From Methanosarcina thermophila TM-1 (lineage in GTDB: Archaea > Halobacteriota > Methanosarcinia > Methanosarcinales > Methanosarcinaceae), in NCBI RefSeq assembly GCF_000969885.1, contig NZ_CP009501.1:1984001-2048000 (forward strand): a stretch of 64,000 nucleotides of DNA. The letters are read 5' to 3'. The translations under genes were made by a program, and so were the position numbers. Below, in pieces: positions 1 to 64,000 of this stretch. The notes beneath the pieces are model-generated. The model did no database searches and was not told the origin of the DNA. It saw only the letters and a list, made by a program, of their open reading frames with translations. Positions within the stretch are counted from its first letter, which is position 1. Each line of letters starts with the position of its first letter.

Positions 1-671
1 TAAAGAGGGCAGGCACTCCTCTTGCTGCTCCGAGTGCTAACCTGTCAGGAAAACCGAGTCCCAGCCTTGCAGCCCATGTTATATCTGATCTTACAGGCAG
101 GATTGATGCAATTCTTGATGGAGGGAAGGCTGACATCGGTCTTGAGTCAACTGTAATTGATATGACTGTCGAGCCGCCTGTTGTGCTCAGACCCGGAGCC
201 GTGAGTATTGAGGAGCTTGAAAGTATTATAGGAAAGGTCAGACTCGGATACAAAAGCAGCAAAGTAGAGAACGAACCGGATCTGTCCGAAAAAAAGGCAG
301 GTCAGAAATACGGGCATTATACCCCTGATACAGAAGTCGTACTTGTTGAAGGGGAAGGCAAACCAGTCTCAGATAAGCTTGTCAAGCTACTTGATAATTA
401 CAGGAGTAAAGGACAGAAAGTCGGGCTTCTTCTCAGTGAGGAAACCGCAGCTTTCCTTTCTATGAAAAATCTAAGCCCAGACAATTGTTTTTTACTGGGG
501 TCCAGGAAAGAACCAGAGATAGCCGCCAGGAAACTCTTTGAAGGGCTAAGAAAACTTGACAGGAAGGGGCTGGACGTCATTGTAGCTGATGGGTCTTTCA
601 GCCGTTCAGGACTTGGCGAAGCGCTTATTAACCGGCTTAGAGAAGCGTCTTCTAGAAAATTTGTTGTTTAA
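1..671 (+). CDS. Sua5-type threonylcarbamoyl-AMP synthase, 5' truncated by the window edge
   Basis: This is the C-terminal part of a Sua5/YrdC protein, which makes threonylcarbamoyl-AMP from threonine, bicarbonate and ATP for the t6A modification of ANN-decoding tRNAs. The frame is open from base 3 with no start, so the gene begins outside the window. Visible in order are the YrdC-core motif SANLSGKPSPS (bases about 36-68), GLESTVID (about 141-164) and LRPG, followed by a linker and a C-terminal Rossmann-like Sua5 domain of roughly 110 residues ending in an RKFVV tail. The presence of this second domain separates Sua5 from the shorter YrdC/TsaC form. Methionines inside the frame, such as the one at 162, fall within the conserved core and are not starts. 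It is followed by a small membrane-protein gene on the same strand. Confidence 0.9.
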   Translation, partial: KRAGTPLAAPSANLSGKPSPSLAAHVISDLTGRIDAILDGGKADIGLESTVIDMTVEPPVVLRPGAVSIEELESIIGKVRLGYKSSKVENEPDLSEKKAGQKYGHYTPDTEVVLVEGEGKPVSDKLVKLLDNYRSKGQKVGLLLSEETAAFLSMKNLSPDNCFLLGSRKEPEIAARKLFEGLRKLDRKGLDVIVADGSFSRSGLGEALINRLREASSRKFVV

Positions 672-721
672 AAACTCAACTGTAATGCAAAGTTGAAGAT
701 TCAGTTAAACGTTTAAGAGGG

Positions 722-961
722 ATGGTCTTGAAAGCAGAAAAAAAGGAAAATCTGTTGAGAATGCGGGCTTATAAAAAAGTCATGGATAAAAATAAAAAAG
801 TAAACAAAATCAATCTTGTAGTACTGGCTGCAGGCTTGCTTTTAACATTCCTGGGCATGGAGGAAGTAGGTAGTTATCTTCTCTGGGTAGGTATGTTTGT
901 CCTTCTTATAACAGGAATTTCAGGCATTCTCGCATCTGGATCTCTTCGCAGACCAAGATAA
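722..961 (+). CDS. small membrane protein, unknown function
   Basis: This short gene encodes a 79-residue protein that I do not recognise. The first 30 residues are strongly basic and polar (many Lys), then come two hydrophobic stretches, about residues 33-50 and 55-72, so a two-pass membrane protein with a cytoplasmic basic head is likely. The ATG at 722 lies only one base after the GAGG at 717-720; a TTG at 728 in the same frame has better spacing of seven bases, so the real product may start there. The gene sits between sua5 and polC on the same strand, 30 bases ahead of polC, and may be co-transcribed with it. Confidence 0.6.
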   Translation: MVLKAEKKENLLRMRAYKKVMDKNKKVNKINLVVLAAGLLLTFLGMEEVGSYLLWVGMFVLLITGISGILASGSLRRPR

Positions 962-991
962 GACAGATTTTCTTTTTAGAGGAGCTTTCAA

Positions 992-3900
992 ATGGGAGAA
1001 ACAATTGCAAGTAAGGAAATGCATGAATACTTCGACGAGCTTGAAGCAAGACTAAATGAGGCTATCGAGATTGCAAATAAGGCTCGAGCTCGTGGAGGAG
1101 ACCCAAAACCCACTGTAGAGATTCCCCTTGCTAAAGACCTTGCGGATAGGGTTGAGAACCTTATAGGAGTAAAAGGAGTTGCTGCGAAGCTCCGCGAGCT
1201 TGAGAAAAGGATGTCAAGGGAAGAAGCTGCTCTCGAAATCGGGCGCGAGGTAGCTGAGGGAGAGGTTGGAAGCTTCCCGACAAAAAAGGATGCAGTTGAA
1301 GCTGCGATTCGGGTTTCCATGGCAACCCTTACGGAAGGAGTGGTTGCAGCTCCTATTGAAGGTATTGACAAAGTTGAGCTGGGAACGAATGATGATGGTT
1401 CGCGGTATATACGGATTTTCTACTCGGGACCCATCCGGAGTGCAGGTGGAACTGCTCAGGCTCTTTCCGTGCTTGTTGGCGACTACGTAAGGCGAAATAT
1501 AGGTATTGATCGCTACAAGCCGAGGCCTGAGGAAGTAGAGCGTTATGTGGAAGAGATACTGCTTTATAAAAAGGTTGCAAGCCTGCAGTACACGCCCTCG
1601 GAAGAGGAGATCCGCCTGATAGTTAAGAATTGCCCTGTCTGTATTGATGGCGACCCAACCGAAGATGCCGAGGTTGAGGGGCACAGGGATCTGGAAAGGA
1701 TAGGGACAAACCGAGTTAGAGGGGGAATGTGTCTTGTGCTTGCAGAAGGGCTCGCACTTAAGGCGCCTAAAGTCAAGAAACATGTTAATAAGTTAAACAT
1801 GGATGGATGGGACTGGCTGGAAACCCTCATTGGCGGTACAAAAAAAAGTGATGATGAGAAAAATGAACAGAAAAACAAGATTAAACCTAAGGATAAGTAC
1901 ATAAGAGACCTTATTGCAGGCAGACCGGTTTTCTCCCATCCCTCAAGACCAGGAGGATTCAGGCTCCGATACGGGCGATCCAGAAATACTTCTTTTGCGG
2001 CTGCAGGGATTAATCCCGCTACCATGGTTTTACTTGATGATTTTATTACTAACGGGACTCAGCTCAAGATTGAAAGACCCGGAAAAGCTGCAGCTATGTC
2101 TGCCGTAGACTCGATAGAAGGACCAACTGTTCGCCTTTATTCTGGAGACCTTATTCGTATAGATAATATAGACGAAGCCTATGAACTTCGTTCACAGGTA
2201 GAGGAAATAATAGATATCGGGGAGATCCTGATTAATTATGGCGACTTCCTGGAAAATAACCATCCTCTCATGCCCTCCCCTTATGTCTTTGAATGGTGGC
2301 TGTATGACTACGAAGCAGCCTGCCCTGAGACAATACCCGAGAAAGAATTAAAAGAACCATCGGCAGCTCTGGCTCTCAGGCTCTCGCAGGAATACGGTAT
2401 TCCTTTACACCCGAAATTTACGTATCTCTGGCACGATATAGACCGAAGCGAGTTTGAAGCTTTAAGGAAATTCGTGGCTGAAAAAGGGAATTTCTCGGCT
2501 GAAGATGGAATTCTCAGGCTGCCCCTGAGACCCTGCCTTGAAAGTGGTATCAAATTTATACTTGAAAAACTCCTTGTGCTCCACAGGGTAAGAAATGAAA
2601 CCATACTGATTGAAGAAGCTCTTCCTTTTATTTTCTGTCTTGGACTTGATAGTCACCTGAATGTTAAAGCCCAAATGCCTGATATCGAGGATATGGTGGA
2701 GGCTGCATCTCTTTTAAGCGGGTTTAAGGTTTTCCCGAGGGCTCCTTCGAGAATAGGGGCAAGAATGGGAAGACCGGAGAAATCCGACCTGAGAAAGATG
2801 TCTCCTGCAGCTCAAGTCCTCTTTCCGATAAGCAATGCAGGGGGAATTACACGAAATCTGGTTTCTGCTTCAGATTATACGGCTTCCATGAATGGGAAGG
2901 TAGGCGAGATTGAAGTGGAACTCGGAATCAGGGAATGCAATGGCTGTGGAAAAGAGACTTATTTCTGGCGCTGCGACTGCGGAGAATACACCCATTCCAA
3001 ACTTTTCTGTCCCCGCTGTAAAATCGAGGTTAGAGATACTGAAACCTGCCCCAAATGCGGTAGAAAGCCAACTTCCGTTTCAAATGTCAAACTGGACTTT
3101 CGCTCAATTTACAAGCAGGCTTTTGAGAATTTGGGGGAAAGGGAAAAAATGGACCTTATTAAAGGTGTAAAACGGCTCATGAACGGCCAGATGACTCCCG
3201 AGCCTCTGGAGAAGGGCATTTTGCGAGCAAAACATAATGTTTACGTTTTTAAGGATGGGACTGTCCGTTATGACATGTCAGATATTCCACTTACACATGT
3301 CAGGGCTGATGAAATCGGGATAACAGCAGCAAAACTCCGAGAACTCGGCTACGTTGAGGATATTTACGGAAAACCCCTTGAGAGGGATGATCAGGTTGTC
3401 TGCCTGAAAGTTCAGGATCTTGTGATTTCTTACGATGCGGGGGAGTATATGCTGCGTACGGCAAAATATGTGGACGACCTGCTTGTTAGATATTACAAGG
3501 TTGAGCCTTATTACAATGCCGAGACAGTTCAGGATTTAATAGGCGAACTGCTTATCGGACTTGCACCGCATACCTCAGCAGGCGTGCTTGGGCGTCTAAT
3601 TGGGTTTACTAAAGCTTCAGTGGGCTATGCTCATCCTTTCTTTCATGCTTCAAAACGCAGGAACTGCGATGGGGATGAAGATTGCGTGATGCTCCTCATG
3701 GATGGAATCCTTAATTTCTCACGGTCTTATCTCCCGGAGAAGAGGGGTGGAAAAATGGACGCACCTCTTGTACTTACTACGAGAATAGATCCCAAAGAAG
3801 TAGACAAAGAGGTGCATAATATAGACGTATCTGCAAGATATCCTCTGGAGTTCTACAGAGCTACTCAGGAAATTAAAAACCCCACAGAGCTTGAATGTAT

Positions 3901-4432
3901 TATGGATCTTGTGAGTGGCAGACTTGGAACGCCGGAGCAGTATGAGCATTTTATGTTTACACATGATACTACAAATATTGCTGCGGGACCGCTCAACTCA
4001 TCATATAAAACTTTAGGAAGCATGATCGAGAAAATGGAAGCTCAACTTTCCCTTGCCAATAAAATAAGGGCAGTAGATGCATCAGATGTAGCTGAAAGAG
4101 TGCTCAAGTCCCATTTCCTTCCTGATCTTCTTGGAAATTTACGTTCCTTTTCCAGGCAGCGGATGCGCTGTATAAAGTGTGGAGAGAAATTTCGGCGTCC
4201 TCCGCTGATCGGTACCTGCCCTAAATGCGGAGGTAACATAGTGCTGACTGTACACGAAGGAGCTGTCCGTAAATATCTTGAGGTTTCAAAAGAAATCGGG
4301 GAAAGATATAGGGTTTCCAGTTATACTCGACAGAGAATTGAACTTCTTGATAAAGATATATGTTCTCTATTTGAAAACCATAGGGTTAAACAATTGGGAC
4401 TTTCGGACTTCATGCCCGGGTCAGCGCGTTGA
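992..4432 (+). CDS. polC: DNA polymerase II (family D) large subunit DP2
   Basis: This encodes the catalytic large subunit of the archaeal replicative polymerase D, which works with the exonuclease subunit DP1 and PCNA. At 1146 residues it is close to the usual length and has no intein insertion. The catalytic motif [12 protein letters not shown] is at about residues 889-900 and carries the acidic residues of the two-barrel active site. Zinc-binding cysteine clusters are seen at about residues 650-692 (CNGCG, CDCG, CPRC, CPKCG) and 1060-1081 (CIKCG, CPKCGG). The ATG at 992 follows a GAGGAG. Many DP2 homologues have Ala where the second residue of this motif is Cys (NADGDED); I note this but do not consider it inactivating. 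The downstream 56-residue ORF begins two bases after the stop. Confidence 0.97.
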
Positions 4433-4434
4433 GA

Positions 4435-4605
4435 ATGGATGAAAGGAAAAATAAACATATAAAAAAAGATTATTCTGATGAATTTAAAGGAGGCAGGGCA
4501 CTTAGGGAGCCAAAAAATGCAGAAGCATTTATTAATAAGTTCTCCAATTTTACTGTTAACATTCTTACCATCATTCTAATAGCATTATATAGCTTTTTTG
4601 GGTAA
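4435..4605 (+). CDS. small tail-anchored-like ORF coupled to polC
   Basis: A 56-residue reading frame starts two bases after the polC stop codon (TGA GA ATG), an arrangement typical of translational coupling. The N-terminal 38 residues are hydrophilic and lysine-rich and contain the stretch KNAEAFINKFSN; the last 17 or so (TVNILTIILIALYSFFG) are hydrophobic and end one residue after the glycine, so the product would be a tail-anchored membrane peptide. It resembles archaeal SecG/Sec61-beta only in architecture, not in sequence that I can recognise. Its function is unknown and its status as a gene rests on position, hydrophobic pattern and a clean frame. Confidence 0.45.
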   Translation: MDERKNKHIKKDYSDEFKGGRALREPKNAEAFINKFSNFTVNILTIILIALYSFFG

Positions 4606-4742
4606 TTATATATTTAAAGGGCTATTTATATGCTATCTTTTTGATTATCTATATCCTTCACTGAATTTGTTTTTTTATACTGTATAGTGTCCTTTTTTTC
4701 TAAAACTCAAGCAGATTAACTATATTATAATTATGATCGGAT

Positions 4743-5978
4743 TTATTCCACAGGCAGTCCAAGAGAGTTAATCTGCCCTATCAGTTCAGTAAAGTTTTCA
4801 ATCTCCAGCTCAAGAACCTCTTCTCTGCTCATGCCTATTGACATCTCACCGTCTACGGAAAGACGTTCTGGACCCCTGCGGACAAGCCTGTCAATCCCGT
4901 CTCTTTTTAGGGCTTCTTTAACCTCCATATCGTGAACAAAGGCTCTTCCGGGAATAAAAACAGTCTCGCTTACTTCTGAAAGATCCAGTTTCTCAAAATC
5001 CTCAATCGTAAGGAGGCATCCAATGTCTTTTTTGGGAGAAACAATATTCACAGAGCCTCCAATAGCCTCAAAAATCTCCCGTAGTCTTGGAGCTGCTATC
5101 TGGCCTGTAATGATAGTGGCTTTCTTTGTGATTTTAGGAAGTTTTTCAAGGGCTTCGGGAACATTCCTGATGGCAAAAGGAGAACCAATTAATGGGTCTT
5201 CAAGTGGGGTTCCTGTAATCCTTATTGAAGGGTGGTTTGCTGCGGATCTCCGTACTAGCTCCGTGAATTCCTCAACAGTGTGTGGAATTATACCCGGAAT
5301 GATGGGAGCATTATTGAGGATAAGTCCATTTTCCGGAAAGTTTGCAAATCTCATCAGGATAGCTCCTTTTGCACCCATATTTTCCAGGTCATTGAGTGTT
5401 TTCTCAAGGATTTCTCCGTCGTTTACTCCCGGAATTAGTACAATAGCTCCGTACACATCGCAATGAGCACAGAAATCCCGAAGAACCTGCAAAGAAGCTT
5501 CAGGTTCCGGATCTTTCATATATTCAGCTCTTAAAGCAGGATCGGTTGCAAAAACTGTAAAACTCACCTCTGTAACTCCGTGGTCTATGTAGAAAAGAGC
5601 ATCATCAGGCTTGCTGAAACCTTTTCCACTTGTATATCCCAGATGTATTTGGGTTCCGAATTGAGATAGGAAAGCGACAAGATTTCCCAGTTCCGGGTAA
5701 CAGCTTAAATCGCCCCCTCCGCTGATGGTGAATTTTGTTACCTCACCATTTGCAAAATAGAGTTTTCTTGCGGTTTCTTCCAGCACAATTTGAAGAGGTT
5801 TGAAACCTGAGTAGGATTCCTTTACACTGCGAGTACAGTAATCGCATCCTTTTTTAAAAGGGAGACAGTACTTGCAGCCTAGAGGCTGAATGTCTTTGAC
5901 TTTCTTAAAATAACAATATTTACAGAAGCCTCTACAGTCTACCCCTGGGTTTCCGCCTATATCGATAACTACTTCCAT
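4743..5978 (-). CDS. mmp10: Mmp10, B12-dependent radical SAM arginine C-methyltransferase for McrA
   Basis: Methanogenesis marker protein 10 installs the 5-(S)-methylarginine in the alpha subunit of methyl-coenzyme M reductase. The gene is also called mamA in Methanosarcina. I chose the ATG at 5978, giving 411 residues; a TTG seven codons upstream is open but gives an unsupported extension. With this start the cluster-binding cysteines are C15, C19 and C22 (C-x3-C-x2-C), followed by Tyr23, the unusual residue known to contact the iron-sulfur cluster in the M. acetivorans enzyme. More cysteines follow at C35, C38, C45 and C48. The middle contains the radical SAM GGGD motif ([11 protein letters not shown]). 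The gene is divergent from mcrB, 417 bases away, and its target Arg285 is encoded in the same block. Function follows from family knowledge and gene position. Confidence 0.93.
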
Positions 5979-6162
5979 ATTAAACTTTCGTATTACCAAG
6001 ATATTACTAAATCTTTTTGGTATGACCCTCAGTTAATAGAATAACGTATTAAAAATATTAACTTAATATTCACGTGATCTTAAAAAAAAATAGATTAATG
6101 TAATTTTGTCGATTTCTATCAACTTTAAATAATGTCAGAATATAGTTCGCCGGAGGATATCG

Positions 6163-6177
6163 TTTTTTTATATAATT
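6163..6177 (+). promoter_or_regulatory. candidate TATA box for the mcr operon
   Basis: The T-run followed by TTTATATAA (6167-6175) matches the archaeal TATA consensus best in this spacer. If used, transcription would begin near 6200 and leave a leader of nearly 200 bases before mcrB. Other tracts at 6191-6200 and 6215-6225 are weaker alternatives, so the assignment is tentative. Confidence 0.4.
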
Positions 6178-6330
6178 ACACAAAAATAGATTTTATATTA
6201 ATAAAATTGTTTTTAAAAAAATATACAAATTCATCGCTCAAAGAACACAAAAGATTTAAGTACCTTCTAAACGAATGAGATTTCATTGGGAAAGTGGACA
6301 CTTAAAAACGACGCGGTACTTGATTTATTG

Positions 6331-6344
6331 AGTGCATAAGCACT
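6331..6344 (+). promoter_or_regulatory. small hairpin in the mcrB leader
   Basis: AGTGC ATAA GCACT is a perfect five-base-pair stem with a four-base loop, about 50 bases before the mcrB start. It lies inside the probable untranslated leader and could stabilise the message or affect ribosome loading. Its role is not shown by sequence. Confidence 0.4.
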
Positions 6345-6395
6345 TTAGTAGTGACCAGTCCCAAAATGATTTTAATAAATTAAGGAGGAAATGAA

Positions 6396-7700
6396 GTGTC
6401 TGACACAGTAGACATCTACGACGACAGAGGAAAACTGCTCGAGAGCAATGTCGACATTATGAGTCTTGCTCCAACAAGAAACGCAGCAATTAAAAAGATC
6501 ATCATGGACACCAAGAGGTCCGTCGCAGTCAACCTCGCAGGTATTCAGGGTGCACTTGCCAGCGGCAAGATGGGCGGAAAGGGCCGTCATATCTTAGGCC
6601 GTGAACTCAACTATGACTTGGTCGGCAACGCAGATGCAATTGCAGAGAGTGTTAAAAAGTATGTCCAAGTCGATGAAGGCGATGACACCTTAGTAAAGGT
6701 CATGAAGGGTGGAAAAAGCCTTCTGATTCAGTCCCCATCATCCAGGATGATTGCCGGCGCTGATTATATGGCAGCCACCACAGTCGGTGCAGCAGCAGTT
6801 ACCCAAACCATTATTGACATGTTCGAAACCGACCCATATGACGCCCCCATAGTAAAGGGAGCTGTCTGGGGAAGCTACCCGCAGACAATGGATCTCATGG
6901 GTGGAAATGTTCAAGGCATTCTCAGCATCCCCCAAAACAACGAAGGTCTCGGCTTCTCCCTCAGGAACATTATGGCCAACCACGTTGCAGCAATCTGTAA
7001 CCGGAATGCAATGAACACAGCAGCCCTCTCATGTATCTATGAACAGACTGGTATTTTCGAAATGGGTGGAGCAGTCGGTATATTCGAGAGACAGCAACTC
7101 CTCGGTCTTGCATACCAGGGCCTTAACGCCAACAACCTCTTATATGACATGGTAAAGGAAAACGGTAAGGAAGGTACCATTGGAACCGTTGTCGAATCCG
7201 TTGTCCGCAGGGCAATTGAAGACGGTGTTATCTCCGTTGACAAGACCGCTCCTTCTGGATACAAATTCTACAAGGCAAACGATGTCCCCATGTGGAATGC
7301 CTATGCAGCAGCCGGTACCCTTGCAGCCACCATGGTGAACTGTGGTGCAGGACGTGCAGCTCAGAACGTTTCCTCAACACTTCTCTACTTCAACGATATT
7401 CTTGAGAAGGAAACCGGTCTCCCAGGATGCGATTACGGTAAAGTTGAAGGTACCGCAGTAGGATTCTCATTCTTCAGCCACTCCATCTATGGTGGCGGTG
7501 GGCCTGGTGTCTTCAACGGTAACCACGTCGTTACCAGACACTCCAGAGGATTCGCAATCCCCTGCGTATGTGCAGCAGTAGCCCTTGACGCAGGCACCCA
7601 GATGTTCTCAATCGAATCAACATCTGGCCTGATAGGCGACGTGTTCGGTGCAATACAAGAATTCCGCGAGCCGATTAAGGCAGTTGCAGGAGTGCTCTAA
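6396..7700 (+). CDS. mcrB: methyl-coenzyme M reductase subunit beta
   Basis: McrB is the beta subunit of the (alpha-beta-gamma)2 enzyme that reduces methyl-coenzyme M with coenzyme B to methane and the heterodisulfide, using nickel factor F430. The 434-residue product has the expected length. It starts with GTG, fixed by AAGGAGG seven bases upstream and by the family N-terminus [12 protein letters not shown]. Recognisable McrB stretches include the alanine-rich [20 protein letters not shown] and the glycine-rich [24 protein letters not shown] near residues 363-390 close to the active site. It is first in mcrBDCGA, with 24 bases before mcrD. Codon use is biased toward C-ending codons, as expected for a very highly expressed gene. 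Confidence 0.98.
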
Positions 7701-7724
7701 ACATATAACTCAAAAGGTCTAACG

Positions 7725-8240
7725 ATGTCAGACTCTGCTTCAAATACTGAAGATTTTATTCAAATCGAAATCTTTCCCAGTAGAATCCTGTCCCCTGAAA
7801 CAGCTCAGAAACTCATATCTGAGATATATAAGGTGGACGGGGTAATCCGCGTTATGGTGCAGGGCAACCGGCTGCCTGATAGGGTATGTGCTGGGCCCGG
7901 CACCGGGGAAAGGGTGGAACATCCACTGAGAAAGCCTATTCAGATTGGAGATCAGGTTGTTGAATTAAAAATCTGTGTGGGTAGGATCAGGGTTGAACTT
8001 TCAAACGCCGAAGCTAAAGAACAGATCAGGGAAATATGCGAAAAACTGTTCCCGTTCCCCTTTGAATTCAGGGAAGGACATTTCCTCAGAAGGAAGCCGA
8101 CTGTAACTGACTATGCCAAACTCGGCCCTGGAGCAGATCCTCGGTTCCTTGGTATGGTAGATCCCAAATCCAGAGCAGATCAGCTCATCTTTATTGAGAA
8201 ACAAGAGAAGCAAGAAAAAAAAAGGGATCAAAATGAGTGA
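7725..8240 (+). CDS. mcrD: methyl-coenzyme M reductase operon protein D
   Basis: McrD is a small conserved protein encoded inside mcr operons but absent from the purified mature reductase. Published work associates it with assembly or activation of MCR, including binding of F430 or of the apo-enzyme; its exact role is still debated. The product is 171 residues, with the typical sequence QIEIFPSRILSPETAQKL near the N-terminus and a central PDRVCAGPGTGERVEHP segment. The last 20 residues are very rich in Lys, Glu and Gln (QEKQEKKRDQNE). It is followed six bases later by mcrC. Confidence 0.95.
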   Translation: MSDSASNTEDFIQIEIFPSRILSPETAQKLISEIYKVDGVIRVMVQGNRLPDRVCAGPGTGERVEHPLRKPIQIGDQVVELKICVGRIRVELSNAEAKEQIREICEKLFPFPFEFREGHFLRRKPTVTDYAKLGPGADPRFLGMVDPKSRADQLIFIEKQEKQEKKRDQNE

Positions 8241-8246
8241 AAAAGT

Positions 8247-8867
8247 ATGATGATCGACCGGGAAACGCAGGTAGTAGACTGCAGATGCGGTGGCGGACTT
8301 GGCAAAGGAGGAGGACTTGCTCAGCGAGGTACTCTATCGGAAGCCGGCCGTGCTGATGTTATAGCTATTGCCATGAGTCCCGGGCAGAGGCATATCACAA
8401 AACCGGTATGCGAGATCACATACGGAATGAGGAAAGAAAACATCCAGGTAAGTGTGCTGGTGCTGTACTCAGGCTCCGGAATTCCTGAATCTGGAATGAG
8501 AACCGGATCTTTTGTACTGAGTCCGGTAGAAGTCGCACAGATTGAAATGCACAAACTGGCTGTTATTCACCTTGGAAATATCAAGGACCATGTTATTAGA
8601 AAAACCAGGGAAATCCTGAGTCAGGCTAATATTCCGGCGATTATAGTCAGCCAGATCCCAGTGGATTTCGAGGATTTCGCAGAAGCAGGGATAAAGACGA
8701 GATTAGTGATGCCAAGGGATGAAAATATTCGTACAAAGGGAATTGTGATGGATACGGTGAGCGGAGTTACACGTGGTGACTCCTGTCCCAGGGACAAGCT
8801 AAATTTGATCATTAAATACGTCAAGACTACATTAGACCAGTTAGAAGATCATAAAGGAGTTGCATGA
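8247..8867 (+). CDS. mcrC: methyl-coenzyme M reductase operon protein C
   Basis: McrC is a non-structural protein of the mcr operon that forms part of the ATP-dependent complex that reductively activates MCR. The 206-residue product begins with two possible ATG codons (8247 and 8250); the family N-terminus DRETQVVDCRCGGGLGKGGG follows at once, so either would serve. Conserved features are the Cys-Arg-Cys pair at about residues 11-13 and the glycine-rich run after it, plus SPGQRHITKPVCEITYGMR. Its TGA (8865-8867) ends one base before the mcrG ATG, so the two are translationally linked. Confidence 0.95.
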   Translation: MMIDRETQVVDCRCGGGLGKGGGLAQRGTLSEAGRADVIAIAMSPGQRHITKPVCEITYGMRKENIQVSVLVLYSGSGIPESGMRTGSFVLSPVEVAQIEMHKLAVIHLGNIKDHVIRKTREILSQANIPAIIVSQIPVDFEDFAEAGIKTRLVMPRDENIRTKGIVMDTVSGVTRGDSCPRDKLNLIIKYVKTTLDQLEDHKGVA

Positions 8868-8868
8868 G

Positions 8869-9615
8869 ATGGCATACGAGAGACAATTTTATCCAGGCGC
8901 AACATCAGTTGCCGAAAATAGAAGAAAACACATGTCTGGAAAACTTGAGAAACTCAGGGAGATTTCAGACGAAGACTTAACAGCAATTCTCGGGCACAGA
9001 GCCCCAGGAAGTGACTATCCAAGCACCCACCCACCACTTGCAGAAATGGGAGAGCCAGCATGCCCGATTCGCGAGATCGTTGAACCTACACCTGGTGCAA
9101 AGGCTGGTGACAGAGTCAGGTACGTCCAGTTTACTGACTCCATGTACAACGCGCCTGCAACCCCATACTTCAGATCATACTTTGCAGCAATCAACTATAG
9201 AGGCGTAGACCCAGGTACCCTTTCCGGACGTCAGATCGTTGAAGCCCGTGAGAGGGACATGGAGAAGTGCGCAAAGGTTCAGATGGAAACCGAAATCACA
9301 GACCCCGCACTCTCAGGTATGCGTGGAGCAACCGTCCACGGTCACTCTGTCCGTCTCCAGGAAGATGGTGTGATGTTCGACATGCTCGACAGGAGAAGAC
9401 TCGAAGGTGGCACCATTATAATGGATAAGGACCAGGTTGCAATCCCACTCGATAGGAAAGTAGACCTCGGAAAGCCAATGTCCAGCGAAGAAGCCGCAAA
9501 GAGGACCACAATTTACCGTGTGGACAATGTACCCTTCAGGGACGATGCAGAAGTCATTGAATGGGTACAGAGGATATTTGATCTGAGAACAAAGTACGGA
9601 TTCCAGCCGAAATGA
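8869..9615 (+). CDS. mcrG: methyl-coenzyme M reductase subunit gamma
   Basis: McrG is the gamma subunit of methyl-coenzyme M reductase. I placed the start at ATG 8869, nine bases after GGAG (8856-8859) and one base after the mcrC stop, giving 248 residues and the family N-terminus [10 protein letters not shown]; a TTG at 8860 gives a three-residue extension and lacks spacing from the ribosome site. The central region [20 protein letters not shown] is typical of the subunit and lies near the coenzyme M and F430 pocket. The gene ends in a TGA that overlaps the GAGGTGA site for mcrA. Confidence 0.98.
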
Positions 9616-9625
9616 GGTGATCACG

Positions 9626-11341
9626 ATGGCAGCAGATATTTTCGCAAAATTTAAAAAGAGTATGGAAGTCAAATTCGCACAGGAATTTGGTTCAAACAAG
9701 CAGACCGGCGGCGACATCACCAGCAAAACTACAAAGTTCCTGAGACTTGGCCCTGAACAGGACAACAGAAAGGTCGAAATGATTAAAGCCGGTAAGGAAA
9801 TTGCAGAAAAGAGGGGCCTTGCATTCTACAACCCAATGATGCACTCTGGTGCTCCTCTCGGTCAGCGTGCAATCACTCCTTACACCATCTCCGGTACTGA
9901 CATGGTCTGTGAACCCGACGACCTGCACTACGTCAACAACGCTGCAATGCAGCAGTTCTGGGACGACATCAGGAGAACCTGTATTGTCGGTCTTGACATG
10001 GCTCACGAGACCCTTGAGAAGAGGCTGGGTAAGGAAGTTACCCCTGAAACCATTAACCACTACCTTGAAGTCCTTAACCATGCCATGCCCGGTGCAGCAG
10101 TGGTTCAGGAAATGATGGTTGAAACCCACCCTGCCCTTGTTGACGACTGCTACGTCAAGGTCTTTACCGGTGACGACTCACTTGCAGACGAAATTGACAA
10201 ACAGTTCCTTATTGACATCAACAAGGAATTCCCAGAAGAACAGGCAGCTCAGATTAAGGCTTCCATAGGCAAGACCTCCTGGCAGGCAATCCACATCCCA
10301 ACAATTGTCTCCAGAACAACTGATGGTGCTCAGACCTCAAGGTGGGCAGCCATGCAGATCGGTATGTCCTTCATCTCCGCATACGCAATGTGCGCCGGTG
10401 AAGCAGCCGTCGCTGACCTGTCCTTTGCTGCAAAGCACGCAGCTCTTGTCTCAATGGGTGAAATGCTCCCAGCAAGGCGTGCACGTGGTCCAAACGAGCC
10501 CGGAGGACTGTCCTTCGGTCACCTGGCAGACATCGTCCAGACAAGCCGCAAAGTCCTTGACGACCCAGCAAAGGTAGCCCTTGAAGTCGTCGGTGCAGGC
10601 TGTATGCTCTACGACCAGATCTGGCTCGGATCCTACATGTCCGGTGGTGTTGGGTTCACCCAGTATGCAACAGCTGCATACACCGATGACATCCTCGACA
10701 ACAACACCTACTACAACGTTGACTACATCAACGACAAGTACAACGGTGCTGCAAAAGTCGGTAAGGACAACAAGATAAAGGCAACCCTCGAAGTCGTAAA
10801 GGACATCGCAACCGAGTCCACAATCTACGGTATCGAGACCTACGAGAAGTTCCCGACTGCCCTTGAAGATCACTTCGGTGGTTCCCAGAGAGCAACCGTG
10901 CTCGCAGCCGCAGCCGGTGTCGCAACTGCCCTCGCAACTGGAAACGCCAATGCCGGTCTCTCAGGCTGGTACCTCTCCATGTACCTGCACAAGGAAGCAT
11001 GGGGCAGACTCGGATTCTTCGGATACGACCTGCAGGACCAGTGCGGTGCTACAAACGTTCTGTCCTACCAGGGCGACGAAGGTCTTCCAAACGAACTCCG
11101 TGGTCCAAACTACCCCAACTACGCAATGAACGTCGGTCACCAGGGTGGATACGCAGGTATCGCTCAGGCAGCCCATGCAGGCCGTGGAGACGCATTCACC
11201 GTCAACCCACTCGTAAAGGTCTGCTTCGCTGACGATCTCCTGCCCTTCAACTTCGCTGAGCCCAGGAAAGAGTTCGGCCGCGGTGCCCTGAGAGAGTTCG
11301 TGCCTGCTGGTGAGAGATCCCTCATCATTCCAGCAAAGTAA
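9626..11341 (+). CDS. mcrA: methyl-coenzyme M reductase subunit alpha
   Basis: McrA carries most of the active site and the unusual modified amino acids. Start ATG 9626 follows GAGGTGA (9614-9620) and gives 571 residues beginning MAADIFAKF; the TTG-type extension at 9617 overlaps the ribosome site and is not used. Modification targets can be located by family knowledge: His271 (N-methylhistidine) in AAKHAALV, Arg285 (methylarginine, Mmp10 target) in [14 protein letters not shown], Gly466 (thioglycine) in [13 protein letters not shown] and Cys473 (S-methylcysteine) in the same motif. The Gly and Cys numbers are one higher than in M. acetivorans, which fits one extra residue in the loop around [12 protein letters not shown]. 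It is the last gene of the operon and is followed by a clear terminator. Strong codon bias indicates very high expression. Confidence 0.99.
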
Positions 11342-11369
11342 GCTAAATAAGTTAAAAACCTTAAAACAG

Positions 11370-11404
11370 AGTAGGCCTCAGGCCTACTTTTTGCCTCTTT
11401 TTTT
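11370..11404 (+). terminator. transcription terminator of the mcr operon
   Basis: AGTAGGCC (11370-11377), a TCA loop and GGCCTACT (11381-11388) form a perfect eight-base-pair hairpin, followed directly by TTTT and a second T-run at about 11397-11404. It starts 29 bases after the mcrA stop and faces the end of the convergent gene mcmA, so it may act in both directions. Confidence 0.8.
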
Positions 11405-11507
11405 CAGTGACTCTTACTTTTTTCCTACCGCGATTTGTTAAAGAGCCTGCTCTAAAGCAGCAACACCAAAAAATTAACGAGCGGAATTTTCCAGAATATC
11501 AAATACT

Positions 11508-12488
11508 TTAAATCACGACAACGTTTTTGCCTAATTTCCCTGCAGTCTCTACGAATTCTGTTGTATCTACCCCAGGAAATGTATCTACAATGCAGATATC
11601 AAATTCCTCATCCACAGAACTCACTAATTTTCTTATATCCATGCTGTAAACTTCAAACTTGTCTCCAGAAGCTATTAATTCATCTTCACTATCTGACGGG
11701 TTAACTGGAAATCCATTAGCTTCCAAATTAATTAAAGTAGCTTCTATCGCAGGGTTCCATATATCATTAAAAGTTACTTTTCGCGCTCCAGCTTTAAGGC
11801 ATGTAATTCCTAAAGTCCCTGGACCACATGTACAATCAAGAACAGCAGGTCTATCATAATTTTTCAAAGCTTTCTCAAGTGTCTCTATTTTGGGAAATTC
11901 TACCCTTGGGAACTCTATATGAATTTCATGCTGATATTTGTATATTCCTAAAGTACCATAAGGAGTCTGTATAATATCACATCTCAAATCGCATCCAGCA
12001 AGAAGTTCATATACATGAGGATTAGAATCAGAATCCTTTATACCTACTGTTTTTCTTATATCTCCCTTTAAAACCCCTTTAACCTCCCCAACTTCCTTTA
12101 CAATTTTCTCAGCACAGTTTTTATCCATTTCGCTAGATAATATTACTAAAGAATCTTCAGACAAATAGGGGACGGAATTAATTGGATAGCCAGGCGTCAC
12201 AAGAGGAACACATGCATTCCTTAAATTAGCTTTTCTATCTTTTATTCCTTCATCAATCATTATTTTTAGTACGTGAGACATTACAACATCAAGATGTCTC
12301 TTGCCGCATTTACAACTCCCAAAAGAATTATCAATTTTATCTAAGTTAATCTGATCGGCTAGAGGAGAAAATTTCTTTATATTTTCTGCTTTACAATTGT
12401 TACAGGGCTTATAGAACAAATCAATATCTTTTAACACTTCCGAAACAGGTTTTATGCACCTATTTCCACATTTACAGCTTATCTCCAT
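11508..12488 (-). CDS. mcmA: SAM-dependent methyltransferase, probable MCR cysteine methyltransferase McmA
   Basis: This 326-residue protein has an N-terminal zinc-ribbon-like part (CKCGNRC and CNNC within the first 32 residues, CKCGKRH near residues 59-65) and a C-terminal class I methyltransferase domain with motif I VLDCTCGPGTLGITCL at about residues 220-235 and an acidic NDIW motif after it. In M. acetivorans the gene next to mcrA on the opposite strand (mcmA) is required for S-methylation of the active-site cysteine of McrA. The convergent position 166 bases from mcrA supports the same identity here. The specific substrate is inferred from that family and location; the methyltransferase fold and cysteine clusters are visible directly. 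Start ATG 12488 has a plausible TATA-like tract upstream. Confidence 0.82.
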   Translation of the reverse strand: MEISCKCGNRCIKPVSEVLKDIDLFYKPCNNCKAENIKKFSPLADQINLDKIDNSFGSCKCGKRHLDVVMSHVLKIMIDEGIKDRKANLRNACVPLVTPGYPINSVPYLSEDSLVILSSEMDKNCAEKIVKEVGEVKGVLKGDIRKTVGIKDSDSNPHVYELLAGCDLRCDIIQTPYGTLGIYKYQHEIHIEFPRVEFPKIETLEKALKNYDRPAVLDCTCGPGTLGITCLKAGARKVTFNDIWNPAIEATLINLEANGFPVNPSDSEDELIASGDKFEVYSMDIRKLVSSVDEEFDICIVDTFPGVDTTEFVETAGKLGKNVVVI

Positions 12489-12676
12489 AAGTTTAGATAT
12501 GGATATTTTGTATAAGTATTATATCATTTCTTATTTGCTTAATTCTTGTTCTGTTTATTTTAAAATGCGAATAATTTCTTTGATCTGCTGAAGATTGATT
12601 CAAAAAAGAAAATATTAAATGTTTAAGAATTTTTTCTGTTATACGGCTATCAATGTTAAATTTTGACATTAAAACA

Positions 12677-12752
12677 GCATCTAGCTTACAGCTAATCTGC
12701 ATCTAGATTACAGCTAATCTGCATCTAGATTACAGCTAATTTGCATCTAGAC
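12677..12752. repeat. 22-bp tandem repeat, about 3.4 copies
   Basis: The unit GCATCTAGATTACAGCTAATCT (22 bases) is repeated head to tail at 12677, 12699 and 12721, with a partial fourth copy at 12743-12752. Copies differ at only one or two bases. It lies between the start of mcmA and the end of aroA, outside both genes. Copies of nearly identical sequence point to recent slippage or a bound protein array. Confidence 0.9.
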
Positions 12753-12771
12753 ATCCAGATCTTATTTTAAC

Positions 12772-14064
12772 TTATTCTTCTGAAATATCCTTAATTCTTG
12801 CTCCAAGACCGCGCATATCTTTAAAGAAATCCGGGTAAGAGATAGAAACGGATTCAGTTGTATCAATAGTTGTGTTTCCTGCAACCATTCCTGCCAGGGT
12901 AAGTGCCATAACGATCCTGTGGTCATCCCAACCGTGAACCTGTGCTCCCTTAAGTTTCCCGCCAGTGATGGTCAGGCTGTCCCTTTCCTCCTTAAGGTCT
13001 ACCCCAAGCTTTGGAAGTTCGGTTGCAAGGGCGCGCAGACGGTCAGTTTCCTTATATCTGACATGCTCAGCGTTTTCAATCCTGCTCGTTCCCTCGGCAA
13101 CTGCAGCCAGAACAGCAATGGTCGGCACAAGATCAGGAGTTGCCCCTGCATCAAAGGTTATAGCTTTTAATTTTCTTCCCCCCCTGACGGTCACATTACC
13201 TGCTTCTTTATCCCAGACTATATCTGCTCCCATCTGTCTCAAAGTCTCAATAATTACCTCATCTCCCTGTCTTGAAGGGAAAAGATTTTTGACTGTAACT
13301 TCTGATTCGCCGACCATAGCTGCGGCTGCGAGCAGATAGGATGCAGAGGAGAAGTCACCTGGAACGATGTAATCTTTGAGGTCATACTTCTGTTTGCCCG
13401 GTATTATAAATCTGATACCATTACTCTCATCTGTATGGATTTTAGCGCCTGCCAGTTCAAGCATCTCAAGGGTTATATCAATGTAAGGTCTTGATTTAAG
13501 TTGACCTTTAATGGAAAGAGTGGTGCTGTTTTCAGCAAGTGGGCAGATTATGAGGAGGGCTGAGATAAACTGGGAACTAATAGTACCGTCAATACTCACT
13601 TCCTGCCCTTTTATTCCCCCTTTAACTACAAGCGGAGCTCTCTCATTCCCTCGCGTGGAACAGGCTTTTACTCCCAATTTATTGAGAGCCTCAAGAAGAG
13701 GTCCGTTTGGTCTGGTGCGAAGGGAAGCATCGCCTGTAAGCACTGTAGTCCCTTCAGTAAGGGCTGCTACTGCAGTCATAAAGCGAAGGGTTGTCCCTGA
13801 ATTTGCGGCATTGATCACATCATCAGGGACTTTGGGTTTCCCATTATTACCATGGATAATAAGCTTGTCTTCCATTCTCTCAATCAAAGCTCCAAATAAT
13901 TCAGAAGCCCTGATTGTAGCAAGGGTATCGGCTGATATCAGAGGACGTCTGACAATTGATTCTTTTGAGAGAGCTGCCAGAGTTATAGCCCTGTGAGTGT
14001 AACTCTTTGAAGATGGAGCAAAAACCTCCCCTTTAATTGAAGATTTGTCGATAGAAACACGCAT
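12772..14064 (-). CDS. aroA: 3-phosphoshikimate 1-carboxyvinyltransferase (EPSP synthase)
   Basis: This enzyme transfers the enolpyruvyl group of phosphoenolpyruvate to shikimate 3-phosphate in aromatic amino acid synthesis. The 430-residue product has the expected two-domain length. Clear motifs are the substrate-binding SKSYTHRAITLAAL (residues about 19-32), NSGTTLRFMTAVAAL (about 87-101), DASLRTRPNGPLLEALNKLG (about 110-130), and near the C-terminus RYKETDRLRALATEL and DDHRIVMALTLAG, which contain the catalytic Glu/Asp and Lys/Arg residues. ATG 14064 starts it. It is the downstream neighbour of thyA on the same strand but is separated from it by 170 bases. Confidence 0.97.
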   Translation of the reverse strand: MRVSIDKSSIKGEVFAPSSKSYTHRAITLAALSKESIVRRPLISADTLATIRASELFGALIERMEDKLIIHGNNGKPKVPDDVINAANSGTTLRFMTAVAALTEGTTVLTGDASLRTRPNGPLLEALNKLGVKACSTRGNERAPLVVKGGIKGQEVSIDGTISSQFISALLIICPLAENSTTLSIKGQLKSRPYIDITLEMLELAGAKIHTDESNGIRFIIPGKQKYDLKDYIVPGDFSSASYLLAAAAMVGESEVTVKNLFPSRQGDEVIIETLRQMGADIVWDKEAGNVTVRGGRKLKAITFDAGATPDLVPTIAVLAAVAEGTSRIENAEHVRYKETDRLRALATELPKLGVDLKEERDSLTITGGKLKGAQVHGWDDHRIVMALTLAGMVAGNTTIDTTESVSISYPDFFKDMRGLGARIKDISEE

Positions 14065-14236
14065 GTGTACCAGAGCTCTTTTATTTTTGTTTTGATTTCC
14101 CTCAGACTAAGATGTTTACTTTTAGTATTTTGAATATATTTTCCAGAACTACAAAAAAATTAATCAAAATTTATAAGATTTGAACGGACTAAATTAATTT
14201 GAGTAAATTCAAAGAACGGTTGATGAGATCAAAAGC

Positions 14237-14890
14237 TCAGTTTACCCCTTTTACGATGTTTTCTATCAGATCCCAATCATGGTCATAGATATGCGCTGAG
14301 ATACTAACTGTAGTGATTGTGCCTGGCTCGGCTCCAACCCTATCGGCTACATACTCGAGGAGTTTCGAGAGCCCGTAAAGGTTTGCTGGATAAGCTCCAC
14401 CAAAATCGTGGCTTCTAAAGAGAGTAGTAAGGTGAATCTTTCCATCTCTTATCTTAAAGTCATCCAGAATCATGCAGGGGACTTCGTTAACCTTAGTATC
14501 TACTGATGGAATCCATGTGACTGCTATTGCTCTCCTTGATGTCGGGGTTTCCTGCAGCTTTTCGATTACATATTTTATCTGGTCCACTTCCCCGCTCCAG
14601 TTTCTAAGGCGTTGTCCGTAAGTGTACTCAAAGTCCTGTACGTTTTCACCTGAGATAAGCTGCTTTGCATACTCCTCAAGCCTTTCCTCATTCCAGGCAA
14701 TATCGTGCGGGATTCTATCAGTATAAGGATCTTCAATAACTATCATCAGATTCATGAATTCCCTTATCTGGCTTCCCCTTTCATCGGTAATCATCTTCCC
14801 GTGGTTCCAGATAATGTTAAGCCCACGGTACCATGCATCAGATATATTTTTAGCTCTGATGATCCTGCCAATCTCAAAATTGTTTTCCAT
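14237..14890 (-). CDS. thyA: archaeal thymidylate synthase
   Basis: The 217-residue protein is of the short archaeal ThyA type, which methylates dUMP to dTMP. The catalytic cysteine lies in EVPCMILDDFK (about residues 137-147) in place of the bacterial QPCH sequence; the TSRRAIAVTW segment (about 115-125) holds the paired arginines that bind phosphate, and SHDFGGAYPANLYGLSKLL (about 159-177) the nucleotide-binding asparagine. ATG 14890 begins the family N-terminus. Methanogens use tetrahydromethanopterin or tetrahydrosarcinapterin derivatives as C1 carrier, so the natural methyl donor is probably not plain methylenetetrahydrofolate. Confidence 0.88.
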   Translation of the reverse strand: MENNFEIGRIIRAKNISDAWYRGLNIIWNHGKMITDERGSQIREFMNLMIVIEDPYTDRIPHDIAWNEERLEEYAKQLISGENVQDFEYTYGQRLRNWSGEVDQIKYVIEKLQETPTSRRAIAVTWIPSVDTKVNEVPCMILDDFKIRDGKIHLTTLFRSHDFGGAYPANLYGLSKLLEYVADRVGAEPGTITTVSISAHIYDHDWDLIENIVKGVN

Positions 14891-15143
14891 TGAAGATTCC
14901 CCAATAAAATCAGGAATTTACCTTTTTTCTTTATTTACCACTTTCTTTTATATGTGCTTTCTCACAGGCATATTCCGGATTTTTTGCTGCATGATAGTAC
15001 CCATGTATGATTTAAAAAATTCCGGACAAAGAAAGAGTGTAAAGAAAAGAGATAAAGAGAATAGAGAAAAGAGATAAACACAAACCAAAGAAAAAATTTA
15101 CAAAAAAGTTAGATTAAAAGAGATAAAGGGTTGAGGAATCTTT

Positions 15144-16007
15144 TCAGATCCTCATTGCTCTCAGGCGCCTAACCCTTTCTTCGGTTACAGGGTGAGTTCT
15201 GAAGAGAGACTGAATCGCTCCGCCTTTTAATGGGTTGACAATAAACATATGAGCGCTGCTTTCCTTTGCCTGCACGTCTGAAATGCTAGGCCTGTAATGG
15301 GCATTCCCATATTCAAGCTTCTCAAGGGCATTGGCAAGTGCCCAGGGTTTTCTGCAAATGCTGGCCCCCTCTGCATCGGCTGCAAATTCTCTTGACCTTG
15401 AGATTGCAAGCTGAATCAGGGTTGCAGCGAGAGGTGCTAAAATTGCCATAGCGATAAGACCTATTATCCCACCGCCATTTTCATCATCCCTGTTCCCAAA
15501 ACCACCAAAGATTGCAGCCCACTGAGCCCAGTTGGCAAGCATTGTGATAACACCTGCAAGGGTTGCAGCTATAGCACTTATCAGGGTATCCCTATTTTTC
15601 ACATGTGCAAGTTCGTGTGCCAGCACACCTTCCATTTCTTCATAAGAGAGCAACTGAAGAATCCCGGTTGTAACAGCCACAGCCGCATTCTGTGGATTTC
15701 TGCCGGTTGCAAAGGCATTCGGCATTCCGGATTCTATGATACATACTTTAGGCTTTGGTAACCCTGCTCTCATAACGAGCCCATCGACAATCCTGTGCAG
15801 GTTCGGAGCTTCCGCTGGGGAAACTTCCCTTGCCCCGTACATTTTGAGTACAATTTTGTCGCTGTACCAGTAGCTTCCGAAGTTCATGATTATTGCAAAA
15901 ATAAAAGCAATAATCATTCCAGTCGGTCCCCCAATGACCCTTCCTATCACAATCATGAGACCAGTAAGGGCGGCAAGCAAAACTGTAGTTTTAAGAATGT
16001 TCTTCAT
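15144..16007 (-). CDS. htpX: HtpX-type membrane zinc metalloprotease (M48)
   Basis: HtpX is a membrane-bound zinc protease that helps clear damaged membrane proteins. At 287 residues the length fits. Two hydrophobic segments open the protein (about residues 8-24 and 28-48), the HEXXH zinc site [10 protein letters not shown] is at about residues 131-140, two more membrane spans follow (about 145-165 and 180-205), and the third zinc ligand is in [11 protein letters not shown] at about 209-219. The conserved [19 protein letters not shown] precedes the zinc site. The gene has no close partner; the 250-base spacer downstream of it, toward thyA, is purine-rich with AAGAGATAAA-like repeats. Confidence 0.95.
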
Positions 16008-16480
16008 GACTTATCACACGACGTCCTCCCAGGCTAATGTCTGGGTTTTCGGTCTTTGACTTCTAGTTTGAAATTTTTTTTCTTAAGTTGATTTAAGTAG
16101 AATTAGTATTGTTTATTCTGATTACCGATATATAATTTTTCTCTCAGTTACACAGGTTGACACAATTGTACTATTTTGACTACTTTGTTTATCTAAAATT
16201 AATTCCAAATTTCATAAAGTGGAAAATCTTTTTCTCAAAAGTGAAAATTTCCTTAATTATCTGGTTTGTTTTATTCTTCTCTTTAAGAAGCTGGGAGAAC
16301 CCAACTTCTGAATAGTTACTAATATTTCGTTCTACATATATTTATATTTAATGTGGTCCTGAAATAACTAGTTTGTATGATCTTGAGATAACTAGTTAGA
16401 AATCAAACTAATATTGGATTTAAAAATATATATATTTATTGAAAGCGCCTTTGGGTCATTTTCAATAAGTTAAATTTTAG
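16008..16480. other. AT-rich spacer between htpX and the RibD-like gene
   Basis: No open frame here looks coding. Upstream of htpX it should hold the htpX promoter. The only structure I see is the pair of near-identical 19-base sequences at 16356-16398, listed separately. Confidence 0.6.
16356..16398. repeat. spaced direct repeat of 19 bases
   Basis: GTCCTGAAATAACTAGTTT (16356-16374) and ATCTTGAGATAACTAGTTA (16380-16398) match at 15 of 19 positions and are 24 bases apart start to start, a little over two helical turns. Each contains AACTAGTT, itself a palindrome. The arrangement is compatible with a tandem operator, but no gene link is shown. Confidence 0.6.
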
Positions 16481-17038
16481 CTATTTTTGTGCCCATCCCT
16501 GGATCTCGTACTCCACTCCCACCAGTCCGTTCTCATATCTTTCAACCCTTCCGGTCTTTAATCTTATTTCTTTCCCAATCCGATCAAAAAGTGGAATCCC
16601 ACCTCCAAGAATAATGGGAACAATAGTAACAATCAGATCTTCGACCAGATTTTCTTCAAGGAATGTCTTTATAAGCTGTGATCCACCAACGAGCCAGATA
16701 TCTTCATCAGTACTTTTCTTAAGCCAGCGAACAAATTCCCCGACATTCCCGGAGACAAATTCTACGTTTTTTTCCCGGTGCAAGGGCTCGTTCTGTCGTG
16801 TGAAAACATATGACTTTTTATCCCCATAAGGCCAGTTTCCAAAGCTCAGAACCTGTTCATAGGTTTTTCTGCCCATCAGGATTGTTCCTATAGAGGAATA
16901 GAATTCGGAATAGCCGTAGTCCGTTTCAGGATTGTTATCATATTTTGTTAACCAGTCTATACTGCCGTCTTCTCGGGCTATGAAGCTGTCGAGGCTGCAG
17001 GCGATATAGAATCTAATTCTGGGTATATTTTCTTTCAA
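16481..17038 (-). CDS. RibD C-terminal/dihydrofolate reductase-like protein
   Basis: The 185-residue protein belongs to the RibD_C family of NADPH-dependent reductases with a dihydrofolate reductase fold. Seen are the N-terminal strand FYIACSLDSFIAREDGSIDWL, the cofactor-loop ILMGRKTYEQVL at about residues 53-64, WLVGGSQLIKTFLEENLVEDL at about 120-140 and PIILGGGIPLF at about 145-155, each typical for the family. Its substrate cannot be told from sequence; the family includes pterin and aminopyrimidine reductases as well as stand-alone proteins of unknown role. It is divergent from the duplicated membrane protein that follows. Confidence 0.87.
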   Translation of the reverse strand: MKENIPRIRFYIACSLDSFIAREDGSIDWLTKYDNNPETDYGYSEFYSSIGTILMGRKTYEQVLSFGNWPYGDKKSYVFTRQNEPLHREKNVEFVSGNVGEFVRWLKKSTDEDIWLVGGSQLIKTFLEENLVEDLIVTIVPIILGGGIPLFDRIGKEIRLKTGRVERYENGLVGVEYEIQGWAQK

Positions 17039-17092
17039 TGTCCCCTCCCCTTTAGTAACTTTTATCTGATTTTGTGTGATTTTACTCCTTAT

Positions 17093-18181
17093 ATGCCTTC
17101 TCCGAGAATACCGATATCTCTAAAAACAGAACATTCTCTAAAAGACCACCTTTACTGGAATTTCCTTAATCTTATCACTTTTCTTATCGGGTCAATAGCG
17201 ATTGCCAGAGATTCAATCAAATGGGCAGCCGTTTACGCAGGAATAGCCCTGTTTTTCTTCCTTATTATTAAACTCCGTTTTGCCTGCACTCACTGCCTTT
17301 ATTATATAAGGAGTCAGGACCGCGTAAAATGCACTATGCTCCCGGGAGTCCCAAAACTTTTTAAAGCTCGACCCGGTTCTCACAGCCCTTTTGAGAAGGC
17401 TATGATTGTTCTTGGAGCTTTGCCTGTTTTTCTTTTTCCGGTCTACTGGCTGGTCAGGGAACCGATAATGCTGGGAGCCTATATCGTTGCGTGGGTTCTT
17501 TTCATTTTGACTGCCCGCCGGTATGAATGTATAAGGTGCATTAATTTCGAGTGTCCTGTAAATAGGGCACCTGCAGGCGTGAAAATAGCGTTTAAGAAAG
17601 GGGACGATTTTTCCTGGGATGCTGGATTTTCAGAAGAAGAACTGCAGAAATCAGGCTCATATAAATGTACATCTCTTAAAATGAAGCACGAATTTAAAGA
17701 TGTTCTGTACTGGAACTTCATAACACTGACTCTTTTATGTTCGGCAGGACTTGCAATTGGTATTTACTCAACAGGATGGCTGCTTGCCTACATTTTTTTA
17801 GTCTTTTTTCACTTTTACGCCCTGGAACAGCGTTTTTTCTGCACCCATTGCCCTCACTATGTAGCGAGTGAGAAAAAAGTGAAATGCATGATGAACTGGG
17901 GCTGGCCAAAGTATTTCAAACCTAGACCGTATCCTCCAGGCAAATTTGATCTTGCTATTACTACTCTAGGATTTTTAGTCGTGATTTTTTTCCCTATTCC
18001 CTGGCTTTTGAGAGAGCCATTTCTGATGTTTACCTACTCACTTTCCATTTTGATTTTCTTGCTGACGATATGGAGATACGAGTGTTCACACTGCATCTAC
18101 TTCGGATGTCCTTTTAACATGGTTCCGGCTGAAGTGAGGAGAAAGTTTGAAAAAGTGATTAATGGGGGTCTTCAGCAATAA
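17093..18181 (+). CDS. internally duplicated cysteine-rich membrane protein
   Basis: I do not recognise this 362-residue protein by name. It is an obvious tandem duplication of a unit of about 180 residues. Each half begins with a basic KTEHSLKDHLYWNF or KMKHEFKDVLYWNF box, has two hydrophobic spans, then a cysteine cluster (CTHCLYYIRSQDRVKC in the first, CTHCPHYVASEKKVKC in the second), a proline-rich PKxFKxRP box, two further spans, and finishes with RYECIRCINFECPVN or RYECSHCIYFGCPFN. Eight membrane spans and four CxxC-type clusters that would face the same side are predicted, suggesting metal or iron-sulfur binding at the membrane. The ATG at 17093 is used; a TTG seven codons upstream is possible. 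Transcribed alone, followed by a terminator. Confidence 0.75.
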   Translation: MPSPRIPISLKTEHSLKDHLYWNFLNLITFLIGSIAIARDSIKWAAVYAGIALFFFLIIKLRFACTHCLYYIRSQDRVKCTMLPGVPKLFKARPGSHSPFEKAMIVLGALPVFLFPVYWLVREPIMLGAYIVAWVLFILTARRYECIRCINFECPVNRAPAGVKIAFKKGDDFSWDAGFSEEELQKSGSYKCTSLKMKHEFKDVLYWNFITLTLLCSAGLAIGIYSTGWLLAYIFLVFFHFYALEQRFFCTHCPHYVASEKKVKCMMNWGWPKYFKPRPYPPGKFDLAITTLGFLVVIFFPIPWLLREPFLMFTYSLSILIFLLTIWRYECSHCIYFGCPFNMVPAEVRRKFEKVINGGLQQ

Positions 18182-18214
18182 AAAAGTTTAGAGAAGTGAT
18201 ATAAGATTAGAATA

Positions 18215-18255
18215 GAAATAACCTTCCGATTTCACAGGCGGTATTTCTTTTTTTT
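18215..18255 (+). terminator. terminator after the duplicated membrane protein
   Basis: GAAATAACC (18215-18223) pairs with GGTATTTC (18240-18247), with one bulged A, across a 16-base loop, and is followed by eight consecutive T (18248-18255). It is 34 bases beyond the stop codon of the upstream gene. Confidence 0.7.
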
Positions 18256-18288
18256 GCAATTAAATGCTCCAATTAACGGCAAGTACTG

Positions 18289-18328
18289 ACTTCTGGATTA
18301 ACCATATAACTTCTGGATTAACCATATA
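18289..18328. repeat. perfect 20-bp tandem duplication
   Basis: ACTTCTGGATTAACCATATA occurs twice with no gap (18289-18308 and 18309-18328). It lies about 140 bases ahead of the nitrilase-family gene. The identity of the copies suggests a recent event; a function is not indicated. Confidence 0.9.
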
Positions 18329-18470
18329 AATAATAGGAAATTATTTATGCTCATCAATTTTGTATGTAAAGCGCTGCTTGACAGTATTTATTTTTTAATT
18401 ATTCTCAATTTGCATTGCGATTCCAATCTAAAAATATAAAAATTACGATTAAAACTATCAAAGTTAAAGA

Positions 18471-19280
18471 GTGACTAACGTGAAAGCCGCCTGCATCCAG
18501 ATGAATATCTCACTTTGCTCAAAACAGGAAAATCTTGAGCGCGCCCTCGACCTGGGCGAAGAAGCGGTTTCTAAAGAGGCGGAGTTGCTCGTTTATCCAG
18601 AAGTTTTCTCAACAGGATTTTGTTATGACCGGATAGAGGAAGTGGCTGAGACGGTCTCAGGTCCTACGCTGGAAGCTTTATGTGATTTTTCAAAAGAATA
18701 TAGGTGTATTCTTACAGGCTCAATGATAGAAAAGAGAGAAATGGAAGGCGTAAGTAAAGAAAGACAGCTTCCTTCTCAGTTCAACCTCGGTTTTTGCATA
18801 GAATCCGGAAAGCTTGCAGGCGTACACAGGAAAACTCAGCTTTATGGTCCTGAAAAAGAATATTTTGCACTTGGGGACCGGATACACCCCATTAGGCTGC
18901 AGAAACATGGACTTTCCATAGGGCTCATAGTCTGTAACGAACTCCGGTATCCGGAGGTAGCCCGAAAACTGACACTTGAAGGAGCTGACCTGCTGGTTTC
19001 AGCTGCTGAAATACCAGATTTTTATCTATATCCCTGGCGAATTATGTCTTTATCTCGGGCAATTGAAAATCAGCTGCCTCATATCGCCTGCAACAGGGTG
19101 GGAAAAGACAGATACTCAAATTATCCAGGTGGCTCTTTTATTGCTGACGGATGGGGTCGGATTCTGGCAGAAGCTGGAGAAAAAGAATGTATTCTTCTCG
19201 GAGAAATCGATCTTGAGGAAGCAAAAAAAATCAGACAAACTGGCTCGATTCTGGAAGACCGTAGACCTGAACTTTATTAA
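18471..19280 (+). CDS. carbon-nitrogen hydrolase (nitrilase superfamily)
   Basis: The 269-residue protein has the Glu-Lys-Cys triad of nitrilase-superfamily amidases: Glu in VYPEVFSTGF (about residue 44), Lys in HRKTQLYGPEKEYF (about 124) and Cys in IGLIVCNELRYPEV (about 155). The family hydrolyses non-peptide C-N bonds such as omega-amides; the ELRYPE following the Cys resembles ω-amidase/Nit2-like members, but a substrate cannot be assigned. Either GTG 18471 or GTG 18480 can start it; the first is given. It stands alone and ends convergent with gatB. Confidence 0.9.
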   Translation: MTNVKAACIQMNISLCSKQENLERALDLGEEAVSKEAELLVYPEVFSTGFCYDRIEEVAETVSGPTLEALCDFSKEYRCILTGSMIEKREMEGVSKERQLPSQFNLGFCIESGKLAGVHRKTQLYGPEKEYFALGDRIHPIRLQKHGLSIGLIVCNELRYPEVARKLTLEGADLLVSAAEIPDFYLYPWRIMSLSRAIENQLPHIACNRVGKDRYSNYPGGSFIADGWGRILAEAGEKECILLGEIDLEEAKKIRQTGSILEDRRPELY

Positions 19281-19427
19281 TTTAAGAATTATTTAAATCA
19301 TATCCAAGCAGAAAATTTATTCAATAATAGATAGAGAAAAAAAGCTTAAAAGAGCGCTTATAGTAAAAGCAATTCGATAAATAGTCTTATAAGCGGTTTA
19401 AAATGGTACCTGTTTTTAAATTAAATA

Positions 19428-19458
19428 AAAGGTGAACCCTGCCGGGTTACCCTTTCAG
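19428..19458 (-). terminator. hairpin terminator overlapping the gatB stop
   Basis: On the minus strand the stem starts within the last gatB codons: AAAGGTGAACCC (19428-19439), loop TGCC and GGGTTACCCTTT (19444-19455), paired at ten of twelve positions, followed on the minus strand by a T-rich tract. It would end the gatCAB transcript very tightly. Confidence 0.6.
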
Positions 19459-20934
19459 TTCTTTGATTATCAGTTCGCGTGCGATTTTTGCGTCTGCCGT
19501 GCCTTTTGTCTTTTTCATGACCTGTCCCACAAGGAAGTTCAGGGATTTCTCCGTGCCTCCAAGATAGTCCTGTACAGCAGCTTCATTTTCAGCGATTACT
19601 TCGGCAACAGCTTTAGTCACCAGATCGTCTTCGGCTTTGAAAAGACCCTTTTCTTCGATAATCTGGGATGGGGTTTTTTCCTCTTTAGTGTCCAGCATGT
19701 TTCGAATAACTTCAACTGCAGCCCTGTCACTGATTTTACCTTCGGCAAAGAGGTTAACCAGTTCTACCATATCCGAAACTTTAAAGGACTTCTTTATTCT
19801 CGGATCTTTTGCATGGATGAAACCTATCTTCTCTCCATCATAAGAAGAGATTGCAAGATCACGGTAGTTTAACTCCCCTAGGAATACGTCAGCCGTCCAG
19901 GTGGCTGCAAGCTTTGGATCCACACCTTTTGCACAGACCCCTTCATAGAAGTCAGCAAGCATAATCTTTGATGTAAGAGACCGTGCGTGCATATCTGTAA
20001 TTCCATACTGCTCCATGAAACGGGAGCGTTTGACATCCGGAAGTTCAGGCAAAGTCTCTTTAATCGCAGGAATCCAGTCTGTAACACGAATAGGCATGAG
20101 GTCGGGTTCGCGGAAGTAGCGATAGTCTTCAGCTTCTTCTTTTGTCCTCATTGAGAGCGTAACGCCCCTGCCCTCATCATAGTGCCTAGTCTCCTGTACA
20201 ACTTTTCCTCCACGCCTGATCACATTCTTCTGGCGCATAATCTCATAAAGAAGGGCTCTTTCAACTCCTTTATGAGAGGAGATATTCTTAATCTCAACAC
20301 GGGTACCCCCATGGATAGAGACATTTGCATCCACACGCATTGCGCCTTCCAGGTTGCCGTCAAACACATCAAGATACTCAAGGATATTTCTGAATTTGTC
20401 AAGGAACCTTCTTGCCTCTTTGGGACTGCGCATGTCGGGTTCTGTAACAGCCTCAATTAAGGGAATACCTGATCTGTTGTAATCTATAAGGACACCCTTT
20501 GATCGCTCTATGCTTCCTATGTGCACAAGCTTTCCAGGATCTTCTTCCATATGGGCTCTTGTGATCCCTACCGTATGTTCCCCGTCTTCACCTTCAATTA
20601 CGATTTTTCCTCTGCTTACGATTGGGAAATCATACTGCGTAATCTGGAAACCTTTGGGAAGGTCAGGGTAAAAGTAGTTCTTCCTGTGGAACTGCGTCTC
20701 TTCTGCGATCTCCCCTTCGAGGGCAAGCCCCACTTTAATTGCAGCTTCCACTGCTTTTTTGTTAAGTACAGGAAGCGCTCCCGGGAGACCCAGGCAAACA
20801 GGGCAGGTGTGAGTATTGGGAGCTGCATTGTGATAGTCCGTAGAGCAGCCGCAGAACATCTTGGTCTTAAGTTTGTTCAGTTGAATATGGATCTCAAGCC
20901 CAATTTTTACCCCATCAGGGTTCTCATAGACCAT
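19447..20934 (-). CDS. gatB: Asp-tRNA(Asn)/Glu-tRNA(Gln) amidotransferase subunit B
   Basis: GatB is the kinase and tRNA-binding subunit that phosphorylates the misacylated tRNA before amidation. Its 495 residues match the family. The GatB motif GLEIHIQLNKLKTKMFCGCS is at about residues 12-31 and, with the later THTCPVCLGLPGALPVLN, supplies the zinc-binding cysteines. The middle contains EIKNISSHKGVERALLYE and TRHYDEGRGVTLSMRTKEEAEDYRYF, and the C-terminus is a helical YqeY/GatB tail. The ATG follows immediately on the gatA stop (TAAATG), so they are translationally coupled. The operon order is gatC-gatA-gatB. Confidence 0.98.
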   Translation of the reverse strand: MVYENPDGVKIGLEIHIQLNKLKTKMFCGCSTDYHNAAPNTHTCPVCLGLPGALPVLNKKAVEAAIKVGLALEGEIAEETQFHRKNYFYPDLPKGFQITQYDFPIVSRGKIVIEGEDGEHTVGITRAHMEEDPGKLVHIGSIERSKGVLIDYNRSGIPLIEAVTEPDMRSPKEARRFLDKFRNILEYLDVFDGNLEGAMRVDANVSIHGGTRVEIKNISSHKGVERALLYEIMRQKNVIRRGGKVVQETRHYDEGRGVTLSMRTKEEAEDYRYFREPDLMPIRVTDWIPAIKETLPELPDVKRSRFMEQYGITDMHARSLTSKIMLADFYEGVCAKGVDPKLAATWTADVFLGELNYRDLAISSYDGEKIGFIHAKDPRIKKSFKVSDMVELVNLFAEGKISDRAAVEVIRNMLDTKEEKTPSQIIEEKGLFKAEDDLVTKAVAEVIAENEAAVQDYLGGTEKSLNFLVGQVMKKTKGTADAKIARELIIKELKG

Positions 20935-22362
20935 TTATGCCACCTCCGGGGGTCTCTTTGTGTGATAATCGGTATTCTGCTCAAAAGTATATGCCGCACG
21001 CAGTACAGTAGGCTCGTCAAAAGGTCTCCCAATTATCTGAAGCCCTATTGGCAGGCCGTCAGTGAAACCGCATGGCACGGAAATTGATGGGACTCCTGCA
21101 AGATTTATTGGGCAGGTATTTACGTCTGAAAGGTAGAGGGTGAGCGGATCCTCGATCTTTTCTCCTATTTTAAAAGCAGGGGTCGGCATGGTTGGAGCCA
21201 TAAGCACATCAAATTTTGAGAGCACACTGTCGAAGTCCTGCTTCACAAGAGTCCTGACCTTCAGAGCTTTTAAATAGTATTTGTCGTGGTACCCTGCTGA
21301 AAGGGCATAGGTTCCAAGCAGAATTCTTCGTTTAACCTCTGAACCGAAACCCTCAGCTCTTGTTTTTGAAACCATCGCATGCCAGTTTTCGCCACTTTCT
21401 CTAAACCCGTATCTTGTTCCGTCGAAGCGGGCAAGGTTTGAAGAGGCTTCACTCATTGCAATGATGTAATATGAAGCAAGGGCATACTTTATATTCGGCA
21501 TGGAAACCTCTTCCCATGTCGCTCCGAGACTTTCAAACTTGTGTATGGCATTCCATACGGCTTTTTCAATATCTGGATGTATGCCTTCTCCGAAAAATTC
21601 CTTCGGTACCCCGATCTTAAGCCCTTTTACATTGTCGACAAGGGCTTTCTGGTATTCAGTATTACGGTCAATGGAAGTAGAATCCCTGTGGTCGTAGCCA
21701 GCTATGACATCCATAAGGACAGCAATATCTGTTACATTATTTGCAATAGGTCCTATCTGCTCAAGAGAATTTGCGTAAGCCACTAGTCCATATCTGGAAA
21801 TGACTCCGTATGTAGGTTTAAGCCCAACAACCCCGCAGAAAGCTGCAGGACAGCGCACGGATCCGCCTGTATCCGAACCAAGGGAGAAAGGAGCTTCTCC
21901 TGCTGCAACGACTGCTGCACTGCCTCCGGAAGACCCACCCGGCACTCTTTCAAGGTCCCAGGGGTTTGCAGTTGGCCCATAGTAACTGGTTTCCGTAGAA
22001 GAGCCCATTGCAAACTCATCCATGTTGGTTTTTCCGAGGATTACTGCTCCCGCTTTAAGGAGCTTTTCGACAACATGAGCATTGAATGGAGGGACATACC
22101 CCTCAAGAATCTTCGAACCGCAGCTATTTGGCAAGCCGGCTACGGAAATATTATCCTTTATCGCAATTGGCACACCTGCAAGAGGACCATTGTGTCCTTC
22201 GCTATCAGTTCTTTTTGCCTGCTCAAGGGCTTTGTCAGATACCGTTATATAACCATTAATTTTGCTCTTTCTTATAGTTTCAAGGTAGTGAGCTGTTACT
22301 TCTTCGGCTGAGCTTTCTTTGATTTTCTCTTTAACCTGTGCAACACTCATCCATTTTGCCAT
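20935..22362 (-). CDS. gatA: Asp-tRNA(Asn)/Glu-tRNA(Gln) amidotransferase subunit A
   Basis: GatA is the glutaminase subunit of the amidotransferase that makes Asn-tRNA (and possibly Gln-tRNA) from misacylated tRNA. The amidase-signature residues are clear: Lys in [21 protein letters not shown] (about 65-84), the cis-Ser in [18 protein letters not shown] (about 141-158) and the nucleophile Ser in [12 protein letters not shown] (about 162-173). I use ATG 22362, which has GAGGAGG at good spacing at the end of gatC; a TTG one codon earlier is open. Product is 475 residues. Confidence 0.98.
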
Positions 22363-22374
22363 CAAAAATCCTCC

Positions 22375-22656
22375 TCAGCCAATTTTCGGAACTCTGAAAG
22401 CCCCATCCTGTTTGTTTTCGGTGTTGGAAAGAACAACTTCCTGCGGGATGGATTTTCCAACCACATCTTCCCTGAATACGTTATATATCTCAGCCACGTG
22501 ATAAGTGGGAGCTACATCTTCGGTCTTCAGTTCATCAAGCTGTCCGAAGTATCCCAATACTGAGTTAAGTTTTTCCATATATTCGACTGTCTCCTGTTCG
22601 CTGATATCAATACGAGCAAGCCAGCCGATGTGTTTTACATCTTCTTTTGTGATCAT
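22375..22656 (-). CDS. gatC: Asp-tRNA(Asn)/Glu-tRNA(Gln) amidotransferase subunit C
   Basis: GatC is the small belt-like subunit that stabilises GatA and GatB. This 93-residue protein starts MITKEDVKHIGWLARIDISE, which matches the family N-terminus, and ends in the C-terminal loop AFRVPKIG, the part that contacts GatA. It is first in gatCAB; its stop lies 12 bases from the gatA start and the gatA ribosome site overlaps it. Confidence 0.97.
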   Translation of the reverse strand: MITKEDVKHIGWLARIDISEQETVEYMEKLNSVLGYFGQLDELKTEDVAPTYHVAEIYNVFREDVVGKSIPQEVVLSNTENKQDGAFRVPKIG

Positions 22657-23122
22657 GAAAGTTCCTCAAAAATAGAATAATCCTGAATAGAATGCCGTTG
22701 GTTGCTGCATAATAGAAACAGGTTAATTGAATAAATATATATTCATCTCCCCCTGCGTCTAATGCTCCCTCGAGAAAATAGAACTGTCGCCTGAGTTCCG
22801 CCTCACCCGAGTTCCGTTTCGCCCGAATCCCTTCTTGAGAAGGTGAACCCTTTTCGCTGCCCGAGTCCCGCCTCGCCCGAGTTCCATCTCGGGAGGACGG
22901 TGCCCTTTTCGCTTCGCTCAAGAGGGCGAATTTGGAAAAAGAATATCTACCTGAGTCAGCAGGGTTAGGAATAAGATAAACTGTTTTTCAATTCGCTTGA
23001 GAAGTGCGTTATACAAATGCTTTATGACAAATGAAATCTTTAATTTCGGTAGCTTATTGTAAACAAATTTCAAATTTTTAGCTGGAACATGATGATAACA
23101 TACCTCTTTTCGTTCTTCATTT
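22657..23122. other. spacer upstream of gatC containing GC-rich short repeats
   Basis: This spacer holds the gatC promoter region and, at 22788-22895, a GC-rich repetitive patch unlike the AT-rich surroundings. An open frame of about 100 codons on the minus strand crosses the patch, but it is made of the repeat itself and overlaps gatC, so I do not call it a gene. Confidence 0.6.
22788..22895. repeat. GC-rich short interspersed repeats, unit about 16-17 bases
   Basis: Variants of CGCCCGAGTTCCGCCTC recur near 22788, 22805, 22822, 22859 and 22876, with differences of a few bases, followed by an imperfect purine/pyrimidine-rich inverted segment toward 22930. The base composition stands out against the flanking sequence. 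The copies are not exact, so this is an older or diversified array. Confidence 0.65.
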
Positions 23123-23979
23123 TTATGCTTTCTGTCTTTTGCTTATATCATACATTTGGACTTTCTTCATTTTTGCGAGGTTGAGTACTCTTTCAAGTTC
23201 ATTGTCCTCAAGATGCCGGGCTTCAATATAACCATTGTCTACAGCCTCGTTGAAGATTTCATACCCTATGGCTGAGCGGGCAAGGACTGTAGTCCAGCCC
23301 TGCATTTTAGTAACAGCGTCTATATTACAACTTGTCCCCACAAAAGCAATGCTGTTCATTCCCTGTTTGATTGCACTCATAAGGGCTTCAAGCGTCATGG
23401 AATGAGAGTAAATACTGCCGCTACTTTCAAGAATCTCTTCCCTGGTTCTCGCGACAATAGGTATGGGTTTCCAAGGCTCTTCCTTTGAGCGAATAGTAAC
23501 CACAGCGCAATCTATCAATCCTTCCTCCAGAGCATAAAGGAGAAGCGATGTAACAACCCCTCCATCCTGGCCTCTTACTTCAGGGATTGCAGATCTTGCA
23601 GCGTATGCGTAACGGAAACAACCTACAAGCCCTTCTTCCGTTGTTATGGTTCTTGGGCACTGGTAGTAACAGATTCCACAGGCTTTGCAGGGACCTACCA
23701 GTTTTGGTACGCCGCCCTCGATAGTTATGTATTCACAGCCTGCTGCGCAGGCTCCACAAAGAGTACAGATGCCTGGTTTTATGATATCTTTTCTCAGTTC
23801 TCCAAAGGAGATTTTCTCTTTTTCACTAAGACCCCGTTTGAGTCAGATTACACTTTTTTCCAGAGCATCGAATTTTTGTTTGCATTCAGGACTGCAGAAA
23901 TAATAGCTTTTCCCCCGTAGTCCGAGATGTGTTGAGTATTGTCAGGAATAATTTTCTTGCAGATAGGATCAAGTGGCAT
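23123..23979 (-). pseudogene. broken YHS-domain/FrhB-like F420 hydrogenase beta-type gene
   Basis: Starting at ATG 23979, six bases after a good GGAGG, the frame reads a YHS-type domain start (MPLDPICKKIIPDNTQHISDYGGK), then shifts at an A-run near 23905-23916: one more A would continue with SYYFCSPECKQKFDALEKSVI. That frame meets a TGA at 23845-23843 and continues, without any ATG, GTG or TTG, into an FrhB/FdhB-like protein with two 4Fe-4S-type clusters (CTLCGACAAGC and CKACGICYYQC) and GQDGGVVTSLLLYALEEG. Near 23300, FVGTSCNIDAVTKMQ joins directly to GWTTVLARSAIGYEIF, which in the family are separated by roughly 100 residues. Frameshift, stop and internal deletion together mark a pseudogene. 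The original would be an F420-interacting oxidoreductase subunit. The family comparison is from memory. Confidence 0.75.
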
Positions 23980-24546
23980 TATGAGCCTCCGATGTAGGTT
24001 TACTTGAGAATCTCAAAAAGTGGCTTCAGGCTTGATTATTATTCAGAAATTGATTCAGTGCCTGCCTCATATGATTATTATATTTACATGCGATTATAAT
24101 ATTATATTTATTAAATCTATATACACTTTTTTATAGTTATGTCATTTATATAGAAAAGATAATATAGAACATATACACAGGATAAATTAATATAAAGAAA
24201 AAAACTAAAAATTAAAAAACCGAATCTGAAGAAAGATTTAAATTTTGTTGAATTCCCCATCTGAATATTTTAGCAAAGGTTATTATAGGCTTTTGTTAAT
24301 CTTCTTTATCTATTGATTAATTATATCCTTTTTAGATATCTTTTAAGGTTCTGGAAAATCAATAATTCAGAAAGATCTAATCTCATATACTGATTCCTAA
24401 ATCTTAAAATCTCACTCGTTCGAAATGGTCTTAACTCGTTTGAATAATCTTCAAGTAGACCTTAATTATCTCCAGATTAAGTTTACAAAATAATTTGTTA
24501 TATAAATTGCATTTATATGATGCAGATCCTCAGGAAGGAGTTAAAA
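23980..24546. other. long AT-rich spacer ahead of MMP14
   Basis: About 565 bases with very high AT content and no convincing frame. It contains the promoter of the MMP14 gene, listed separately, and presumably that of the pseudogene in the opposite direction. Confidence 0.6.
24498..24506 (+). promoter_or_regulatory. TATA box of the MMP14 gene
   Basis: TTATATAAA matches the archaeal TATA box. Transcription about 22-25 bases on would begin near 24528, which is after the upstream ATG at 24517 and before the ribosome site AGGAAGGAG (24532-24540), so it supports the start at 24547. Confidence 0.55.
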
Positions 24547-25980
24547 ATGGCTCTGAAACCTAGAATTACAGAATCCCCCAAAGTTCGTTTGATTGATCTT
24601 AAGTCAAAGCCCTTCTTTATTGTAGCTTCTGTAGAAGTTGGAAATACAACAACCAAATCTATTCTTACGGCTACCAATATGGACACTGGAAGGACTCATA
24701 TCATAAACAAGGTCGTGCGGATGACAAGAGATGTCCGTCCTCCCAAACCCGGTGAAGTCGTGTTCGGTAAGACACTTACAGGTGTTGAACTTACTCGTGA
24801 GTCAGTTGCAGAACTGGTGCGCGATACCCTCACAGAGTCGGTGGAAAGAGCTAACCTTGACATAAAGACCGATCTGGACTTTGTAGTTCGTTCCACAGGG
24901 GTTGTTGCAGGTTTTGATTCTCCTGACGAGGTAGGTGAATTTATTAAAGCCCTGGCAGATGGGTGCCTGATGGCAGGGGTTCCGCCCAAAAACATGACAC
25001 CTCCCATGTCTATCTCAAATATTTCCAAAAAGTTCCAGAAATACAGTAAGCTAGAAGAGGTGATTTTTGACGGAGCTGTCGCAAGCGTAACGCCGCCAAT
25101 AGGCTCAACTGGTGTTGAGATTGTTGCAAATGAAATGGAAGGAGAACTTGCCACCGCTGGAATTAAGGAAGCAGCTCAGCTTACAGATGTCGACTTCAGG
25201 AATCCCTGTATATCTATCGATTTTGGGACAACTCTTGATGGCAGGATTACAAGTCCTGACCTGCCGTACGCAAAAACAATAGGCAACTTCTGCGGATATG
25301 CCGGAGCAATTCCTGATGCGATTGTCCGCGGCTCGAGGATAGTTGATTCAAAAGTAGGAACTGCTCTTGAAATCCTTGAGAAAGAGAAAACTCCTTCATT
25401 TCTTACCTTGAAGATGAAGGCTAAGACAATTGAGTCATTTGCAAAGCGTATTCATGAGCTTATCATTATAGAAAAAGTCCCAAGGAATAGAACGAGGTAC
25501 GGAAGCGTGCCTGTAAGACCGGATGCTGCCGAGCAGATAGGCGTAATACTCATAGGCTGTGATGTAGGAGAAAACGGCTCCGATATGGGCAAGCTCAGCG
25601 CTATAGGCATGGAAATCTGTAAGACTCACGGACTCCAAGTTGTCTATGCTGTAATTGACGAGGTAATGGCAGGCGTAGCTTGCAGATTGATCAAAGTTGC
25701 AAAAGAAGAAGGGCTTATTTTTGAGGACACAACTATAGGATTCACAGGCAGGGCAGGTATTACAGGAAACAAACCCAAATTGATCCTGAAATGCCTGGAT
25801 GAATTGAATATTGCTCCTAAAATAGACGAAAGGGTAGTCTTTGTAGATGACGGACTTGCAAGAGGTGCAGCCGTGATGGCTCGATGCATGAATTCCCTGG
25901 GCTCGCCTCAACACCCTCTCGGCGGCAGGCACGGCGGCAAGTGTATTCTTGCACAGAGGGTAAAATTACAGAAAAGATAA
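24547..25980 (+). CDS. methanogenesis marker protein 14
   Basis: This 477-residue protein matches methanogenesis marker protein 14, a family found only in methanogenic archaea and without an established biochemical role. The N-terminal FIVASVEVGNTTTKSILTAT (about residues 24-43) and the central CISIDFGTTLDGRI (about 225-240) look like phosphate-binding loops of an actin/Hsp70-type ATPase fold, similar to reductive activators. The conserved GFTGRAGITGNKPKLIL and VFVDDGLARGAAVMARCMNSLG occupy the C-terminal third. The ATG at 24547 is preferred over ATG 24517 because of ribosome site and promoter spacing. It is the only gene in its transcription unit here. ATPase activity is my inference. Confidence 0.9.
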   Translation: MALKPRITESPKVRLIDLKSKPFFIVASVEVGNTTTKSILTATNMDTGRTHIINKVVRMTRDVRPPKPGEVVFGKTLTGVELTRESVAELVRDTLTESVERANLDIKTDLDFVVRSTGVVAGFDSPDEVGEFIKALADGCLMAGVPPKNMTPPMSISNISKKFQKYSKLEEVIFDGAVASVTPPIGSTGVEIVANEMEGELATAGIKEAAQLTDVDFRNPCISIDFGTTLDGRITSPDLPYAKTIGNFCGYAGAIPDAIVRGSRIVDSKVGTALEILEKEKTPSFLTLKMKAKTIESFAKRIHELIIIEKVPRNRTRYGSVPVRPDAAEQIGVILIGCDVGENGSDMGKLSAIGMEICKTHGLQVVYAVIDEVMAGVACRLIKVAKEEGLIFEDTTIGFTGRAGITGNKPKLILKCLDELNIAPKIDERVVFVDDGLARGAAVMARCMNSLGSPQHPLGGRHGGKCILAQRVKLQKR

Positions 25981-26107
25981 GACCAGATTAACTATATTGA
26001 GCACACTGAGACAATATTGAAGATAGGGAACTACAAGAAAAATATTTGGTATTTATGTAAAAATAAAAAGATTAAAAAAGAAAGTTCTTAAAGTGCAGGA
26101 AGAGGTT

Positions 26108-26431
26108 TTATCCTCCTGCCCCACCGCCGCCGGCTTTCCCAACATCAAAAGTCTGCATCGCTTCTCTCTGTCTTCTAAATCTTTCTTCCAGTTCCTCCGG
26201 AGTGAGTTCCCTTTCTATCTTTTCTTTAACTTTAAGCTCAGTTGGCTCCAGAGTTTCTTCCTTATACCAGAGGCCTGTACTTTCGAGTAGAACCCATACA
26301 TTCCCCTGCTCATCTTTTTTGATTTCAGTTACGCGGCTGATTGTGTCGCTGTTTACGTATTTGACAGTGTCTCCCACTTTAATGGATTTCTTATTTCGCC
26401 CTACCGCTGTGATTACCGCAGCTTCAGCCAT
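26108..26431 (-). CDS. DUF2098 family protein
   Basis: The 107-residue product has the methanogen-associated DUF2098 features: KSIKVGDTVKYVNSDTISRVTEIKKDEQGNVWVLLESTGLWYKEETLEP, which reads as a small beta-barrel, followed by a charged helix (PTELKVKEKIERELTPEELEERFRRQREAM) and a glycine-rich tail GKAGGGGAGG. ATG 26431 follows GAGGTGAG; an open extension of 26 codons upstream is rejected because the ribosome site lies inside it. Function is unknown. It lies 238 bases downstream of mptA on the same strand. Confidence 0.82.
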   Translation of the reverse strand: MAEAAVITAVGRNKKSIKVGDTVKYVNSDTISRVTEIKKDEQGNVWVLLESTGLWYKEETLEPTELKVKEKIERELTPEELEERFRRQREAMQTFDVGKAGGGGAGG

Positions 26432-26669
26432 GTTCTCACCTCGAGGGCTTCCAGGACACTGGCATCTTAGGTCCTGTAAGTCCCTATTTAACTGCTTATA
26501 GGTTGTCATCTAATAAAGTTTGTGTGAAAAATTTTTAAAAATAATGGTTTTATCAAAACTGTGCTGAAGGCGTCTTTTGGGAAGGCTCTGAGGAGTATTT
26601 TTTCAGAGACTCTCATGACTCAAAAATATAAAAATTAGCCTATTTTTATGTTTATGTTCTTCTATCTTT

Positions 26670-27629
26670 TTACCCTTGATTGATTTCCATCCTGAGTTCT
26701 CCCATCAGGGCGACTCTTTCGGCAAAAGCATTGTGTCTGTGGATACTTTCTTCATTGGTCTGTTTGATGGTGATTACCGCATTATCAGGAAGATCTGGAA
26801 ACTCTTTTACTATATTGTCAGCCATAGTTCTTACACAATCTTCTACAAATTTCGGATTCATATGTGCAGTTTCTACAACGACCTTTTCATCTGAGCGTTT
26901 CAAAACTTCATACACGCTGGAACTCATAGAGCGTTCAATAATTTTAATGATGCTCTCGAGGGAAACATCGAAATCATGTGCTACCTTGATTGAGATAATA
27001 CCTCTTCCGCGCTGGTTATGGGTCGCCATGGGAACTCTCTCAAGGAATTTTATAATTGTATCATTGTCAACTCCAAGCTTGGAAAGCTCATTTGCAGCCT
27101 TATCTCTCATAATCTCCTGAGCGCAGGGGCAAGCTGTCATTCCTACAACTTCGGCACCTATTAGCTTCTTTACATCAAAATAGTCATCATTCCCTGTCCC
27201 CCTTATGGCAGATGCTTCAGCAAAGATATTTACAACTTCCTGGCATTTGATTCCAGTTGATGGGGAAGTACGTCTGATCATGTATTCACTTTTCATCCGA
27301 ACTTCTGCCCGATTAGCATATTCATGCCTGCCAAGCAGGTTATGTGCAATGTCACTGCACAACTGCTCTATTTCGTACACAGGTGTGCTGACCACTTTCT
27401 CCAGTACTTCGTCTACTGCTTCGAAGTTGCGCGAGAGATTTGCTCCTTTCCGATCGGATGGCAGATCAACAAAAACGTCAAACGTTGAAATCAATACTAT
27501 AGGGCGTTTGTCTTTTCGCTTGATTTCAACGAGTTTTTTCACATTTGTTACCCCTACACGGGTAAGGTTTATAGCTATACTTGGTTTACTGGCCTGGACG
27601 TCCGGGAGGTTGAAAGTACAATGTTCCAT
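26670..27629 (-). CDS. mptA: GTP cyclohydrolase MptA
   Basis: MptA (GTP cyclohydrolase IV, FolE2-like) converts GTP to 7,8-dihydroneopterin 2',3'-cyclic phosphate, the first step of methanopterin synthesis. The 319-residue protein shows [25 protein letters not shown] (about residues 51-76), SSIT-type residues in [13 protein letters not shown], the metal-site motif [13 protein letters not shown] at about 155-167 and [15 protein letters not shown] at about 201-215, which supplies His ligands for the Fe(II). ATG 27629 starts it. Tetrahydromethanopterin/sarcinapterin carries the C1 unit to coenzyme M and so links to mcr in this window. Confidence 0.96.
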
Positions 27630-28032
27630 AATTAACCAGATCCATGAAAAGATGAGTGTTTGATTTTATAAAATGTATCTTGATAGATACATAATTTTAT
27701 TCCACTTGGAAAAATATAATGACCATAAGAAGTTATAACATGTAAAGTTTATGCTTTTCATACTCTTTTTCCAAATGTACAAAAATACTTAAGTTTTATA
27801 AGTGTCCAAAACTTATTTCCTGAAACTTATTTTGGACTACATTTTTAACAAGGGATAATTATTTAAATATTTCTCATGCTGTCGACAATTTGGAAAAATT
27901 TAGTTTATATACTCTTCGCAAATTTAGGTGATTTTTGTATAAACCAATAACTATAGGCAACATCCTGAAGAAAGACTTTATATACTTTAAAATTTAATCA
28001 GTGTCTAGCAATACATTTGCGAGGTGACCTTT
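27630..28032. other. divergent mptA-MC1 spacer
   Basis: About 400 AT-rich bases between divergent genes. It contains the MC1 promoter candidates at 27904-27912 and 27976-27985 and no convincing small gene. Confidence 0.6.
27976..27985 (+). promoter_or_regulatory. TATA box of the MC1 gene
   Basis: CTTTATATAC matches the archaeal TATA consensus. The predicted start of transcription, about 25 bases on, would leave a leader of some 25 bases containing GAGGTGA (28021-28027) before ATG 28033. A second similar tract, TTTATATAC at 27904-27912, is farther away. Confidence 0.55.
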
Positions 28033-28317
28033 ATGTCCAACACAAGAAATTTTGTTTTACGAGACGAAGATGGCAATGAGCACGGAGTTTTCACCGGAAA
28101 ACAGCCTCGACAGGCTGCCCTGAAAGCTGCAAACCGGGGCTCCGGGACTAAAGCCAATCCGGATATCATCCGCCTCAGAGAACGCGGGACAAAGAAGGTG
28201 CACGTTTTCAAGGCATGGAAGGAAATTGTCGACGCCCCTAAAAACAGGCCAGCCTGGATGCCTGAGAAAATCAGCAAGCCCTTTGTCAAGAAAGAAAGGA
28301 TAGAAAAGCTCGAATAA
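28033..28317 (+). CDS. chromosomal protein MC1
   Basis: MC1 is the small, abundant, basic DNA-bending protein of Methanosarcina and related archaea; it binds and sharply bends DNA, preferring four-way junctions and curved sites. The predicted 94 residues (93 after loss of Met) start MSNTRNFVLRDEDGNEHGVF and contain KQPRQAALKAANRGSGTKANP and the Trp-containing NRPAWMPEKI. To my memory this is nearly identical to the sequenced MC1 of M. thermophila. The ATG at 28033 is placed by GAGGTGA; four extra in-frame codons upstream overlap that site. Monocistronic, with a terminator candidate 28 bases downstream. Confidence 0.97.
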   Translation: MSNTRNFVLRDEDGNEHGVFTGKQPRQAALKAANRGSGTKANPDIIRLRERGTKKVHVFKAWKEIVDAPKNRPAWMPEKISKPFVKKERIEKLE

Positions 28318-28344
28318 ACTGAACAAACTTAATTTTTCTCACAT

Positions 28345-28373
28345 GCCCTGAAATCGGGGTTCTTCTTTTTCTT
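28345..28373 (+). terminator. terminator after MC1
   Basis: CCCTG (28346-28350), AAAT loop and CGGGG (28355-28359) form a five-base-pair stem with one G-T pair, followed by TTCTTCTTTTTCTTT. It begins 28 bases after the MC1 stop. Confidence 0.6.
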
Positions 28374-28551
28374 TAATATCCAGATATAGAATTAGCCTGG
28401 ACTGGTCTTTAATTTTATTGCTATCCGGGCTGGCTTATTTTCCAGCACTTCCCCAAATCAATCATGTCATACTTGTATTTTTCACGCTCTTCGGGTTTTA
28501 ATCAGTATCTTCAACGATAAGTTTAAAAACAGATTTTCTGATTCCTACATC

Positions 28552-29451
28552 ATGGAACTTAAGAGAGAAAACGTACTCATTGAAGCCCTGCCTTATATGC
28601 AGGAGTTCTATGACTCAATCATGGTTATCAAAGTGGGCGGAAACGCAATGGTTAACCCCCAGATCATGGAAGATATTATAAAAGATATTGTGCTCCTGCG
28701 CTACGTGGGAATCAAACCCGTTATTGTTCACGGGGGCGGGCCCGAGATCACGGAAAAAATGGAGCGGATGGGCAAGAAGGCTGAATTTTTCCAGGGGCTA
28801 CGTATCACAGATGACGAGACTATGGAAATTGCCAGAATGGTACTTGTCGGGAATATCAATACCAAAATCGTGTCCCTCATAGGAGTTTTTGGGGGAAAAG
28901 GCATCGGGCTCAGCGGTCACGACGGCAGAATGATCCTTGGGCACAAACAGGGTGCGAAGAAGGTAATAGTCGACGGTGTCGAAACTGAAGTCGATATTGG
29001 TTGGGTTGGAGAGTGTGAAGTGATTAATCCTGACATCCTTCATATAGTGCTTGAGAACGGTTACATTCCAGTCATTTCTCCTATTGCAGTGGATATAAAA
29101 GGCAATGCTTTGAATATTAATGCCGATATAGTAGCAGGTGACATTGCGGCAGCTTTACACGCTAAAAAGCTTATTCTGATGACTGACGTCCCAGGTCTGC
29201 TTAAAGATGTAAAGGATCCCAGCAGCCGCATCTCTTGTGTGACTCTGGAAGATATTGATACTCTAATCTCAGAAGGCGTTATACAGGGAGGCATGATTCC
29301 AAAAATTAAAGGCGCAGCAGTTGCGGTTGAAAACGGGGTCGAAAGGGCTCATATAATAAATGGAAATGTCCCTCACTCCATGCTTCTTGAGCTCTTTACC
29401 GATTGCGGTGTCGGAACTATGGTCTGCAAGTTAGAAAAGTCACAAGAGTAA
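28552..29451 (+). CDS. argB: acetylglutamate kinase
   Basis: ArgB phosphorylates N-acetylglutamate in arginine biosynthesis. The 299-residue protein has MVIKVGGNAMVNPQ (about residues 24-37) for ATP, VIVHGGGPEITEKM (about 59-72) for acetylglutamate, the invariant LNINADIVAGDIAAAL at about 183-198 and the TDVPGLL segment near 220. No N-terminal kinked helix longer than usual is present beyond MELKRENVLIEALPYMQEFY, which resembles the arginine-sensitive hexameric type. ATG 28552 begins it. It is surrounded by non-arg genes. Confidence 0.97.
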   Translation: MELKRENVLIEALPYMQEFYDSIMVIKVGGNAMVNPQIMEDIIKDIVLLRYVGIKPVIVHGGGPEITEKMERMGKKAEFFQGLRITDDETMEIARMVLVGNINTKIVSLIGVFGGKGIGLSGHDGRMILGHKQGAKKVIVDGVETEVDIGWVGECEVINPDILHIVLENGYIPVISPIAVDIKGNALNINADIVAGDIAAALHAKKLILMTDVPGLLKDVKDPSSRISCVTLEDIDTLISEGVIQGGMIPKIKGAAVAVENGVERAHIINGNVPHSMLLELFTDCGVGTMVCKLEKSQE

Positions 29452-29584
29452 TTGAAGACAACGCGACAATTTTATAATTAACACGAAATTTGATATGATG
29501 AAAAGATGGGAGATATGCTGACCTTCTTATGATGGTCGGGTATAATATTCCCACTCAGTTCAAATAGAATTTTTCTTTACGTTT

Positions 29585-30625
29585 TTAATCTAAAATTGGT
29601 GTCCCATAAGTAAAATCCTCAAGTTCCAGGACTTTTTTCCAGAGCTCTTTGCATTCACAGTCTGTTTTGTTGAGATCTTCCGGATTTTGAGTAAGCGAGA
29701 AAGCTCTCAAAGAGTCTGCTACGTCAGAACTACACAGTTTACAGTTGTGAGGACCGCGTTTTGAACCTGCTCCAACGGGATCTGACATAAGGGGGAGGTC
29801 TGGATGGGCTGCTTTTGCCCTTTTGAGGATTTCTACTATGCTCCAGAGCCAGGGAGGACGATACTGCCCTTTTTCCCAGAGAGCTTCGACAAGGGTGCCT
29901 TTCTGGACATTACAGAGGTTGATAGAAATTGTATCTGCGTAAGGGGCTGCATCATCTATGGAACGAATAATATCCTCCATAGCCTGGCGTTCGGAAAGGA
30001 AAGGAGGCTTTAACATCAGGTATGCTTTTACAGTTGCTCCGTTCTTTCTTGCAGTTTCTGCAGCACGGATAAAGTCCTCGAAAGTAAAACCTTTATTAAT
30101 CGAATCCCTGCGAATTCTGTCCGAACTGGTCTCCAGCCCAAAAGCCAGCTCAAAGGGCTTACTCTTCAGAGTTTTAAGGCATTCCTGCACATTTTCTTCA
30201 GTTACGAAATTGGGACGGGTTTCAACAAGCACTTTGACTACCCTGGGATTGTCTGCAAGAGTTTTGAGGATTGTATCTCTTGCCTCAATAGGCACTTCCA
30301 GTTCGTCAAGAAAACTGCCTGAGGTAAATATCTTGACCATAAACTCAGGGAATTTTTCAGCCTTCTCCATTGCTCTTGCAAGCTGGGCTTTGTAATCTTC
30401 CAGAGTTGGAAGCTCACTTGCGCAGTCATATACATAACCACACATGGTACACCCTCCAGCTTTTCCCCAGCGGCAGCCTGCGCTCTTGAAAATTATCGTT
30501 AGAGTATTTACCTGGCTTCCGTTTACAAGATCTACTCCTGTCCAGCTCGCCGCAGGCTCGTCTGTAGGAGAAGGTTTAACTTTAATTCGCTGCCGAATTT
30601 CCATTACTGCTTTATTCAGGGTCAT
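29585..30625 (-). CDS. archaeosine synthase radical SAM subunit RaSEA
   Basis: RaSEA is the radical SAM partner of ArcS that splits lysine from the preQ0-lysine adduct in tRNA to give archaeosine at position 15. The 346-residue protein shows the family cluster C-x7-C-x2-C in AGCRWGKAGGCTMCGYVYDC at about residues 50-69, plus FTSGSFLDELEVP, ETRPNFVTEENV and FGLETSSDRIRRDSINKGF typical of Elp3-like radical SAM proteins. The C-terminal cysteines NCKLCSSDV may bind a second metal. It is read in the same direction as guaA, 114 bases further on, and may be cotranscribed. Confidence 0.92.
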   Translation of the reverse strand: MTLNKAVMEIRQRIKVKPSPTDEPAASWTGVDLVNGSQVNTLTIIFKSAGCRWGKAGGCTMCGYVYDCASELPTLEDYKAQLARAMEKAEKFPEFMVKIFTSGSFLDELEVPIEARDTILKTLADNPRVVKVLVETRPNFVTEENVQECLKTLKSKPFELAFGLETSSDRIRRDSINKGFTFEDFIRAAETARKNGATVKAYLMLKPPFLSERQAMEDIIRSIDDAAPYADTISINLCNVQKGTLVEALWEKGQYRPPWLWSIVEILKRAKAAHPDLPLMSDPVGAGSKRGPHNCKLCSSDVADSLRAFSLTQNPEDLNKTDCECKELWKKVLELEDFTYGTPILD

Positions 30626-30739
30626 GGGCGTAAAAACTCACTTTGTGGCTTGCTTTATTGTAAAAAAAAGGTTTTGAAGCTAAAAACAGCTTCAGCTTTA
30701 TATTATGTTCTTTATTTGTTTACTTAATTACATTCGAAA

Positions 30740-31657
30740 TTACTCGAACTCGATTGTTGCAGGCGGCTTGGGTGTAATATCGTAAACCACCCTGGCTACT
30801 TTTGGAATCTCAGAGGTAATTCTGGCTTCAAGCTTTTTGAGCACATCCCAGGGGAGTTCTAGCGCTTCAGCAGTCATTCCATCTCTGGATCCCACAGCTC
30901 TTATAGCTACGATCCATCCGTATGCCCTGACGTCTCCTTTTACACCTGTCCCTTTGCCGAGGATAGCAGCAAAAGCCTGCCAGGGGCAGAACCTGTCAAG
31001 TAGTTCCTCTTCAACTATAAAGTTGGCTTCCCTAACAACCTCAAGCTTCTCTTCTGTAACTTCACCAAGAACGCGCACAGCCAGACCAGGACCCGGGAAA
31101 GGCATTCTTTCACAGATCTCGTCAGGTAGCTGGAGCGCCCAGGCAATTTCCCGGACTTCATCCTTATAAAGGTCCGCGATAGGCTCAACAATCTGTTTGA
31201 AATCCATCACACTGGGCAGTCCCCCAACGTTATGATGGGACTTGATTCCGCCTTCGGACTCGATCCTGTCAGGGTAAATTGTCCCCTGTATAAGGTACTC
31301 AGCTGCAAGTTTCCTTGCCTCTTCCTCAAACACGCGGATAAAGGTCTCGCCTATAGCCTTCCTTTTCTCTTCAGGGTCAGTTATACCTTTGAGGGCTGCA
31401 AGGAACCTATCCTTTGCATAAACAATATCAAGGTTCATGTGGGAGAAAATATGTTTTATCCTCTCGGTTTCTCCTTTCCTCATGAGCCCTGTGTCAATGT
31501 AGATCGGCTGAAGCCTGTCCCCAATCGCCCTGTAAGCCAGTTCTGCACAAACAGAACTGTCCACACCGCCCGAAAGCGCAATAATTGCTCTCCCGTCCTT
31601 AATTTCTTTGCTAATTTTCTCAATCGCTTCTGAAATGAACTTTTCGGGTTTTACCAT
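30740..31657 (-). CDS. guaA: GMP synthase, ATP-pyrophosphatase subunit B
   Basis: Archaeal GMP synthase is split into a glutaminase subunit (GuaA-A) and this synthetase subunit, which activates XMP with ATP and accepts ammonia to form GMP. The PP-loop [18 protein letters not shown] is at about residues 29-46; SHHNVGGLP at about 137-145, [17 protein letters not shown] near 190 and the C-terminal PPATIEFE complete the family pattern. The 305-residue length fits the stand-alone subunit, and the amidotransferase gene is not in the window. The start codon is ATG 31657. Confidence 0.95.
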
Positions 31658-32534
31658 TGAAATGCTCCTTAATGATGCTAAACTGCAATCCTTTAGAAAA
31701 AATGATCATAATCTGTAAAAACTACCAGAATTATCAGAATCTGATTATTTTATTGTAATATATGAGTTGGTGCATGGAGGTTTTGATATTTAAAGGTATA
31801 GTTGAAGAAACAAAAATAGTCAGTGTCATAGATTTGCTGTAAATTGGAAGTCAAGTTTTTGTATCCTGCAGGAGAAACTGATCTCAAAGTACTGGGTTTT
31901 CAAACTAAGAACTTGCCTGATGGGATCACACAAAAGAATGGCTGATACAGAACATAACTGAAGAGGAAGATAAGAAGTGCCTGGGTGTACCACACTTCTT
32001 ATCTTCCTATCCTTACCTCATACCAAACATTAATAATGTTGACGCTAGAGATAAATAAATTTATTTTCACCGCTTAATCCTTTTCTGACTTTTCCAGAGA
32101 TTGACTATCTTGACTATATCATTTATCTCTTCCTAAATTGATTTTTTAGTTTTATTATTCGAAAAATCTGAATTTATTTGAGAGCTTACACCCGATATAG
32201 CCGAATACTTTCATCCCGCACACCCGCAACTTAAATATGATGAACTTGAAACATCACAACGTCAGGATTCCAGAGCAGGTTCACTTTATACGCAATCTGG
32301 CTATTGTGTCAGATTATCATAAAATGAGAAAAATTTATTTAAGCATGGAATTATTGTCATCAGCATAAGGCTAATTCATCATGAACATTGGAAAGTTTTA
32401 TTATAAAAATTAGAATGTTATGTGCATAACTATTGTGTCAGACTATTGTATCAGTGCATAACCATGCCTGGTTTTACCGGATCTTCCGGTACTGATATTC
32501 TGGCTTTGAAATTAGTTCTACAGGTCAGGGGGAT
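31658..32534. other. long spacer between divergent guaA and recQ-like gene
   Basis: Nearly 880 bases without a convincing gene. It has a perfect 16-base-pair inverted repeat at 31964-32008 (listed separately). Around 32301-32313 and 32430-32455 the sequence CTATTGTGTCAGA recurs three times with small changes, and a 43-codon ORF runs from 32237 to 32368 without a clear ribosome site. Several short frames near 31840-31935 look like decayed coding sequence, possibly transposase-derived, but I cannot name a family. Confidence 0.5.
31964..32008. repeat. perfect inverted repeat, 16-bp arms
   Basis: AGGAAGATAAGAAGTG (31964-31979) and its exact complement CACTTCTTATCTTCCT (31993-32008) flank a 13-base loop. 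A transcript from either direction would fold into a stable hairpin. Because the neighbours are divergent, no gene end lies nearby to explain it as a terminator. Confidence 0.9.
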
Positions 32535-35240
32535 TTGAAAACGAGTACCGAATATAATTTCTTGAATGCTAGTAAACATGAACTTGAGCCCGAGCCCTCC
32601 CTGTCTGCCAGAATGTACTCAGCCCTGCGCCAGTATTTCGGATATACCTCTTTTCGCCCTTTGCAGGAAGAAATTATCAGGGATGTCCTTGAGAAAAAAG
32701 ATGTTTTTGTGCTCATGCCTACTGGTGGGGGCAAATCAATGTGCTATCAGTTACCTGCTCTTCTCTTTGACGGGGTTACAATCGTTGTTTCTCCACTGAT
32801 TTCCCTGATGAAGGATCAGGTTGACGGGCTTGAAGCAAACGGGATTGCTGCCGCCTGCATGAACAGTACCCAGAGTGCTAGAGAAATTCGGGATGTGAAA
32901 ACCGCTTTTCTCGAAAACAGGTTAAAAATCCTTTATATTGCTCCCGAAAGGCTCATGACGCCAGGAACATTTTCTTTTTTAAAGAAGGGAAAGATCAGCC
33001 TATTTGCAATTGACGAGGCTCACTGCATTTCCGAGTGGGGGCACGATTTCCGACCTGAGTATAGAAAATTGAAACTTTTGAGAGATCCGAAGACAGGATT
33101 TCCTCATATTCCGATTATCGCGCTCACGGCAACAGCTACAGAAAGAGTTCGAGAAGATATTATATCGCAACTCAACCTTAATATTGCTCCGGAAAAAGGG
33201 CCTTACATAGCCAGTTTTAACCGTAAAAATCTTTATTATGAGGTCAGACCAAAGAAGAATACTTTTTCCGAGATCACCGATTACCTTCGCCGGCATAGAG
33301 GTGAAGCAGGAATCATCTACTGCCAGAGCCGAAACAGTGTCGAAGCACTTACAAAAAAACTGAATCTTGCTGGGTTCAGGGCTCTTCCTTACCATGCGGG
33401 ACTTTCAGATGCCGATAGAGCCCGAAACCAGGAGATGTTCATTAAAGACGATGTGGACATCATAGTAGCTACAATCGCTTTCGGGATGGGTATTGATAAG
33501 TCTAATGTACGTTTCGTAATACACTATGACCTTCCCAGAAATCTTGAGAGCTATTATCAGGAGACTGGCAGAGGCGGAAGGGATGGCGGTCCCTGTGAAT
33601 GCATTCTTTTTTTCAGCAGGGGGGACCGTTTCAAGATAGAATACTTTATCTCACAGAAAACAAACGAGAAGGAGAAAGACATTGCTCTTATGCAGTTAAG
33701 GCAGATGGTAGCTTATTGTGAGGGAAATAAATGCAGGCGCCAGACTTTAATGGAATACTTTGGAGAGATTCTTTTAGAACCTTGTGGGAACTGTGACAAC
33801 TGCCTTACTCCGAAAGGTACTTTTGATGGAACGGAAGCTGCAAAGAAATTGATAACCTGCATCCAGGAGTTGAACCAGCGCTTTGGCACTAATTATGTTA
33901 TCGATATTCTCACAAGCTCAAAAAATAAAAAAATCCGGCAAAATCGACATGAAAAATTGAAAAGTTACGGCATTGGTCGGGAGTTTACTAAAGAACAATG
34001 GAGGTCGTTAGCTTCCGAAATGATAAATACCGGTCTCCTAAATGTGAGCGGCGCGAAGTATCCTGTATTGAAACTTAACGCAATGAGCAGGAAGATATTG
34101 AGAGGGACGGAACGAGTTGAGCTTGTCTGTCCTGAAGGCTTTGTGCCTGAAGCTAAAGAACACTCGATGTCTTCTTCAATAGCTGCCTGTATAGAAGGCA
34201 AAAAAGCTGATGATTTGTGTTACCCTGTAGAAGGGTCTTCAGAAGGGGGTCTCTCAGAAAAATTTTCAGTTGCGGCTGATATTCTGAAAAATATAGAAGC
34301 CAGAAAGAATCTAAAATCAGGAAAAGAGCCTGATCCTATTCTTTTTGAGCGGTTAAAAGCTCTGAGAAAGGAAATTGCCCTAAAGAAAAATCTTCCTCCT
34401 TACATCATTTTCTCTGACACCACACTTAAGGAAATGGCTGCAAAGTTTCCGCGCAATCATGAGGAATTTCATTCCATTACAGGGGTTGGAGATCATAAAT
34501 TGAGGAAGTACGGGGATGTTTTCCTCAAGGAAATTGAGAACTATTGTAGAGATTATAATTTAATGCCTGATGGAAAACCTGAAAGTCCAGAAACTACCCG
34601 CAGAGACCCTGAATATGAGGGGATAACATCAGAGGAAATAGTTCCAAATGGTAATGATTCCGAAGCTGAAATTGGGATTATTGGGACTAAAATGCCTGAT
34701 TCTGAAGCTGATGACATGAGCAGCTTAGAAACTGGCGGCTTACTAACAAAAAGGAGAAAATATCTGGACACGAGCATTCAGGACTGGTCAGAGAGAAACC
34801 CATTGACAGGCAACTCAGGAGAAATAGACTCGGCAGAAACTTTACCTGAATCAGAGTCTGTAAATGTGATCAAAGCAAACCCTGTTGAACCTGTTCTTTC
34901 TGAAACGGATTCCCTTGAAAGAACTCTTTCTCTCTTTCAGAAGGGGTTCAGTGTAGATGAGATTGCTGAAATCCAGGGAATGAATACCCGAACCGTTTTC
35001 AGACAACTTGAAGAGCTCGCTCTTACTGGAAATATCAGGGATACTGGAGGAGTCTTTCCCCCGGGAAGACAGTTACAGGTAAAAAATGCACTGGAATCCC
35101 TCGAGCTGGAAATGGATTCCTTGATTAGAGCCAGAATAGGTGAAAACTGCCAGGAAGAAGAAATGAAATTTATCAAGGCTTTACTTCTGTCCAGAATCTG
35201 CTTTTCTCGACCTGAGAACAGTCCTGAGAACAGTGAGTGA
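32535..35240 (+). CDS. RecQ-family DNA helicase with extended C-terminus
   Basis: This 901-residue protein is a RecQ-like 3'-5' DNA helicase. Visible in order are the RecQ motif 0 (FGYTSFRPLQEEII, about 36-49), Walker A LMPTGGGKSMCYQLPAL (about 59-75), DEAH box FAIDEAHCISEWGHDFRPEYRK (about 156-177), a helicase C domain with GMGIDKSNVRFVIHYD and ESYYQETGRGGRDG, the RecQ zinc region KCRRQTLMEYFGE/CGNCDNC (about 393-420), an RQC segment and an HRDC domain near 610-675. The C-terminal 200 residues are unusual: an acidic, low-complexity linker (about 680-790) and a terminal helix-turn-helix-like segment (FSVDEIAEIQGMNTRTVFRQL). Start is probably TTG 32535 after GGGGG; an ATG at residue 27 would still retain the helicase. 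Confidence 0.92.
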   Translation: MKTSTEYNFLNASKHELEPEPSLSARMYSALRQYFGYTSFRPLQEEIIRDVLEKKDVFVLMPTGGGKSMCYQLPALLFDGVTIVVSPLISLMKDQVDGLEANGIAAACMNSTQSAREIRDVKTAFLENRLKILYIAPERLMTPGTFSFLKKGKISLFAIDEAHCISEWGHDFRPEYRKLKLLRDPKTGFPHIPIIALTATATERVREDIISQLNLNIAPEKGPYIASFNRKNLYYEVRPKKNTFSEITDYLRRHRGEAGIIYCQSRNSVEALTKKLNLAGFRALPYHAGLSDADRARNQEMFIKDDVDIIVATIAFGMGIDKSNVRFVIHYDLPRNLESYYQETGRGGRDGGPCECILFFSRGDRFKIEYFISQKTNEKEKDIALMQLRQMVAYCEGNKCRRQTLMEYFGEILLEPCGNCDNCLTPKGTFDGTEAAKKLITCIQELNQRFGTNYVIDILTSSKNKKIRQNRHEKLKSYGIGREFTKEQWRSLASEMINTGLLNVSGAKYPVLKLNAMSRKILRGTERVELVCPEGFVPEAKEHSMSSSIAACIEGKKADDLCYPVEGSSEGGLSEKFSVAADILKNIEARKNLKSGKEPDPILFERLKALRKEIALKKNLPPYIIFSDTTLKEMAAKFPRNHEEFHSITGVGDHKLRKYGDVFLKEIENYCRDYNLMPDGKPESPETTRRDPEYEGITSEEIVPNGNDSEAEIGIIGTKMPDSEADDMSSLETGGLLTKRRKYLDTSIQDWSERNPLTGNSGEIDSAETLPESESVNVIKANPVEPVLSETDSLERTLSLFQKGFSVDEIAEIQGMNTRTVFRQLEELALTGNIRDTGGVFPPGRQLQVKNALESLELEMDSLIRARIGENCQEEEMKFIKALLLSRICFSRPENSPENSE

Positions 35241-35373
35241 AAATTTTTCTGTGGTCTCGCAGCATCTCTTAGACTTTAATAGTTTTCTGGCGTTTTTTAT
35301 TCTCATTTTCCTTTTAATTCCCATTTCTTCTCTTTTACCCTGGACTTTAATAGATTTTTGAGAAATGGAACTA

Positions 35374-35460
35374 TTCAGTGCTTATCCCATTTTTTTTGTT
35401 CAGTGTTTATCCCATTTTTTGAGTACCATATTCAGTGTTTTTCCCATTTTTTGAGTTCCA
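35374..35460. repeat. three imperfect copies of the HPS/RraA 3' end
   Basis: TTCAGTGTTTATCCCATTTTTTGAG-type units occur at 35374, 35399 and 35431. The last contains the final codons of the HPS/RraA gene (KKWEKH and stop on the minus strand). The other two lie just downstream of it, so the tail of the gene has been copied in tandem into the spacer. Confidence 0.8.
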
Positions 35461-36712
35461 TTATCTCAGAGAGCGTCCCACCTCTCTTAATTTCATCGAA
35501 AAGTCTTTTTTCGTTTTTGTAAACTTCTTTTGCTCTTCTTGCTAGTTCGTACGCCCTCTCTGCTGGAATTACCACAACACCGCTTTCATCGCCTACAATA
35601 TAATCTCCTGGCTTCACGGTCTGCCCACCACAGGTAATCTCAGCATTAATCTCTCCAAAACCTTTAGGGTCTCCGGCGTTAGGTACTGTATTGCTTGTAT
35701 AAATCGGAAGCCCCAGGTTCTTGACCTCGTCAATATCCCTGACAGCACCTTCTATTACTACGCCTGCAATTCCCTTATTTAAGGCACTTAAGGTTGCAAG
35801 TCCTCCCCAGCAGGCAACATCCTTGCTTTCGTTGTAAATAACGATTACATCTCCTTCTTTTGCAATATCAATTGCTTCCACTGGCTTTGCCCAATCTCCA
35901 GGAAAAGTCTGTACAGTAACTGCGGTTCCTACCATTTTTCCTCCTACCAGAGGATGAATACCTTTCATTGCGCCTTTTCTGTGCATGGCATCCGAGATGT
36001 TTGAAGTGGATACTTCTTTAAGAATTTCCCTAATTTCCTGGTCTACAGTGCCAACACAGCGGATTTCCACAGCATCCGGGCAGTCCACACTCTGCCGAAT
36101 CTTCCTGGCTGCTTCGGTTACGTTGTCAGAATGAGTAATATTCCCTCCGACAATGACAACTCTTGCACCAGCCTTGACCGCCAGCGCTGCAGAATTTGCA
36201 TCAAGTCCTCCAGCGACCGCGAGCTGTACATTGACTTTATGTGCGATCTCCCTGAGGAGTGAAATGGGGTCTTTTCCCATCATCTGCTGGTCTATTCCTA
36301 CATGAACATTAACATAGTCCACACCCAAAGCCTCAAGTTCAACTGCTCTTTTTACAGGGTCAGGAGCCGAGATGAGGTCAGCCATCAGCCGGACTCCATA
36401 TTTGTGAGCTGAACGAAGAGCATCAAGCAGTGTAGAATCATCGGCACTCCCCAGCACAATAACCACATCAGCGCCAGCTTTTGCTGCCATCTCGACTTCT
36501 AAAGCGCCTGTATCTACAGTTTTCATGTCTGCCAGAATTGTTCGTTCTGGAAAAGCTTTCCTCATGGTACGGATTGCGTCCATTCCTTCACTTTTGATAA
36601 GGGGTGTTCCGATTTCAATCCAATCTACACCCCCTGCTACTGCCTCTTTTGCAATCTCTACCGCGCGATCTAATTCCAGAAGATCAAGTGCAACCTGAAT
36701 TATGGGAGCTAT
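35432..36712 (-). CDS. bifunctional 3-hexulose-6-phosphate synthase / RraA-like protein, non-canonical start
   Basis: The N-terminal half (to about residue 215) is hexulose-6-phosphate synthase of the orotidine decarboxylase suprafamily; the C-terminal half (about 225-420, [49 protein letters not shown]) is RraA-like. In methanogens the reaction runs backward, giving ribulose 5-phosphate for pentoses and formaldehyde for the pterin carrier. The family N-terminus [14 protein letters not shown] and [14 protein letters not shown] is encoded only upstream of the first ATG (36583), and no ATG, GTG or TTG exists between it and an in-frame TGA at 36724-36722. An ATA at 36712 lies four bases after GAGGTGA, giving 426 residues. 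The start is therefore inferred, and it could also be a sequence error or mutation of ATG. Confidence 0.85.
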
Positions 36713-37253
36713 AGTATCACCTCAAATGAGAAATCGAAGAAACCGAAATTTTCAAGCATTCTTATATCAGCTTTCCTGTATACTTTTATTCTGGTTGTTA
36801 TTCCGGGTTTACTCTATTAGTTTACGATTTTAGTAGAGCGAAAGAATCCCCGCCTTCTCAAAGGTCGGACAAATTCATCACCGTCTCATAATACCCTCTA
36901 ACTATGTTTTTAAACTTACAGACTTGTACTCAATTGCCTGATCTTTACTTTGGAAGCTGGAAATGCTACAAAGGTCAATCTCTGTTGATTTTGTTCTGTT
37001 AACTTAATTCTACTGATTTTATTTCACTGTTGTTATTCTATCTGAAATTCATGGATAAACAATAAACATTAAACAATTTCAATGCGAATCGTCAATTGGA
37101 GGATCAAAGAATCAAGACTCTGGCTTAAATTTAATGAAAGGTATCCAAGTAAAGTGCATAACTTAGATATGGGAATGGGATTCAGTTGCCCTGGTCTCTC
37201 AGAAATTTCTAGGGCAAAAATTATATCTAAGTGTATCATTTTATGGAAGCAGG
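36713..37253. other. spacer between HPS/RraA and pyrB
   Basis: About 540 bases holding divergent promoters for the two genes. A 60-codon frame at 37082-37264 overlaps the start of pyrB and shows no ribosome site, so it is not called. I see no other structure. Confidence 0.5.
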
Positions 37254-38180
37254 ATGTCACTTAAGAACAGACATGTTATTTCTATGAAAGATTTTTCGCG
37301 GGAAGAGATCGACCACATTCTGGATACTGCGGAAAGGCTTGAGCCTGTTGCCAGAGGCGAAGAGAAACTCAAGCTTCTTGATGGGAAAATTATAGCACTT
37401 CTTTTTTTTGAACCGAGCACAAGGACAAGGATGTCTTTTGAAGCTGCTGTGCAGAGGCTTGGAGGAAAAATTCTCAACCTTGGTTCAGTGGAGGCAAGTT
37501 CAGTAATGAAAGGAGAAAATCTTGCCGACACCATCCGTGTGATCAGTAATTATGCGGACCTTATAGTCTTGCGTCATCCTCTTGACGGATCGGCACGGAT
37601 GGCTGCTGAATTTTCAAGTGTTCCTATAATCAACGGTGGAGATGGGTCTGTTAACCATCCTACACAGACTTTCCTTGACCTCTACACTATCCGCAGAGAA
37701 AGTCATCTTGAGGGTCTGAAAATTGCTTTGGCAGGAGACCTGAAGTATGGAAGAACAGTACATTCTCTCTGCTATGCTCTATCCCTTTACGAAGCTGAAA
37801 TGATTTTTGTTTCGCCTCCTGAACTCAGGATGCCTCCAGAGATTGTCAGGGATCTTCAAAAGAGGAATATCAATGTAAAAGAGACTGACTCCCTTGAAAA
37901 AATAATTGGAGATGTCGAGGTTCTCTATATGACAAGGGTCCAGAGGGAACGCTTCCCTGATCCCGAGGAATACGAGAAGGTTAAAAACAGATTGAAGGTT
38001 ACGGGTGACCTGCTGAGAAATGTTAATCCGAACCTCAAAATTCTTCATCCTCTTCCGAGAGTCAACGAAATTTCTCCCGAAGTAGATTCAACGCCATATG
38101 CTTGCTATTTCGAACAGGCTTTCTATGGTGTTCCTACACGGATGGCACTTCTCGCTCTTGCTACGGGGGTAATTGAATGA
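37254..38180 (+). CDS. pyrB: aspartate carbamoyltransferase catalytic subunit
   Basis: PyrB joins carbamoyl phosphate and aspartate in pyrimidine synthesis. The 308-residue protein has the carbamoyl-phosphate loop FFEPSTRTRMSFEAA (about residues 50-64), the SV.KGE-type loop ASSVMKGENLADT (about 81-93), HPTQTFLDLYTI (about 131-142), DLKYGRTVHSL (about 160-170) and HPLPRVNEI (about 263-271). ATG 37254 starts it. It overlaps pyrI by four bases (ATGA), so the catalytic and regulatory chains are made in concert. Confidence 0.98.
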   Translation: MSLKNRHVISMKDFSREEIDHILDTAERLEPVARGEEKLKLLDGKIIALLFFEPSTRTRMSFEAAVQRLGGKILNLGSVEASSVMKGENLADTIRVISNYADLIVLRHPLDGSARMAAEFSSVPIINGGDGSVNHPTQTFLDLYTIRRESHLEGLKIALAGDLKYGRTVHSLCYALSLYEAEMIFVSPPELRMPPEIVRDLQKRNINVKETDSLEKIIGDVEVLYMTRVQRERFPDPEEYEKVKNRLKVTGDLLRNVNPNLKILHPLPRVNEISPEVDSTPYACYFEQAFYGVPTRMALLALATGVIE

Positions 38181-38647
38181 AGGGAAAACGAAACCTCAAA
38201 GTCGAGGCAATTGAAAAAGGAACAGTAATTGACCATATAAGGGCAGGACAGGCTTTGAATGTTCTGCGTATACTTGGAATATCCAGTGATTTCCGAGCCA
38301 CTATTAGCTTTGTTATGAATGCTATAGGCGCCAGAGGAAAAAAAGACGTTGTGAAAATCGAAGGTAAAGAACTCAGCGTTGAAGAACTTAACAAGATTGC
38401 CCTTATCTCTCCGACAGCTACCATCAATATTATCAGGGATTTTGAAGTCGTCCAGAAGAATAATGTTGTACTTCCTCCCTCTGTTGAGGGTGTTGTTCGT
38501 TGCACCAACTCAAAATGTATTTCCAATAGCAACGAACCTATAAAATCAAAATTCTCTGTGCAGCAGTCTGAAGAAGAAGGAGTAACTCTTCGCTGTCTGT
38601 ACTGTGAACATGTGATCTCGGAAAATATAGCCGAGAATCTGCTTTGA
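38177..38647 (+). CDS. pyrI: aspartate carbamoyltransferase regulatory subunit
   Basis: PyrI binds CTP and ATP and regulates PyrB in the dodecameric enzyme. The 156-residue product starts with KGKRNLKVEAIEKGTVIDHIRAGQA-like allosteric-domain sequence, and its zinc site is CTNSKC (about residues 111-116) with CLYC (about 138-141), as in the family pattern C-x4-C-x21-C-x2-C. The start overlaps the pyrB stop by four bases. Confidence 0.97.
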   Translation: MKGKRNLKVEAIEKGTVIDHIRAGQALNVLRILGISSDFRATISFVMNAIGARGKKDVVKIEGKELSVEELNKIALISPTATINIIRDFEVVQKNNVVLPPSVEGVVRCTNSKCISNSNEPIKSKFSVQQSEEEGVTLRCLYCEHVISENIAENLL

Positions 38648-38780
38648 GCATTTTTGTGAAATTTAATAAAATCTCCTACTCTCAATCCATGTGACACTCT
38701 AACCTGAGATTACAGGGAAGACTGGATTTTCCTTTAAATGCATACTGGGTTGGTTTCTTCAGGTTTATATAGAAAAAGAT

Positions 38781-39305
38781 ATGAATTGGGGCAGAGAATA
38801 CTTAAGTACACCTGAATCGGGGAAAAAATCCATGTTACCGGACGAGAGAAATAGAAAAGAAACATATGTGGAATATATCAGCACTCAGGAACGGAATAAA
38901 CTCCTCTGGAGCCTCAGGAGTGATTTTGCCTGGGTAGGAAAAAAAATTCCTAAAACCACAGAGATAGATGGAGAGGAGTATAAATTAGGAGATTTGATCC
39001 GGGAACTGGGAGAAAAGGGAATTATTAACTCGAATAAGGCTGCTGAAGTAAGGGCTATTATCCCGAAACTCAAAGAAAAAGCAAAAGCAAATGAAGAACT
39101 GCTGGAGACTGAAGAACTCACAAAGGCTGAAGCTGAGGCTTTATATGAGGAAGCTACCGGGCTTCTAAGAGCTGTAATAGAATTAGAGGACAGGCTTGAA
39201 GGAAAGGGCGGTGAAAAAGGTGCTGATGAGTTTAGAAAGATGCTCAACGCCCAGAGACTTATAGACGAAAAGAGTTTTCAACAACTACTGAAAAGCCTAA
39301 AATAA
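38781..39305 (+). CDS. conserved coiled-coil-like hypothetical protein (possible DUF5788)
   Basis: The 174-residue protein is charged and mostly helical. It may belong to DUF5788, a Methanosarcina-type family, but that is from memory. Residues 30-80 (YVEYISTQERNKLLWSLRSDFAWVGKKIP and EEYKLGDLIRELGEKGIIN) could be a small domain; residues about 85-150 are Glu/Lys/Ala-rich with coiled-coil potential. ATG 38781 has no strong ribosome site; an alternative ATG at 38832 would give MLPDERNRKETY. It follows pyrI by 133 bases on the same strand but may have its own promoter. Confidence 0.6.
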   Translation: MNWGREYLSTPESGKKSMLPDERNRKETYVEYISTQERNKLLWSLRSDFAWVGKKIPKTTEIDGEEYKLGDLIRELGEKGIINSNKAAEVRAIIPKLKEKAKANEELLETEELTKAEAEALYEEATGLLRAVIELEDRLEGKGGEKGADEFRKMLNAQRLIDEKSFQQLLKSLK

Positions 39306-39606
39306 TAATTCTTTTTCTATGTTTTCTAGTGTTCCAAGAAGAACGCTCGTCAGCTATTAACTAATAAACTCCCATATATATTTGCAAATAAGCCATTATT
39401 CCTCTTTCTTCTGTTTGAGATTAGATTGCTCTATTTACTTTTCTTATTTTTCAAATAGTTTCTGTGGAATTAGAGAGTTCAATTAATACTAAAACATATA
39501 CATGACAATACTACTTAATTTTAAATGTAGGTGCATTTTAAATAATTGAAAGAAGATTAGTTTTACTGACAAGATTTTTAGTTTTTAACCCTAAAAAGGC
39601 ATTGGC
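39306..39606. other. AT-rich spacer
   Basis: Three hundred AT-rich bases between two hypothetical genes. I see no gene, repeat or clear terminator in it apart from generic T-runs. Confidence 0.5.
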
Positions 39607-40119
39607 TTGAATAGAAAAAAGAAAGTCTTTTTGATTCTAGGGATTACAGGTGTTACTTCACTCCTGACTTTGTTATTGATAGAAGATTGGGTACTTGGTT
39701 TTGCAGGAGTTCCCTGCGTCTTTCTGATATCCATGATGCTTGTAGATCCACTTAACTCAAAAGCCAGAAGAGAAGTAGCAAAAAAAGAAGACAGCAATGA
39801 GGAAAGTGAGATATCTGGAGTCGAGACTAGGGCAGTTGTCGATTCCAGAATATATGAACGTCCATCCTTTTTTCTTGGTATACTTTTTATTATCGTCTAT
39901 GGAGGCATCGGAAGCAAATATGAAAGTATCTTCTCGATTGAATACGAAGGAAAAATAATAGTTGTGCTCTATCACGACCTCTGCCTCGTCTCAGCAGGGG
40001 ATAGGCTCAATATTCGTGGAAATTGGTACAGGGGGAAAAAGCTGGGAATACAGAGAAATGTCGTTGTTGCACACAGGGTTGAAAACTTGAATACAGAGCT
40101 GGTCTTCAGCCGTGATTGA
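39607..40119 (+). CDS. hypothetical membrane protein
   Basis: I do not recognise this 170-residue protein. The N-terminal 45 residues hold two hydrophobic stretches (about 7-22 and 25-41), then comes a charged linker (ARREVAKKEDSNEESEIS), another hydrophobic span FFLGILFIIVYGGIG near residues 86-100, and a beta-rich C-terminal part (SIEYEGKIIVVLYHDLCLVSAGDRLNIRGNWYRGKKLG). It appears to have TTG 39607 as start, with no good ribosome site. It is isolated between spacers. Confidence 0.55.
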   Translation: MNRKKKVFLILGITGVTSLLTLLLIEDWVLGFAGVPCVFLISMMLVDPLNSKARREVAKKEDSNEESEISGVETRAVVDSRIYERPSFFLGILFIIVYGGIGSKYESIFSIEYEGKIIVVLYHDLCLVSAGDRLNIRGNWYRGKKLGIQRNVVVAHRVENLNTELVFSRD

Positions 40120-40226
40120 TCCTATCTTAATTAGTATATTATTGGCGTTCTGAAGATGAGTTTGGTTTGGATCAAGAAAAAGACTAAGAAAAAAGAAAGT
40201 AAATGATTTGTCTTAGATTGAGAATG

Positions 40227-40264
40227 CAGGCGGGTCTGATAAGGAAACTCAGCCCCACGCCTGT
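40227..40264 (-). terminator. possible hairpin beyond dapB
   Basis: CAGGCG and CGCCTG pair over a loop of about 26 bases, located some 40 bases past the dapB stop codon on its downstream side. There is no strong T-run, so it is only a candidate. Confidence 0.3.
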
Positions 40265-40302
40265 GATTTAAAGCTTCTATCAAAACGCTTGTTTAAGTTG
40301 TT

Positions 40303-41094
40303 TTATAAACCGAGCACATCATCCATAGAATAAATTCCAGGTTTTTGCTTACAGACCCATTCGGCTGCGCGCACTGCACCTTTGGCAAAGATCTGTCGAG
40401 AATGAGCCATGTGCCTGATCTCAATTCTTTCGGAATTGCCTGCGAAAAGGACGGTGTGGTCACCTGTGATATCTCCAGCGCGGACTCCATGAATTCCGAT
40501 TTCTTTTCCGCGTGGGGCAATACCTTCTCTGCCGTAAATATATTCCTTTCCACCCAGAGCTTCACTGATAACATCAGCTGCACGAAGAGCGGTTCCACTT
40601 GGAGCATCTTTTTTCTGGTTATGATGAGCTTCTATGATCTCAATGTCATAGTCTGCAAGGTATTTTGCAGCTTCTCGGATTATCTTGAAAAAGACATTAA
40701 CTCCTACTGAGTAGTTCGGAGAAATAACTGCACTTACCTGGGCTTTCTGGATAGCATCATCAACTATTGCTCGTTGCTCCTGAGTTAGTCCTGTCGTACC
40801 TATTACAAGGTTTACTCCGGTTCTGGCGGCGATTGGAGCATTAACTGCGGTTGCGCCGGCGGCTGTGAAGTCGATAAGGACATCAGCTTTGCTCTCTTTC
40901 AGAACAGCTTCAAGATCTTTAACATCTGAGATCGGAACTCCCAGGTTGCCGACGTGAGCAAATTCTCCTGCATCTCTTCCGAAATTACAAATATCAAAAG
41001 CAGCAACAAGCTGCATATCCGGGTGGCTGGTAATATTTTCTACAATTAAAGAACCCATCCTGCCGCAGGCTCCGAGTACTGCTGCGTTAATCAT
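40303..41094 (-). CDS. dapB: 4-hydroxy-tetrahydrodipicolinate reductase
   Basis: DapB reduces the product of DapA with NAD(P)H on the way to lysine/diaminopimelate. The 263-residue protein has the dinucleotide loop AVLGACGRMGSLIVENI at about residues 4-20 and the substrate motif EIIEAHHNQKKDAPSGTALRAADVI at about 148-172 with its catalytic His pair and Lys. GNSERIEIRHMAHSR at about 215-229 is the expected C-terminal element. The start overlaps dapA by four bases. Confidence 0.98.
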   Translation of the reverse strand: MINAAVLGACGRMGSLIVENITSHPDMQLVAAFDICNFGRDAGEFAHVGNLGVPISDVKDLEAVLKESKADVLIDFTAAGATAVNAPIAARTGVNLVIGTTGLTQEQRAIVDDAIQKAQVSAVISPNYSVGVNVFFKIIREAAKYLADYDIEIIEAHHNQKKDAPSGTALRAADVISEALGGKEYIYGREGIAPRGKEIGIHGVRAGDITGDHTVLFAGNSERIEIRHMAHSRQIFAKGAVRAAEWVCKQKPGIYSMDDVLGL

Positions 41095-41966
41095 TCAATA
41101 ACCCCCAGTTTTCTGAGTTCATTTGCAACCTTCTCAGTATTTGTCTCACTGAGGGGTGCGAGTGGAAGCCTCAGGTGCCCGCTTGCAAGACCTGCAAGTT
41201 CTGCAGCTTTTTTGACCGGAATTGGGTTCGTTTCCAGGAAAAGGGCACGAATCAAGGGGGAAATTTCAAAATGGATCTTTCTTGCAGTTTCATAGTCTCC
41301 GGAAAGAGCTGCATTTACCATTCTGGATACTCTATCGGGTACGATATTTGCAGCAACAGAAATAACTCCTTGACCTCCAACAGAAAGAATTGGAAGGGTC
41401 AAATTATCCTCGCCTGAAAGAACCACAAAATCCTCATCTACAGTGCTTTCCAGAATCTGGGAAACTTTACCAAGGTTTCCGCTGGCTTCCTTAATTCCCA
41501 CGATGTTTTCAACTTTTGCAAGTTCAGCAATAACTTCTACCGGCATGTCCTGCCCTGTACGGGAGGGGATATTATAAAGAATCATAGGAATATCAACTGA
41601 TTCTGCAATTTTCTTGAAGTGTGCAAGAAGGCCTGCAGGATTTGGCTTGTTATAATAAGGAGAAATCAGAAGCACACCATCTACACCTGCATCTGCAGCG
41701 TGCTTTGTAAACTGGAGAGCTTCTACTGTGTTATTTGAGCCCGTTCCCGCAATTACAGGAACTTTTGAGTATTCCACTGCAATATCTATTACTTCTTGAT
41801 GCTCAGGTGCGGAAAGAGTTGCAGACTCTCCGGTAGTTCCACAGGGTACAATTCCTGCAACTCCTCCCTCTTCAACAAATTCAATAATCCTTTGTAAGCC
41901 TTCCCTGTCAATCCTGTCATCCTTTGTAAAAGGAGTTATCAGGGCAGGCATTGCTCCTTCAAACAT
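41091..41966 (-). CDS. dapA: 4-hydroxy-tetrahydrodipicolinate synthase
   Basis: DapA condenses pyruvate with aspartate semialdehyde. In this 291-residue protein the pyruvate-binding loop GVAGIVPCGTTGESATLS lies at about residues 34-51, the catalytic Tyr is in LYNIPSRTGQDMP at about 131-143 and the Schiff-base Lys in VGIKEASGNLG at about 157-167. ATG 41966. It is cotranscribed with dapB and directly downstream of the gene for ribosomal protein S17e. Confidence 0.98.
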   Translation of the reverse strand: MFEGAMPALITPFTKDDRIDREGLQRIIEFVEEGGVAGIVPCGTTGESATLSAPEHQEVIDIAVEYSKVPVIAGTGSNNTVEALQFTKHAADAGVDGVLLISPYYNKPNPAGLLAHFKKIAESVDIPMILYNIPSRTGQDMPVEVIAELAKVENIVGIKEASGNLGKVSQILESTVDEDFVVLSGEDNLTLPILSVGGQGVISVAANIVPDRVSRMVNAALSGDYETARKIHFEISPLIRALFLETNPIPVKKAAELAGLASGHLRLPLAPLSETNTEKVANELRKLGVIE

Positions 41967-42031
41967 GTTAGATATCCCCTCCAGTGTACCGAAGTAAATT
42001 CCCTACTTAGTATGGCTTCTTCCCTACTTAC

Positions 42032-42668
<637 letters not shown>

Positions 42669-42968
42669 TTATTTCCTCTTTATATAATCCGTTTTCCCAA
42701 GAAAACGGTCAAGGGTTCCTGCATGAGTGAAAACGCGCTCTCTTACTCCTTTACGATTAATAAATAATCCTATTAATACAAGAAGCAGCCCGATGTTCGG
42801 GTTTACATTGGCAGCAGTTGCTCCTACTAAAATCACGGAAGAAGCTGCAAGTCCCTTCATGGCTCCTTTCCTGTAAGAACGATAACCTGTTCTCTTAAAT
42901 ATCCGGACATCCCGAAGGGTCAGGAAAAGAACTACAAAATAGGCAAACATTGCAATCTCAAGATACAT
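42669..42968 (-). CDS. small membrane protein, unknown function
   Basis: The product is a 99-residue protein that I do not recognise. I chose ATG 42968, which has GGAG six bases upstream, over a start 15 codons earlier with no ribosome site. An N-terminal hydrophobic span (EIAMFAYFVVLFLTL), then a basic stretch RIFKRTGYRSYRKGAMKGLA and two more spans (SSVILVGATAANVN, GLLLVLIGLFI) predict a three-pass membrane protein with basic loops, ending in a Lys/Arg tail. Confidence 0.6.
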   Translation of the reverse strand: MYLEIAMFAYFVVLFLTLRDVRIFKRTGYRSYRKGAMKGLAASSVILVGATAANVNPNIGLLLVLIGLFINRKGVRERVFTHAGTLDRFLGKTDYIKRK

Positions 42969-43160
42969 TCTTTTCTCCGTCTTCTGTTTTTGGTTTTGTA
43001 TTTCTTGCTTCATTATCAGATTAAAAATAAGTCTGATTTACTTCTGACCTACGTTCTAGTCATTTTGTACAGAGCAGACTAAAATTTCTCAGCATATCAA
43101 TACATTCAAGCAAATCATGCAAATTACCGATGTCATATGATATAAAACCAGCCGGTTTGG

Positions 43161-43205
43161 ATCTTCTAGTAATGAATCTTCTAGTAATGGACATCTAGTA
43201 ATTTT
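43161..43205. repeat. 15-bp tandem repeat, three copies
   Basis: ATCTTCTAGTAATGA, ATCTTCTAGTAATGG and ACATCTAGTAATTTT follow each other. A related TTCTAGTCATTTT lies about 110 bases upstream. It is in the spacer between two membrane-protein genes. Confidence 0.75.
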
Positions 43206-43253
43206 AAAAGCACACGGATAAATAGGGAAATAACACTTCTCAGATTTCACTTT

Positions 43254-44027
43254 TTAAGTAGCTTTTATAATATTCGGATCAAGTAACCCACTCAGGAACA
43301 GTAATCCGAGAAAGACTGGCTGATGGATAAAATATATGACAAGAGAATGTTGTCCCATCCTGGAAAACAGCCTGAAGAGAGGATTTTTCCCAGTATAAGG
43401 GATCTCAAATTGTCTTTTCCCATCTGCATACAGAAGATTTCCAAAGAAAACTCCTGCGAGCAGTACTCCAAACCAGGGGAAAATGGGGAAGTAATCAAGG
43501 GTTCTGAAGTTTTCGGGAGTGAAACCGAGCCAGAGCAGACTGGAAAACCCAAAGGTTATGTTCCTCAGATAAAGCCCTGAGAGGATGAAGAACAGGCTGA
43601 AGAAGAGATTTTCTTTCCCATATCTCAGGAAGGGATACACGAGTACAGCCGAGACCCCGAAAAAGTGCAGGATCCCAAAGACGATGTATTCTTCAGGTAA
43701 AAAGACCCGGGTTATACCTGTGAGCAAAAGCCCCATCAAATAAAGTTTAAGCCCTCTTCTCAGGTATTTTGAAAAGTTTTCTGTGCCATTTTTATCTAAA
43801 CCTTTATTAAGAGCTCTTGAATGACTTATACACAGAGCAATCCCAGAGACGAGGATAAAAAGTAAAGCTGAGAGTCTGCCTGCATACAGGATGAGGCCGG
43901 ATCTAAGCTGAATATCTGCAAGCTCAAAAAAATCCAGATCATAGAGAAAGTGGTACAGGAGCATCAGGAGGACAGCAAACCCTCGCAAACAATCAATCTC
44001 CCAGAAACGGTCTGCACACCTGGTCAT
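43254..44027 (-). CDS. DUF1624/heparan-alpha-glucosaminide N-acetyltransferase-like membrane protein
   Basis: The 257-residue multi-span protein has the family N-terminus RFWEIDCLRGFAVLLMLLYHFLYDLDFF, in which the Arg-Gly and His residues are conserved in this acyltransferase group, and ISG-type repeats such as LFILVSGIALCISHSRALNKG. About seven membrane spans are visible, with a C-terminal SRMGQHSLVIYFIHQPVFL motif. Proteins of this kind move acyl groups onto sugars or lipids at the membrane. Its location beside envelope genes fits a surface-modifying role; the substrate is unknown. Confidence 0.88.
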   Translation of the reverse strand: MTRCADRFWEIDCLRGFAVLLMLLYHFLYDLDFFELADIQLRSGLILYAGRLSALLFILVSGIALCISHSRALNKGLDKNGTENFSKYLRRGLKLYLMGLLLTGITRVFLPEEYIVFGILHFFGVSAVLVYPFLRYGKENLFFSLFFILSGLYLRNITFGFSSLLWLGFTPENFRTLDYFPIFPWFGVLLAGVFFGNLLYADGKRQFEIPYTGKNPLFRLFSRMGQHSLVIYFIHQPVFLGLLFLSGLLDPNIIKAT

Positions 44028-44337
44028 AGATTTTTTTCTCCTAATCGAATAAAATTCTATTTATAAAGAATGGCAATCTTCTTTTAAAGATGTAATTTAT
44101 AATTTGTGTTCCTTCCTGAAAAAGAGCGCAGATTTCTTATTCATTTCTTGTGGGTTGATATAGGGAAATCCGATTAGTAAGTGGAAAAAGTTAATTTTAT
44201 TATTATATTAATTTTAAATATAAAAAACTTGAGATTTATAAATAAAGTAGCTTCAAAGCATCTTGCTGGCTACCAGCGACATTCATATTCGTGTTTTAGG
44301 GGAATTTCATATTACTCTCTCAATCCTTTTACCCGTC
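44028..44337. other. AT-rich spacer upstream of the DUF1624 gene
   Basis: Three hundred bases between two same-strand genes; no gene or repeat seen. It should hold the promoter of the DUF1624 gene and the end of the CPBP transcript. Confidence 0.45.
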
Positions 44338-45213
44338 TTACGTTAATCCAAGTCCCGGACCCACATGAGGAATTATTCCAAACAAAAACACATTTATCGA
44401 GCCGTGAATCATTACAACTAAGGGAAGACTTCGGGTTTTATAAAACAGGTATCCTAAAAAACCTCCTACAAAAAAGGTATATATCATCTCAAAGGGGGTA
44501 CCATAAGTGGAATGCATCATTCCGAAAAGGAGGCTTGCAAGGATGATCCCCCCAGCTGGTCCTAGGAATTCCTCCAGGCTTGTCTGGAGAATTGCCCTGA
44601 ACATTAGTTCTTCTATCAATGCCACAATGAAGACCATTATGACTATTAGTGCGAGCAAGTTTGCAGATGAGAGATCTGGAATAAGTGCTCTTGCCCCTAT
44701 AAGTATATATTCTGCTTGCGCAAAGGCAAAGCCTGCAAGGACAGACAGAGGAAGATAAATCCATAACTTTTTCAATGTATCTCTATTATTTTCATATACA
44801 ATTTTTTGATGAGTAGCAGCAATAGTTAGTGGAATTGCCAGAGGTACATAGATAAATATAAACGAGTAAAGATTTTTCTCAAAAAAAATTGGCATAGAGA
44901 AGTTTATCAATCGGAAAATTGTTAGAATCAAAAGAGCCTGGTAAATTTTCCTTACCAGATAATTTTCAGTAACGGCTATTGAAAATGAGAGTGCAAGCAG
45001 CAAAAAAGTATAAGCTATTGAAGCTCCTTTCAATCGTCCACCAAAAATTAACAATTCGATGAGAATAATTGCAGTTATAGGGACTCCTGTATAGAATATC
45101 TTTTTCAGAAATCCTATTTTATCTTCAGTTTGTATTTTAAGCATCTTCCCAAGTTCCGTCGGAGAGATTTTTCTTGCTTTCAACTCCGAAGGCGAAAATT
45201 CAGGAGTCGCCAT
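44338..45213 (-). CDS. CPBP-family intramembrane protease, copy 1
   Basis: This 291-residue protein belongs to the CPBP/CAAX-type intramembrane endopeptidases. It has the motif IEELMFRAILQTSLEEFL at about residues 195-212 (EExxxR), then FGMMHSTYGTPFEMIYTFF at about 229-247 with the catalytic His, and HGSINVFLFG at about 268-277. Eight hydrophobic spans are present. The ribosome site GAGGAGG overlaps the last codons of the DUF1616 gene, so the two are co-translated. It is paralogous to the protease at 52104-52964. The target is unknown. Confidence 0.9.
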   Translation of the reverse strand: MATPEFSPSELKARKISPTELGKMLKIQTEDKIGFLKKIFYTGVPITAIILIELLIFGGRLKGASIAYTFLLLALSFSIAVTENYLVRKIYQALLILTIFRLINFSMPIFFEKNLYSFIFIYVPLAIPLTIAATHQKIVYENNRDTLKKLWIYLPLSVLAGFAFAQAEYILIGARALIPDLSSANLLALIVIMVFIVALIEELMFRAILQTSLEEFLGPAGGIILASLLFGMMHSTYGTPFEMIYTFFVGGFLGYLFYKTRSLPLVVMIHGSINVFLFGIIPHVGPGLGLT

Positions 45214-45215
45214 CT

Positions 45216-46103
45216 TCAGGCCTCCTCAGTAACATTGATCCAGAGATGAAGACTTCTGTAGGGTACTGCTTTTTCAGTTTCTTTAAAGAGCAGAAACTCT
45301 AGCTTCATGTTCTCTCCTTCAAAAAGCGGTGTAAAAGTAATCGGCTCTTCCCAGGACATATTATGCTCAAGACTTACAGATTTTTGATTTTCTGGAATAG
45401 GTAGAGACCGATTTTCAAGCCTTACTTCCATTGTATAATCTACAGGTCTATATTCATGGTTTCTTATTCCTATGATAACTGTTCCTTTCTCCCCCTGTAC
45501 AAATTCTGTGGGATAATCCGCGGTTGTCCCGTTGGTTCCAAGAACATAAAACTCCGTAAATGGTTCTCCTTCTTTAGGGTGTCCTATTATGTAGGCGAGG
45601 CTTCCCATAGATGCCAGAATAGAAAGGATTAAAATAAGCGCAATAATCTTGTCAGCTTTTGATTCAGGTTTTTCAAGTACATTGGCTTTCATATTAAAGA
45701 AACATGTTTTGAATGAAATTCCAAAAGCTTCAGTTTCAGGCAGCAATCTCCTTCTGTAATATGCAACTGCACACATCAGGAGAGTAAAAATTGAAAGTCC
45801 TATCAGTAAAGGAGTCTCCCTGATTCCCCAGGCGGAATAATTCAGGATAAATCCTATTATAGGGACGACTGCAATATTCAATCCTAAAGAGATTGCAACT
45901 CTTTCAATCCCTTCAAGATCATTTTTAGCTGGGAAAATAGCTCCAGCGAGGGCATAGCCAGGCAAAAATAGCACCAGAAAGATTCCCATGTACGTTCGCA
46001 GGAAACTATCGCTAAGTGCAGGCACAAGTACGAAAACGTTAGTAATAAATACAAAACCTGCAACGATTAAAAGGTCCATGGGAAATTTTCTATTTCCGGC
46101 CAT
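45216..46103 (-). CDS. DUF1616 membrane protein with external C-terminal domain
   Basis: The 295-residue protein (ATG 46103; longer extensions start with TTG and lack support) has four or five N-terminal spans with LFLPGYALAGAIFPAKNDLEGIERVAISLGLNIAVVPIIGFILNY characteristic of DUF1616, a further span near residue 160 and an extracytoplasmic beta-rich domain with MEVRLENRSLPIP and EGENMKLEFLLFKETEKAVPYRSLHLWINVTEEA. It runs into the CPBP gene with a two-base gap, so they probably work together in the envelope. A broken paralogue with the same partner lies near 53.4-54.2 kb. Confidence 0.85.
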   Translation of the reverse strand: MAGNRKFPMDLLIVAGFVFITNVFVLVPALSDSFLRTYMGIFLVLFLPGYALAGAIFPAKNDLEGIERVAISLGLNIAVVPIIGFILNYSAWGIRETPLLIGLSIFTLLMCAVAYYRRRLLPETEAFGISFKTCFFNMKANVLEKPESKADKIIALILILSILASMGSLAYIIGHPKEGEPFTEFYVLGTNGTTADYPTEFVQGEKGTVIIGIRNHEYRPVDYTMEVRLENRSLPIPENQKSVSLEHNMSWEEPITFTPLFEGENMKLEFLLFKETEKAVPYRSLHLWINVTEEA

Positions 46104-46543
46104 TTTTACCACTGATAGAATCTTTTTATATCTAACTTCTTTGGATTTATACTTATGTGAGCCATAATCTGCATATCTTCTTTGAAATTTCTTCAAGTAA
46201 GGTTTAACCTTTCAGGTGGTCATTTAAAGGAAAATAAGGATGAAGGTGCCTTTACATCTTGAATTCAATCTTTAGTGGTATTATTCTTTACATTTAAGCC
46301 TGAATTTCGAATTCTATACGACTCTTTGTCCGACTTAAATTTCTACAAAAAGTACCCTTAGTTTCCCAATTTTTTGACTCCCCTTATTGATAAGGTCTCT
46401 TTGTATGAAAAATTTTTCCCTTTCCTTAATGAATTTCTCCCGTCCTTATTATGTTTGTCTACATTACAGATTTTTTTAATTTTACTTATATCTCTGGACT
46501 GACATAGAAAATTTTATTTTGTATTTTTTCCTTCTCTGAAAGC
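46104..46543. other. divergent spacer between the DUF1616 gene and the epimerase gene
   Basis: AT-rich spacer with a small hairpin CCTTA TTGA TAAGG at 46382-46395 and no credible gene. The divergent promoters of the two neighbours should be here. Confidence 0.5.
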
Positions 46544-47440
46544 ATGAAAGTACTGGTCACAGGAGGAGCAGGTTTTATAGGCTCCCATATAGCTGAATAT
46601 TTTGCGGAAGAAGGACACACTGTCAGGATTCTGGATAACCTTGCCACAGGTTACATTAAAAATATCCCGCAGAATAAAAATATCGAATTCATTCAGGGAG
46701 ATATCTGCGACTTCTCCTTAGTCGAAAAGGCAGTCTCAGGCATTGACTATGTCTTTCATGAAGCTGCCCTTGTATCTGTACCTTTAAGCTGTGAAAGACC
46801 TGCTGAGGCTTTCCGGATTAATACTCTTGGAACCCTTAACGTACTGAAGGCTTGCGTTAAAGCTAATGTCAATAAATTTGTGACAGCTTCTTCTGCTGCC
46901 GTTTATGGAAATAACCCAGTCCTTCCAAAACGCGAGGATATGTATCCTGAACCGGCTTCACCTTACGCTATATCTAAACTTGATGGGGAGTATCTGGCAA
47001 GGATGTTCTACGAGAATCACGGGCTGCGCACTACTTGCCTGCGTTATTTCAATGTTTATGGTCCCCGCCAAGACCCACGATCTCCATATGCGGCTGTTAT
47101 CCCAATTTTCCTTGACAGGGCAAAAGCAGGGAAGGATCTTATTATTTACGGAGATGGACTTCAGAGCCGGGATTTTGTGCATGTTAAAGATGTAGTCAGG
47201 GCAAACGTTGCAGCTCTTGAGCATGGGGATGGTCAGGTTTTTAATGTAGCTATGGGAAAAAGCGTAACCATTCTAGAGCTTGCGGAAAATATTATTAAGT
47301 TAACTGGCTCTTCCAGCAAGATAGTGCATGCCGCCCCACGAGCAGGCGATGTTAAAGATTCAAGAGCAGATGTCTCAAAGATCTCCAGCTGGTGGAAAGG
47401 AGAGATTGAACTGCAGGACGGATTAAAAAGTCTGATTTAA
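46544..47440 (+). CDS. NAD-dependent nucleotide-sugar epimerase/dehydratase
   Basis: This 298-residue extended short-chain dehydrogenase resembles UDP-glucose/UDP-GlcNAc 4-epimerases. The NAD-binding GGAGFIGSHIAEYF is at residues 7-20; the catalytic Ser is in ASSAAVYG near 114-121 and Tyr-x3-Lys in PYAISKLDGEYLARM near 143-157; RYFNVYGPRQDPRSPYAAVIP follows and RDFVHVKDVVRANVAALEHGD near 209-229. Its presence at the edge of a glycan region implies sugar-nucleotide supply for surface polysaccharide or glycoprotein. The exact sugar is not readable from the sequence. Confidence 0.93.
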   Translation: MKVLVTGGAGFIGSHIAEYFAEEGHTVRILDNLATGYIKNIPQNKNIEFIQGDICDFSLVEKAVSGIDYVFHEAALVSVPLSCERPAEAFRINTLGTLNVLKACVKANVNKFVTASSAAVYGNNPVLPKREDMYPEPASPYAISKLDGEYLARMFYENHGLRTTCLRYFNVYGPRQDPRSPYAAVIPIFLDRAKAGKDLIIYGDGLQSRDFVHVKDVVRANVAALEHGDGQVFNVAMGKSVTILELAENIIKLTGSSSKIVHAAPRAGDVKDSRADVSKISSWWKGEIELQDGLKSLI

Positions 47441-47525
47441 ACAGTTTTAAGAGAGTTTTCTTTAAAAATAGAGGTAGAACAGAAGACATAATTGTCTCCT
47501 GTTTTCACCTTTTATAATCTCCTTT

Positions 47526-49751
47526 TCATTGTTCTGGTTGCTTTTTCCTCATAATAATCGCGCCTATAATGAGGACTATAGCTAACCCTGCAAAAAAGGT
47601 TGCAATTTTCAAAATCGTTTTGTTTATATTTTCTTGAGGAGCTGTACCAGTCTCATTTGTTGCCTTTACTTCATTCTGTGGTGTTCCTCCGGAATATACT
47701 TGGTCTTCATCTTTCTCATCAATCACTACCATATTCTTCTTGGCTGTGATTGCAAACGGGGAGAAACTGGGAGTTTTAGCTTCATAGTAAACATATTTTT
47801 CATCTTCATCTATCTTTTCGGTCGGGAGGAAATTCCACTTTTTGTTGTTGAAGTGTTGAAGGACTAATGAGTCTGCGTTAATGTAGTTTTCATCAATCCA
47901 ATCCTTACTTACTTTAAAACCTATGGTGGCATTTTCAATGTTTTTCGAGTTTGCAAAGCCACTGTTTCCGATCCAAATATTCACGTATTTATAAATTTCT
48001 CCCTCGGGTTCATTTGGAGTTAGACTGGACTTTCCTTTTAACTCCTCAGCAATTGCTGTAGTTTTCCCAGCAGTTTTCTTTGCCTTGAACTCTATGTAGT
48101 TAATACAGGTGTTTCTCTTTGTGAACTCAAACCTTATAGTCTTACCTTTTGAAATAAACTGCTGACAGAGCTCTTTTGCTTTGATGTTCTTGGAAGATTC
48201 TGGAGAGCTACCGCGTCCAGAGCTACCACCGCGTCCAGAGCTACCACTACTTCCGGAATCATCATCTCCAGAGCCATCACCTCCAGAGTCATCATCTCCA
48301 GAGTCGTCATCTCCAGAGCCATCACCTCCAGAGTCGTCATCTCCAGAGCCATCACCTCCAGAGTCGTCATCTCCAGAATCGTCGCCTCCTGACCCGTCAT
48401 CATCTGAACAATCATCGTCTCCAGACCCGCCATCATCTCCAGAGTCATCACCTCCAGGTCCATGATCTCCTCCAGGTCCATGAGGTCCATGATCTCCTCC
48501 CGGTATGTGATGATCGCTTCCTGGTATAATCAAAACTTTGAGCTGAGTAAGCCCTACAAGCCCTTCTCCCGGACAATATGCTCCCACAAAGAGCAAATAG
48601 TCACCTGGAGGTAAATCAAGAGTGGTAAGTGATAATGCTTTCTCGCCTTTATCTCCTATTGCTATGGAACCATTTCCTCCCCCTATCAGGGTTTGGATTT
48701 CTTTCTGAAGCTCGTTTTTAGTTAGCTTTGACTTATAATTTGAGGAGTTTATGCCAAACTCTTCAATGACGTCCACACCATTTACTATTACTGATGTGCC
48801 GCTTCTTGTTCCATTAGTATTGACCTCAATTTTTGCCTTATATGCATGCTCATTGATCAGTACTGCTCCATAAGTACAATTACTTTTATCGGGAGCATTC
48901 ACAAGATTCATTCTTAGATCCAAATTTTCCTCATTTGTTATTACTACGGGAATGCTTATGTCTAGGTCTGCTACATTTACTATGCTCCCTGGAGTTGAAA
49001 CGAGTAACTTGTATTTTGAGACCATAAAGGCTGTTGTGGAGATGACTGTCAAGCTGTCGTCTTCATTTTCCTGAGTCATGACTATAACATACTGTCCAGC
49101 ATCAAGCGGCCCTAAATTATAATTTAGCAAATCTCCATTCTTTCCGAGCACAGCGGAATATTTTTTATAATTCCCGTCTACACTGCTGTTAAAGAGCTTA
49201 TTTAGGTTCCTTATATCTTTTTCTCTAAAGGCATCAAGGATCTCGAATACTGTGTCCGGGGTTACTTTTATAAGGAATATCTCCACATTTCCTTTTAAAC
49301 CGGCTTCCCCAAAGAAAAACATCACTGCATCTTCTCCCGGCTGGTAAATGGGAATGGTTCTATAGACATAAGCTGACGGGTAGTTTACAGTGAATTTTCC
49401 ATCTCTGTCTTTATACAAGGTTCCAGAAGCTCCCCCAAACTCAATATGTTTCGGTCCCTCGTATGTGATTTTTATCGGATGGGGAAGCTGGATTCTTGAC
49501 TCTGCAAACGGGTTTCCCATTATAATCCAGTTTCCTTGTGTCGGGTTGCTGGTATGATCCAAGACATAAACAACTCTGTCTGTAAAGTTTATACTTCCAA
49601 TAGGGACAACACTCTTTTCATTATTACTATCTATAAAGTTTATACTTTCAATAGGGACAACACTCTTTTCATTATTACCAGCAGTTGCTGTTGTAGAGGT
49701 TAATATGAGTATTCCTAGTGCAACTATCAATAGACTCTTTCTCAAGGGCAT
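47526..49751 (-). CDS. surface protein with PGF-pre-PGF-like domain and Gly/Asp/Ser linker
   Basis: The 741-residue protein has an N-terminal signal peptide (SLLIVALGILILTSTTATAG), an extracellular domain of about 400 residues rich in beta-strand (ITYEGPKHIEFGGASG, DLPPGDYLLFVGAYCPGEG), an acidic Gly/Asp/Ser linker of about 90 residues (about 420-525), a domain resembling the methanogen PGF-pre-PGF type (GYKVSKDWI-like IGFKVSKDWIDENYINADSLVLQHF and PSFSPFAITAKK) and a C-terminal membrane anchor (ILKIATFFAGLAIVLIIGAII). No trailing PGF tripeptide is seen before the anchor, so sorting by archaeosortase is not indicated. Family assignment is from general knowledge. Downstream of the second surface-protein gene on the same strand. 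Confidence 0.75.
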   Translation of the reverse strand: MPLRKSLLIVALGILILTSTTATAGNNEKSVVPIESINFIDSNNEKSVVPIGSINFTDRVVYVLDHTSNPTQGNWIIMGNPFAESRIQLPHPIKITYEGPKHIEFGGASGTLYKDRDGKFTVNYPSAYVYRTIPIYQPGEDAVMFFFGEAGLKGNVEIFLIKVTPDTVFEILDAFREKDIRNLNKLFNSSVDGNYKKYSAVLGKNGDLLNYNLGPLDAGQYVIVMTQENEDDSLTVISTTAFMVSKYKLLVSTPGSIVNVADLDISIPVVITNEENLDLRMNLVNAPDKSNCTYGAVLINEHAYKAKIEVNTNGTRSGTSVIVNGVDVIEEFGINSSNYKSKLTKNELQKEIQTLIGGGNGSIAIGDKGEKALSLTTLDLPPGDYLLFVGAYCPGEGLVGLTQLKVLIIPGSDHHIPGGDHGPHGPGGDHGPGGDDSGDDGGSGDDDCSDDDGSGGDDSGDDDSGGDGSGDDDSGGDGSGDDDSGDDDSGGDGSGDDDSGSSGSSGRGGSSGRGSSPESSKNIKAKELCQQFISKGKTIRFEFTKRNTCINYIEFKAKKTAGKTTAIAEELKGKSSLTPNEPEGEIYKYVNIWIGNSGFANSKNIENATIGFKVSKDWIDENYINADSLVLQHFNNKKWNFLPTEKIDEDEKYVYYEAKTPSFSPFAITAKKNMVVIDEKDEDQVYSGGTPQNEVKATNETGTAPQENINKTILKIATFFAGLAIVLIIGAIIMRKKQPEQ
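48195..48435 (-). repeat. Gly/Asp/Ser-coding short repeats in a surface protein
   Basis: The linker is encoded by variations of CATCTCCAGAGTCATCATC-like units, alternating GDD, SGD and DDSG. Units vary in length, so the array is prone to expansion and contraction. Antisense frames through it are repeat artefacts. Confidence 0.8.
49580..49679 (-). repeat. 51-bp tandem duplication near the signal peptide
   Basis: Two copies of a 51-base unit (49580-49630 and 49631-49679) encode the 17-residue repeat NNEKSVVPIxSINFxDx directly after the signal peptide of the surface protein. The copies are nearly identical, so the event is recent. Confidence 0.85.
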
Positions 49752-49809
49752 ACCTCCATTCTATTCTTGATTTTTTTCCATAATAATCACCTTGAATTGC
49801 CGTTTTTTT

Positions 49810-50904
49810 TCATTTCCTTCTTGAATATACAAACAGAATCAGAATTCCTACCCCCATTCCTGCTAACAGATATAATTTATCTACAGATTGTCTGGAAGAT
49901 TTGGGCTTTTGAATGTTCTCTCCGGAAAGCTTTGTTTGATTGCTCACTTCTGTGAGATTCTTATCTAAATTTAAAACTTCAGAAACTTCGCTTCTATCTG
50001 CATTTTCGGAGCTTGTTGGTTTCATAGAAGATTCGGTTTTTGGGGAAGAAGAGCCTCTAGAAGCAGATTTTTTGGAGGATGAATTTTCGTTGGAGGATGA
50101 ATTTTCGTTGGAGGATGAATCTTCGTTGGAAGATGAATCTTCGTTGGAGGAAGAATCTTCGTTGGAAGATGAATCTTCGTTGGAGGAAGAATCTTCGTTG
50201 GAAGATGAATCTTCGTTGGAGGAAGAATCTTCGTTGGAAGATGAATCTTCGTTGGAGGAAGAATCTTCGTTGGAGGAAGAATCTTCGTTGGAGGAGGAAT
50301 CTGTATTTGAGCCTGAATTTTCGCCCGACTTAATAGTTACTGTTTTCGTGATTTCTCCTACTTTTATCTCAAAGTCCCCAGGTGGAATTGCTTTTGTGTT
50401 ATATGAATAACCTAGTTCCCCATTCGAATCAGCTTTTATCTTCTGAAAAGCTTTAATCTTCAGGTTCACATTTGAAATTCCTTTCTTAGCTTCTCCGTCA
50501 ATTTTTATATCATAGGTTCCTGGAGGGACATTTGATTGAGATACAGTTACTGTTTCTCCTGAGGCTTCTGAACTTTTTGTTATCCAGACAACCATCTTTA
50601 CCCTCACATTGAGGTTTTTGGCTCCCCTTGCTTCAACTGTAAAAAAGTTGTCTAAGCTCCCTGGAATTTTTACATCTTCAAGAATGTATTCAAACTTCCC
50701 CCCTGAGACAGGAACGGTTTTATCAAAGGTCACGTATACACCGACTTCCTCTCCCGGAGATGCACTCCCTTTTATGTTAATAGTATCTCCACGAACAGGT
50801 TCTTGAGGGGAAAACTCCCAGTTATTAACGGAAGCTGCTGCAGGAGAAGTTACAACTAAAACAAGAATTGAAAGGACGACGACTATATAAACCAATGTTT
50901 TCAT
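49810..50904 (-). CDS. surface protein with Ser/Asn/Glu/Asp repeat stalk
   Basis: I start this at ATG 50904, where a clear signal peptide begins (MKTLVYIVVVLSILVLVVTS); an upstream ATG at 50985 would give 27 extra residues with no obvious role. It encodes 364 residues: signal peptide, a beta-rich region of about 170 residues (WEFSPQEPVRGDTINIKGSASPGEE, VPPGTYDIKIDGEAKKG), a stalk of SSSNED hexads, a short Ser/Lys segment and a C-terminal membrane anchor YLLAGMGVGILILFVYSRRK. The beta modules resemble those in the neighbouring surface protein, so the two may be related. Acidic stalks of this type project a domain from the cell surface. Confidence 0.7.
   Translation of the reverse strand: MKTLVYIVVVLSILVLVVTSPAAASVNNWEFSPQEPVRGDTINIKGSASPGEEVGVYVTFDKTVPVSGGKFEYILEDVKIPGSLDNFFTVEARGAKNLNVRVKMVVWITKSSEASGETVTVSQSNVPPGTYDIKIDGEAKKGISNVNLKIKAFQKIKADSNGELGYSYNTKAIPPGDFEIKVGEITKTVTIKSGENSGSNTDSSSNEDSSSNEDSSSNEDSSSNEDSSSNEDSSSNEDSSSNEDSSSNEDSSSNEDSSSNEDSSSNENSSSNENSSSKKSASRGSSSPKTESSMKPTSSENADRSEVSEVLNLDKNLTEVSNQTKLSGENIQKPKSSRQSVDKLYLLAGMGVGILILFVYSRRK
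50072..50301 (-). repeat. 18-bp tandem repeat encoding SSSNED stalk
   Basis: The gene carries ten SSSNED and two SSSNEN hexads, each encoded by an 18-base unit GAATCTTCGTTGGAGGAA or a near copy, arranged in alternating pairs of 36 bases. A large antisense frame here is an artefact of the repeat. Confidence 0.9.
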
Positions 50905-50985
50905 TTTATTAGTGAAATTAGTAAATCTGTGCACAGGAATTTCTCCTTTTAAAATTTGATCTTTATACAATTTTTTCCAATACAT

Positions 50986-51513
50986 ATTGACAATACAATA
51001 TTAAATAATTAACAATGTATACCTATTAAAAGATTATACTTTCAAGAAATTATGCAAAACTTATTCTACACAAAAGTATAAATTTTTATCTACTGTACTA
51101 AATCTCATATGCAGAAAAATAAAGTATTTTATGGTTAAATTTTAAAATTCAATTTAGCTGACATTGGTAGCTGATGCCCTAAACTCCCTGATCAGGCTCT
51201 ACTTATGATGCAATAAACTGATTTCAATTTTGTAGAAGGTCCCAAAAGTTTGTATTGTTCTCTTTTTTTATTTATGTGTTGCTGAATATTTTAATAGTAT
51301 TCCCCAACCAAATAGCTCTCAATTCCTTTTAATAAACAGAAATAAACTCATTTTTGGTACGTTAGTCAAATTTAAATTTTATTCTCCTTATTGTTTAATT
51401 GGTATATTATCAATTAACAAAATTGACAAAAGTTTTTTATACCATGTAGTTCTTGTTACATGTACCATTCAACAAAAGAAAAAAAGTCTACTATATATTA
51501 TGGGGGCATCAAT
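50986..51513. other. AT-rich spacer upstream of the repeat surface protein
   Basis: About 530 bases with high AT content. It must carry the promoter of the surface-protein gene and, on the other side, that of the small gene at 51514. Sequence around 51411-51460 has TATCAATTAACAAAATTGACAAAAG, a partially palindromic tract. Confidence 0.5.
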
Positions 51514-51747
51514 ATGTTATTGAGTGTTATCTCTTCGAGCGCAGTTTCAATGAGTACATCTCCTGGGCTTCCACAATATGGAGCCTTGGTAATTTTCGGG
51601 CTTATAGCTCTTCTTTCTATAAAAGAAGTCCTATCAGCATCTAAAATATGGAGTAACTCCCTCAACAACTCGTTTAATATGGCAATTCTACCGTTACTTT
51701 TAGCTTTTGGAGGGACTGTTTGTTACAAAATATTAGAATGTATCTAA
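51514..51747 (+). CDS. small two-span membrane protein, unknown
   Basis: The chosen ATG 51514 follows GGGGG by eight bases, giving a 77-residue protein. It has two hydrophobic segments (YGALVIFGLIALLSI and FNMAILPLLLAFGGTVCYKIL), a short Ser/Thr-rich N-terminus and a Cys near each end of the second segment. I do not recognise a family. Located alone between a surface protein and a protease gene; a further open extension upstream lacks a ribosome site. Confidence 0.55.
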   Translation: MLLSVISSSAVSMSTSPGLPQYGALVIFGLIALLSIKEVLSASKIWSNSLNNSFNMAILPLLLAFGGTVCYKILECI

Positions 51748-52103
51748 TTTCAGCACCCAAAATTCATTATTTGTTTTTTGTAGTTTAATAGCTCTCATAC
51801 CCATTTTATATTTTTTTAGATCAATCATGTGTATTTATACAAAACTTAAATTCTACTTCTACTGTAAACTACTGTTAATTTTTTCTTGGAATCCGGATCT
51901 TTTACATCGTTTATATTTTTAGCTATTGATACACTGCTTAAGGTGCGTTCCTTATCATCCCTTAAGTAAAAAGTTAATTTTTGAAAAAGTATAAAAAATC
52001 AAAACAGTTAATTGTGAAGTGTCAGTGAAGGTTAAAGGAAATTGAAAATAAAACTTAAAAATAAATTTGGAAAATCAGATATAGAATAGGATTTTATAAA
52101 ACA
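51748..52103. other. AT-rich spacer
   Basis: About 350 bases between convergent genes. No gene or clear terminator beyond T-runs. Confidence 0.45.
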
Positions 52104-52964
52104 TCATAAGCCTGTCCAACTACTCATATAATGTGGAATAATACCGAAAAGGAAGACATTAATAAAGCCGTGCAGGACGGTAATAAAGGGCAAGCTTTTC
52201 GTTTTGTAGAATATAATGCCCAATAAAAAACCTACAAAAGATGTATAGAGGATCTCATAACAGGTTCCATACCCTGAGTGCATAAGTCCAAACAGGAGAC
52301 TTGTAATTAATAATGACTCACCAATACTTAGTGCCTGTGCGAGCCTTGTCTGGAGGATTGACCTGAAGATAAGCTCCTCAATTAAACCAACAAAGAAAAC
52401 CATAATAATTGTAAGTCTAAGTAGATTTTCGAAAGAGAGATCGGGGATTATGTACTCTGCCTTTATGGTTAGATATTCTCCAAAACCGAGAATAAAACTC
52501 AGTGGAACCGAAAGAACCATATACACCCCTATATTCTTCATCGAAATTCCTATCTGCTCAAGTGAGTGCTTCTGAGAGATTATTATAACTGCGACTGGTA
52601 TTGCCAAGACGCCGTAGATAAAAACGAAGGTATAAAGGGTTGTATCAAAAAAAATGGGCATTGAGAGATTTATCAGTCTCAGGATAGGAAGAAGCATCAG
52701 AGCCTGGTGGATTTTCTGAATTTCAGGATCATTTACATATATATTAGAAAGAGAAAGTGCAATCAAACCCCCAATGTGCACTATAACAGCGATTCCCACA
52801 TCTCCTAGAAATATCAAAATCTCGGCTAGAGATATACACAGGATAGGTATTGCAGAAAGAAGTCTGCGCTTTCTTAATTCAAAATCTTCCTGATTTATCC
52901 TCTCAGCTCTAGTTATTTCAGAGGTTTTAAACGAATATTTATAAGAATTAGCTGGCTTCTGCAT
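52104..52964 (-). CDS. CPBP-family intramembrane protease, copy 2
   Basis: This 286-residue protein is a paralogue of the CPBP protease at 44.3-45.2 kb. It has GLIEELIFRSILQTRLAQAL (about residues 192-211), FGLMHSGYGTCYEILYTSF and HGFINVFLFGIIPH; these align residue by residue with copy 1 (SLLFGMMHSTYGTPFEMIYTFF). ATG 52964 follows AAAGGAG with six-base spacing; a TTG upstream is rejected. Upstream on the same strand lies the degraded DUF1616 copy, so the module was duplicated but the partner has decayed. Confidence 0.9.
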   Translation of the reverse strand: MQKPANSYKYSFKTSEITRAERINQEDFELRKRRLLSAIPILCISLAEILIFLGDVGIAVIVHIGGLIALSLSNIYVNDPEIQKIHQALMLLPILRLINLSMPIFFDTTLYTFVFIYGVLAIPVAVIIISQKHSLEQIGISMKNIGVYMVLSVPLSFILGFGEYLTIKAEYIIPDLSFENLLRLTIIMVFFVGLIEELIFRSILQTRLAQALSIGESLLITSLLFGLMHSGYGTCYEILYTSFVGFLLGIIFYKTKSLPFITVLHGFINVFLFGIIPHYMSSWTGL

Positions 52965-53445
52965 GAAGTAACTCCTTTTCAATGGGGCGAGTTTAAGTTT
53001 ATCTTGTATGCACCGTGAGTACGGGCTTTAGGATTTTCAGGTAAATCCTCAAATACCGTATTTCAAATACTGTATAAACTTTTACTCTAAGTTCCTATAA
53101 ATTCTTTTTGATAATCTTCTTCGCCGCTTAATCAATTTCTATGAGTCCTAGAATATAAGAAAAGTAAATCCTCATAAATATTTTTAAAGTGCAGAATAAT
53201 TTGCACATTAGCTAACTACGGAAAGTATGACTCCAGAATGAGTTGAAGGCTAAATATAAAAAAAATTAAATTTAGAAGCTTTTAAGAGAAATAGTTCACC
53301 TAGACTATCTATCGAATAACATAGACAGAAGCTTTTAAACAACAAGGGAATACAACTTAAAATTTACGTAAGAGATTATCGATGATTTGGGAGGCCACCT
53401 ATTGCAGTCGCATCTGTCACTCTATACACCCTTAAGACATCATTT
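52965..53445. other. spacer between copy-2 protease and the DUF1616 pseudogene
   Basis: About 480 bases of AT-rich sequence which, in the intact module, is only two bases long. It carries no recognisable gene. It may have arisen through insertion and decay. Confidence 0.5.
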
Positions 53446-54196
53446 TTATGTTGTATTTACATCTATCCAGAGAAAGATCCCTATAAGGCACAGTTTTCTC
53501 AATCCCATTAAAGAGCAAGAACTCAAGCTTCATATTTTCTCCCACAAACGCAGGTGTAAAAATAACTGGTTTTTCCCAGGTCTCATTATGGGCAAGGGCA
53601 ATATGCTTCACATTTTCTGAGAGGGACAGTGACATATTTTCAAGCTTTACCCATTGTATAATGACCTATACTCATGATTTATAATTCCCTACTATTATGG
53701 TTCTGCTCTCCCCAAGAATATATTTTGTAGAATAATTGTCAGCCTTTCCTTCAAACCCAAGAAGCTAAAACTCCATAAAATATTCTCCTTCTTTTGGACT
53801 CATGACTACAAAAGTGAGGTCACCATAGACAGAAAGATTAAAAATGCTCATCTCAGATATTCAAGCCCTCATATTATGAAGATGGACAGGCTTACAAGTA
53901 TTGGAAGGGTGTGATGCCCCAAGGAATATAGTTAAGACAAAGACCTATTAGAGGCACAACCGCAATACTTAAGCCGAAAGAGAGAGCCATCCATTCTATC
54001 ATATCAAAGCCGTATTTTGTAAGAAAGAGGGGTACAGTCAAAGCGTATCCTGGCAGGAAAAGCATAAAAGGTAGTCCTACCGAATTGCGGGGCATGGTCT
54101 CACTTATCTAGGAGTAAGCATAAAAATATCTGTAAGGAGCATAAGCCCCATGATAATCAAGAGGTCTGAAGGAATTCTTTTCCTCATGCGGGTCAT
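53446..54196 (-). pseudogene. degraded DUF1616 gene
   Basis: The reading frames align with the intact DUF1616 protein in pieces: MTRMRKRIPSDLLIIMGLMLLTDIFML (from ATG 54196) ends at a TAA (54106-54104); a frame-shifted part FMLFLPGYALTVPLFLTKYGF to IVPLIGLCLNYIPWG follows to about 53892; then about 80 residues are missing; MSPKEGEYFMEF, LLGFEG and IIQWVKLENMSLSL are interrupted by stops; the end reads EKPVIFTPAFVGENMKLEFLLF then shifts frame to LWIDVNTT. Frameshifts, stops and a deletion make function implausible. It is the upstream partner of the second CPBP protease, so the pair was originally duplicated together. Confidence 0.85.
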
Positions 54197-54986
54197 CTGA
54201 TTTCAGTTTAAAATAATAAGTTTCTAGTTTCTTCAATTGAAATAATTTTTAAGAAAAGTAAATATTTTTCTAATGTATTTAATTCTTTCGCGCTTTTTTC
54301 CTAGGACATAGATGTTATAATATTTCCACTAATTTTATACCGATCTTTATTTTTCCCATATATTTTCTATGCAATTTTTTGTTATAAGCTTTCTATTCTG
54401 CCTATAATCTTTTTTCTATTTTTCCTAGATCTTTTTCTTTCAATATTTCCGGATTATTTATTAGAGAGGAAGTTTGGATTCTTCAAAGTTTTTTGGTCTT
54501 GACAAATTGCGGCGAGTAGTAAAAAGCAATGGTACAGGCTTTAGATCTCAGATGCTGCTGAATGAATTCTCACAAAAATCCATAAGTCTGCGGGACTGAG
54601 ATCATGAATGCATTGAGTTTCTATGCTGCTATTTTTTGAAACTTTTTTTACTGATTTGATATTATATTTTGAGAAAGTTAACAATTTAGTACCATTTTCA
54701 AAAAAACATTATCTCAATCGTATAATTTTATGTCTTTATTGATACAGACTCTTCCGATATTGTTATTCTTGAATTAATATTTTTAGATAGTGCTACTGTC
54801 AATAAATTTATATACTCTTCATCTAAATTTAAATCTAAAAAATTGTTGCCGAATTGTTATTTAAAAGCTATTAAGATAATATTTAGTCTTACTTGATTTA
54901 ATTTTAAGATATTTACATATATGTTCGCCTTAGATGTTCATATATTTACTAAATGGAATGTATAACATAAATTAGGGGGTTATTAA
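54197..54986. other. long AT-rich spacer ahead of the glycosyltransferase pair
   Basis: About 790 bases at very high AT content with no gene that I can support. It carries the promoter for the glycosyltransferase genes; the last 30 bases include AGGGGGTTATTAA before ATG 54987. Confidence 0.5.
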
Positions 54987-55955
54987 ATGAATAATCAATT
55001 ATCTAAGGTCAATTGCATTCAGACAACAGTAGACAAAAAAATAAAATGTAATGCAGGAAGCGGCTCTAAAAATATCACCGTAATCCTTCCTGCTTATAAT
55101 GAAGAAGATTCTATCGGAAGTATTGTTCTTCTCACGAAGCTCTATAGTGATAATGTTATTGTAGTTGATGATGCAAGCTCGGATCGGACAGCTGAAATAG
55201 CAAAAAATGCAGGGGCTGAAGTAATCGTACATCAGGCAAACAGAGGTCGAGATATAGCTCTTGATACTGGTTTTAAAGCCGCAATTAACCTTGGCGCTGA
55301 TGTAATTGTGACAATGAGCTCTAACGGGCATCATAATCCTGCGGACATCCCCAAGCTTGTTGACCCGATTATTAAAGGTCATGCAGACATAGTTAACGGT
55401 AGCCTGTACCTGAACAGCCCGGATAAACCCACTCAAATTTACCACCGTGTAGGGCAGAACATCTTGGGTAAGTTTACTAACAAAAATCTGTACAAGACCA
55501 AAGATTCTCAGACCATTTTTCGGGCTTTTTCAGTTTCTGCAATAAACGCTGCTCATCTTGATTCCCAGAGCATGACTGTAGATAACTGGATGCTTGCAGA
55601 TGCAGGAAAATCCAACCTCCGCATAAAAGAAGTCGAAATCGGTGCACATCGTAACTTCGGAGACCAGGTTAAAGATCCGATTAAATACATTCTTGGAGTT
55701 CTGAAAACTGTACTGATGGATATAGAGAACAATAAACCGCTTTACTTATACTCAGTGCCAGGATTTGCCCTTGCCACTTGCGGTTTTTATATGGGTTTGA
55801 GATTTCTTGAAGCCACTCTCCTTGGAATCGGAAGTCTACATTTCTGGCCGCTGTCTCTAATGGTTTTTCTATCAATTGCTGGAGTTTACATGACAATGAG
55901 GGGGATTTTGATGCATTCCTTTGTGGAGGTAACCGCGCAAACGGAGTCTGTATGA
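54987..55955 (+). CDS. family 2 glycosyltransferase paralogue with altered catalytic motif
   Basis: The 322-residue protein has a GT-A domain and two C-terminal membrane spans (YLYSVPGFALATCGFYMGL, LMVFLSIAGVYMTM), like dolichyl-phosphate mannose or glucose synthases. The N-terminal nucleotide-binding segment ITVILPAYNEEDSIGSIV and VDDASSDRTAE are intact, but at about residue 113 the DxD-type catalytic motif that in the next gene is TMDSDGQHNPAD reads TMSSNGHHNPAD, so both acidic residues are gone. GRDIALDTGF replaces GKGAALKTGF, and the loop FRNSG-type SQSGFRAF reads SQTIFRAF. The frame is open and well translated (ribosome site GGGGG), which suggests a non-catalytic role or altered donor. 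Its partner follows 123 bases downstream. Confidence 0.88.
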   Translation: MNNQLSKVNCIQTTVDKKIKCNAGSGSKNITVILPAYNEEDSIGSIVLLTKLYSDNVIVVDDASSDRTAEIAKNAGAEVIVHQANRGRDIALDTGFKAAINLGADVIVTMSSNGHHNPADIPKLVDPIIKGHADIVNGSLYLNSPDKPTQIYHRVGQNILGKFTNKNLYKTKDSQTIFRAFSVSAINAAHLDSQSMTVDNWMLADAGKSNLRIKEVEIGAHRNFGDQVKDPIKYILGVLKTVLMDIENNKPLYLYSVPGFALATCGFYMGLRFLEATLLGIGSLHFWPLSLMVFLSIAGVYMTMRGILMHSFVEVTAQTESV

Positions 55956-56078
55956 AATCCTCATACAACTGTTCAGATACCGCCGTGGAAAAAGTAGCCA
56001 AATTAAGTCCATAGTCTGGCTGTACAGATGCCAGTATTCTATTAATATTTTCACAGTCTGATTTTGGAGTTATTAAAA

Positions 56079-57050
56079 ATGGGCAATGAACTGCTTATAG
56101 GAAAAAGCGAGACGCAAACAAATAAATACCAAGAAAAGACGTACAGTAAAGGCACAGCTTCCAAAAATATCACAGTTATCCTTCCTGCCTACAATGAAGA
56201 AGTTTCTATTGGTAGCATAGTTCTCCTTACCAGGTTCTATGCAGACAACGTAATTGTTGTTGACGATGGAAGCTCGGATCGGACAGCTGAAGTTGCCAGG
56301 AAAGCCGGAGCTGAAGTGATAGTCCATAAAGTTAATCAGGGAAAAGGTGCAGCATTAAAAACTGGCTTTACAGCTGCAGTCTCTCTTGGTGCCGATGTAA
56401 TCGTGACAATGGACTCCGATGGTCAGCATAACCCGGCTGATATCCCGAAACTGGTTGAACCTATTCTCAAAGGTGAAGCCGATATGGTTAACGGCAGCCG
56501 CTACCTCAACGGCCTGGATAAAAATACTCCGGTGTACCGCCGTGTTGGGCAGAAAATTCTGGATAGGGTTACCAATCTGAACTCAGGTCTCAAAATTACT
56601 GATTCTCAGAGTGGGTTTCGTGCCTTTGCAGCATCTACAAAAGATGTCTTCCGTTTCAATGCCCAGGGCATGGCGATAGAAAGTGAAATGCTGGCAGATG
56701 CAGGAAAATCCGGTCTCCGTATAAAAGAAGTCGAAATTGGAGTCCGTTACGATGTTGATTGCTCAACTTTGAGCCCGATTAAGCACGGCTTTAGCGTTCT
56801 CGTTCTGGTTTTAAAAGATATAAAGTTCAACAACCCCCTTTACTACTTCACGGTCCCTGGTATTTCTCTTGGAATCGGAGGACTTTATATGTGCACTCAC
56901 TTCTTAAGAATTTATCTTCTGGGAGGAAATCTTCAATTTGTACCTACAATGCTCATGATTCTGTTCATCATTGTAGGAATTTTCATGGCTTTGACAGGCA
57001 TCTTGCTGCATAGTGTAGCTGGACTGGAGAATGAAGCAAAAACAGCATGA
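56079..57050 (+). CDS. family 2 glycosyltransferase, DPM/DPG-synthase type
   Basis: This 323-residue protein is the intact paralogue. It shows ITVILPAYNEEVSIGSIVLL near residues 31-48, VDDGSSDRTAEVARKAGAEV, the catalytic TMDSDGQHNPADIPKL near 112-127, SRYLNGLDK, DSQSGFRAFA near 180-190, and two C-terminal spans. Family members add a hexose or N-acetylhexosamine to dolichyl phosphate at the cytoplasmic membrane face. ATG 56079 follows GGAG with eight-base spacing; a TTG five codons upstream is not used. The leader matches that of the first copy (GGAGTTATTAAAAATG vs GGGGTTATTAAATG), further evidence of tandem duplication. Confidence 0.93.
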   Translation: MGNELLIGKSETQTNKYQEKTYSKGTASKNITVILPAYNEEVSIGSIVLLTRFYADNVIVVDDGSSDRTAEVARKAGAEVIVHKVNQGKGAALKTGFTAAVSLGADVIVTMDSDGQHNPADIPKLVEPILKGEADMVNGSRYLNGLDKNTPVYRRVGQKILDRVTNLNSGLKITDSQSGFRAFAASTKDVFRFNAQGMAIESEMLADAGKSGLRIKEVEIGVRYDVDCSTLSPIKHGFSVLVLVLKDIKFNNPLYYFTVPGISLGIGGLYMCTHFLRIYLLGGNLQFVPTMLMILFIIVGIFMALTGILLHSVAGLENEAKTA

Positions 57051-57217
57051 AATGGTAAAATGATGCCTTTATTGAGACAGATTGAACTAAGCTCAGAAAT
57101 AAGCTAAGGAATTTTTGTATAAAATGTAAGAGTTCTTGGGTGTGATGAAAAAATAAGAAAAAAGAGCAGTTAAGTAAAGTAGTTATTTTGCTGAAATGAA
57201 AAATAGATTAAAACTCG

Positions 57218-58795
57218 TCACATCCTAAACTCTCTCACTATCTTTTTTATCTGCGCATCAGTTTTTAAAATATACAGGTAGTAAATCCCAATAGTTGCAG
57301 CGGAAATTATAACAAGCAGAATCTGATTTATTTCTACGATCTTCAGAGCAATAAGGGTAGCTCCTGCAGGAATAAAGAGAGTGAAATTTGAAAATAAAAT
57401 TTTCAAGGCTCTCGAGATCTTTACGCCGGAATAAGACATCATCTTCAGGCAAAGATAACCGTATACCAGGACTCCTGAAATTGAGAAAAGGGTAAGTGCT
57501 AGACGTGCGTTTCCAAGCAGCCCGCCAATCGTAAGGGAAAGCAGGCGTGTGATAAGGTTGAAAAAATTATAATGAAAACCGAAATGATGTTTCTCTACTA
57601 CTACATATATAGTAGTTAATGGGGACGAAATAAACCATATAAAAGCCCACAGACTGAGGATCTGGGTGTAAACCCCTGCTTCTGCCCAGGCTTTCCCAAA
57701 AATAACCGTAAAAACATCGCTACCGACAATTGTCAGAATCAGTATTGGGAACATGCCTATAATTACGAGCATTCTGAACACATTTTCAACAAGGGAGGGA
57801 AGAGTACCCTCGGATAAGGCTCTTGAAGCTCGCTGGAAAAAAACCTGTGAAATTGAGCTTCCTATGAAACTCATTGGCAGCTGCAGGAGACGAAAGCCAA
57901 GAGAATAAAAACCTACTACTGCAGGCGTAAAAAATGCTGCAAGAAGGAAGGCAGGAAGCTGCCAGGAGACCGAGTTCATAAGAGCAGCCCAGGAGTCTAA
58001 AAGCGAGAATTTGCGGTATTTCTTGAACCCCTCATAGACTTTTTTCCAGTTCAGGCTCTTCACAATCAGTTTCTTGTCATCTCTCCAGATCTGTCCTCCA
58101 AGTACAAATGTTGCAATAGACTGACCTACAACGCTTCCAGTTATCAATCCGCCTGCACCGATTTTCTCTATAAGCCCAAGCCCTACCTGCGTTGTAGTAC
58201 TCGAAACCGAACTGAAAACTTTTGAAAGGGAAAGTCTCTTGAAGAGTTTTGTTCTTGAATTCCAGTTATTCAGTGCAAGAAATAGCCCGTTTACAAAAAT
58301 GAACGGAGGCACAAACCAGAGATAATCTCCTATTTGCTGAAAATTCAGGACATTAACTATAGGTTCTTTGAGATACCATATGGCTAAAAATGTTAAACCA
58401 CTTATAAACAATACTGCTAGAAAACTCAATACTAACAGGTTTACAGCTTCTTCGTCCGATTCAGGCAGCATTATAGAATACTCGTACCTCATGCATGCAA
58501 TGACACTGATAATGCTAGTAATAGAGATGTATAGAGCCCAGATCCCAAAATCATCGGGCCCATATAAGCGGGTCAATACAGGAGCAGATAGAATCATAAG
58601 GATTTGAGCAAAGGTTGTCCCGCCCGCAAGCGTTAGCACATCGAGAGCAAAGCTTTCCTTCTTGCGGTTACCCAATCCTTTTTCTGCTGCATCCGCTGTT
58701 GTCTCATCCATATCCAGTACCTTAAAAAAGTTTCCTTTAGAGCTGATCTCCATGTATTCCTGCATTCTCAAGAGGATTTTATCTTGAAAACACAA
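57218..58795 (-). CDS. polysaccharide flippase, Wzx/PST family
   Basis: This large membrane protein (up to 525 residues, start uncertain) has the pattern of PST/Wzx lipid-linked oligosaccharide flippases: N-terminal LALDVLTLAGGTTFAQILMILSAPVLTRLYGPDDFGIWALYIS-like segment at about residues 48-90, twelve or more hydrophobic spans and charged loops such as SRTKLFKRLSLSKVFSSVSST and FQRASRALSEG. Possible starts are at residues 1, 11, 15 and 29; the family N-terminus makes the later methionine (MDETTADAAEK, 58711) plausible. It faces glycosyltransferases on one side and sugar-nucleotide genes on the other, which suggests it exports the unit they make. Confidence 0.88.
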   Translation of the reverse strand: MCFQDKILLRMQEYMEISSKGNFFKVLDMDETTADAAEKGLGNRKKESFALDVLTLAGGTTFAQILMILSAPVLTRLYGPDDFGIWALYISITSIISVIACMRYEYSIMLPESDEEAVNLLVLSFLAVLFISGLTFLAIWYLKEPIVNVLNFQQIGDYLWFVPPFIFVNGLFLALNNWNSRTKLFKRLSLSKVFSSVSSTTTQVGLGLIEKIGAGGLITGSVVGQSIATFVLGGQIWRDDKKLIVKSLNWKKVYEGFKKYRKFSLLDSWAALMNSVSWQLPAFLLAAFFTPAVVGFYSLGFRLLQLPMSFIGSSISQVFFQRASRALSEGTLPSLVENVFRMLVIIGMFPILILTIVGSDVFTVIFGKAWAEAGVYTQILSLWAFIWFISSPLTTIYVVVEKHHFGFHYNFFNLITRLLSLTIGGLLGNARLALTLFSISGVLVYGYLCLKMMSYSGVKISRALKILFSNFTLFIPAGATLIALKIVEINQILLVIISAATIGIYYLYILKTDAQIKKIVREFRM

Positions 58796-59415
58796 TCCTG
58801 GGGTCTGATATTCTCAAGTATATCGAATCTCTGACTTTCCCCTCTAAGCCCCCCTATAAATAAACCCTCCCTAAATAAATTTGTCGGCTTCCTCAATTTA
58901 TATGTAACAGTTGAGAATATTATTTCCCTTCACTCCCCTCAACATTACTTTATTATAGGTTCCTTTTATGGTTTCTACAAGAAGCCAGTTATAAATCTTC
59001 ATCAGTCTCAAGTGGAAGGTTGACCATGGAAATACAGAATACATGGAATAAACAAAAGCAGTAAGTTTGTCGTTGCCTTCCATTTATTCCGTGGTTATGA
59101 AGTAAATGAAAATTTACATTGGAGACTTTAATATTAGCCTCTTGGAGATAATTTTGATAGGTTTTCTAAAAAGCTAAAAGGATTTAACGTTATACACTGA
59201 TAGCAATCAGCTTATCAGGTATCAGGCACACGCAGCCGAAAATAGGTCTATCAAGCAAGCCTGCCTGAGGGGTTAATTAATACTTCATGGTCTGATTAAT
59301 TACCTTTTATTCAGAAATAATTGATTTATCCAATGATCAGTAGTTCTTAATTACCTTATTTATTAAGAAATAGTTGATTTATCCAATGATCAATAGTTAT
59401 CTGTTGGATACAAGG
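58796..59415. other. spacer between flippase and polysaccharide deacetylase
   Basis: About 620 bases. A 61-codon frame on the minus strand (58898-59083) resembles no known family and has no good ribosome site. It also contains a 51-base direct repeat near 59296-59398, listed separately. No other structure is visible. Confidence 0.5.
59296..59398. repeat. approximate 51-bp direct repeat
   Basis: TTAATTACCTTTTATTCAGAAATAATTGATTTATCCAATGATCAGTAGTT (59296-59345) is followed at 59347-59398 by a near copy with TATTAAGAAATAGTT in the middle. The shared core TTGATTTATCCAATGATCA is perfect. It lies beyond the end of the deacetylase gene. Confidence 0.8.
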
Positions 59416-60486
59416 TTATGGACATACTTCCCAGTATTTCGGTTCAACATTAGTTGACCACCAGTTGTATATTTCTTCTCCACTTGCAATCCAGGCATTT
59501 TTGCCAGAAACATATTTGAGGAATTTTTCGTAATATTTGAGGCTTTCTCCCTCAATGTTTGTATTATTATGCCACAGAACCGTAATTACGCCATTACACT
59601 GCTCAACCTTATCAACAAGGCTTTTTATGAGTTCCCAGGCCTGCTTGACATTAAGTCGCATGTAGCTTCTTAATAAAGTTCGATCCATAACTATTAGAGG
59701 AAGCTCAAGGATATCGATTTGTTTTCCGGTATTTATGTTATAAGGCCTGAAGGGATGGCACATCCCATTTCTAAAACCTGCGCAATCTGCATATCCGAAT
59801 GTTGTATCATACTTAAAATTGGCTTTACTCAACAGTTCCCATGTATCAGGCACTCTGAATCTTAAGAAATGATTTCTGTACCCTATAATTTGCTTGCCAA
59901 GAACCCTCTCAAGCCTCTGTTTTTTTTCTAATATGTCCCCAAAATTCTTATAAGATTCATGCCCCCCATGCAAGCCTACTTCCCATCCGTGGGAAGATAT
60001 GTACTTTAATTCGGCTTCGAGATCCTCAATCTCATAATTGAAATCCTGTTCTCCAGGGCGCAGTGCCATAAAATAAAAGCTGGATTTAGCGTTGTATTTT
60101 GCCTCCAGCTCCATTATTTCTCTAAAGTTCCAGCAGGGATTACATCTCTTATTAATTCTGGAAAAAGGTGCTTTTATAGCATCTCTAAAGTTCCCTCTAG
60201 CAAATGCCTTGGCAGTCCCAATTATGGGGTAGAGTTTCTCCGGATATACTACATCAATATCATGAGTAAGGCAAACTGCAAACTTTCTACCATCCGGATA
60301 TTCAGGACATAAACCCTTTTCTACAAGAAATCTGGAAACATTTGGGTCAAAAACGTTCCTTTGACCGCTTAAATAGTAAGGAAATCTATCGTACTGGTCA
60401 GAGAAGTACAGGTTATATTCTTCTTTTTTGGTAAATAGATTCCACAACTCCTCGTTTTGTTTTAGTGTCTCGATCATCGTTTTCAC
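59416..60486 (-). CDS. polysaccharide deacetylase-like protein (NodB fold)
   Basis: This 356-residue protein belongs to the polysaccharide deacetylase family used in surface-glycan loci. The metal-binding motif FAVCLTHDIDVVYP is near residues 65-78, the second His pair is in WEVGLHGGHESYKNFGD near 163-180, the third motif RNHFLRF near 203-209 and the late catalytic His in TVLWHNNTNIEGESLKYYEKFLKYV near 306-330. ATG 60486 starts it. The gene lies directly downstream of the dehydrogenase-oxidoreductase-aminotransferase run on the same strand and may remove acetyl groups from the glycan. Confidence 0.85.
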   Translation of the reverse strand: MKTMIETLKQNEELWNLFTKKEEYNLYFSDQYDRFPYYLSGQRNVFDPNVSRFLVEKGLCPEYPDGRKFAVCLTHDIDVVYPEKLYPIIGTAKAFARGNFRDAIKAPFSRINKRCNPCWNFREIMELEAKYNAKSSFYFMALRPGEQDFNYEIEDLEAELKYISSHGWEVGLHGGHESYKNFGDILEKKQRLERVLGKQIIGYRNHFLRFRVPDTWELLSKANFKYDTTFGYADCAGFRNGMCHPFRPYNINTGKQIDILELPLIVMDRTLLRSYMRLNVKQAWELIKSLVDKVEQCNGVITVLWHNNTNIEGESLKYYEKFLKYVSGKNAWIASGEEIYNWWSTNVEPKYWEVCP

Positions 60487-60536
60487 CCTTATTTCCAGAT
60501 TTGAAAAACTGAACTATTTCTCAAAGAGAACTATGT

Positions 60537-61964
60537 TCACACTATTAAATGTTCGTTTTTATCGCCTCTTCCAACCCCCTTATAGACAAATCCCCTGGAA
60601 ATAAACTCATCAGGCTCAATCACATTTCTTCCATCTACAATAACCGGATTTGCCTTACCTGAGACTTCCTTTACCCAATCAGCTTTTATATCAAAGTAAG
60701 CACTATGCCCTGTAAGAATAACTATTGCATCTGCATTCCTGATGACATCTTCAAGATTATCCGAGATCTCAATCCCTGGATAGTTCACAACATAAGGGTC
60801 ATGCACTATAACTGTCGCGCCTGCCTTCAGGCATAGATCCCTGTAAGGTTCTGAGGGTGTGTTCCTGGCATCGTCCGAATCTCGAATAAAAGCCCAGCCC
60901 AGTATTGCAACCTTTGAATTTTTCATCTCCTTTCCAATCCTTTTAAGGGCTTCAACAGTCAGATTGTACATGTGGACAGGCATGAAATCATTGATTTTTC
61001 TTGCGAGTACATAGATCGAATCTGCACCTTCAGGATAGTCAAGCTTCCTGTTTCCTATCTTGACCCCTCTTTCCAGGTGATATGTATCCTTTGTAAGACA
61101 GTGACCTCCAACGCCTGCTCCAGGCCAGAGTACAGCTCTTGTAATACCTTCCCCTTTCAGGCTGTCTACTCCAGTCCTGACATCGTACACATTTATGCCC
61201 ATAGCTTCACAATAAAGAGCAAGCTGGTTAATTGCTGCTATTTGAAGGTCGCGGAAAGTATTCTCTGCAGTTTTCGTAACCTCGGCTGCAGTTGCACTCA
61301 TAGGGATTACTTTTCCCACAGTCAATACAGGTGAATAAAGCTCAACAGCCCGTTTAGTACTTGCCTCATTGATACCGCCCACAATCCTATCATGTTCCCT
61401 GATATTCTTCAAAAGCCTGCCTACCATTACTCTTTCAGGGGCATGGGCAAGGGCAAAGTCCTCACCTGCTTTAAGTCCTGACTCTTCTTCAAGAATCTGT
61501 TTTGCCATACCTTCGGTCGTGCCCGGCGTAATTGTGGACTCAAGGACTACGAGCATGCCTGGCTTCAGATATTTTCCTACGTTTCTTATTCCCTCAATGA
61601 GTGCAGAAAAGTCAGGTTCCAGGTCTTTGGGGTTTGCAAAAGGAGTTTGGATTGCAAGAGTGACAGCATCAAGTTCTGATATTCTTGAGAAATCTGAAGT
61701 GCATTCGAACTTGCCAGCTTTCACAACTTTGCTAATAAGCTCTTCAAGGCCAGGTTCCTCTCCTTTGAGAGGGCTCTCTCCACGGTTGAGCATATCGATT
61801 TTGTAACTTGAGCTTTTTGAGTTACGCTGGAAGCCGAGAACTTTATCAAAACAGGGAGCATCGGCAAAAAGAACAGCTGAAGGAATACCTACATAGCCCA
61901 TTCCAATTACTCCCACTTTTTTAATTGGGCCTCTTTCCTCGAAAAGTTTTTCTAATTTATTCAT
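60537..61964 (-). CDS. nucleotide-sugar dehydrogenase, WecC/WbpA type
   Basis: The enzyme oxidises C6 of a UDP-sugar to a uronic acid in two NAD-dependent steps. Motifs are VGVIGMGYVGIPSAVLFA for NAD (about residues 16-33), LESTITPGTTEGMAKQIL (about 141-158), the active-site Cys in WPGAGVGGHCLTKDTYHLER (about 277-296), WAFIRDSDDARNTPSEP and ADAIVILTGHSAY. I use ATG 61964 as start (MNKLEKLF), eight bases after GGAAAG; upstream GTG and ATG give two or three extra residues. Product 475 residues. WbpA/WecC relatives act on UDP-GlcNAc or UDP-ManNAc; the companion genes favour the first. Confidence 0.92.
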   Translation of the reverse strand: MNKLEKLFEERGPIKKVGVIGMGYVGIPSAVLFADAPCFDKVLGFQRNSKSSSYKIDMLNRGESPLKGEEPGLEELISKVVKAGKFECTSDFSRISELDAVTLAIQTPFANPKDLEPDFSALIEGIRNVGKYLKPGMLVVLESTITPGTTEGMAKQILEEESGLKAGEDFALAHAPERVMVGRLLKNIREHDRIVGGINEASTKRAVELYSPVLTVGKVIPMSATAAEVTKTAENTFRDLQIAAINQLALYCEAMGINVYDVRTGVDSLKGEGITRAVLWPGAGVGGHCLTKDTYHLERGVKIGNRKLDYPEGADSIYVLARKINDFMPVHMYNLTVEALKRIGKEMKNSKVAILGWAFIRDSDDARNTPSEPYRDLCLKAGATVIVHDPYVVNYPGIEISDNLEDVIRNADAIVILTGHSAYFDIKADWVKEVSGKANPVIVDGRNVIEPDEFISRGFVYKGVGRGDKNEHLIV

Positions 61965-62060
61965 ACTCATCACTTTCCAAATTGTTTTTTTAGATTTTTT
62001 AAATCTTTCATCTTTTTAGAGGATTCCCAGATTTTACTTCTTTGAGATATTTTCTCTTGC

Positions 62061-63008
62061 TTATTGCCCTACTTCAATTAATCTTCCCTCTTCGTAGGAC
62101 CTTATGGCTGCCAATGCCACTTCAAGAGCATGTTTTCCGTCCTCTCCGCAGGGACTGGGGTCTTTACCATTTGCAACACAATCTATGAAATAGGTGAGTT
62201 CATTTTTCAGGGGCTCGCTGTGTTCTACTTTGGCTTTTCTTATCCACTCATTATCGTGCAGCTGTACTGTCTGGTTAATGTAGTCCAGATAGGCAACACC
62301 TTTAACTCCGATCGCTGTTAGCTGCCTTACCTTGTGTGGAGTTAGCCAGTTTGTCTCCACAACCCCTGCAAAGTTATGATCCATGCGCAGGATAATTGAG
62401 GCGTGATCTTCAAATGAATGAATATCCGCACCTGCAATTGCATAAACACTATTTATTTTCATACCGTAAAGGTATGAGATCACATCTATATCATGAACAC
62501 CGATATCCAGAATTACTCCCACATCTCTGATCCTCGGATTATAGGGTCCTACTCTTTTGGTCGAGATTGAAACTATCTTTCCCAGAATTCCTGAATCAAT
62601 AATCTCTTTAAGTTTTATGACTGCGGGATTAAAGCGTTCAATGTGCCCAACCATAAGAATTTTTCCCGCTTTTTTTGCTGCTGATATCATCAGATCCGCG
62701 TTTTCAGTCGTATCTGCAATTGGTTTTTCTACAAGGACATGTAACCCTGCATCAAGAGCATCAAGCACAACCTGTTTATGCAATTTGGTAGGCACAACCA
62801 CACTTACTGCATCAAGCCCTTCAGCGAACATTTCCTTATAATCTGTAAAGGATTTTGTTTTGAATTGTGCAGCCATTGACTCGACACGTTTCTGATCTAT
62901 GTCCGATATTCCTGCAAGCTCCACACCATCCATTTCACTATAAATCCTTACATGGTTCTGCCCCATGGCACCTGTTCCTATTACTCCTACTCTGATCAAA
63001 AGTCTCAC
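62061..63008 (-). CDS. Gfo/Idh/MocA oxidoreductase, WbpB-like
   Basis: This 315-residue NAD-dependent sugar oxidoreductase has VGVIGTGAMGQNHVRIYSEM near residues 8-27, VSVVVPTKLHKQVVLDALDAGLHVLVEKPIAD near 69-101 and GVHDIDVISYLYGMKI near 179-194. In diacetamido-uronic acid synthesis WbpB oxidises the 3-position of UDP-GlcNAcA for transamination. Start GTG 63008 is given; TTG 62999 is equally possible since AGGAG is seven bases before it. It is between the dehydrogenase and the aminotransferase. Confidence 0.9.
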   Translation of the reverse strand: MRLLIRVGVIGTGAMGQNHVRIYSEMDGVELAGISDIDQKRVESMAAQFKTKSFTDYKEMFAEGLDAVSVVVPTKLHKQVVLDALDAGLHVLVEKPIADTTENADLMISAAKKAGKILMVGHIERFNPAVIKLKEIIDSGILGKIVSISTKRVGPYNPRIRDVGVILDIGVHDIDVISYLYGMKINSVYAIAGADIHSFEDHASIILRMDHNFAGVVETNWLTPHKVRQLTAIGVKGVAYLDYINQTVQLHDNEWIRKAKVEHSEPLKNELTYFIDCVANGKDPSPCGEDGKHALEVALAAIRSYEEGRLIEVGQ

Positions 63009-63043
63009 TCCTGATTCTGAAAATGCAGTGGCTGGAAAGCTGC

Positions 63044-64000
63044 TCAGTCTTTTGCATAAAATTCTTTGGTTGTTTCGATTATCTCCTGCAAATCGGTTCT
63101 GGATAACATCGGATGCACAGGGAGAGAAAGAACATCTTCTGCTGCTTTCTCTGAGACCTGCAAGGAATCTCTGTATCCAAGCTCCCTGTATAGAGGTTGC
63201 TTATGAATGGGTATAGGATAGTGGATTCCTGTTCCTATATCTCTTTCTTTCAGGAAAGCTGCAAGTTGATCCCTCTTTTCTGCCCGGATGGTATACTGAT
63301 GGAACACATGGGTGCAGCCAGTTTTTATAACTGGAGGCACAACTTCTGATACCTTTTCTAATCCCGCAGAGAGTGTTTTTGCATTCTTTTGCCTGGCAGA
63401 GGTAAATCCATCTAACTTTCCAAGCTGTACAAGTCCGATTGCAGCTGCAATATCAGTCATTCTCAGGTTGAAACCCAGCATTTCATGCAGATAACGGACT
63501 TTTGAGCCATGAGCCCGGATCATTTTTGCCTTTTCTGCAATTTCCTTGTCGTTTGTAGTGAGCATTCCACCTTCACTGGTTGTCATATTTTTAGTTGGGT
63601 AGAAGCTAAATGCTCCTGTTCCGAAACTGCCCACCTTCTTTCCGAGGCATTCTGCACCATGGGATTGGCAGGCATCCTCAATCACAATAAGCTTATTATC
63701 GTCAGCAATTTCCATTATAGCTTTCATGTCCGCAGGATGCCCATAGAGATGGACAGGCATGATAGCACGAGTCTTTAGGGTAATTTTTTCCAGAATTTTC
63801 TCAGGATCTATATTATAAGTATCTGGTTCTATATCAGCAAAAACAGGTTTTGCCCCGGTGTAAAGGATGCTATTTGCTGTTGCAATAAAACTGAACGGAC
63901 TTGTAATCACCTCATCTCCTTTTCCTATGCCATGGGCAAGAAGTGCAATGTGCAGGGCTGCAGTACCAGAGTTTACAGCGACTGCGTACTCACAATCATT
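63044..64000 (-). CDS. DegT/DnrJ/EryC1-family sugar aminotransferase, 5' truncated
   Basis: This protein is open to the window edge, so its start lies outside; the window gives 318 residues. The fold-type I PLP signature is seen in [14 protein letters not shown] near the window edge, EDACQSHGA, and the Lys-containing [15 protein letters not shown]. The C-terminus [29 protein letters not shown] is typical of WbpE/DegT proteins. Placed after WbpA-like and WbpB-like genes in reading order of the operon, it should transaminate the 3-keto sugar. Apparent later start codons fall inside the conserved fold. Confidence 0.93.

Follow-up and report, generated by a model that had tools for sequence, protein, structure and literature searches.

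In the window (the whole 64,000-nucleotide stretch of Methanosarcina thermophila TM-1 DNA analysed here), gene A encodes a membrane protein of glycosyltransferase family 2 (GT2) whose catalytic motif loss is common to all its orthologues. These genes, designated clade U, have open frames that evolve under purifying selection, with the constraint shifted to the first transmembrane helix (helix 1). The reading that we favour, and to which an even chance is given, is that A would be a conserved membrane pseudo-glycosyltransferase kept for a contact made by helix 1, either as a non-catalytic subunit of a lipid-linked-sugar synthase or together with a protein of the surface-glycan cluster.

A first-pass annotation of this DNA had described tandem glycosyltransferases, one of which had its DxD motif erased. 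This description holds: the frames of A and of the following paralogue B (Table 1) are both open, the proteins share 55% identity when aligned, and TMSSNGHHN in A stands exactly opposite TMDSDGQHN in B. The RDIALDTGF and SQTIFRAF segments were found as it gave them, while the matching leaders it reported are reduced to a short start signal (GGGGGTTATTAAATG vs GGAGTTATTAAAAATG), the first 26 residues being mostly different. The frame of B had been listed from a TTG at position 56064, the ATG at 56079 being a better start. Both products match Pfam Glycos_transf_2 (PF00535; 73.2 bits for A and 95.6 bits for B) and, on sequence grounds, are family-2 glycosyltransferases of the polyisoprenyl-phosphate type. 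Their best NCBIfam match is AglJ of S-layer N-glycosylation (TIGR04182) with 112.8 and 167 bits, respectively, yet neither was called AglJ because both scores fall far under the curated cutoff of 325 bits.

Table 1. Positions of the genes, motifs and neighbouring features discussed in the text (window coordinates unless a genome is named)
Feature	Position	Strand	Remark
CPBP/Rce1-like membrane protease	52104..52982	-	divergent neighbour
G-rich start signal 5' of A	54975..54986	+	alike in most of the 23 U/S genes
Gene A (clade U), polyisoprenyl-phosphate GT-like protein of GT2, catalytic site degraded	54987..55955	+	322 aa, ATG
SSNGHH of A (residues 111-116)	55317..55334	+	aligned with PfDPMS DADLQH 89-94 (PMC5526996)
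Leu140 of A	55404..55406	+	position of PfDPMS Arg117 (contacts sugar and acceptor phosphate)
Transmembrane helix 1 of A (residues 250-274)	55734..55808	+	hyper-conserved in U and S
VPGFALATC (residues 257-265)	55755..55781	+	invariant in 23/23 U and S sequences
Gene B, paralogue in tandem with A, DSDGQH intact	56079..57050	+	323 aa
DSDGQH of B (residues 112-117)	56412..56429	+	
Polysaccharide flippase (Polysacc_synt_3)	57218..58795	-	convergent neighbour
UDP-sugar dehydrogenase	60537..61973	-	same glycan cluster
Remnant of S-type gene in genome G032	L100:8060-8335 = G032:C1:3894059-3894334	-	conserved locus

When aligned with PfDPMS, for which residue roles are those given in PMC5526996, A lacks the equivalents of the metal ligands Asp91 and Gln93, of the sugar contact Asp89, of Arg131 (His153 in A) and of Arg117, the latter corresponding to a further difference absent from the first-pass annotation (NGSLYLN in A, NGSRYLN in B). 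Residues Phe177, Lys178, Glu182 and Arg202, which are misplaced where this alignment becomes unreliable near the C-terminal end, and Ser135, which was unmapped, were left out. Among the 14 U sequences, the equivalent of Asp91 is gone in all, that of Gln93 in 13, that of Arg117 in seven and that of Asp89 in four, and the Ser and the Gly following the conserved Asp are each lost in 12; the nucleotide residues Tyr10, Glu12, Asp38, Asp39 and Gly68 as well as His94 are retained in at least 13. Six catalytic positions, hand-picked by the analyst, change more in U than the rest of 100 columns that are invariant in 32 comparison paralogues (Mann-Whitney p 0.0003). Motif loss is no proof of inactivity, since residual activity remains in the D89A and D91A variants of PfDPMS (PMC5526996).

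The distribution of the altered motif was assessed in 30 Methanosarcina genomes including that of the window (G000), in which a threshold of E<=1e-60 gave 68 matches in 26 genomes; the named records carrying these loci are mostly Methanosarcina. In a tree computed after removal of the motif columns, A and 13 orthologues, one in each of 14 genomes, form clade U (support 100/96). The D-x-D-x-Q triad is altered and its second Asp is absent in all 14, so that the substitution is shared by the relatives, none of which has the DxD restored, and the altered motif is more than a chance occurrence. In the sister lineage S (nine sequences), the triad is altered in four (DSNGQ, DLNSQ, YPDGQ and NSNWQ). 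Among the other paralogues, 44 of the 45 remaining matches were examined, one copy of G047 being left out, and 43 have an intact triad, the sole exception being a frame-broken copy of G083. By parsimony, at least five triad changes are required on the 63-row tree, and additional sequences from named records agree with this picture (L119, DSKGR, U type; L121, DPDGQ, S type). The genus can do without the A-type gene, since G032 carries only a frame-broken remnant and no match was found in G065 at E<=1e-60.

Under a single-omega codon model, omega was estimated at 0.29 for U (about 0.26-0.32), 0.22 for the sub-clade containing A (0.17-0.28) and 0.19 for S, versus 0.13 and 0.12 for two intact clades, and omega=1 was rejected in every set (2dlnL from 83 to 859; 353 for U). 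Constraint on U is relaxed two- to threefold when compared to the intact clades, yet it is strong. While the U tree has a total length of 5.2 codon substitutions, 22 of the 23 U and S genes are full length, the G081 U gene having a frameshifted tail in which the ca. 14 last residues are lost. Direct comparisons were less useful: dS between A and B is 1.95 and saturated, so that the corresponding omega (0.175) says little, and the closest pair, G000/G047, is uninformative because it differs by two codons in A and by none in B, the B genes being identical. Broken copies do occur in the genus. In the G032 remnant (Table 1) the membrane domain is still readable but the catalytic domain is lost or frame-broken, and broken paralogues are also present elsewhere, such as a frame-broken B-like copy of G083 (L102, G083:C2:1151163-1152094), with a motif decayed to MDSNSHHN (DSNSH), which served as a control for the appearance of true decay.

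Relaxation is unevenly distributed along the gene. For residues 146-220, the acceptor half of the catalytic domain, omega read from a coarse grid is 0.35 in U vs 0.05 in both intact clades and, on the same grid, helix 1 shows the reverse with 0.10 in U (0.05-0.15) and 0.08 in S vs 0.35 (0.25-0.60) and 0.25 (0.15-0.35) in the intact clades. Pairwise divergences follow the same trend, with 0.423 in U vs 0.12 and 0.098 for residues 146-220, and 0.093 in U vs 0.269 and 0.271 for helix 1. In U, constraint has shifted away from the catalytic domain and towards helix 1. The latter holds six (p 4e-5) of the ten positions that are fixed in U and S (entropy <0.3) and vary in the comparison set, and the drop in entropy falls on one face of this helix (permutation p 0.007, 0.020 and 0.007 for three ranges); these helix-1 p-values are post hoc, as the helix was picked once the alignment had been viewed. 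The comparison set (I, 32 sequences) pools several paralogous clades and a mosaic copy of G021 (see below), which is not part of the intact clades used for omega (I9 and I10). The VPGFALATC positions vary in these 32 sequences, and the U and S codons encoding them differ synonymously, a variation by which a DNA-level element within helix 1 was ruled out.

The first-pass annotation had proposed a partner or regulatory pseudoenzyme rather than simple decay, to be refuted by relaxation across the whole gene. No such gene-wide relaxation was seen, helix 1 being tighter than in the intact paralogues, and the pseudoenzyme part of the proposal remains the preferred reading: simple decay fits poorly with purifying selection, a shared loss and a relaxation confined to part of the gene, and was rejected as the main reading given the omega values, the intact frames and the constraint on helix 1. 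It is also rather improbable that A is a redundant copy in slow loss, under relaxed selection and with stop codons still to come. The raised omega of U would suit such a course, as would the G032 remnant, the G081 tail and the broken G083 paralogue, but it would have to accommodate nearly all U and S genes at full length over the tree length given above, the rejection of omega=1, start signals retained in most genes and a helix more constrained than in the intact copies.

Among the points against a pseudoenzyme is the constraint that remains over residues 109-145 in U (omega 0.15, from the same coarse grid), which would be expected of a site that is active or binds a nucleotide. Together with the retained nucleotide-site residues, this could point to an active but metal-independent enzyme in which the role of the metal is taken by basic or amide residues, as by Arg/Lys in GT14 or by NXN in bacterial GT6, perhaps with another donor or acceptor. 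GT-A enzymes without DXD that are metal-independent do exist, namely Bacteroides ovatus GT6 and the GT14 enzyme C2GnT-L (PMC3961637); these are experimentally active and belong to different families, and GT6 retains the sugar configuration. Among the 14 U sequences, Asp91 is replaced by Arg or Lys in nine and Gln93 by His or Arg in 13. The replacements at Asp91 are however mixed (seven R, three N, two K, one S and one G) and do not look like a single fixed solution, Arg117 is lost in half of the sequences, the acceptor half is relaxed sevenfold, and A itself has Ser, Asn and His along with Leu140, histidine being the sole basic residue at the metal ligands. Moreover, in GtrB mutations at key donor- and acceptor-site positions abolish activity, D94, D96, R122 and D157 being named in a figure legend (PMC4728340). 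Altogether we regard metal-independent activity of A as unlikely. Still less credit, and very little indeed, is given to A being a donor-binding sensor or decoy, which would bind lipid phosphate or a nucleotide, perform no catalysis and adjust the pool or a neighbouring enzyme: this would account for nucleotide-site residues outlasting those for metal and acceptor but leaves the invariant membrane helix unexplained.

A recombination event further sets the membrane domain apart. In G021, the intact copy located beside the U gene (L062:7527-8540) is a mosaic that combines a B-type catalytic domain with a U/S-like membrane domain: it shares 92% identity with B over the former and 34-39% over the latter, versus 48-60% with U and S sequences over positions 250-312. 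Its placement beside U and S in the full tree is therefore untrustworthy. When the membrane domain alone was used, with the G082 fragment and the G081 U sequence dropped, U and S were united with a support of 100/95 and the mosaic joined them at 100/100. The catalytic domain alone, with the mosaic and the G082 fragment dropped, did not recover the U+S clade, yet did not reject it (p-AU 0.473), and the union is based on the membrane domain and on synteny. From the mosaic and from this union on the membrane domain only, the latter appears as the stable module at the locus. Elsewhere in G000, a stand-alone protein of ca. 100 aa (L101, G000:C1:1425958-1426269, minus strand) resembles only the two-helix membrane domain of this GT2 family, and short frames of this kind, 81-142 aa long, were counted from the listed frames in 19 of the 30 genomes. 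Such stand-alone frames suggest that the membrane domain may be able to work alone.

The U and S genes occupy one conserved place, a divergent DUF1616 gene being next to them in 18 of 23 loci (11 of 14 for U and seven of nine for S), a count that tolerates one short extra frame in G075. Beyond DUF1616, many loci carry genes for a CPBP protease and a Ser-rich surface protein. In G000, DUF1616 is missing beside A and its orthologue adjoins another intact paralogue. On the minus strand of the window (49810-50985) lies a gene for a secreted-type protein of 391 aa that carries a long stretch of DSSSNE repeats and, at its C-terminus, a membrane segment; no Pfam family matches this protein, which probably belongs to the cell surface and to the glycan locus.

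An intact copy directly follows the S gene in eight of nine loci and the U gene in only four of 14 (G000, G047, G021 and G081). A reading of the tandem neighbour as the partner is thus not supported: an adjacent intact copy is absent from 10 of 14 U loci, and at E<=1e-60 no further close paralogue that is both full-length and open was found in G054 or G083. Obligate pairing of A with B was rejected on the former count, which also singles out no fixed partner; if A has a partner, B alone does not account for it. The candidates include the AglJ-like paralogue in the same cluster, other paralogues or the DUF1616 protein. The AglJ-like paralogue is located 12.6-14 kb away in six of the U genomes whose coordinates were compared (G000, G047, G054, G069, G072 and G077) and about 30 kb away in G021. 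At several loci in each genome, DUF1616 genes also stand divergent to AglJ-like GT2 genes, some 0.9-1 kb away, as in G000:C1 (2050961-2051824 with 2052761-2053609; 1442626-1443510 with 1440712-1441596), and coordinates place the distant AglJ-like copy in this arrangement in at least 11 genomes. These transferases may therefore have DUF1616 as a functional partner.

A matches PfDPMS by sequence (E 5.8e-10) as well as ArnC, and its fold matches ArnC, GtrB and PfDPMS. Its AlphaFold model predicts C-terminal helices at residues 250-278 and 286-321, with a mean pLDDT of 64.7 and a second half too weak for pocket geometry, that of B being better (76.8). PfDPMS (5mlz), GtrB (5eke and 9nyc) and ArnC (9asc) share with A a GT-A domain of the GT2 family and, after it, two membrane helices; A differs from them by its missing Asp91, Gln93, Asp89 and Arg117 equivalents and by its hyper-conserved helix 1. 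Among known pseudoenzymes, COSMC, an animal GT31 protein, is a chaperone paralogue of the core-1 galactosyltransferase that lacks the DXD and serves the active enzyme, unlike A, which has been maintained in most U loci with no intact copy next to it. The plant GT43 proteins IRX9 and IRX9L of xylan synthase are glycosyltransferase-like with dispensable catalytic residues and a structural role (PMC4132061); they differ from A in belonging to another family and to plant xylan synthesis, and in having been tested in vivo. A search of the literature, covering open-access papers, found no report of such an archaeal protein.

We infer from the above that A, as a conserved pseudo-glycosyltransferase, would descend from a polyisoprenyl-phosphate glycosyltransferase of the DPMS/GtrB/AglJ type whose donor-metal site has been dismantled, and would most likely be devoid of catalysis. 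A specific contact made by its first membrane helix, presumably with another protein, would explain why it has been retained. A would then sit in a lipid-linked-sugar synthase complex or associate with a further membrane protein from the surface-glycan cluster, either of which it may stabilise, position or regulate. A mixed assembly is physically reasonable since GtrB is a tetramer in which each protomer gives two helices to a membrane bundle (PMC4728340).

Pseudoenzymes are common, and a pseudoenzyme paralogue is of a known kind, as the IRX9/IRX9L and COSMC parallels illustrate. In the present case, one syntenic locus in one genus offers a graded series in which the motif is intact, partly eroded or fully eroded, and the intermediate stages found in the sister lineage S would make the route from enzyme to pseudoenzyme readable in living species. 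This series, in which the transfer of constraint to a membrane helix can be measured, represents a testable case of an enzyme turning into a structural subunit. It suggests that archaeal polyprenyl-phosphate sugar synthases may possess accessory subunits, and U-type genes should not be annotated as active transferases. More tentatively, and with somewhat less than even confidence, these genes could define a family of membrane pseudo-glycosyltransferases present across the genus, where selection would have left the active site for a single face of a transmembrane helix, giving a dedicated non-catalytic subunit in archaeal lipid-linked sugar synthesis.
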